Source of the DNA: a virus
Length of the DNA: 24,185 nt
Reading direction: 5' to 3' (one strand)
IMG/VR virus record: IMGVR_UViG_3300023061_000537
Coordinates: 1 to 24,185 of that record
Position 1 is the stretch's first letter, and every line of letters begins with the position of its first letter. The notes beneath the pieces were generated by a model. The model had not been told where the DNA came from. It did no database searches and saw nothing but the letters and a program-made list of their open reading frames with translations. Below, one piece after another: positions 1 through 24,185 of this stretch. The position numbers were made by a program, and so were the translations under genes.

Positions 1-272
1 AACCTATCTTCAAGAAAAATTCAGTAGTCTTAATGTTTGCTGCTAATTTAATTTACAATTTTGATTCAATTAATTATTTTTCGCAAGACAAAAGAGTAAT
101 GAAAACTATTTATGAAAAAAGTACACATGAAGACTTTTTGTATGTGGTTAAAAAGATAAATAAAGTTGTTGGATATTTTATCAAAATGTTCACACAACAA
201 AATATAAAAGAAAAAGATTTCAATCAATTTATTAATAATTTTATAAAAGGGGAGGTGAAAATAGATGACTAA
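1..272 (+). CDS. 3' end of a hypothetical protein (truncated by window start)
   Basis: The reading frame is open from base 3 with no in-frame stop before the first ATG at 33, so this is probably the tail of a longer gene that starts outside the window. The visible part is about 90 residues, rich in Lys, Asn, Phe and Ile, and looks helical, with no cysteine motif or membrane segment. It ends 8 bases inside the next gene, whose ribosome site (GGGGAGGTG, about 249-257) lies in this coding sequence, so the two are probably translationally coupled. I do not recognise the family. An independent 79-residue protein starting at 33 is possible, but I see no ribosome site before that ATG. Confidence 0.6.
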   Translation, partial: PIFKKNSVVLMFAANLIYNFDSINYFSQDKRVMKTIYEKSTHEDFLYVVKKINKVVGYFIKMFTQQNIKEKDFNQFINNFIKGEVKIDD

Positions 273-1137
273 AAAGAAAGAAAAAATAGTCGATGATAAA
301 AAGGGTGTTAAATTACCAAGTGAAGAGGTGTTAACTCCTTATGAGGCAATGGATTTAGCCGATGAAGGGCAAATCATTAACGAATTAGAAGGTAAGTTAA
401 CTGCTGAAGACATGGAAACCTTTGTTTATAGTTTTCCCGACAAATCAACTGGCAGAAATGTTACTGGTTTATCTTGGAAAGGAACTAAAGCAACTTGGTG
501 GGAGTTAAACAGTAAAAAGTTAACTAACATGACAATCACCGATAAGATGAAAATCACACAAGGTGATGGATATGTTGATGTTGCTGTTTATGCTTACGAC
601 AAGTTAAGAAATATTGGTACTTGGGGTATGGCTAGAGGCTATACTTCAATGAAAACCAGGGGTAGTTCAATTGTCGATAGGTTTGCTTCTGCTAAAGCAA
701 TGAGTAAAGCTCAAAGAAACGCACTTAACCACTTATTTCCTAGCGAGTTGGTAGCAAAAATTATTCAAAAATGGATTAAAAAAGGCAATGTTAGGCAATT
801 AACGCCAACCGCCGTTTCTCAAGTTCAAACCAATGTTGCTAGATCGAGTAGCGCAAGAGCAGGATATCCCACACAACCAGAGTTAATGAAAAAGTATGGG
901 ATGCAAGATGGACAAGTATCTCCAAAATGTCCAAGTTGCGGTTCTGAAATGAGAATAATGGAAAGAAAAGACAAAACAGGAATTTTTTGGAGCTGTCCTA
1001 ATTGGAGAAGTAAAGGTTGTAAAGGCTACAATATTGATGATATTGATATTGAGGGTACGATTACCATGAATAAAAAAACTGAAAAGCAACCTACCGCACA
1101 AGAAAAGCAAGACATAGAAAAAACAATGCCTTTCTAG
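265..1137 (+). CDS. DNA-metabolism protein with KAQRNA motif and C-terminal zinc ribbon
   Basis: A 290-residue protein. The N-terminal ~200 residues form one compact domain that ends in an 'AKAMSKAQRNALNHLFP' segment (about 142-158). That segment resembles the K-x-x-RNA-x-x-x-L-x-P stretch seen in several phage proteins linked to single-strand annealing or recombination. Residues 222-252 hold a four-cysteine ribbon (CPSC, then C244 and C252) of the topoisomerase I C-terminal type, which binds DNA. It has a strong ribosome site (GGAGGTG) and overlaps the upstream gene by 8 bases. It sits ahead of the replication initiator, and RecA and SSB lie further downstream, so a role in recombination or replication is likely. 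That role is inferred from a short motif and the neighbours; I cannot assign it to a named family. Confidence 0.75.
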   Translation: MTKKKEKIVDDKKGVKLPSEEVLTPYEAMDLADEGQIINELEGKLTAEDMETFVYSFPDKSTGRNVTGLSWKGTKATWWELNSKKLTNMTITDKMKITQGDGYVDVAVYAYDKLRNIGTWGMARGYTSMKTRGSSIVDRFASAKAMSKAQRNALNHLFPSELVAKIIQKWIKKGNVRQLTPTAVSQVQTNVARSSSARAGYPTQPELMKKYGMQDGQVSPKCPSCGSEMRIMERKDKTGIFWSCPNWRSKGCKGYNIDDIDIEGTITMNKKTEKQPTAQEKQDIEKTMPF

Positions 1138-1146
1138 TATCAAATT

Positions 1147-1183
1147 CAAGAGCTTTTTGTAAAAGCTCGCAAGAGGCTCTTGA
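1147..1183 (+). promoter_or_regulatory. Two mutually exclusive hairpins between operon segments
   Basis: GAGCTTTT (1150-1157) can pair with AAAAGCTC (1161-1168) across a 3-base loop. Alternatively TCAAGAGC (1146-1153) can pair with GCTCTTGA (1176-1183). Both use the same left arm, so only one can form at a time. There is no T-run directly after either stem, so a simple intrinsic terminator is not obvious. It lies in an 85-base gap between genes; a promoter-like TTGACT follows at 1185, but I see no good -10 partner. Confidence 0.5.
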
Positions 1184-1222
1184 GTTGACTTATTATAAGT
1201 AAAGTTATTAATTTAACTTGAC

Positions 1223-1423
1223 ATGAACAAAAAACCGAGAGTTATCTTCAAAAAAAAGATAAATCCTTTGCGTCTTATTAGATGTTTTAAATGCAAAAGA
1301 TACATCTTACCGCTACGAAGAAGAGTTATTGTTGGTGTTAAGTTCACTTCAAAAGTACTTAGTTACACTATGTGTATGAGGTGTTATAGGAGAAAATATG
1401 AAAAAATTTCCAGGAGTTCCTAA
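1223..1423 (+). CDS. Small basic zinc-ribbon protein
   Basis: A 66-residue, very basic protein with two CxxC pairs (C21/C24 and C51/C54) about 27 residues apart, the pattern of a small zinc ribbon. There is no clear ribosome site in front of the ATG (ATTTAACTTGAC), which weakens the start. A later start would lose the basic N-terminus but keep both CxxC pairs. Its 3' end overlaps the replication-initiator gene by 26 bases in another frame, and the initiator's GGAG ribosome site lies inside it. It may be a nucleic-acid-binding microprotein, one of about seven CxxC proteins in this window. The family is not recognised. Confidence 0.6.
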   Translation: MNKKPRVIFKKKINPLRLIRCFKCKRYILPLRRRVIVGVKFTSKVLSYTMCMRCYRRKYEKISRSS

Positions 1424-2231
1424 AGAACCAATGACCACAGTTAACGGAATCGAATACAAAGATAGTCCCGAAGATATCATTAAAAAGTTATCTGAGCAAG
1501 TCGAAAAGTTAAAAGAAAACAAGCATAGTTATTATTGTGTCATTCCTTGGAAAATTTTAACCGACAAAGCGATAAGTTCTAGTGCCAAATTACTTTATGG
1601 AGAAATTTCTGCTTTATCTAATAAAGAAGGCTATTGTTGGGCAAGTAATAGTTATCTTTCTAAAATAATCGGAATCAAAAGTCCAACAAGGATTAGTGTA
1701 TTACTTCGTAAATTAAAAGAAGCTAATTATGTTTCTCTTGAAATCAATAAAAGTGATGGAAATAAAAGAAAAATTTGGATTCATCACCCTATTGCTCAAA
1801 ACAACAATAGCTATTGCTCAAAACAACAAGAGGCTATTGCTCAAAACAAGAAGAAAGATAATATAAATAAAGAAAATATAAATTATAAGAATATAAAGAA
1901 GCAAATTGTTGAAGTAAAAGACGACAAACTCGTTGTTAATGGAAAGGAATTTAATAACTTAATTGCTTTGTTTGAACCCGTTAATCCTAGCTTTGAGAGA
2001 TTGTTCCCAAACAAAGGGCAAAGATCCGCACTTGAGCGGTTAATCGAGAAACACGGACACAAAAAGATTAAGTGGATTCTTGATAAATTACCTGCAATGG
2101 CAAAAATGCCATATGCTCCAGTAGTTACCACGCCATATCAATTAGAACAAAAGTTAGGACAAATTATTATATTTTTAGGTAGAGAAAACAACAAAGGAGG
2201 AGGAGTAACAGATGCAAGAGATATTGGATAA
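1398..2231 (+). CDS. Phage replication initiation protein (winged-helix), carrying the probable origin
   Basis: A 277-residue protein. Residues about 45-130 ('SYYCVIPWKILTDKAISSSA', then 'YCWASNSYLSKIIG') match the N-terminal helix-turn-helix domain of phage replisome-organiser/initiator proteins: a fixed-start strand, a helix on resource state, then the recognition helix and a basic wing. A low-complexity linker rich in Gln, Asn and Lys follows (about 130-175), then a helical C-terminal domain (about 180-265) probably used for helicase-loader or DNA contacts. The linker is where three DNA iterons lie (1789-1849), which is how phage-lambda-like initiators are arranged: the protein binds repeats in its own gene. 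The start has a GGAG site. The gene overlaps the next one by 20 bases. The domain assignment is by pattern recognition. Confidence 0.75.
   Translation: MKKFPGVPKEPMTTVNGIEYKDSPEDIIKKLSEQVEKLKENKHSYYCVIPWKILTDKAISSSAKLLYGEISALSNKEGYCWASNSYLSKIIGIKSPTRISVLLRKLKEANYVSLEINKSDGNKRKIWIHHPIAQNNNSYCSKQQEAIAQNKKKDNINKENINYKNIKKQIVEVKDDKLVVNGKEFNNLIALFEPVNPSFERLFPNKGQRSALERLIEKHGHKKIKWILDKLPAMAKMPYAPVVTTPYQLEQKLGQIIIFLGRENNKGGGVTDARDIG
1789..1849 (+). repeat. Three direct iterons (candidate replication origin)
   Basis: The 16-base unit CTATTGCTCAAAACAA occurs exactly three times, at 1789-1804, 1811-1826 and 1834-1849, with start-to-start spacing of 22 and 23 bases (about two helical turns). Copies one and three are read as IAQN, but copy two is in a different frame and read as YCSKQ. 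Identity across different frames means the DNA, not the peptide, is being conserved. The location inside the initiator gene supports initiator-binding iterons. Confidence 0.8.
1851..1912 (+). other. AT-rich tract next to iterons (candidate DNA-unwinding element)
   Basis: Directly after the iterons come about 60 bases that are almost entirely A and T on a purine-rich top strand, with repeated ATATAAA-like words. It still encodes protein (mostly Lys, Asn, Ile, Glu). In phage origins of the lambda type the iterons are followed by just such an easily melted tract. The role is inferred from position and composition. Confidence 0.55.
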
Positions 2232-2535
2232 CACCAAAGATGATTTGTACGATGAAGAATGGAAAGTCATTGTTTCAACTAAAGGTGAATATCAATTAAG
2301 TAAAATACAAGCTAGAATTGTAATGCAAGCAATTGCTCGCAAAGAAAAAGCGGTTGTATTTAAAACATTTACGATACTCATCCCGTTTATAGCTGAGTTT
2401 TATAGAGTTAGAAGGTTTCTGAAAGACGCCGTTCAATTAACCGAAAGAGCAGGTGAAGCTGAATATAAACCAATAGATCCTGTAAAATTCGCTAAGTGGA
2501 AAAAAGAAATTTATAAAAAAATAGGAGGAAAATAA
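2212..2535 (+). CDS. Hypothetical protein
   Basis: A 107-residue protein with an excellent ribosome site (AAAGGAGGAGG, about 2192-2202) before the ATG. It overlaps the replication initiator by 20 bases, so the two are coupled. It has an acidic N-terminus (MQEILDNTKDDLYDEE), a middle segment 'KGEYQLSKIQARIVMQAIA' that reads like a helical pair, and a basic C-terminus. No cysteine motif or certain membrane span is seen, although 'TFTILIPFIAEFY' is hydrophobic. Its place right after the initiator suggests a replication accessory role such as a helicase loader or an initiator partner, but nothing in the sequence proves it. Confidence 0.7.
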   Translation: MQEILDNTKDDLYDEEWKVIVSTKGEYQLSKIQARIVMQAIARKEKAVVFKTFTILIPFIAEFYRVRRFLKDAVQLTERAGEAEYKPIDPVKFAKWKKEIYKKIGGK

Positions 2536-2536
2536 T

Positions 2537-2929
2537 ATGTACGGAAGATTAACTTATGATCCAGTCGCAGATAAATTACAATGTGATTACCCTGTAACGG
2601 ATAAAAAAGGTAAATTAGTAAAATGTGGTGTGTGGAGAGACAATTTGGCGAAACACATAAACATGCAACACAAAATTACTGTTAAAGAATATAAACAGAC
2701 GATGGGTTTAGATGCGAATTTACCCTTAGTGTCAAAAGGACTTCAATCAAAATGGCGTAAGGCTAACAAAGAATTAAAACTTTATAAGAATTTAGAAGGA
2801 GGTAATGCACATAGATTTAAAAAGGGAGAGAATATAGTTCAAAGTTATAAACGCAGTACTCAAACCAAAAGAAGATTGAGAACATTAAAACTTAATAATT
2901 CAAGGATTGAAAAAAGATCCAAAATATAA
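2537..2929 (+). CDS. MucR/Ros-like zinc-finger DNA-binding protein
   Basis: A 130-residue protein. C16 and C30 with H40 and H45 make a candidate Cys2His2 finger. The stretch after it ('ITVKEYKQTMGLDANLPLV', about 47-65) matches the 'Y-x-x-x-x-G-L-x-x-x-x-P-x-V' signature that follows the finger in MucR/Ros family regulators and in some phage HNH-associated proteins. The remainder is very basic (Lys/Arg-rich, about 70-130) and probably contacts nucleic acid. The AGGAGG ribosome site is well placed and the gene starts 2 bases after the preceding stop. It is a likely phage transcriptional regulator. The spacing between the two cysteines (13 residues) is longer than usual for Ros fingers. Confidence 0.7.
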   Translation: MYGRLTYDPVADKLQCDYPVTDKKGKLVKCGVWRDNLAKHINMQHKITVKEYKQTMGLDANLPLVSKGLQSKWRKANKELKLYKNLEGGNAHRFKKGENIVQSYKRSTQTKRRLRTLKLNNSRIEKRSKI

Positions 2930-2953
2930 TATAATTAAAAGGAAAAGGAAAAT

Positions 2954-3223
2954 ATGAAAAAAGAAGATAAAAAAAAGAAAATTTACTCTACGACAAACTT
3001 TCATATCGCTAGTTGGTTACTACAAAACGATATTGAATTAGTAGATATTGATTGGGCGGATAAAAGGAGAGCACAATTCGTTTTTGATGACTTCAAAGAT
3101 AGAGAAACCTTGATACAAAACTTTTTTAAAGACATTAAAATACAAAGAAAAATCACATCAGATCAAGAGCTAAAAGCTCGAATGTATGCCGTGAACCCTC
3201 CAATCGAATATGACAGAAAATAA
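2954..3223 (+). CDS. DUF5659-like small protein
   Basis: An 89-residue protein. The pattern 'Y-S-T-T-x-F-x-x-A-S-W-L-L' followed by 'KRRAQFVFDD' matches my memory of DUF5659 proteins, small single-domain phage and bacterial proteins of unknown function. It has an AAGGA-type ribosome site. Its last codons have been rewritten by the neighbouring endonuclease gene: it now ends IEYDRK, while the endonuclease gene ends KEYDRSK in the same local DNA context. If the endonuclease element were removed, this gene would end IEYDRSK and overlap the recA start codon. Confidence 0.7.
   Translation: MKKEDKKKKIYSTTNFHIASWLLQNDIELVDIDWADKRRAQFVFDDFKDRETLIQNFFKDIKIQRKITSDQELKARMYAVNPPIEYDRK
3206..3217 (+). 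repeat. Left copy of 12-bp direct repeat flanking the LAGLIDADG gene
   Basis: GAATATGACAGA at 3206-3217 recurs at 3966-3977, 760 bases away. The left copy holds the start codon of the endonuclease gene (3210), and the right copy holds the start codon of recA (3970). The pair brackets the endonuclease gene precisely. Confidence 0.75.
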
Positions 3224-3986
3224 TAAAGAAAATCGAAAGAGTAATGGGACTTTTTTAAAAGGATATATTCCTTGGAATAAAGGGAAAAAAGGTGTCTATT
3301 CAAAAAAAACTTTAGAGAGAATGAGTAGTTCTAGTAGAAAGTATTCTTTAAATCAAGATTATTTTAATCAACCATTAGATGAAACCAGAGCATATTGGAT
3401 TGGGTTCTTGATAGCCGATGGCGGTATTGTTGACAACCAGGTTAGTTTAAATTTAAAAGATAAAGATCATATTGAAAAATTCAGGATAGCCATAAACTAT
3501 GGTGGTTTGATTGGATATCGTAGATATAAAGGATTATATGGTCGTAAAGAAAGATATGATGGTTGGTCACTTCAAGTAAGGTCTAACAAAATGGTTGATT
3601 CTCTCGCAAAATTTGGTATTGTTTCTCGAAAATCTTTTAAAACATATATTCCAAATCTTCCCCAAAGTTTACTTAAACCTCTTTTCAGAGGGTTGGTTGA
3701 TGGAGATGGTTGTATTTTTAAAACCAATCAGGGATGGTGGGGGCTCAATTTAGTAGGGACAAAACAAATAGTAACTTCTTTTAAAATTTGGATAAACAAA
3801 CAAACAAAAAACACCAAGGGTTCAATATCTAAAAAAGAAAAGATATGGATAGTAAGATTTGGAGGGAATCCTTCAACATGGGAAGTTGTAAATTTGTTAT
3901 ACAAAGATGCTTCTCAAGAAATTAGATTAGAAAGAAAATATTTTAAATATTTAGAATTTAAAAAAGAATATGACAGATCTAAATAG
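3210..3986 (+). CDS. Free-standing LAGLIDADG homing endonuclease
   Basis: A 258-residue protein with two LAGLIDADG helices: 'YWIGFLIADGG' (62-72) and 'LFRGLVDGDG' (158-167), each with its catalytic acidic residue. This is the single-chain, pseudo-dimeric architecture that cuts a long asymmetric target. The N-terminus (about 12-40, with 'GYIPWNKGKKG') looks like a short NUMOD-type DNA-binding motif common in homing endonucleases. It sits exactly between the DUF5659-like gene and recA, overlapping the first by 14 bases and recA by 17 bases. There is no ribosome site of its own, so translation is presumably by coupling. Both motifs look intact, so the enzyme is probably active. The likely target is the uninterrupted junction or the adjacent recA. 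Confidence 0.9.
   Translation: MTENNKENRKSNGTFLKGYIPWNKGKKGVYSKKTLERMSSSSRKYSLNQDYFNQPLDETRAYWIGFLIADGGIVDNQVSLNLKDKDHIEKFRIAINYGGLIGYRRYKGLYGRKERYDGWSLQVRSNKMVDSLAKFGIVSRKSFKTYIPNLPQSLLKPLFRGLVDGDGCIFKTNQGWWGLNLVGTKQIVTSFKIWINKQTKNTKGSISKKEKIWIVRFGGNPSTWEVVNLLYKDASQEIRLERKYFKYLEFKKEYDRSK
3966..3977 (+). repeat. Right copy of 12-bp direct repeat flanking the LAGLIDADG gene
   Basis: This is the second copy of GAATATGACAGA. Here the bases encode the last codons of the endonuclease (E-Y-D-R) and also contain the recA ATG at 3970. Confidence 0.75.
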
Positions 3987-6027
3987 AGTAATACGGAAAA
4001 TCAATAAAAGGTTTGGCGAAAATACAATCGGCAAGATTGGTAAAATGCCAACCATTAAGACTGAAAGAGTATCTTCTGGTTCTCCTTATCTCGATTGGGC
4101 AATCGGTGGCGGTTGGCCTTTAGGTAAAACGATTGAATTATACGGGCCTTATTCTTCAGGAAAATCTTTAATTGCTCTTAGAACTATTGTTCAGGCTCAA
4201 AAGTTAAATAAAAGATGTGTTTATCTAGATGCTGAGAATGCTTTTGATCCCAACTTTGCCAAATTAGTTGGTGTTGATGTAGACAATTTAACTATTTCTC
4301 AGATATCTGCTGGTGAAGAAGTTTTTGATATTGTCGATATGTTACTTGAATCTGATGTGTCTATTATTGTTATCGATAGTATCGCAGCACTTGTGCCTAA
4401 ATATGAGATAGAAGAATCGATAGAAAAGCAAACAATGGCATTACAGGCTAGATTAATGTCTAAAGCACTTCGTAAACTAACAGGAAAAGCAGCCAAAAAT
4501 AAGACATTAATTTTTTTCGTTAATCAGATTAGAGAGAAGCTAGGATGTTTCCAATATTACACAAGAATTGTTTTAGAAAATGGTAAAACAGCAAAAATAG
4601 GATATTTAGTTAATAACAAAATTAAATGTAATGTGCTTTCTTATAATGTTGAAAAAAACACTATTGAACCTACACCAATTACTAATTGGTTTACAAATGG
4701 CAATGCTGATTATTTTCTTCATTTTAGATTTAGAAAACCACAAGGGAGAGGTAAGGGCGAATTAAGTTGTACCCCCGACCACAAAATAATGGTTAAACCA
4801 GGTATCTATAAAAAAGCAAAAGATATAAAAGTAGGCGATAAAATATTAACTGTGATAAATGATTGGATACCAAGCAATATTCAAAAAGAAATTCTAATTG
4901 GCGGATTATTAGGTGATGGTTGTTTGAGAAAAGTTGGTAGAGAAAAGTATCAATATCGAGAAACTCATTGTAAAGAACAAGATGATTATATCCGTTGGAA
5001 ATCTAGTTATTTTGACACTAAAACAATGGGAAGACACAAATATGGTGGATTATATTTTGAAACATTTTTAAGCACAATATTTGAACAGCAATATATTAAA
5101 TTTTATTTAGGTGGTAAAAAAGTTAAAGTGCCAAAAGATATTAAATTAACTCCTTTAATTTTAGCTATTTGGTATCAAGATGATGGATATCTTACAGGAA
5201 ATAAAAAAAGTGGTAAGAAATCTATAAATTTATGTACCAATTCTTTTAGATTACAATCAATAAAGAATTTACAGATAGCATTAAAAGAACAATTTAATAT
5301 TGAAACAGGTACCAAAACAAGAAAGCATAATTCGGAAATTGAACTGACTTTAGGAAGAAAAGATACTTTAAAGTTTTTTGAGATATGTAAATATCTTATT
5401 CATCCATCAATGTATTACAAATTACCATCTTATTTATTACTTGACCGAATAGAATATATGGATATGAAGGTAATGAGGTGGAAATTTGATCCACCACAAT
5501 ATGAATATGAAAAAAAAGAATTGATTACTAAATATGCCTATGTTACTCATAAATATAATAAACCACAAACGAGAAGTATGGTTAAATTTGATATAGAAAC
5601 AAAAAATCATAATTATTTAGCTGATGGGGCTATTGTTCATAATTCATATGGCAACCCCGAAATAACGAGTGGCGGTAGATCTTTAGGTTTTTATGCTTCT
5701 TTGCGGGTTGAGGTTAGACGAGGTGAGTTTTTGACGGACAATAAGAGAAAAATTGGACAGCAAGTCAAGTTTAAGGTAACGAAATCCAAAGTTTGTCAAC
5801 CATATAGGGATGGTTATTTTTTGTTTTATTATCCTGATTTAAAGAATCCTGATTTAGAATTGTTTGATAATGCTGATGAATTGGTTTCTATGCTTTTACT
5901 ACATGGCAAAATCAAGAGGCGTGGCAGTTATTACGATGTTTTAGGTGAAACATTTCAGGGCAGAGAAGAATTAGAAAGTGAGATTAGGAGTAATAAAAAG
6001 TTTAGAGTGAAACTTAAAAAACTATGA
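3970..6027 (+). CDS. recA: RecA recombinase interrupted by an intein
   Basis: The translation is 685 residues, of which 366 are an intein; the spliced RecA would be about 319 residues, slightly shorter than typical RecA. The extein shows Walker A 'GPYSSGKS' (59-66), a DAEN motif (87-90), Walker B 'IIVIDS' (132-137) and 'FVNQIR' (183-188), then after the intein 'YGNPEITSGG', the L2 DNA-binding loop. The ATP-driven strand-exchange function is therefore inferred to depend on splicing, because the intein splits the L2 region. The gene overlaps the LAGLIDADG gene upstream and, by ATGA (6024-6027), the methyltransferase downstream. It probably supports phage recombination-dependent replication or repair. 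The host copy is not visible, so redundancy cannot be judged. Confidence 0.93.
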   Translation: MTDLNRVIRKINKRFGENTIGKIGKMPTIKTERVSSGSPYLDWAIGGGWPLGKTIELYGPYSSGKSLIALRTIVQAQKLNKRCVYLDAENAFDPNFAKLVGVDVDNLTISQISAGEEVFDIVDMLLESDVSIIVIDSIAALVPKYEIEESIEKQTMALQARLMSKALRKLTGKAAKNKTLIFFVNQIREKLGCFQYYTRIVLENGKTAKIGYLVNNKIKCNVLSYNVEKNTIEPTPITNWFTNGNADYFLHFRFRKPQGRGKGELSCTPDHKIMVKPGIYKKAKDIKVGDKILTVINDWIPSNIQKEILIGGLLGDGCLRKVGREKYQYRETHCKEQDDYIRWKSSYFDTKTMGRHKYGGLYFETFLSTIFEQQYIKFYLGGKKVKVPKDIKLTPLILAIWYQDDGYLTGNKKSGKKSINLCTNSFRLQSIKNLQIALKEQFNIETGTKTRKHNSEIELTLGRKDTLKFFEICKYLIHPSMYYKLPSYLLLDRIEYMDMKVMRWKFDPPQYEYEKKELITKYAYVTHKYNKPQTRSMVKFDIETKNHNYLADGAIVHNSYGNPEITSGGRSLGFYASLRVEVRRGEFLTDNKRKIGQQVKFKVTKSKVCQPYRDGYFLFYYPDLKNPDLELFDNADELVSMLLLHGKIKRRGSYYDVLGETFQGREELESEIRSNKKFRVKLKKL
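4546..5643 (+). mobile_element. RecA intein with LAGLIDADG endonuclease domain
   Basis: In-frame insertion of 366 residues, from C193 to N558 of the RecA translation. The first residue is Cys (splicing nucleophile). Block B 'CTPDH' gives T268 and H271. The end 'GAIVHN' followed by Ser559 has the penultimate His, the C-terminal Asn and a +1 Ser nucleophile. The central part has two endonuclease helices, 'LIGGLLGDG' (RecA numbering about 309-317) and 'LAIWYQDDG' (about 398-406). All splicing residues I can check are present, so it should be a functional, mobile mini-HEG intein. Insertion is in the L2 loop, the most conserved part of RecA. Mycobacterial RecA inteins are known; I recall that M. 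leprae's also lies near L2, but I have not compared sequences. Confidence 0.9.
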
Positions 6028-7433
6028 AGTTCCATAAATTTGCAGAAATATTTCCCATGATGAGTGATGACGAATTTGCCGAACTTAAAGTAAGTATCAA
6101 ACAAAATGGATACGACAAAAACCATCCAATATGGGTTTATGAGAATCAAGTTTTAGATGGACGAAACAGACTAAAAGCATGTAATGAACTTGGTATAAAA
6201 GCCGTATATGAAAAATATTGTGGTAACAATCCACTTCATTTTATTATCCAAGAAAATCTACATCGTAGACATTTAACTACGAGTCAAAGAATTATAATAG
6301 CATGTGAGTTAAAAGAGAAACTCGAGAAAGATATCAAAAATAAAAAAATATCTGATGGTAAAAAATATAAAGACTATCAAGAAGCTATCAAGTATTTAGA
6401 TGAAGAAAAACAAAAAAATATTAGTATGGCGATTCATAGTTATTTAGAAAATGATTTCGATACACAACAAAGGATTAAACGACATGAAAAAAACTTAGAA
6501 AGAAAAAGAGACAACAGAAAAGTCTATTTTGCATATGACGAAAATGAATTAAAAATTGGAGTGTCCGCATCCCCAGAATCACGAATTAATCATTTAAAAA
6601 CAGCTAGGCCAAATATTAAATTAATTGGTTACATAAATGGAGGATATGACTTAGAGACAAAAATATCAAAACAATTTACCAGAATATCTGGTGAATGGTT
6701 CGTATTTGACGATGATGCTAATTATAAAGTTAAATATATTTTGGGTTTAGTCAAAAATGACAAAACCCAAAGAAATGCCAGAAAAGAGGCATCTAAAACA
6801 TTAAGAGTAGGCGAAGGATCGATATTTAATGCTGAAAAAATAAAAGAAAATTCACCAGAGGATTTCGAGGCCATAAAGCGTGGTGAGAAAAGTATCAATG
6901 AAGTGTCTGTTAATCTTAAAAAGGCACATGTATCTTACAGTAGTGGAGAGAATGAGTGGTACACACCATCAAAGTTTATAGAATCAGCCAGAAAAACAAT
7001 GGGAAGTATTGATGTCGATCCAGCATCGTCTAAAATGGCTAATAAAGTTGTTAATGCGACAAAATACTATACAAAGAAAACAAATGGGTTAAACAACGAA
7101 TGGATAGGCAACGTGTGGATGAATCCACCATACGCACAACCATTAATTAATGAATTTTCACAAGCGTTGGAAAAAAATCTGAAGAATAAGAAAACAAAAC
7201 AGGCAATTGTATTGGTAAATAATGCTACTGAAACAGAATGGTTCCAAAGAATGATGAAACTATGTCGTGCAATATGTTTTCCCAAGGGAAGGATTAAGTT
7301 TATGGATATAAACGGCAAATTAGGTAATGCACCACTACAAGGACAGGCAATATTGTACTTTGGTGAAAATATAAAACTATTTAAAGAAAATTTTAATAAG
7401 TACGGAAAAATATTATGGAACGAGGAGCAATAA
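6024..7433 (+). CDS. ParB-like / GIY-YIG-like / Dam adenine methyltransferase fusion
   Basis: A 469-residue protein with three parts. Residues about 1-100 are a ParB/Spo0J-type domain with 'DGRNR' (45-49) and 'ENLHRRHLTTSQR' (77-89). Residues about 166-230 resemble a T5orf172/MUG113 member of the GIY-YIG superfamily: 'VYFA', 'KIGVSASPESRI', 'ETKISKQF' and 'GEWFVF'. Residues 245-300 resume the ParB-associated helices, and 305-460 are a phage-type Dam domain: 'GENEWYTP', 'IDVDPASS', catalytic 'NPPY' (367-370), 'FPKGRI' and 'LQGQAI'. The methyltransferase should transfer a methyl group from SAM to adenine N6, perhaps to resist host restriction. The middle domain appears to be inserted within the ParB-linked helical region. 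It is joined to recA by ATGA. Whether the GIY-YIG-like part cuts DNA is unknown. Confidence 0.88.
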   Translation: MKFHKFAEIFPMMSDDEFAELKVSIKQNGYDKNHPIWVYENQVLDGRNRLKACNELGIKAVYEKYCGNNPLHFIIQENLHRRHLTTSQRIIIACELKEKLEKDIKNKKISDGKKYKDYQEAIKYLDEEKQKNISMAIHSYLENDFDTQQRIKRHEKNLERKRDNRKVYFAYDENELKIGVSASPESRINHLKTARPNIKLIGYINGGYDLETKISKQFTRISGEWFVFDDDANYKVKYILGLVKNDKTQRNARKEASKTLRVGEGSIFNAEKIKENSPEDFEAIKRGEKSINEVSVNLKKAHVSYSSGENEWYTPSKFIESARKTMGSIDVDPASSKMANKVVNATKYYTKKTNGLNNEWIGNVWMNPPYAQPLINEFSQALEKNLKNKKTKQAIVLVNNATETEWFQRMMKLCRAICFPKGRIKFMDINGKLGNAPLQGQAILYFGENIKLFKENFNKYGKILWNEEQ

Positions 7434-7804
7434 AAAACAAAGAAGGTGCCAGTATATTATGTGATTTTACTGGACTTCAATATGGGAAAATAACACCTAC
7501 AGATTTAGATGGATTTGTCGATTTTGGCAATAAAATATTTGTACTTATTGAATGTAAAGGGGGAGATGCAAAAATGCCATACGGTCAACAATTAGCACTT
7601 GAAAGATTAGTAGACAACTCAAAAGTAAAATCTTTGTTAATTGTAGCTAGATGGGAAAAGTTATCAAAAGGATTTATCGATGTATCAAAATGTAAAGTAA
7701 CACAAATAAGGTTTGCAGGAAAGTGGCATAAAATACCAAAAACAACAGTTAGAGAAATCGTAGATAGATTTGTCGAAAAATATGCACCAGAATATAATCA
7801 TTAA
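7415..7804 (+). CDS. PD-(D/E)XK-like nuclease (small, possibly resolvase-type)
   Basis: A 129-residue protein. D30/D32 in 'PTDLDGFVDF' followed by 'VLIECKGG' (E46-x-K48) form the D...ExK catalytic core of the PD-(D/E)XK nuclease superfamily. 'MPYGQQLALERL' downstream could be the helical segment that often carries a conserved Gln. Its size suits a phage endonuclease acting on branched DNA or replication intermediates. The start at 7415 overlaps the methyltransferase by 19 bases and has no strong ribosome site, so it is likely coupled. It lies between the recA/methylase block and ssb, which fits a recombination role. The exact substrate cannot be read from sequence. Confidence 0.72.
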   Translation: MERGAIKNKEGASILCDFTGLQYGKITPTDLDGFVDFGNKIFVLIECKGGDAKMPYGQQLALERLVDNSKVKSLLIVARWEKLSKGFIDVSKCKVTQIRFAGKWHKIPKTTVREIVDRFVEKYAPEYNH

Positions 7805-7835
7805 AAATTATTAAAATTAAAAACAGGAGATAATT

Positions 7836-8354
7836 ATGTCAAGAAGCTTAAACAAAGCACAATTAATAGGTAATTTAACAAAAGACCCTGAGTTAAGATA
7901 TACTCCAAGTGGTACGCCCGTTTGTAACTTTTCAGTAGCAACTAATCGTAATTGGAAAAATGCAAAGGGAGAGGCTCAAGATGAGGCAACTTTTCACAAA
8001 GTCATTGCTTGGAGCAAATTAGCAGAGATATGTTCTCAGCTATTAACGAAAGGCAGAAAGGTTTTCATTGAAGGACGAATATCTAACAGAAATTGGGAAG
8101 ATCCACAGGGACAAAAACATTATGTAACAGAAATTGTTGCAGATGAGTTAATATTATTAGACAGTAGAGGAAAACAAGTTGGAGCTGCTCTCCCAAATGA
8201 ACCAGCACCACCCGAACCTGAACCTTCTCCCGTAGATGAAAAGGTTGAGGATATTATCATCCCTGATGATTTTGGAAAAGATAAAAAGGACGATATTAAA
8301 GAAGAAAAAGACGCATTAATTAAAGAAAAAGACGATGACGTATTACCATTTTAA
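7836..8354 (+). CDS. ssb: Single-stranded DNA-binding protein
   Basis: A 172-residue protein with a bacterial-type OB fold over about 1-112 ('NKAQLIGNLTKDPELRYTPS', 'FHKVIAW', 'VFIEGRI', 'TEIVAD'). The next ~50 residues are a disordered, Pro-, Asp-, Glu- and Lys-rich tail. The last six residues are DDVLPF, the conserved acidic tip that docks SSB-binding proteins such as polymerase, RecO or PriA homologues. It coats exposed single strands during replication and works with RecA. The AGGAGA ribosome site is well placed. A full-length tip suggests that it recruits partners through the host's SSB interaction network. Confidence 0.97.
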   Translation: MSRSLNKAQLIGNLTKDPELRYTPSGTPVCNFSVATNRNWKNAKGEAQDEATFHKVIAWSKLAEICSQLLTKGRKVFIEGRISNRNWEDPQGQKHYVTEIVADELILLDSRGKQVGAALPNEPAPPEPEPSPVDEKVEDIIIPDDFGKDKKDDIKEEKDALIKEKDDDVLPF

Positions 8355-8375
8355 TAATTTAGGAGGTGAATAATT

Positions 8376-8591
8376 ATGTTATTAGCAGGCGCTGAAGGTG
8401 GATATGTTTTTGAAGAAGTTGTTCCCACCGCAACAAATACAGCAACATTAGTAGAACCCGTTCCTACCCCCGTTAATTTGCTTTCAGACGAAAAGAAAGA
8501 ACTTAACGGCTTAAATTATTGGATTTTTCTAGTAGTAGTTGCTGTTTTAATGGCCGTTAGTATGATTTCCATATTTAAAAAGAGAAAGTGA
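8376..8591 (+). CDS. Small single-pass membrane protein
   Basis: A 71-residue protein with a strong TTAGGAGGTG ribosome site. Residues about 10-45 are a Pro/Thr/Val-rich stretch with 'PTATNTATL' and 'PVPTPV'. A single transmembrane helix spans about 47-66 and a short basic tail (KKRK) follows. By the positive-inside rule the N-terminus would face outward. No function is recognised. Its stop codon TGA (8589-8591) overlaps a GTG at 8588, which begins the remnant of a displaced gene start (see 8588-8641). It could be a superinfection or envelope protein, but this is a guess. Confidence 0.75.
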   Translation: MLLAGAEGGYVFEEVVPTATNTATLVEPVPTPVNLLSDEKKELNGLNYWIFLVVVAVLMAVSMISIFKKRK

Positions 8592-8593
8592 AA

Positions 8594-8607
8594 ACTTGGC
8601 AAAAAAA
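8594..8607 (+). repeat. Left 14-bp repeat flanking the HNH cassette
   Basis: ACTTGGCAAAAAAA occurs here and again at 9322-9335, 728 bases away. The left copy lies in the stub of the nuclease gene start. Confidence 0.65.
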
Positions 8608-8609
8608 AC

Positions 8610-8638
8610 TTGATATTTCTTGGCATCTATGTTATACT
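8610..8638 (+). promoter_or_regulatory. Sigma-70-like promoter of the HNH gene
   Basis: TTGATA (8610-8615) and TATACT (8633-8638) are separated by 17 bases. Initiation would fall about 8644-8646, only 2-4 bases before the ATG at 8648, giving a leaderless transcript. No ribosome site precedes the ATG. Confidence 0.72.
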
Positions 8639-8654
8639 TAACACAAGATGCCAA
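8620..8654 (+). promoter_or_regulatory. 9-bp inverted repeat over promoter and start codon
   Basis: TTGGCATCT (8620-8628) is complementary to AGATGCCAA (8646-8654), with 17 bases between. The right arm contains the HNH start codon and the loop contains the -10 element. In RNA made by read-through from upstream, the start codon would be paired. RNA made from the internal promoter lacks the left arm and would be free. It could instead be an operator for a repressor. Confidence 0.65.
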
Positions 8655-9307
8655 TAGGAATATATAAACGTACAAAAAAGCATTTAGAAGTTATGAGTAA
8701 AATCACAAAGCAATTGTGGCAGAATAAAGATTATAGAAAAAAACAAATTGAGGCTCATAAAGGTCATAAATTTAGTAAAGAAACAAAAAAGCGCATGAGT
8801 GAAGCTCGGAAAGGGAAAAAATGCCCATGGGCTGGCAAATACAAAAAAACGGAAGATCATAAAAGAAAATTATCAGAAGTTCATAAAGGAATGAAAAAAC
8901 CATGGGCGGGGAAATATAAACGTACTTTAGAAACTAGAAAGCATATGAGTGAACAAATGAAAAAGTCTGGGAGAAAACCTCCTTCTCAATTAGGAATGAA
9001 AGGAAGTAAAAGTGGCGGTTGGAAAGGTGGGGTTACAAAGAAAAATACTTTAATTAGAAATAGTAGAGAATTCGATCTTTGGCGGAAGTCTGTTTTTGCC
9101 AGAGATAATTATACTTGTCAGAAAACAGGAAAGAAGGGTGGAGAATTACATCCTCACCATATTCAAAATTTTGCTCAATTTCCCGAATTAAGATTTGTAG
9201 TTAGTAATGGAATTACATTAAGCGAAAAAAGCCATAAAAAATTTCATAGAATATATGGAACAAAGAATAATACCAAAAAACAAATAAAGGAATTTTTGGA
9301 AAATTAA
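8648..9307 (+). CDS. NUMOD3/HNH homing endonuclease
   Basis: A 219-residue protein. The first ~115 residues are basic repeats of the NUMOD3 kind ('ETKKRMSEARKGKK', 'HKRKLSEVHKGMKKPWAGK') that bind DNA. The C-terminal HNH nuclease has 'FARDNYTCQKTGKKGGE', the metal-binding 'HPHH' (168-171), 'SNGITLSEKSHKKFH' (186-200). It would nick or cut DNA at a homing target. It has its own promoter inside an inverted repeat and is flanked by 14-bp direct repeats that copy the start of the following nuclease gene. It is clearly paralogous to the endonuclease at 20158 (same order of NUMOD repeats and a very similar HNH block). The N-terminus starts MPIGIYKRT, like MPKGIYKHK of that relative. Confidence 0.92.
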   Translation: MPIGIYKRTKKHLEVMSKITKQLWQNKDYRKKQIEAHKGHKFSKETKKRMSEARKGKKCPWAGKYKKTEDHKRKLSEVHKGMKKPWAGKYKRTLETRKHMSEQMKKSGRKPPSQLGMKGSKSGGWKGGVTKKNTLIRNSREFDLWRKSVFARDNYTCQKTGKKGGELHPHHIQNFAQFPELRFVVSNGITLSEKSHKKFHRIYGTKNNTKKQIKEFLEN

Positions 9308-9309
9308 TT

Positions 9310-9618
9310 ATGAGTAAAACCACTTGGCAAAAAAAGGAAATTAAAGACGCTAAACAATTTGGTGGACGACGCACTCCTAAAAGTGGAGGGTTTTGGTCGT
9401 TCGCAGGGGATGTCGTAACGAAAGACTACCTAATCGATTCTAAGACAACCGATAAAGAAGGATTTCGGATAACATCGAGTGTGTGGACTAAATTGTTCAA
9501 CGAGGCATTAAAATCCAGAAAGCTGCCAATATTATCAATTTTACTTATAAAGAAGGGAATTGAATTAGTAGTTCTGGATAAAAATGATTTTATTAGTTTA
9601 TTAGAGAAAAAGAAATGA
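9310..9618 (+). CDS. PD-(D/E)XK-like nuclease, Hjc/resolvase-like
   Basis: A 102-residue protein. 'GGRRTPKSGG' (18-27) then 'GDVVTKDYLIDSKTT' (33-47) give D34 and D43-x-K45, the D...(E/D)xK core of a small PD-(D/E)XK nuclease; the basic segment before it resembles archaeal-type Holliday junction resolvases and phage recombination endonucleases. 'VWTKLFNEALKS' follows as an amphipathic helix. Probably cuts branched DNA; the substrate is inferred. The gene begins just after the HNH gene and its 5' end is repeated at 8594, so the endonuclease cassette sits against it. It overlaps the next small gene by ATGA (9615-9618). This is the second such nuclease in the window. Confidence 0.72.
   Translation: MSKTTWQKKEIKDAKQFGGRRTPKSGGFWSFAGDVVTKDYLIDSKTTDKEGFRITSSVWTKLFNEALKSRKLPILSILLIKKGIELVVLDKNDFISLLEKKK
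9322..9335 (+). repeat. Right 14-bp repeat flanking the HNH cassette
   Basis: The second copy of ACTTGGCAAAAAAA, here coding for T-W-Q-K-K near the start of the nuclease gene. Confidence 0.65.
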
Positions 9619-9770
9619 AAAAAGGTGATAAAGTAAAAATTATTATTGGCCCACCAGACAAAGTAGGTAAAACAGGAGAAGTAACCACTATGATGACAAA
9701 TGGTGTTATAGTAAAATTAAGTGATAATAAATTTACGCCTGTTCAATTTAAACATTTAGAGGTGCTTTAA
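9615..9770 (+). CDS. KOW/SH3-like microprotein, 51 residues
   Basis: A short gene with ATG at 9615 overlapping the previous stop (ATGA) and TAA at 9768. The product has the repeated beta pattern 'KKGDKVKIIIGPPDKVGKTG' (2-21), then 'GVIVKL' and 'VQFKHLEVL'. This is the layout of a KOW motif or small SH3-like barrel, as in ribosomal L24 or NusG tails: G-D-x-V-x-V-x-x-G, then K-x-G-x-V. It might bind RNA or protein. The tight coupling on both sides (the next ATG is 2 bases after its stop, and its GAGGTG is that gene's ribosome site) supports a real gene. Confidence 0.7.
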   Translation: MKKGDKVKIIIGPPDKVGKTGEVTTMMTNGVIVKLSDNKFTPVQFKHLEVL

Positions 9771-9772
9771 AA

Positions 9773-10015
9773 ATGACAAGAAAATTAAATCGAGTTAAAT
9801 ATCTTGATGTATCAGCTGAATTACTTGGTGAAATTCTCAAAAAAGCTTCTGAAAACGCTTTACCTAAAGATGCTCAAATGATGAGGTTTAGATATGAAAT
9901 AAATACTCATTGTTGGCGACTTATTATACATAGCAAAGAATTTGATCGTGTTCCCGAGGGGGCAGAAATTCCTAGACATGACACTCCAGTGATTTCTTCA
10001 GATATATTAAAATAA
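9773..10015 (+). CDS. Hypothetical protein
   Basis: An 80-residue soluble protein with GAGGTG as ribosome site, two bases after the previous stop. It shows one helix-strand pattern ('AELLGEILKKASENALPKDA', then 'RFRYEINTHCWRLIIHSKEF') and a Pro-rich end ('VPEGAEIPRHDTPV'). The pattern 'helix, then W-x-L-I-I-H-S' is one I have seen in small phage proteins without known function. No catalytic motif is visible. Confidence 0.7.
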   Translation: MTRKLNRVKYLDVSAELLGEILKKASENALPKDAQMMRFRYEINTHCWRLIIHSKEFDRVPEGAEIPRHDTPVISSDILK

Positions 10016-10022
10016 AAAAAAG

Positions 10023-10373
10023 ATGTTTTGTTTGCCTTGTTTAACTCTAATTCTATATTTCGTTGTTTTGGGTATTTTTATGCCGAGTAAAAGACAATTT
10101 ATTAAGGGTGCTGTATTGTGTTTTTGGAGAAAATTAACTTTACAGAAATGTACTGATGCTTTCGATATATTAATGCATACGAGATTTATAATGTGGCTTG
10201 CTGGAAAAAATCGGATGTCTTTGGCTAAATTTTTTAAGAAGAAAAGAAATTTTGACATTGCTCTTGCTATTTTGGGACTTGTTTTTATGGTATCGAATAC
10301 AGTATTATTTTATTTATTATATCGATTTTTATTTATTAAAAGTCCTTGTAACGAAGGAGCGTGTCAAATATGA
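10023..10373 (+). CDS. Two-pass small membrane protein with cysteine motif
   Basis: A 116-residue protein with hydrophobic spans at about 3-20 and 79-103 and a basic loop between them. The loop has 'CFWRKLTLQKCTDAFDI' (33-49, C33 and C43), followed by basic residues. The end has C109 and C114. I associate the 'CFW-x-x-LTL-x-KC' pattern with small membrane proteins of uncultivated bacteria and archaea, which hints at a host in such a group, but I cannot name the family. The ATG follows an A-rich run with weak ribosome site (AAAAAAAAG). The reading frame at 10198-10389 in another phase is only a shadow. It overlaps the next gene by ATGA. Confidence 0.68.
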   Translation: MFCLPCLTLILYFVVLGIFMPSKRQFIKGAVLCFWRKLTLQKCTDAFDILMHTRFIMWLAGKNRMSLAKFFKKKRNFDIALAILGLVFMVSNTVLFYLLYRFLFIKSPCNEGACQI

Positions 10374-10567
10374 AACTCTGTCAGTATGAAGATTTAAGAA
10401 AACTCAATCAAGCATTGAGTAGTTTTAGTAAAAATGAAGTACCTATCATAAGCGTAAACCATTTGGTTGTTGAGGGCAAAGTTCAATATTTTGTTTTAAC
10501 CAATCCTAAGTATGAACCGAAGAAAATTAAAAAGAAAATAATAAAAAAAGAAGAAAAGAAAAAGTAA
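10370..10567 (+). CDS. Hypothetical small basic protein
   Basis: A 65-residue protein. ATG at 10370 is preferred to GTG at 10361, because AAGGAG (10354-10359) sits about 10 bases before ATG but only 1 base before GTG; the ATG also overlaps the previous stop as ATGA. There is a compact N-terminal part ('DLRKLNQALSSFSKNEVPII', 'EGKVQYFVLTNPK') and a very basic Lys-rich tail. Family and function not recognised. Confidence 0.68.
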   Translation: MKLCQYEDLRKLNQALSSFSKNEVPIISVNHLVVEGKVQYFVLTNPKYEPKKIKKKIIKKEEKKK

Positions 10568-10580
10568 TTTTCTCAAAATA

Positions 10581-10844
10581 ATGAAAGAACCTAAATTTGT
10601 AGAATGTTGTGATTGTAGTACCATCCATTATGTAATCGATAAGGATACTGCAGAAAGTCTTAAAAATAAAATGGATGAAGATTTTTTAACTCGTGATTTA
10701 ACTCGCTGTTCTAGTTGTGGATCGAAAAAGGAGTTTTCAATTGTATCTGAAATTTATGTAAAACATTTGTCACCTAGTGATAAATTATTACCCATATTTT
10801 TAGATTACGATGATCTCAAAAAATCCACAAAAAATAAACACTAA
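10581..10844 (+). CDS. Zinc-ribbon protein
   Basis: An 87-residue protein with CxxC pairs C9/C12 and C43/C46 ('CCDC' and 'CSSCG'), a typical small treble-clef or ribbon spacing. No ribosome site is visible in front of the ATG (CTCAAAATA), so start choice is by frame only. The tail ('KHLSPSDKLLPIFLDYDDLK') overlaps the next gene by 35 bases in a different frame. It is one of several CxxC proteins in the window. Confidence 0.62.
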   Translation: MKEPKFVECCDCSTIHYVIDKDTAESLKNKMDEDFLTRDLTRCSSCGSKKEFSIVSEIYVKHLSPSDKLLPIFLDYDDLKKSTKNKH

Positions 10845-11001
10845 CGAATTTTTAGAGAGAATACAAGGACTTAAAAAACTTTTAGATTCTTCGAAATATT
10901 TAGATCGTAATACTCGGGAAAATATCGCATGGTATTGTGGAGATCAAAAACGTCAATATATTGAAAGATATTCTAATAAAGTGTGTGTTAAAATAAAATA
11001 A
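10810..11001 (+). CDS. Hypothetical small protein
   Basis: A 63-residue, basic, mostly helical protein ('EFLERIQGLKKLLDSSKYLD', 'RENIAWYCGDQKRQYIE'). The first 35 bases overlap the preceding gene; no good ribosome site is seen. It ends one base before the first tRNA gene. It is accepted mainly because codon use matches the neighbours and coding density here is high; confidence is moderate. No family is recognised. Confidence 0.55.
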   Translation: MISKNPQKINTNEFLERIQGLKKLLDSSKYLDRNTRENIAWYCGDQKRQYIERYSNKVCVKIK

Positions 11002-11002
11002 T

Positions 11003-11070
11003 AGATTGGGTACTGGGTACAGGCGAAACTCCAAACTTCGCCATGCAGGGTTCGACTCCTTGACAATCTG
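11003..11070 (+). tRNA. tRNA-Trp (CCA), short D arm
   Basis: Acceptor AGATTGG/ACAATCT (six pairs, one G-A mismatch), anticodon loop CTCCAAA with anticodon CCA, T arm CAGGG-TTCGACT-CCTTG. The discriminator is G, as in bacterial Trp. The anticodon stem has an A-C mismatch beside the loop. The D arm is only 13 bases (GTACTGGGTACAG), some 4-5 shorter than normal, so the gene may be degenerate or may produce an unusual tRNA. Confidence 0.65.
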
Positions 11071-11072
11071 CA

Positions 11073-11101
11073 ATGCTGGAGAGGGGGTAAATCTTCAGCA
11101 T
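11073..11101 (+). other. Hairpin between tRNA genes
   Basis: ATGCTGGAG (11073-11081) pairs with CTTCAGCAT (11093-11101), nine pairs including one G-T, with an 11-base purine-rich loop. It lies exactly between two tRNA genes and could help processing or be the leftover of a lost tRNA gene. Confidence 0.5.
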
Positions 11102-11103
11102 AT

Positions 11104-11174
11104 GCGGGATTAGTTGATTGGCACAATGACATCCTTCCAATTTGTAGAAAAGGGTTCGATTACCTTATCCCGCT
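11104..11174 (+). tRNA. tRNA-Gly (TCC), imperfect
   Basis: Acceptor GCGGGAT/ATCCCGC is perfect. The anticodon loop CTTCCAA reads TCC. Two of the five anticodon-stem pairs are broken (T-T and C-T), and the usual G53-C61 pair of the T arm is G-A. The discriminator is T. These faults suggest a decaying gene or one that needs unusual maturation. Confidence 0.6.
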
Positions 11175-11373
11175 CACTCGGCTCCTACCTCGAAAGAGCG
11201 TCCGATAATCCTTTGCGCTTGAAAAGATGGAGAATAAGGGGGGCAACCTAAACATTAAAACATGTTTTATTGCATGGTTGTCAACTCGATAATATTATAT
11301 ATTTTAGGAGGAAATCATGACTAGGTAGTCGTCAAATTTTAATTGAAGACGGCCCTTAAGGGGGTGAATAGTC
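11175..11373 (+). other. 199-base non-coding stretch with several hairpins
   Basis: No long gene is seen here. It holds CTC-GAAA-GAG (a GNRA tetraloop hairpin at about 11192-11201), a 7-pair stem GGCAACC (11242-11248) with GGTTGTC (11276-11282) enclosing the palindrome AAAACATGTTTT, and the palindrome CCCTTAAGGG near 11355. A strong ribosome site AGGAGG (11306-11311) is followed by ATG ACT AGG TAG (11317-11328), a three-codon open frame (Met-Thr-Arg). This frame is in phase with the gene at 11374, but three stops lie between. It may be a structured leader or decayed RNA genes. Confidence 0.5.
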
Positions 11374-11568
11374 GTGATCAAATCTAGAAAAATTCGTAGC
11401 GGTGGATCTCGTAAATTTGGTAGAAATGAAATCAAATGTACAAGATATCGAATGAGAAACCGCCGAGAAAGAAACAAATTAAGAAAATTAAAAAAGATTT
11501 TTCGTAAATATCCAAATAATAAACAAGTCGCTAATCGTATTAAATCGTTGGAGAAAGAATTATCTTAA
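11374..11568 (+). CDS. Highly basic small protein
   Basis: A 64-residue protein, nearly one-third Arg or Lys ('MIKSRKIRSGGSRKFGRN', 'RYRMRNRRERNKLRKLKKI'), starting with GTG at 11374 behind a GGGGGTG ribosome site about 7 bases away. No cysteine motif. It is a probable nucleic-acid-binding protein and lies inside the tRNA cluster. A structured leader of about 60 bases with a minimal three-codon frame precedes it. The start codon is uncertain, because the GTG is the first good one after the in-frame stops. No family is recognised. Confidence 0.6.
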   Translation: MIKSRKIRSGGSRKFGRNEIKCTRYRMRNRRERNKLRKLKKIFRKYPNNKQVANRIKSLEKELS

Positions 11569-11593
11569 TTAATAATATATAATGAGATATAAA

Positions 11594-11666
11594 CAGAGAT
11601 TGGCTCAACTGGTGGAGCGGGTGCTTTGGGAGCATCAGGTTGTGAGTTCGAATCTCACATCTCTGA
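11594..11666 (+). tRNA. tRNA-Pro (TGG)
   Basis: Acceptor CAGAGAT/ATCTCTG, anticodon stem GGTGC/GCATC with loop TTTGGGA giving anticodon TGG, T arm GTGAG-TTCGAAT-CTCAC. Well formed. TATAAT at 11578-11583 lies just upstream and could be a -10 element, though I find no -35. Confidence 0.9.
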
Positions 11667-11667
11667 C

Positions 11668-11696
11668 TTGACATCGAACCTTTTTTCTTTTACCAT
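11668..11696 (+). promoter_or_regulatory. Possible promoter before HNH_3 gene
   Basis: TTGACA (11668-11673), 17 bases, then TACCAT (11691-11696), which matches the -10 consensus at four positions. The ATG at 11702 is 5 bases after it, again predicting a leaderless or nearly leaderless start. A T-rich run (11681-11690) within the spacer could instead be the tail of a tRNA transcript. Confidence 0.4.
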
Positions 11697-11701
11697 TAGC
11701 A

Positions 11702-12109
11702 ATGGAAAGATTCTGGAAAAAGGTACAAAAAACGGATACTTGTTGGCTGTGGACAGCGGGCAGCAGGGGTAACGGTTATGGTTGTATCAAGTACAAAGGA
11801 AAGGTACATGATGCACATAGATTTGTTTGGTTCTTGACCCATGGGTCTTTTTCCAAAAAGTGGATATTGCATAAATGCAATAACCGCAAATGTGTCAATC
11901 CTGAGCACCTTTATGAAGGGACACCGAAACAAAATTTTGATGACATGGAGAGAGCTGGAACAAGGTTCGTCCAAAAATCAAAATATGCTTCTCCCGCAGA
12001 CAGAAGAAGAAAAACGTGGATGCGGTGGTATGAAAAGGCCAAAAATGAGCCTGGCAGAGAGAGGTATAATCGGTGGAGAAAAACACAAAAGTCAAAGAAG
12101 GACAATTAG
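11702..12109 (+). CDS. HNH_3-type homing endonuclease inside tRNA cluster
   Basis: A 135-residue protein. The start 'MERFWKKVQKTDTCWLWTAG' and 'GYG' followed by 'AHRFVW' (38-43) are the classic N-terminal part of the HNH_3 family. 'ILHKCNNRKCVNPEHLYEGT' (55-74) is the beta-beta-alpha metal site, with H57, N66 and H69. A basic tail follows. It would nick DNA during homing. It sits between tRNA-Pro and tRNA-Asp, and its last codons (Lys-Asp-Asn-stop, 12098-12109) overlap the first 10 bases of tRNA-Asp, including the acceptor strand. This suggests it uses a tRNA gene as its insertion site. The overlapping frame 11841-12212 looks like a shadow. Confidence 0.9.
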   Translation: MERFWKKVQKTDTCWLWTAGSRGNGYGCIKYKGKVHDAHRFVWFLTHGSFSKKWILHKCNNRKCVNPEHLYEGTPKQNFDDMERAGTRFVQKSKYASPADRRRKTWMRWYEKAKNEPGRERYNRWRKTQKSKKDN

Positions 12110-12170
12110 TTTAGTGGCAAAACTTTCCCCTGTCACGGGAAGATCAAGGGTTCAATTCCCTTATTGTCCG
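12100..12170 (+). tRNA. tRNA-Asp (GTC)
   Basis: Acceptor GGACAAT/ATTGTCC, anticodon stem TTCCC/GGGAA with loop CTGTCAC, anticodon GTC, T arm AAGGG-TTCAATT-CCCTT, discriminator G. The first 10 bases are also the last codons of the HNH_3 gene. Well formed. Confidence 0.93.
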
Positions 12171-12175
12171 CCCAT

Positions 12176-12246
12176 TCCAAGATCATTCAACGGTAGGATG
12201 GGTGGCTGTTAACCACCTAATCTTGGTTCGAATCCAAGTCTTGGAG
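12176..12246 (+). tRNA. tRNA-Asn (GTT)
   Basis: Acceptor TCCAAGA/TCTTGGA, anticodon stem GGTGG/CCACC with loop CTGTTAA, anticodon GTT, T arm CTTGG-TTCGAAT-CCAAG, discriminator G. Well formed. Confidence 0.93.
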
Positions 12247-12250
12247 CAAT

Positions 12251-12321
12251 AGATTTGTCGTCTAATGGTAGGACTTTCGGCTCTGAACCGAAAAATTGTG
12301 GTTCGAATCCATGCTAATCTA
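12251..12321 (+). tRNA. tRNA-Gln (CTG)
   Basis: Acceptor AGATTTG/CTAATCT with one T-T mismatch, anticodon stem TTCGG/CCGAA with loop CTCTGAA, anticodon CTG, T arm TGTGG-TTCGAAT-CCATG, discriminator A. Confidence 0.88.
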
Positions 12322-12325
12322 CTAA

Positions 12326-12397
12326 CCGAAGGAAGCCAAATGGCCAGGCAACGGACTGTAAACCCGTAATTTGTTGGTTCGATTCCAACCTTTCGGA
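12326..12397 (+). tRNA. tRNA-Tyr (GTA) with short variable loop
   Basis: Acceptor CCGAAGG/CTTTCGG, D stem GCC/GGC, anticodon loop CTGTAAA with anticodon GTA (stem ACGGA/CCCGT, one A-C mismatch), variable loop of only 5 bases (AATTT), T arm GTTGG-TTCGATT-CCAAC, discriminator A. Bacterial tRNA-Tyr normally has a long variable arm and a G1-C72 first pair; this one has a C1-G72 pair and a short loop, as in archaea and eukaryotes. Confidence 0.87.
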
Positions 12398-12401
12398 CAT
12401 T

Positions 12402-12410
12402 TGGTATAAT
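12402..12410 (+). promoter_or_regulatory. Extended -10 promoter after tRNA cluster
   Basis: TGGTATAAT (12402-12410) is a perfect -10 TATAAT with the TGn extension. No good -35 is seen. Transcription would start near 12417, so the GTG at 12411 would be upstream of it, which supports the ATG at 12435 as start of the next gene. Confidence 0.6.
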
Positions 12411-12434
12411 GTGTTTAAGTATTTAAGTAAAAGT

Positions 12435-12767
12435 ATGAATAAAGCGTGGAAAGATTTAGAAAAAACAACAGCAAAAATACTTAAGGGTAGAAGAATTATT
12501 CGTATGTCTTACAGTGAAATTAGTCCTGATGTCAAGTTAAAGGATTTTCCTTCTTTTAAGATTGACACTAAAAGGTACAAACGGTTTAGGGTATTTTCTC
12601 TTTATGAAACAGTTAAGGGGAAATATTGTAGAAAACATGGTGACAATCCAATATTAGTTTTAAGACAACATAATAAAGTTACCAAATTAGCAGTGATAGA
12701 TTTAAAACTATTGGCTAAATTTTTAGATTTTGTAAGAGAAAAAGGCGGAGAGAATGACTTCAAATAA
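12435..12767 (+). CDS. PD-(D/E)XK-like nuclease
   Basis: A 110-residue protein. 'NKAWKDLEKTTAKILKGRR' (2-20, E9) then 'SPDVKLKDFPSFKIDTKRYK' (30-49), with D32 and D44-x-K46, fit the E...D...(D/E)xK pattern of a PD-(D/E)XK nuclease with an N-terminal helix. 'ILVLRQHNKVTKLAVIDLKL' completes the core with a strand pair. Similar small phage proteins are annotated as putative Holliday-junction or restriction-like endonucleases. Start set at 12435 because of the promoter at 12402-12410; no strong ribosome site precedes it. It overlaps the dehydrogenase gene by 14 bases, whose GGAGAG ribosome site lies in its tail. Confidence 0.66.
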   Translation: MNKAWKDLEKTTAKILKGRRIIRMSYSEISPDVKLKDFPSFKIDTKRYKRFRVFSLYETVKGKYCRKHGDNPILVLRQHNKVTKLAVIDLKLLAKFLDFVREKGGENDFK

Positions 12768-13605
12768 TATAGTTTCAATAGCGATAATCGGACATACAGG
12801 AATGGTTGGTAATCAAGTTTATCGATGGTTTAAAAAAAGAATTTATCCTAAATATAAAGTAATGGGTTTATCTTTGGACAGGGAAACTTATAGTTGGGAA
12901 GAAATTAATCGAGATGCCGATTATATTTTTATTGCTGTCCCAACACCTTTTGACTGGAAAACAAAAGAATATAAAACAAATATTGTTGAAGAAGTTTTGG
13001 ATAAAATCGATAAGAATAAAAAGGTAATTATTAAATCAACAATTGTCCCTGGAACAACCGAGAGATTACAAAAAAAGTACCCAAAATTGTTTCTTTTATT
13101 CAATCCTGAATTTCTGAGTGAAAAAACAGCAGAATCAGATTTTATTAACCCTGATAGACAAATAATTGGATTTACAAAAAAAAGCTATCCATATGCCCAA
13201 GAAGTTTTACGTTTAATCCCTCAAAGTCCTTATGATGTAATATGTACATCAGGTGAAGCTGAAATTGCTAAATATGTCAATAATTTCCATGGAGCATTAA
13301 TGGTTATGTTCGCCAACTTTTTCTATGATATTTGTCAAAAAATTAATGCTGATTTTGACGTTGTTAAGGGTATTTCAACTGCGTCCAAATGGGTTGGTTC
13401 GCCAATGGGTAGAATGTATTGGGATGTATGGCATAAAGGGAAAAGGGGGTATGGAGGAAGTTGTTTCCCTAAAGACATCAATAGTTTGATTAATTGGTGT
13501 AAAGAAAATGGAATTAATACAGAAATAATTGAAGCGACACAGAAATCTAATATTCGTATATTAAAAAGTCAGGGTCTAACTGAAAAACTTTTAGAAAAAA
13601 GATAA
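12754..13605 (+). CDS. Nucleotide-sugar 6-dehydrogenase (UDP-glucose/GDP-mannose family), short
   Basis: A 283-residue protein with an N-terminal Rossmann domain ('GHTGMVG', 13-19), 'KSTIVPGTT' (94-102), 'FNPEFLSE' (116-123, E119), 'EIAKYVNNF' (170-178, K173 and N177) and the catalytic cysteine in 'GYGGSCFPKD' (232-241, C237). It should oxidise a UDP- or GDP-sugar to the uronic acid with NAD+. Family members are usually about 390-450 residues; this one stops after the central domain and lacks the C-terminal sugar-nucleotide-binding domain. That may be a genuine phage minimal form, or it may act with a partner. It fits with the GT4 glycosyltransferase at 23126 in a surface-polysaccharide or DNA/capsid-glycan role. 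Ends TAATG into the next gene. Confidence 0.85.
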   Translation: MTSNNIVSIAIIGHTGMVGNQVYRWFKKRIYPKYKVMGLSLDRETYSWEEINRDADYIFIAVPTPFDWKTKEYKTNIVEEVLDKIDKNKKVIIKSTIVPGTTERLQKKYPKLFLLFNPEFLSEKTAESDFINPDRQIIGFTKKSYPYAQEVLRLIPQSPYDVICTSGEAEIAKYVNNFHGALMVMFANFFYDICQKINADFDVVKGISTASKWVGSPMGRMYWDVWHKGKRGYGGSCFPKDINSLINWCKENGINTEIIEATQKSNIRILKSQGLTEKLLEKR

Positions 13606-14804
13606 TGGAAGTAAAAAATATATCAATCCAAAAAATACATAAAGCTAAATATAATCCACGAATAATTTACGATAAAGAATTTCAGGATTTGATTAGTTCC
13701 ATTAAAGAATTTGGGTTTGTTGAACCAATCGTTGTTAATACTAGAGAACATGCAGATTTTGAAAAACACCAATGGACAATCGTTGGAGGACACCAAAGAT
13801 ACGAAGCTGCTAAAAAAATAGGGCATAAAGAAGTTCCTGTAATTTTTGTTAACCTCTCACCACAAAAGGAAAAAATTCTTAACTTGGCATTGAATAAAAT
13901 AACGGGGGAATTTGACAATACAATGTTGGCGGAGATAATGTATGGACTTGTCGAAGAAGATAAATTAACACCAGACGACATACTGGGTTTTTCTCATGAA
14001 GAAATTAGTAAACTTTTAGACACAGTTATGGATATTGGCGACGAAGATGATGATTTTGATTTAGAAAAAGAAAAAGGATTAGCAAAAAACACCAAGATAA
14101 AGAATGGCGATATATATGAAATTGGCAAACATCGATTGATGTGTGGTAACAGTACTATCATGAAATCTGTCAGGATATTAATGAACGGAGAAAAAGCCAA
14201 TATGATATTTACAGATCCACCATTTAATGTAGGACTTGAATATCAAGAGTACCAAGATAACAAAACAGACGATGAATATATGAGTTTTTGTAAAAAGTTC
14301 ATGAAAAATATCCATAATATAATGAGTGATAAATCATCAATTTATTTAATGATTGCCGATAAGTATACAATCCGAGTCGGTACATTATTTGAAGATTTAT
14401 TTAGATTCTCACAAATATTATTTTGGGTAAAAGAAAACCCAACATTAGGTAACAGTGATTATCAATATAATTATGAGGCAATCCTTTATGGTTGGAGAAA
14501 AGGCGGTAAACATAAGTTTTATGGTGGCAATGCCGAACCAGCCGCTAACTTTGTTAAAAGGGATAGGGGTAAAGATAAAGTTGAACATCCAGCACAAAGG
14601 CCAATTGAATTAGTCAACGATTACATTAAAAACTCTAGCCAGCGAGATGAACTGGTTGTTGACTTATTTGGTGGTTCAGGAACAACAATGGTATCTGCAA
14701 ATTCTTGTAATAGACGATGTTATATGATGGAGATGGATCCGATATATGTTCAAATTATTATTAATAGAATGAAGAAAATTGGAGTCGATGCCAAATTAAT
14801 ATAA
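13605..14804 (+). CDS. ParB-like domain plus N6-adenine DNA methyltransferase
   Basis: A 399-residue protein. Residues 1-100 are a ParB/sulfiredoxin-like domain ('YNPRIIYDKEFQDLISSI', 'VGGHQRYEAA' 60-69). Residues 165-399 are a beta-class methyltransferase: catalytic 'TDPPFN' (203-208), then the SAM-binding 'DLFGGSGTT' (353-361), 'HPAQRP' (328-333). It would methylate adenine (or cytosine N4) in DNA. This is a different gene from the Dam fusion at 6024, so the phage carries two ParB-linked methyltransferases. Starts by TAATG overlap with the dehydrogenase and ends 3 bases before the terminase small-subunit candidate. Likely role: protection from host restriction or packaging/replication marking. 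Confidence 0.92.
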   Translation: MEVKNISIQKIHKAKYNPRIIYDKEFQDLISSIKEFGFVEPIVVNTREHADFEKHQWTIVGGHQRYEAAKKIGHKEVPVIFVNLSPQKEKILNLALNKITGEFDNTMLAEIMYGLVEEDKLTPDDILGFSHEEISKLLDTVMDIGDEDDDFDLEKEKGLAKNTKIKNGDIYEIGKHRLMCGNSTIMKSVRILMNGEKANMIFTDPPFNVGLEYQEYQDNKTDDEYMSFCKKFMKNIHNIMSDKSSIYLMIADKYTIRVGTLFEDLFRFSQILFWVKENPTLGNSDYQYNYEAILYGWRKGGKHKFYGGNAEPAANFVKRDRGKDKVEHPAQRPIELVNDYIKNSSQRDELVVDLFGGSGTTMVSANSCNRRCYMMEMDPIYVQIIINRMKKIGVDAKLI

Positions 14805-14807
14805 GAA

Positions 14808-15458
14808 ATGGCCAAACAAAAATTACCATCTACTAAAGAAATAATAGCTGAGGCTCAAAATGTTGATCCCGATAATTTCAATAAAATAGCTTTGCGTAGA
14901 AGTAAGGTTAGAGAACTTATGAGAATGGGATATGGGACTTATCAAATATTTCGTATTTTAGAAAAAGGCATTAAGGTTGACAAAAATCAGACTGTTAAAG
15001 TCCCAACATCAGTAGCATCAGTAACAAATGATATAGAATATATTAGACAAGATGAAATGGCTCAAGATATCGATTTTAATGAAAAAAGAGCTGAAGTTAA
15101 AGATAAACTTGATTTCTTATACCAGAGATCAATACAAGAATATCTACAGGCAAGAGGTGCAACGAGAGCAACTTTTATGAATACTGCTCTATCAATTTTG
15201 GGTAAAATAATGGATATGGAGGGGATTAAATCTCCTGAAAATTTAAATGTTAATCTAAATGCAGAAGCTAAAATAGCACAGTTTTCTGTAGAAATGCATA
15301 AATTAAGTAAAGATGAAAAATCTACTATTCTCACCGCAATTCGCAAAGTTCGTGAACAACGCAAGTCTGGAGGAGTTGGACACACTGGAGTTCCTAACAA
15401 ACCATCCAGAGTATCAACACAAACCAGTAACGATGAAAGAGTTTCTGGAAAATCCTAA
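14808..15458 (+). CDS. Terminase small subunit candidate
   Basis: A 216-residue protein. The N-terminal half ('LRRSKVRELMRMGYGTYQIF', about 29-48) looks like a helix-turn-helix followed by helical oligomerisation segments ('KRAEVKDKLDFLYQRSIQEY'). The C-terminus is low-complexity. It lies directly upstream of TerL and overlaps it by 26 bases, the usual place for TerS, which recognises packaging sites and stimulates TerL. Identification depends on position plus HTH pattern; small subunits are poorly conserved. Confidence 0.7.
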   Translation: MAKQKLPSTKEIIAEAQNVDPDNFNKIALRRSKVRELMRMGYGTYQIFRILEKGIKVDKNQTVKVPTSVASVTNDIEYIRQDEMAQDIDFNEKRAEVKDKLDFLYQRSIQEYLQARGATRATFMNTALSILGKIMDMEGIKSPENLNVNLNAEAKIAQFSVEMHKLSKDEKSTILTAIRKVREQRKSGGVGHTGVPNKPSRVSTQTSNDERVSGKS

Positions 15459-16989
15459 ATTTGTTACCGAACAAGACAAACCAAGACCTTATAATAAACA
15501 ACTTCTTATAGATATTTTTGATAAAACTTCTACTTGGGAGGAATTTGAAAACTTGGGAAAATATGAAGAAGTTTTATATATTGCGGGGATTGGTTCGGGC
15601 AAATCTTATGTTTCTTCAATGGCAATTGTTTATATCATTCATCGCCTTTTGTGTTTAAGAAATCCTCAAAAGTATTTTAAGTTTGCTAAGGGTACTAAAA
15701 TTGCTTTCGTCAATATTTCTAAATCGTTCAGTCAGGCTAAGGACATTGTTTTTGGTGAAATTAAAAATAGAATAGACAACAATCAATGGTTTCAAAATTT
15801 TTACCCATCTGATCCTCGTATTAAATCAAAAATACGAATGCCTAAAAACATTTTCATATTACCGCTAGGATCTAATGAAGAATCACCTCTAGGATATAAC
15901 ATTTTTGGATCAGTTATAGATGAAGCATCTTTTCATACATTAACTAAAGATAAAGATTACGCCGAAGAATCATATAATCAAATTAAAAAACGTATTCGTT
16001 CTCGTTTCTTTAGTAAGGGAAAAATGTTTATTATTACTTCTCCCAGATATGTTTATGACTTTGCTGAAACAAAATTCGAAGAAGAAAAGGATAATCCTAG
16101 AGTATTAAGAAGAAGAACTCCTTTATGGGAAGCTATGCCTGCAGAAATGTTTAGTGGAGAAAAATTTGATTTAGGTAAATATTTATCTAGCAAAGGAAAA
16201 GGGATAATGGTGCCAGTCGAATATGAAAACGAGTTTCAACAAAATCCAGAAAGGGCAATGAGAGATTATGGTGCTCAACCATCAATGGCTATCCAGGGAT
16301 TTTTTAACAATCCAGAAGTACTTAATAACAACGCTAATTATAATCGGAAACACCCCGTAAGTCTCAAAACAGGAGAGTTTTCAGAATGGTTTTATAACCA
16401 TAAGGGTAGTGAAAATTTTGATACTGATAAAAGATTTATCCATATCGACTTAGGACTTAATAGAGAAGGAAAGGGGGATTGTGCTGGTTTTGCAATGGGT
16501 AAATTTAATGGATGGAAAGATGTTAAAAGTATTAAAGGCAAAATAGAAAAACGTCCTAAAATATTTATCGATCTAATGATGCAAATAAAGGCAGGCCCTA
16601 AAGATGAAATCCAATTTGAAGATGTTAGACAAATAATTTATAAACTAAAAGATATTGGATACAATATTCATCTTATTACTTTTGACGGGTGGCAATCAGT
16701 TGATTCCGTTCAGACACTAAAATCAGCAGGATTTAATGCCGATTTTTTCTCAGTAGATCGTAATCCAGAAGCATATTATACGCTTAAAGCGGCTGTTTTA
16801 GATAAACGATTAGATTATTATTACTACAAACCTCTGATTACCGAACTACAACAACTAGAAGAAGTCAAAGGAATGAAAATTGATCATCCACGACAAGGAA
16901 GTAAAGATGTCGCTGATGCAGTAGCGGGTGTTTGTTATCAATGTGGAAAAGGTACACCAGGTTACGGTTTTAAGGTAGTAGGTAAGTAA
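15433..16989 (+). CDS. terL: Terminase large subunit
   Basis: A 518-residue packaging motor. Walker A 'AGIGSGKS' (51-58), Walker B 'SVIDEAS' (160-166), coupling motif 'ITSP' (201-204), then an RNase H-fold nuclease with 'HIDLG' (D339), 'TFDGW' (D418) and 'KDVADA' (D492/D495). It pumps DNA into the prohead using ATP and cuts the concatemer. I place the start at the ATG at 15433, not at 15313: codons from 15313 to 15432 in this frame (ctg, ccg, acg, gac) are unlike the rest of the genome, whereas the overlapping small-subunit frame uses typical ones. No ribosome site is visible, so translation is probably coupled. Confidence 0.95.
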   Translation: MKEFLENPKFVTEQDKPRPYNKQLLIDIFDKTSTWEEFENLGKYEEVLYIAGIGSGKSYVSSMAIVYIIHRLLCLRNPQKYFKFAKGTKIAFVNISKSFSQAKDIVFGEIKNRIDNNQWFQNFYPSDPRIKSKIRMPKNIFILPLGSNEESPLGYNIFGSVIDEASFHTLTKDKDYAEESYNQIKKRIRSRFFSKGKMFIITSPRYVYDFAETKFEEEKDNPRVLRRRTPLWEAMPAEMFSGEKFDLGKYLSSKGKGIMVPVEYENEFQQNPERAMRDYGAQPSMAIQGFFNNPEVLNNNANYNRKHPVSLKTGEFSEWFYNHKGSENFDTDKRFIHIDLGLNREGKGDCAGFAMGKFNGWKDVKSIKGKIEKRPKIFIDLMMQIKAGPKDEIQFEDVRQIIYKLKDIGYNIHLITFDGWQSVDSVQTLKSAGFNADFFSVDRNPEAYYTLKAAVLDKRLDYYYYKPLITELQQLEEVKGMKIDHPRQGSKDVADAVAGVCYQCGKGTPGYGFKVVGK

Positions 16990-17040
16990 TTGATTTTCTT
17001 TTCAAAAAAAGGTATATTTTAGAAAGAAATCAATTTTTCT
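16988..17040 (+). terminator. Hairpin terminator after terL
   Basis: AATTGATTTTCTTT (16988-17001) pairs with AAAGAAATCAATT (17023-17035), 13 pairs with one bulged T, followed by TTTCTT. The AT-rich stem with a T-run is a plausible intrinsic terminator or attenuator between terL and the portal gene. Confidence 0.5.
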
Positions 17041-17050
17041 TAAAAAAACT

Positions 17051-18613
17051 ATGAAAATCCCAAAATTTTTAGAAAAAACTATTCTAAATAGTGATAATGT
17101 TAAAGCAAAGATCGAAGAAGCCAAGAAGAAAAGCGAATCTGATACATCAAAAGATTTGAATCAAAAGTTAACAACACAACATAACAAAGAAGTCGTAGAA
17201 GAAGTTAATAAGGCATTGAAAGCTGCTAAAAAAGATTGGTCTTTTGAAACTGTTAAGGCACTCGACAACCGATTTCATCGTTCTCGTAAATATATTACTA
17301 CTTCAAGTGGAACAGAAACATTCTTAGCTAATATTTTATTATCTGGGAAAAACTATAATACATTATCAACATTGTTTAGTGATTCTCCTGGTTCAATTCA
17401 GTGTGCAACAAGAATCAAAGAAGCTGTGTTGGGTGGTGGATATGTAATTAAGCCGTCTGTAGGAGGTAAAAAGGGTTCTAAAAAAGATTTAAAAAGATTA
17501 ATTGATTTTTTTGATAACCCCAATCCTGATGACACAATCGAAACATTACTTGGTGTTTGTATTGAAAACTATCTTGCTTATGGAGATTTTTATTTAGAGA
17601 AAGTACCGACAAAAAGAAGTGCCAATAATAAAAAGAAAACAATGGAAGTGGCTGAACTTTACAACCTTGATCCAACGACAATGACTATTTTAGTTGATGC
17701 TGAAAAAAAGAAAAAAGGCGTGATAGAGAAAGTTGGATATAAAAGGAAAACAACTGAGAATAAATCTGTTGTATATAATTTGGATGAGATTTTTCAAGGT
17801 AAAAGACCAAGTCGTAGAGCTTCTTTATATGGTAGAGCCGTTTTAGAAGATAATACTGCCACACTACAATTACTATTAAGGGCATTAACTTACAATATCA
17901 ATATTTTAAGAAACGGTGGTCGTCCACCCATTCAACTACAATTACCCGAAGATTCTACTGAAGCAGATGCAGATTCGGTATCCGCATGGTTTGAGAAGAA
18001 TTATATGGGGCCTCATAATGCAGGCAAAACATTAATATCGTTTAAAGGCGCTAAAGCAGAAACATTAGGACTTACACCTCAAGATATGGCATATTTAGAA
18101 TTACTTAATTTTGGCATTAGAGAGGTTGCGGGACAATATGGAGTTCCGTTACCCATGATTGGATTCCCCGAAGGTACAAATAGAGCAACAATGAGTGAAA
18201 TGAGGCGTGCTTTTTACTTAACTAATATATTCTCTTTAAGAAAATTAATTTCACAAAAAATTACAAAAGTGATTATACAGGATAGCATGAAAATTGAAGG
18301 ATGGAGAATAGACTTTAAAACTGCAGGACTAGAGGAATCTGAGGCTTCAAGGCGTGACTTTATGATGGCAAGAGATAAAGGACTATATTCATTTAATGAA
18401 GCTAGAATGTCTATGGGGTTACTACCAATTAGTGAGGAATGGGCTAATAAATATTATTTAGTTGGTACTAAAAACGACTCAATGATTGAGGTGGAAAAGG
18501 CTATTGGTAGAGTATCAGATACATCTTCTCCTGACGCATCTCGTGGGAAAGATAATCGTGGGCCAGGAGATAAAGATCCTAAAGAAGATGAGAGTTCTCA
18601 CGATGAAAAATAG
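17051..18613 (+). CDS. Portal protein (HK97 type)
   Basis: A 520-residue protein. 'AVLGGGYVIKP' (about 126-136), 'NPNPDDTIETLLGVCIENYL' (about 157-176), 'YGDFYLEKV' , 'LLLRALTYNINILRNGGRPP' and 'VAGQYGVPLPMIGF' match the core and the wing of HK97-type portals; the final ~50 residues are acidic and disordered. The dodecameric portal forms the vertex through which DNA enters and leaves. It lies right after terL as usual. No ribosome site is seen before the ATG at 17051 (TTAAAAAAACT), and a hairpin precedes it. It is followed by a new promoter at 18617. Confidence 0.93.
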   Translation: MKIPKFLEKTILNSDNVKAKIEEAKKKSESDTSKDLNQKLTTQHNKEVVEEVNKALKAAKKDWSFETVKALDNRFHRSRKYITTSSGTETFLANILLSGKNYNTLSTLFSDSPGSIQCATRIKEAVLGGGYVIKPSVGGKKGSKKDLKRLIDFFDNPNPDDTIETLLGVCIENYLAYGDFYLEKVPTKRSANNKKKTMEVAELYNLDPTTMTILVDAEKKKKGVIEKVGYKRKTTENKSVVYNLDEIFQGKRPSRRASLYGRAVLEDNTATLQLLLRALTYNINILRNGGRPPIQLQLPEDSTEADADSVSAWFEKNYMGPHNAGKTLISFKGAKAETLGLTPQDMAYLELLNFGIREVAGQYGVPLPMIGFPEGTNRATMSEMRRAFYLTNIFSLRKLISQKITKVIIQDSMKIEGWRIDFKTAGLEESEASRRDFMMARDKGLYSFNEARMSMGLLPISEEWANKYYLVGTKNDSMIEVEKAIGRVSDTSSPDASRGKDNRGPGDKDPKEDESSHDEK

Positions 18614-18616
18614 ATA

Positions 18617-18645
18617 TTGATTTTTAATAACATTTTTGATACAAT
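18617..18645 (+). promoter_or_regulatory. Sigma-70-like promoter downstream of portal gene
   Basis: TTGATT (18617-18622) and TACAAT (18640-18645) with a 17-base spacer; the start would be near 18652, 28 bases before the ATG at 18680. It lies in a 66-base gap just after the portal stop codon. Confidence 0.68.
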
Positions 18646-18679
18646 ATAAAAAGTTAAAGATTAAGTAAAAGGAGGCATA

Positions 18680-19006
18680 ATGCCAGCACCAAATATTCCT
18701 AATACAGGTCAAAAGACAATTAGGGCACGAATGAAAGTAGAATCTTTTGTTTCACCTGAAAAACCAACGGTAAAACAACTTCAAGATTTTGACAAAAAGG
18801 TAAACGATTTTCTCGACACGATTGATAATACAAAAAGATTTCTCAACGGACGTAACTCTTATTCTATTGGAAATAAAATTTATATTCTAGTTTGGTATCT
18901 TAATAAAATAGCGGATGAACCAGTTACTACCCCTTTCGGTAATAAGGTTAAACAAGGACAACCTGTTATAAAAGAAGATGTCAAACCGAATAATAACTCC
19001 CAATAA
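18680..19006 (+). CDS. Hypothetical protein
   Basis: A 108-residue protein with a strong AAAGGAGG ribosome site and its own promoter. The middle is helical ('VKQLQDFDKKVNDFLDTIDN') and contains no cysteine motif; the C-terminus is Lys/Asn-rich. It lies between the portal and a zinc-ribbon gene, which it overlaps by 29 bases. A structural or scaffold accessory role is possible from location only. Confidence 0.72.
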   Translation: MPAPNIPNTGQKTIRARMKVESFVSPEKPTVKQLQDFDKKVNDFLDTIDNTKRFLNGRNSYSIGNKIYILVWYLNKIADEPVTTPFGNKVKQGQPVIKEDVKPNNNSQ

Positions 19007-19250
19007 AAAACATATTAACGATGTAGAAAAAGTTGATATACCGTTCGTTAAATGTTGTGTTTGTGGGATTCCCACAACACAGGGATTACATCAAATAAGA
19101 TTAATAATGGTTAAACCAGCGAAAATGCAGAAAAATAAATATACTGGAGAAATCAGACGAATCCCCCCAGTAATGAAAAGAGAAGATGTTTATTTATGCA
19201 TTAATTGTGTAGAAAAGAAAAAACTATGGCCAGGAAAAAAACCAACATAA
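18978..19250 (+). CDS. Zinc-ribbon protein
   Basis: A 90-residue protein with CxxC pairs C26/C29 ('CCVCG') and C74/C77 ('CINC') separated by 44 residues with a basic loop ('KMQKNKYTGEIRR'). Ribosome site is weak (AAAGAAG). It overlaps the previous gene by 29 bases. A nucleic-acid or zinc-binding protein of unknown function, similar in layout to the ones at 20802 and 22238. Confidence 0.66.
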   Translation: MSNRIITPNKKHINDVEKVDIPFVKCCVCGIPTTQGLHQIRLIMVKPAKMQKNKYTGEIRRIPPVMKREDVYLCINCVEKKKLWPGKKPT

Positions 19251-19266
19251 TTAATAAATACAAATT

Positions 19267-20130
19267 ATGAAAAAAATAACTAAATGGATTTTAATTATCT
19301 TTGTTACTTTAATGGTAATTGGAGCTATTGCTGGAAGTGGTGGAGAATCTGATATTGGTAAATATGCTTATAATGCAACAAACAATATATATCAAGGCAA
19401 AATTATTGAAGTAAAACCATGTAATACTAAATCAAGCATAACTTGTTATGTTACTGATTTTGGAGATATTCATAATCAATATTCAGGAGCAAAACCAACA
19501 GAACATCCAGTAGACAATGTTAATGTCAAGGATAATATATCTAATCCTAAAGAAGATTTGAAATATATCTATGGAAGTGAATATTGTGTTTTAGAAAGCT
19601 GTATTTTAGAAACACAGGAACCAACTCAAAAAGTAGAACAAGAAAAGGAAAAAGATGTTCAGCCAACACTTAAACCAACATCAATACCAACACCGACACC
19701 AACTTGGTATAAAGGAGAATATAAAATTACTACAATAGATAAACAAGAAGGAATGGAAGATTACGATGTAGGTACTATCAATGTCTGGCCGTCATATGAA
19801 GATAGAAGTCATGTTTTATTTAAATTGATAAATAATGAAACCATCAAACTAATTGATTATGATTTGAAACATGATTATTGTAAAATTCAGAAATCTGAAA
19901 AAAGTGGATGGATAGCATGTGGTTGGATAAAAAATATGCCAAAATCACCTAAGTCTTACCCAACTCTTACCCAAGTTAAAGAGGATGCAAATAAGTATGT
20001 TTGTGATTGTTCAAAGAATTGTTCTCAAATGATAGATTGTAAGGATGCATATTTCCAATTTAATGATTGTGGGTGTGTTAAAAGAGATAATGACAATGAT
20101 GGAATTCCTTGTGAAAGTATATGCCTATGA
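19267..20130 (+). CDS. Secreted or surface-anchored SH3/Excalibur protein
   Basis: A 287-residue protein. A hydrophobic N-terminus (7-23) forms a signal peptide or membrane anchor, with 'AIA' (20-22) as a possible cleavage site. A linker 'TSIPTPTPTW' (Pro/Thr) is near 137-146. The segment about 147-222 ('GTINVWPSYEDR', 'DYCKIQKSEKSGWIACGWI') resembles an SH3b-type cell-wall-binding domain. The end has a Cys-rich Excalibur-like module with 'DNDNDGIPCE' (about 274-283), which in related proteins binds calcium. It probably works outside the cytoplasm on the host envelope. Unusual for the head-gene region, it sits between a zinc-ribbon gene and an HNH endonuclease. Function is inferred from domain layout. 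Confidence 0.75.
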   Translation: MKKITKWILIIFVTLMVIGAIAGSGGESDIGKYAYNATNNIYQGKIIEVKPCNTKSSITCYVTDFGDIHNQYSGAKPTEHPVDNVNVKDNISNPKEDLKYIYGSEYCVLESCILETQEPTQKVEQEKEKDVQPTLKPTSIPTPTPTWYKGEYKITTIDKQEGMEDYDVGTINVWPSYEDRSHVLFKLINNETIKLIDYDLKHDYCKIQKSEKSGWIACGWIKNMPKSPKSYPTLTQVKEDANKYVCDCSKNCSQMIDCKDAYFQFNDCGCVKRDNDNDGIPCESICL

Positions 20131-20157
20131 ACAAAACCAATATAAATAAAATAAACT

Positions 20158-20805
20158 ATGCCTAAAGGAATTTATAAACATAAACCATTATCTAAATCAG
20201 TTAAAGAAAAATTAAGCAAATCTTTATCTGGTAGAAAGAGACCGTCTTTTAGTAAAGAATGGAAAAAGAAAATGAGTAAATCTCATAAAGGAATGAAAAA
20301 ACCATGGGTAAGTAAATTAATGAAGGGTAAAAAATTATCTGAAGAAACAAAATTAAAAATGAGTAAGACACAAACAGGTATGAAAAGAAAACCATTTACT
20401 GAAAAAGCCAAAGAAAATATGAGAAAGGCTAGAGAAGGAATAAAGTTATCTAAAGAAACTAGAAAAAAGATAAGCGAATCTCACAAAGGAGAAAAGTGTA
20501 ATTTTTGGAAAGGTGGTATAACTCCTAAAAATAAAGCTATTAGAAATTCTATTGAATTTAGATTATGGCGAGAATCAGTATTTGCTCGAGATAGTTATAC
20601 ATGTCAAAAAACAGGAAAAAGGGGCGGAACATTACACCCACACCATATCAAAAACTTTTCTGATTATCCTAAGTTAAGGTTTGCAATAGACAATGGGATA
20701 ACTTTTTCAGAGAAGGCTCACAAGGAATTTCATAAGAAATATGGAAAAAGAAACAATAATGAAGCACAATTAAAGGATTTTTTAAAGAATCAATTATGGG
20801 AATGA
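20158..20805 (+). CDS. NUMOD3/HNH homing endonuclease (paralogue of 8648)
   Basis: A 215-residue protein with basic NUMOD3 repeats over 10-115 ('FSKEWKKKMSKSHKG', 'SEETKLKMSKTQTGMKRK') and an HNH nuclease at the C-terminus: 'FARDSYTCQKTGKRGG', 'HPHH' (160-163), 'DNGITFSEKAHKEFHKKYG'. Almost the same block order as the endonuclease at 8648, so the two come from one invasion or two related ones. It lacks the promoter and inverted repeat of that gene. It starts 27 bases after the Excalibur gene and ends with ATGA into the following zinc-ribbon gene (20802-20805), as other homing genes here do. Probably active, as the metal-binding residues are present. Confidence 0.9.
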   Translation: MPKGIYKHKPLSKSVKEKLSKSLSGRKRPSFSKEWKKKMSKSHKGMKKPWVSKLMKGKKLSEETKLKMSKTQTGMKRKPFTEKAKENMRKAREGIKLSKETRKKISESHKGEKCNFWKGGITPKNKAIRNSIEFRLWRESVFARDSYTCQKTGKRGGTLHPHHIKNFSDYPKLRFAIDNGITFSEKAHKEFHKKYGKRNNNEAQLKDFLKNQLWE

Positions 20806-21290
20806 CAAACGAAGACAGACTTAAAGAAATAGAAAAGATAGCAAACACTCTCGGTATTGGACAAAATCGAGAAGTAAAATGTTTCGGATGTAAAAAAACA
20901 ATCAAATTTAAAAACGCCATTACTCTGACTGACAAGAAGAAAGTTACATATCTTTGTAAAGATTGTTATAAAAAACTAAAGAATGGTAATTTAAATAAAT
21001 CTCAAATAGACGGAAATGATATTTTGAAAGAACTTGAAAAAGCTAGAAAAATGCCAGAGATGGAACCAGCACATTATCTTCCACGACCAATACCTTGGAC
21101 TCCTGAAACAGACAAATGGAATCCTCCTTATACAATTGGGGATAAAATAGAAACGACAGGTTCGGATTTAGATCGTTATACAGTATCGTCAATGGAATGT
21201 ACGGAAATGAAAGATGTGTCAAATTTACTCTTAAAATTTGAGTCTAAAAATAAACATGACTATAAAACAAACTCCACCACCAACAGATAA
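20802..21290 (+). CDS. Zinc-ribbon protein of head region
   Basis: A 162-residue protein with CxxC pairs C27/C30 ('CFGC') and C52/C55 ('CKDC') separated by a short loop. The rest is Pro- and Lys-rich ('MEPAHYLPRPIPWTPETDKW'). Start set at ATG 20802, which overlaps the HNH stop as ATGA; ATG at 20796 would add two residues. No ribosome site is visible, so translation is likely coupled to the HNH gene. It overlaps the next gene by 35 bases. Family not recognised. Confidence 0.65.
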   Translation: MTNEDRLKEIEKIANTLGIGQNREVKCFGCKKTIKFKNAITLTDKKKVTYLCKDCYKKLKNGNLNKSQIDGNDILKELEKARKMPEMEPAHYLPRPIPWTPETDKWNPPYTIGDKIETTGSDLDRYTVSSMECTEMKDVSNLLLKFESKNKHDYKTNSTTNR

Positions 21291-21576
21291 TCCGAGTGTT
21301 CCTCAAAAACCACTTTTACAGATTACTCTACCCGCACCTCCAAACATGGATCCATCTGCTCCTGTATCTGTCGGAAAACATAACGCTTGTGCTCAAAAGA
21401 ATTTTAAACAAGTTGCAGATATTTTGTTAGCTACTATTAGTAATCAAAAATTAATAAGTTTAGCCATCACTCAACAAGATAAAAAAGTTAAGGAACTACA
21501 AAAAAGTATGAAAATGATTAGCGATAATATTAGAAAATTATTAGGAGAAAATAAAAATGGCAGTAAACACAAGTAA
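21256..21576 (+). CDS. Hypothetical coiled-coil protein
   Basis: A 106-residue protein starting at ATG 21256; TTG at 21238 would add six residues but lies inside the preceding gene without support. Residues 1-50 are Pro-rich and disordered; residues 55-100 are helical with heptad-like spacing ('KLISLAITQQDKKVKELQKS'). It precedes the ClpP-like protease and shares 20 bases with it, so it may be a partner such as a scaffold or adaptor. No family recognised. Confidence 0.6.
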   Translation: MTIKQTPPPTDNPSVPQKPLLQITLPAPPNMDPSAPVSVGKHNACAQKNFKQVADILLATISNQKLISLAITQQDKKVKELQKSMKMISDNIRKLLGENKNGSKHK

Positions 21577-22216
21577 AAATATTGAGATACAAAAATTAAA
21601 AGCAGAATCTTTTAAAGAGCGGCTTAAAAAGCGTGAGATATGGATAAATGGCCCTATAACGGATTCTCTTATAGAAATTCTTTATACAAATTTAATTAAT
21701 CTTCAAGAACAATCTCAGCAACTCCCAATAAGAGTTATTGTAAATTCTTTAGGAGGTAATCTTTTTGAATCTGTTGTGGCTACTGATCTTATGGGAACAA
21801 CTCCTTGCCCTGTTACTACCGTTGGATTAGCCAACATTGTTTCAGGTGGTTTTATTATTTTTATGGGAGGGAAAGAAAGAATATGTCATGACTATACACA
21901 AATCATGATGCATTCAGCTGGTTTTGGAATGACAGATAAAGTTCCTGATATCGAAGCTCATGTTGAATATATAAAAGAAGTTCAGGGCAAACTATCTAAA
22001 CTTCTTTCTTATCAAACAGCAGGAAGAACAACGGTAGGGTATTGGATGGAATTATTTGAAAGTGGTAAAGATAAATGGTTTTCTGTTGAAGAAGCATTAA
22101 AATTAGGCATTGTACATAAAGTTATTAAGCGTAAAGAAATGGTTAATCCATTTTTCTATTCTCGTCCTACTTATACTTGGGATTTATTAGATATTGCGAG
22201 GAGCCAACAAGGATAA
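21557..22216 (+). CDS. ClpP-like protease (possible prohead protease)
   Basis: A 219-residue ClpP/crotonase-fold serine protease. 'NSLGG' (63-67) provides the oxyanion strand, 'GLANIVSGGF' (90-99) the nucleophile S96, 'IMMHSAGFG' (116-124) the H119, and 'DKWFSVEEALKLGIV' (172-186) the third residue, D172. The sequence before Ser is about two residues longer than in standard ClpP. Phages use such proteins to trim scaffold or major capsid proteins during prohead maturation, which fits its place downstream of the portal. AGGAGA ribosome site is well placed. The preceding gene overlaps it by 20 bases. Confidence 0.88.
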   Translation: MAVNTSKNIEIQKLKAESFKERLKKREIWINGPITDSLIEILYTNLINLQEQSQQLPIRVIVNSLGGNLFESVVATDLMGTTPCPVTTVGLANIVSGGFIIFMGGKERICHDYTQIMMHSAGFGMTDKVPDIEAHVEYIKEVQGKLSKLLSYQTAGRTTVGYWMELFESGKDKWFSVEEALKLGIVHKVIKRKEMVNPFFYSRPTYTWDLLDIARSQQG

Positions 22217-22237
22217 TTTACAAAAAAGAAAAAATAT

Positions 22238-22570
22238 ATGACAGGAATATTTAACCCTAAACAAATGCTTAACCCCACAGAAGATCAAACGGCATCTCTT
22301 GGGTTTGAACGTGCTTCAAAAAATGTAGTTACTCTCAATCCAAATCAATGTCCTCAATGTTTAAGGCCAATGGGTGTTAAAGGATATAATTCAGCTACTG
22401 TGAAAGTATGGACTGCTTATGGATTAGATTTTTGGTGTAATGAGTGTTTTCAGAAGGGAGAACAAGAAAATATTTGTATGAAATATCGTAATCTATCTAA
22501 AAAAGAGCAAAAGTTTGCTCGTAAAACATTAAAACAAGATGAAAGAATTAAAAATAAACAAAGGAGCTAA
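22238..22570 (+). CDS. Zinc-ribbon protein
   Basis: A 110-residue protein with CxxC pairs C38/C41 ('CPQC') and C67/C70 ('CNEC') and a basic, helical tail ('KEQKFARKTLKQDERIKNKQ'). It sits 21 bases after the protease gene; its ribosome site is weak. AAAGGAG at its end serves the following gene. Possibly nucleic-acid binding. The CxxC spacing resembles those at 10581 and 20802, suggesting related small proteins. Confidence 0.68.
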   Translation: MTGIFNPKQMLNPTEDQTASLGFERASKNVVTLNPNQCPQCLRPMGVKGYNSATVKVWTAYGLDFWCNECFQKGEQENICMKYRNLSKKEQKFARKTLKQDERIKNKQRS

Positions 22571-22750
22571 ATGAATTTAACTTGGCGATGTCAAATCTGT
22601 AAAAAAGAAAGGCCTGATAATAAAATCAGTGTTGTAACATACCCGATGAGAGGTCTTCCAAGTGCCGAAGTTAATATTAAGTATTGCAATGATAATATGA
22701 AATGTTATCGAGGTGCTTTAGAAAAGCGTAAAAGAGGAGAATTAAAATGA
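22571..22750 (+). CDS. Small zinc-finger protein, 59 residues
   Basis: A short gene with AAAGGAG ribosome site just upstream and ATGA overlap with the next gene (22747-22750). The product has 'WRCQICKKERPDNKISVVTY' (5-24) and 'KYCNDNMKC' (37-45): C7/C10 and C39/C45, a C4 zinc finger. This 'C-x-I-C-x-K-x-R-P-D-x-K-I-S-V' pattern is one I recognise from small phage proteins of unknown function. It is well supported by start, stop and overlap. Confidence 0.75.
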   Translation: MNLTWRCQICKKERPDNKISVVTYPMRGLPSAEVNIKYCNDNMKCYRGALEKRKRGELK

Positions 22751-22938
22751 ATATTAAACAAAAGTGGGAAACACCAGAAGGAAAATTGTTACTTAAAAAG
22801 TTAATACGGAAGTTTGGCAAATACAAAACAATTGTCTTAACATCAACTGGTAAATCATATAAAGTGCCGACAAAAGACATATTAACTATTGGAATAAAAG
22901 GTGTAGATTTAGATAAATATCCTGAATGGAAAATATGA
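22747..22938 (+). CDS. Hypothetical small protein
   Basis: A 63-residue basic protein ('MNIKQKWETPEGKLLLKKLI', 'IGIKGVDLDKYPEW'). GAGGAG (22736-22741) is a good ribosome site, and the start overlaps the previous stop (ATGA). It ends in ATGA with the next gene (22935-22938). No motif is recognised. Confidence 0.68.
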   Translation: MNIKQKWETPEGKLLLKKLIRKFGKYKTIVLTSTGKSYKVPTKDILTIGIKGVDLDKYPEWKI

Positions 22939-23129
22939 AAAATTGGATTTATAGGGCAAACATGGATAGTTACCAACATAAGGATGGTACCTTTATTAGT
23001 TCTGTGTCTTTGAATGGTAGTTTAAATGATGGCATATTTCTTAAAAAAATTACTTTATTGGGAGATGAAGCAAGAGAAGAAGCATTAGATATTTTGAAAA
23101 AAGACATTGAAGAAAAGAGGAAAAAATGA
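22935..23129 (+). CDS. Hypothetical small protein
   Basis: A 64-residue protein, with ATG at 22935 overlapping the previous stop (ATGA); ATG at 22926 would add three residues. It has a mixed beta-alpha pattern ('DGTFISSVSLNGSLNDGIFL', then a Glu/Lys-rich helix). It ends in ATGA with the glycosyltransferase gene (23126-23129). No family is recognised. Confidence 0.66.
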   Translation: MKNWIYRANMDSYQHKDGTFISSVSLNGSLNDGIFLKKITLLGDEAREEALDILKKDIEEKRKK

Positions 23130-24185
23130 AAATACTTATATATGGTGATTACTATAAATGGACTAGCGGTTATGCCAGAGAGATTAGAGATATTTTGCCT
23201 TATTTGAAAAAGGGGAATGATGTTAGACAAGTGGCTTTAGGATATAACGGATACCCCATAGACAAAGACATGGTTGTTTACCACACACAAACACCCGAAG
23301 TTAAAGATCACTATGCTCAAGAAGTCCTACATTATGCTTTAGATGATTTTCAACCTGATATTGTTTTAACTGTCCAAGATTTCTGGATGCTTCCCAAAAT
23401 ATCTTTTGTTTTAGCACATCCAGGTAAATTCAAATGGGTTCATTGGGGTACTTTGGATTCAGAACCTTTAGATTTCTATTCGAGAGAATCATTAAAATGG
23501 ATGCATTATTGCTTTTGGCAATCTCACTTTGGTGCGATTGAATGTAAACAGCTTGTTCCAGGATTAATGGGTGAAGTTATTTATCCATCAGTTGATCCAA
23601 AAGTGTTTCACAAAATGGATAAAAAGAAACTAAAAAAACAATTCAAATTAGACGGAATTAACGTTTTGATATGTAATGCCAGAGGACAACAAAGAAAGAA
23701 CGTACCCGTCCTCTTAGACGCCTTTAAAGAGGTAATTAAAGAAGTCCCGAACACTACACTTATCCTGTCATCAGGTATTAAAAGAACAAAAACAGATTCA
23801 GGAGAGTTTGATGGTTATGATTTAGAAAGATTTGTTCACGAACTAGGATTGGTAGATTATATACTTTTACCACGGGGCAGAGATAAGGGGCCGATAGACG
23901 ATAAAACTCTCAATATTCAATACAATCTCTCAGATATAAACATTCTTCCCTCTTGGGGTGAAGGTTTTGGGCTGCCGTTTATAGAGGCGGGCATCTCTGC
24001 TGTCCCTTCTGTTGGCGTAGACCACTCGGCGGTTCGAGAGATTGTTAAAGATAGGGGATTATTAATCAAACCACGAGCTTATACTTATAACTTAGATGGT
24101 TCAAAATATCAACTTTGTCACCCAGATGATTTAAAAGATGCAATAGTCAAATTACTTACAAATAATGCAAGTAGAATTAAATATG
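23126..24185 (+). CDS. GT4-type glycosyltransferase (truncated by window end)
   Basis: An open frame of 353 codons that runs off the window without a stop. The N-terminus 'MKILIYGDYYKWTSGYAREI' is the start of a GT-B fold nucleotide-sugar transferase. The C-terminal domain has 'VLICNARGQQRKNVPVLLDA' (about 186-205), a typical donor-domain start, and 'GEGFGLPFIEAG' (about 278-289), the E-x7-E motif of GT4 enzymes. It would move a sugar from a nucleotide donor to a surface polysaccharide, teichoic acid, lipid or DNA base. The gene overlaps the preceding one by ATGA. With the nucleotide-sugar dehydrogenase at 12754 it suggests the phage remodels glycans, but the acceptor is not visible. Confidence 0.88.
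   Translation, partial: MKILIYGDYYKWTSGYAREIRDILPYLKKGNDVRQVALGYNGYPIDKDMVVYHTQTPEVKDHYAQEVLHYALDDFQPDIVLTVQDFWMLPKISFVLAHPGKFKWVHWGTLDSEPLDFYSRESLKWMHYCFWQSHFGAIECKQLVPGLMGEVIYPSVDPKVFHKMDKKKLKKQFKLDGINVLICNARGQQRKNVPVLLDAFKEVIKEVPNTTLILSSGIKRTKTDSGEFDGYDLERFVHELGLVDYILLPRGRDKGPIDDKTLNIQYNLSDINILPSWGEGFGLPFIEAGISAVPSVGVDHSAVREIVKDRGLLIKPRAYTYNLDGSKYQLCHPDDLKDAIVKLLTNNASRIKY

Follow-up and report, generated by a model that had tools for sequence, protein, structure and literature searches.

How can a selfish gene enter the start of another gene, spare that gene and yet control its own expression? The question is raised by a locus in the IMG/VR virus record IMGVR_UViG_3300023061_000537, the 24,185 bases of which are here called the window; coordinates are window positions unless another locus is named, and the features of the locus lie on the + strand. 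An earlier, sequence-only reading had listed a GTGA overlap, a nuclease stub, a 14-bp repeat, a promoter, an inverted repeat, an HNH gene and a repeated nuclease start, and all these elements are present where they were placed. The answer that we consider probable is that a NUMOD3-HNH homing cassette occupies the 5' end of a resolvase-like nuclease gene and carries a self-contained switch for its own expression, consisting of a promoter and a hairpin. Comparison with related loci shows the insertion to be real and mobile, and the built-in switch is plausible from modelling. Such a cassette design would explain how all parts of the question can be satisfied at the same time.

Layout of the Locus

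An ssb gene (Pfam SSB, 7e-40) lies upstream of the cassette. The gene next to the cassette encodes a small membrane-protein-like product of 71 aa (8376..8591), and its TGA stop overlaps the old GTG start of the nuclease gene in the sequence GTGA at 8588-8591. From GTG 8588 a stub of 17 codons, V/M-K-T-W-Q-K-K-L-D-I-S-W-H-L-C-Y-T-stop, runs to TAA 8639-8641 (VKTWQKKLDISWHLCYT-stop, 8588..8641). This stub contains the left copy (8594..8607) of a 14-bp direct repeat, ACTTGGCAAAAAAA, derived from the target-gene start, and the conserved left edge of the cassette is found from about 8597. There follow the promoter (8610..8638), the hairpin (8613..8663) and the HNH gene (8648..9307, 219 aa). The 3' end of the cassette, TAATTATGAGTAAAACC (9305..9321), holds the HNH stop together with a new nuclease ATG. 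The target gene (9310..9618), encoding a Holliday-junction-resolvase-like nuclease of 102 aa (PHROG 2002, Holliday junction resolvase, 1e-17), restarts at this cassette-supplied ATG 9310 and reads M-S-K-T-T-W-Q-K-K, where the right copy of the repeat (9322..9335) provides the codons T-W-Q-K-K. The start of the nuclease gene is thus duplicated around the cassette, as had been claimed. Since the right end of the cassette supplies a new ATG, the target gene stays complete and only a short stub of its old start remains.

The HNH gene is recognized by Pfam (NUMOD3, 2.3e-12) and PHROG (HNH endonuclease, 1.4e-13) and belongs to the same protein family as the free-standing NUMOD3-HNH homing endonucleases of phages (PHROG 8446, 119 and 144), most of which are without the promoter-hairpin module of the window gene. 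The catalytic residues HHI...N...H are invariant among its relatives, and the protein would be expected to cleave DNA. There is no intron or intein around the gene, and the target gene continues directly from the cassette-supplied ATG; a reading of the insert as an intron was rejected when an Rfam scan at gathering thresholds returned tRNAs only.

A similarity search against phage DNA gave no match, and neither did tblastn with the nuclease, and tblastn with the HNH protein against named phages matched the catalytic domain only, at less than 60% identity. A scan of a genome collection returned a single distant match, in an archaeal MAG, without the hairpin. The portal protein gave distant matches only, at about 22-25% identity, and therefore no host is assigned.

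The window holds further genes of this kind. A second NUMOD3-HNH gene (20158-20805), about 52% identical to the first, is without the promoter-hairpin module. An HNH_3 gene (11702-12109) lies within a tRNA cluster and overlaps a tRNA gene (12100-12170) with its 3' end; here, the sequence TTGACA-17-TACCAT ends 5 nt before the ATG. At 3210-6027, a LAGLIDADG-like gene overlaps the start of recA, which itself encodes an intein that has a LAGLIDADG domain.

Empty and Occupied Sites in Related Viruses

When viral contigs were scanned with the nuclease as query, 13 loci were obtained. The HNH version of the window is also found in four loci (L003-L005 and L007), and the HNH gene is missing at this site in five relatives (L006, L008, L009, L010 and L013). 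Locus L006 is the empty site that the sequence-only reading had asked for: the 71-aa gene is followed at once by the nuclease gene, AAGAGAAAGTGAAGACTTGGCAACGAAAGGAAATT, with the GTGA overlap and the start M-K-T-W-Q, which matches the stub of the window. The junction of the two genes reads GTGAAGACTTGGCAACGAAAGGAAATT, the nuclease gene is 94.6% identical in nucleotides to that of the window, and this empty allele comes from the same sample as the HNH-carrying L004.

In two further loci, L011 and L012, the same cassette stands before a nuclease that is only 60% identical in amino acids to that of the window. Identity to the window is 38-48% in the left flank, 72-97% in the cassette and 50-67% in the nuclease. 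The cassette 3' end, AATTATGAGTAAAACC, is the same as in the window and gives the nuclease a new start codon, from which it follows that the target gene receives its new ATG from the cassette. A third type of occupant is found in L039 (IMGVR_UViG_3300035698_008809), where the gene at 15-632 joins an N-terminal targeting half with NUMOD3, nearly identical to that of L011, to a different HNH domain (HNH_5, PF01844). This chimeric gene has the same insertion site, and its 3' end overlaps the nuclease ATG. A second HNH gene in L039 (1452-1937) is of the same catalytic type as the catalytic half of the chimera. The arrangement suggests that neighbouring endonuclease genes recombined.

The window, L011 and L039 are, in other words, occupied alleles of one site, and L006 is its empty allele. 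That the site is empty in L006 and occupied in L011, L012 and L039 makes a mobile and site-specific cassette well supported by sequence comparison. Together with the domain swap in L039, the empty and occupied sites provide a natural series for testing.

Promoter and Predicted Start of the HNH Message

The promoter consists of TTGATA (8610-8615) and TATACT (8633-8638), separated by 17 nt, with an extended -10 element (TGT). As judged by these -35 and -10 boxes and their spacing it looks sigma70-like, a consensus that may differ from that of the host. In 4 kb, 15 promoter matches were found versus 17.6 expected, so that the match alone is not significant in such AT-rich DNA; the informative part is its position. 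In L011 the promoter is kept as TTGATT-17-TATACT, with 11 of the 12 hexamer bases as in the window and the same spacing.

A gap of 9 nt separates the -10 box from the HNH ATG at 8648, and the predicted transcription start is at about 8645, i.e., 2-3 nt before the ATG. No Shine-Dalgarno sequence was found before the HNH start at ATG 8648, nor before those in L011 and L135, a locus with another HNH gene. From the position of the -10 box and the missing Shine-Dalgarno sequence it follows that a message from this promoter should be almost leaderless.

Hairpin and Opening of the Start Codon

The region 8610-8670 folds with a minimum free energy of -21.0 kcal/mol, compared with a mean of -5.6 for shuffled sequences (z -6.9), and none of 200 shuffles folds as well. 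It ranks sixth in strength among the distinct hairpins that a two-strand scan of the window detects. A 9-bp inverted repeat had been proposed, and its arms, TTGGCATCT (8620-8628) and AGATGCCAA (8646-8654), are there, the right one holding the HNH ATG. The element that can fold is larger (8613-8663): the 9-bp stem is extended below by a stem in HNH codons 3-5 and on the inside by the stem TGTTA/TAACA, so that codons 1-5 are in the right arm, the -10 box is in the apical loop and the stub stop codon TAA 8639-8641 is at the edge of the loop.

Consider now the same start codon on two different RNAs. On an RNA that reads through from upstream, the predicted cost of opening the HNH AUG is 10.7 kcal/mol; on RNA from the internal promoter, which lacks the left arm, it is 1.4-1.9 kcal/mol. 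These predictions bear out the earlier suggestion that the start codon is paired away on read-through RNA and more easily opened on internal RNA. Even on the internal RNA the AUG is unpaired with a probability of only about 0.05 at 37 °C, and it should accordingly be described as easy to open rather than free. When 566 non-redundant ORFs from all loci of the comparison were ranked by the difference in opening energy, the window HNH gene came first (9.3) and an HNH gene in L135 second (7.2), followed by 5.4 for the next ORF. The opening energy discriminated between ORFs, unlike a plain tally of the stem pairs that span the start site. The HNH gene in L135 is inserted at the end of another gene, and its promoter, hairpin and buried ATG (region 1340-1410) are laid out as in the window: the -10 box TATAAT lies 9 nt before the ATG, the left arm is GACATCT and the right arm, AGATGTT, contains the ATG.

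Conservation gives mixed sequence-based support to the hairpin. With -10.8 to -11.9 kcal/mol, the hairpin of L011 is far less stable, and the opening costs there are 3.4 for read-through and 0.5 for internal RNA. When the window hairpin was mutated at random to the divergence of L011, as much stability as L011 has was left in 40% of the trials (null P 0.40). At two places in the inner stem, the window and L011 differ by a compensatory double change (null P 0.004, from a post hoc comparison of one homologous pair), a result that would fit a DNA palindrome as well as an RNA stem. Most of 65 HNH relatives are without such a hairpin.

Comparison with Known Systems

A hairpin combined with an internal promoter is known for I-TevI, I-TevII and I-TevIII, segB and Aeh1 mobE (PMC2988022). 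In the three T4 I-Tev genes, as is predicted for the window, a start hairpin is present on upstream transcripts and RNA from the internal promoter is without the left arm; I-TevI and the window furthermore share a possible operator beside the promoter (PMC2988022). The I-Tev genes are intron-encoded, have a sequestered Shine-Dalgarno sequence and use T4 middle or late promoters. The window gene differs from them in that it is free-standing, has no Shine-Dalgarno sequence to sequester but a paired start codon, and has a sigma70-like promoter from which a near-leaderless message is predicted. The hairpin would hide the translation start on upstream RNA, as predicted by the opening cost above, and the position of the -10 box, in the apical loop and ahead of the predicted start site, fits a promoter that lies inside the hairpin. 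Hence, the earlier comparison with I-TevI holds for the control logic. It does not hold for the timing: the promoter is an ordinary sigma70-looking one, with -35 and -10 boxes 17 nt apart and not of the T4 late type, so that nothing indicates late expression, and the idea that the element controls timing is not supported.

Similar in genetic setting are Aeh1 mobE of an Aeromonas phage and T4 segB, two free-standing genes for endonucleases that have a hairpin over their start region; like the window gene, mobE encodes an HNH enzyme (PMC2988022). Both differ from the window gene by sequestration of a ribosome binding site and by T4-type expression, and the likeness is one of layout. Near-leaderless starts also have precedents, since -10 boxes adjoining ORFs give leaderless mRNA in Deinococcus, an arrangement established in Deinococcus-Thermus (PMC12340547). 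For the HNH genes inserted in methylase genes of mycobacteriophages (ShiLan domain), which like the window gene have no detectable ribosome binding site, leaderless initiation has been proposed; unlike the window gene, they lie out of frame inside the host gene and start with GTG (PMC11855218). In the text of that paper the term promoter is absent, and hairpin is used only for a protein structure.

A Model for the Switch and Its Alternatives

In the proposed switch, HNH codons 1-5 would be part of a hairpin within which the sigma70-like promoter lies. Messages reading through from the upstream ssb operon would fold the hairpin and, having no Shine-Dalgarno sequence, would give no HNH protein. 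Messages initiated at the internal promoter (about 8645) would begin 2-3 nt before the ATG, escape the left arm and be translated as near-leaderless mRNA. As the nuclease gene starts 2 nt after the HNH stop, the same promoter may also restore expression of the target gene. More speculatively, the left stub beside the -35 box may double as half a homing site for autorepression, as in I-TevI. If the model is true, the T4 logic by which a hairpin silences homing endonucleases on host operon messages exists outside T4-like phages, in a form where hairpin control works without a ribosome binding site; modelling indicates that this logic should extend to a new setting, with a gene's own promoter inside the RNA hairpin at a free-standing HNH gene.

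The inverted repeat could instead act as DNA: an operator spanning the promoter would bind a phage repressor or, in I-TevI-like autorepression, the HNH protein itself, and the RNA hairpin would then be incidental. The arms do flank the -10 box, the compensatory changes preserve palindrome and stem alike, and the left target-site stub, which L011 retains, adjoins the -35 box, in line with the resemblance of the I-TevI operator to its homing site (PMC2988022). What makes an operator unlikely is that pairing in the RNA form is extended by the lower stem, ATATTTC/GGAATAT, and by internal bulges, and that the window and L135 have the largest start-codon occlusion of the 566 ORFs, for which an operator has no need. 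It is equally improbable that the hairpin is without function, having arisen by chance where an AT-rich left flank lies opposite start codons that are fixed as MPxGIY, with HNH weakly expressed from read-through RNA or from the promoter. A functionless hairpin would account for the fact that stability in L011 is no greater than random mutation would leave and that most HNH relatives have none, but it is at odds with the z value and the 200 shuffles, with the top rank and the matching layout in L135, and with the two compensatory changes.

The read-through RNA, on the other hand, need not be silent. Stop/start overlaps favour translational coupling, and ribosomes that leave the 71-aa gene could start again at the overlapping GTG 8588, read the stub across the left arm as far as its stop codon in the loop, and initiate once more at the HNH ATG 6 nt further on. 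The stub frame is indeed open to a stop just before this ATG, and translation of it could open the hairpin on read-through RNA; since L011 does not share this arrangement, having neither the 71-aa gene nor a corresponding stub frame with its end in the loop, we regard such coupling as quite unlikely. Very unlikely, finally, is the alternative that the cassette is no homing element but inserted in the manner of a transposon, with the 14-bp repeat as its target-site duplication. The insert is flanked by direct repeats, as are HNH genes in L026 (20 bp) and L010 (13 bp, tRNA 5' end), but three different cassettes occupy the same site of one gene in the window, L011 and L039, as homing would predict, neither a transposase nor terminal inverted repeats were seen, and the L011 copies are not exact repeats.

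HNH Genes Elsewhere

The position of the promoter is not peculiar to the window gene. A promoter score of 9 or more, with a -10 box ending 5-11 nt before the ATG, was found for 19 ORFs, of which Pfam, PHROG or motif identify 15 as HNH genes (some being homologous pairs, so that not all are independent), compared with four of 30 randomly drawn other ORFs, classified by eye from sequence motifs (Fisher 9e-6). This is a reclassified comparison, made after a crude HNH regular expression had given a non-significant P of 0.12 because it left several HNH genes in the control group. The preponderance of HNH genes in this set suggests that promoters of their own, with near-leaderless messages, are common among these HNH genes, and that a strong hairpin is present in few. 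Viral contigs were also scanned for the hairpin motif CATCT..TGnTATAnT..AGATG; the hits were mostly unrelated ORFs with no further HNH case, which means that sequence alone does not define the promoter-hairpin module.

A broader proposal can be put forward tentatively, as a possibility that we rate below even chance: free-standing HNH elements in many environmental phages may share a portable start module, in which a near-leaderless mRNA is made from a sigma70-like promoter that stands 5-11 nt ahead of the ATG, some members are silenced by a hairpin on read-through RNA, and the target end is rebuilt by duplication. Were this so, the selfish gene would be uncoupled from whatever operon receives it. 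Flanking repeats of at least 13 bp occur in 3 of 81 HNH genes versus 1 of 314 others, a weak excess under a loose motif-based HNH call.

Three single cases may be added. In L010, an HNH gene (5260-5619) precedes a tRNA gene, and 13 bp of the tRNA 5' end (AAGCGGGATTAGT) recur beyond the other end of the HNH gene; the HNH gene (region 5200-5680) has TTGATT-17-TATAAT 8 nt before its ATG, and a related gene is found in L049. In L026 (2697-3507), the flanking repeat is 20 bp long and the end of the upstream frame, SQEDIKKYSK, recurs as the HNH C-terminus. In L198 (12650-12715), a non-HNH ORF has its ATG in a strong hairpin, TTCATCTATGC/GCATAGATGGA, of -21 kcal/mol with TATATT in the loop.
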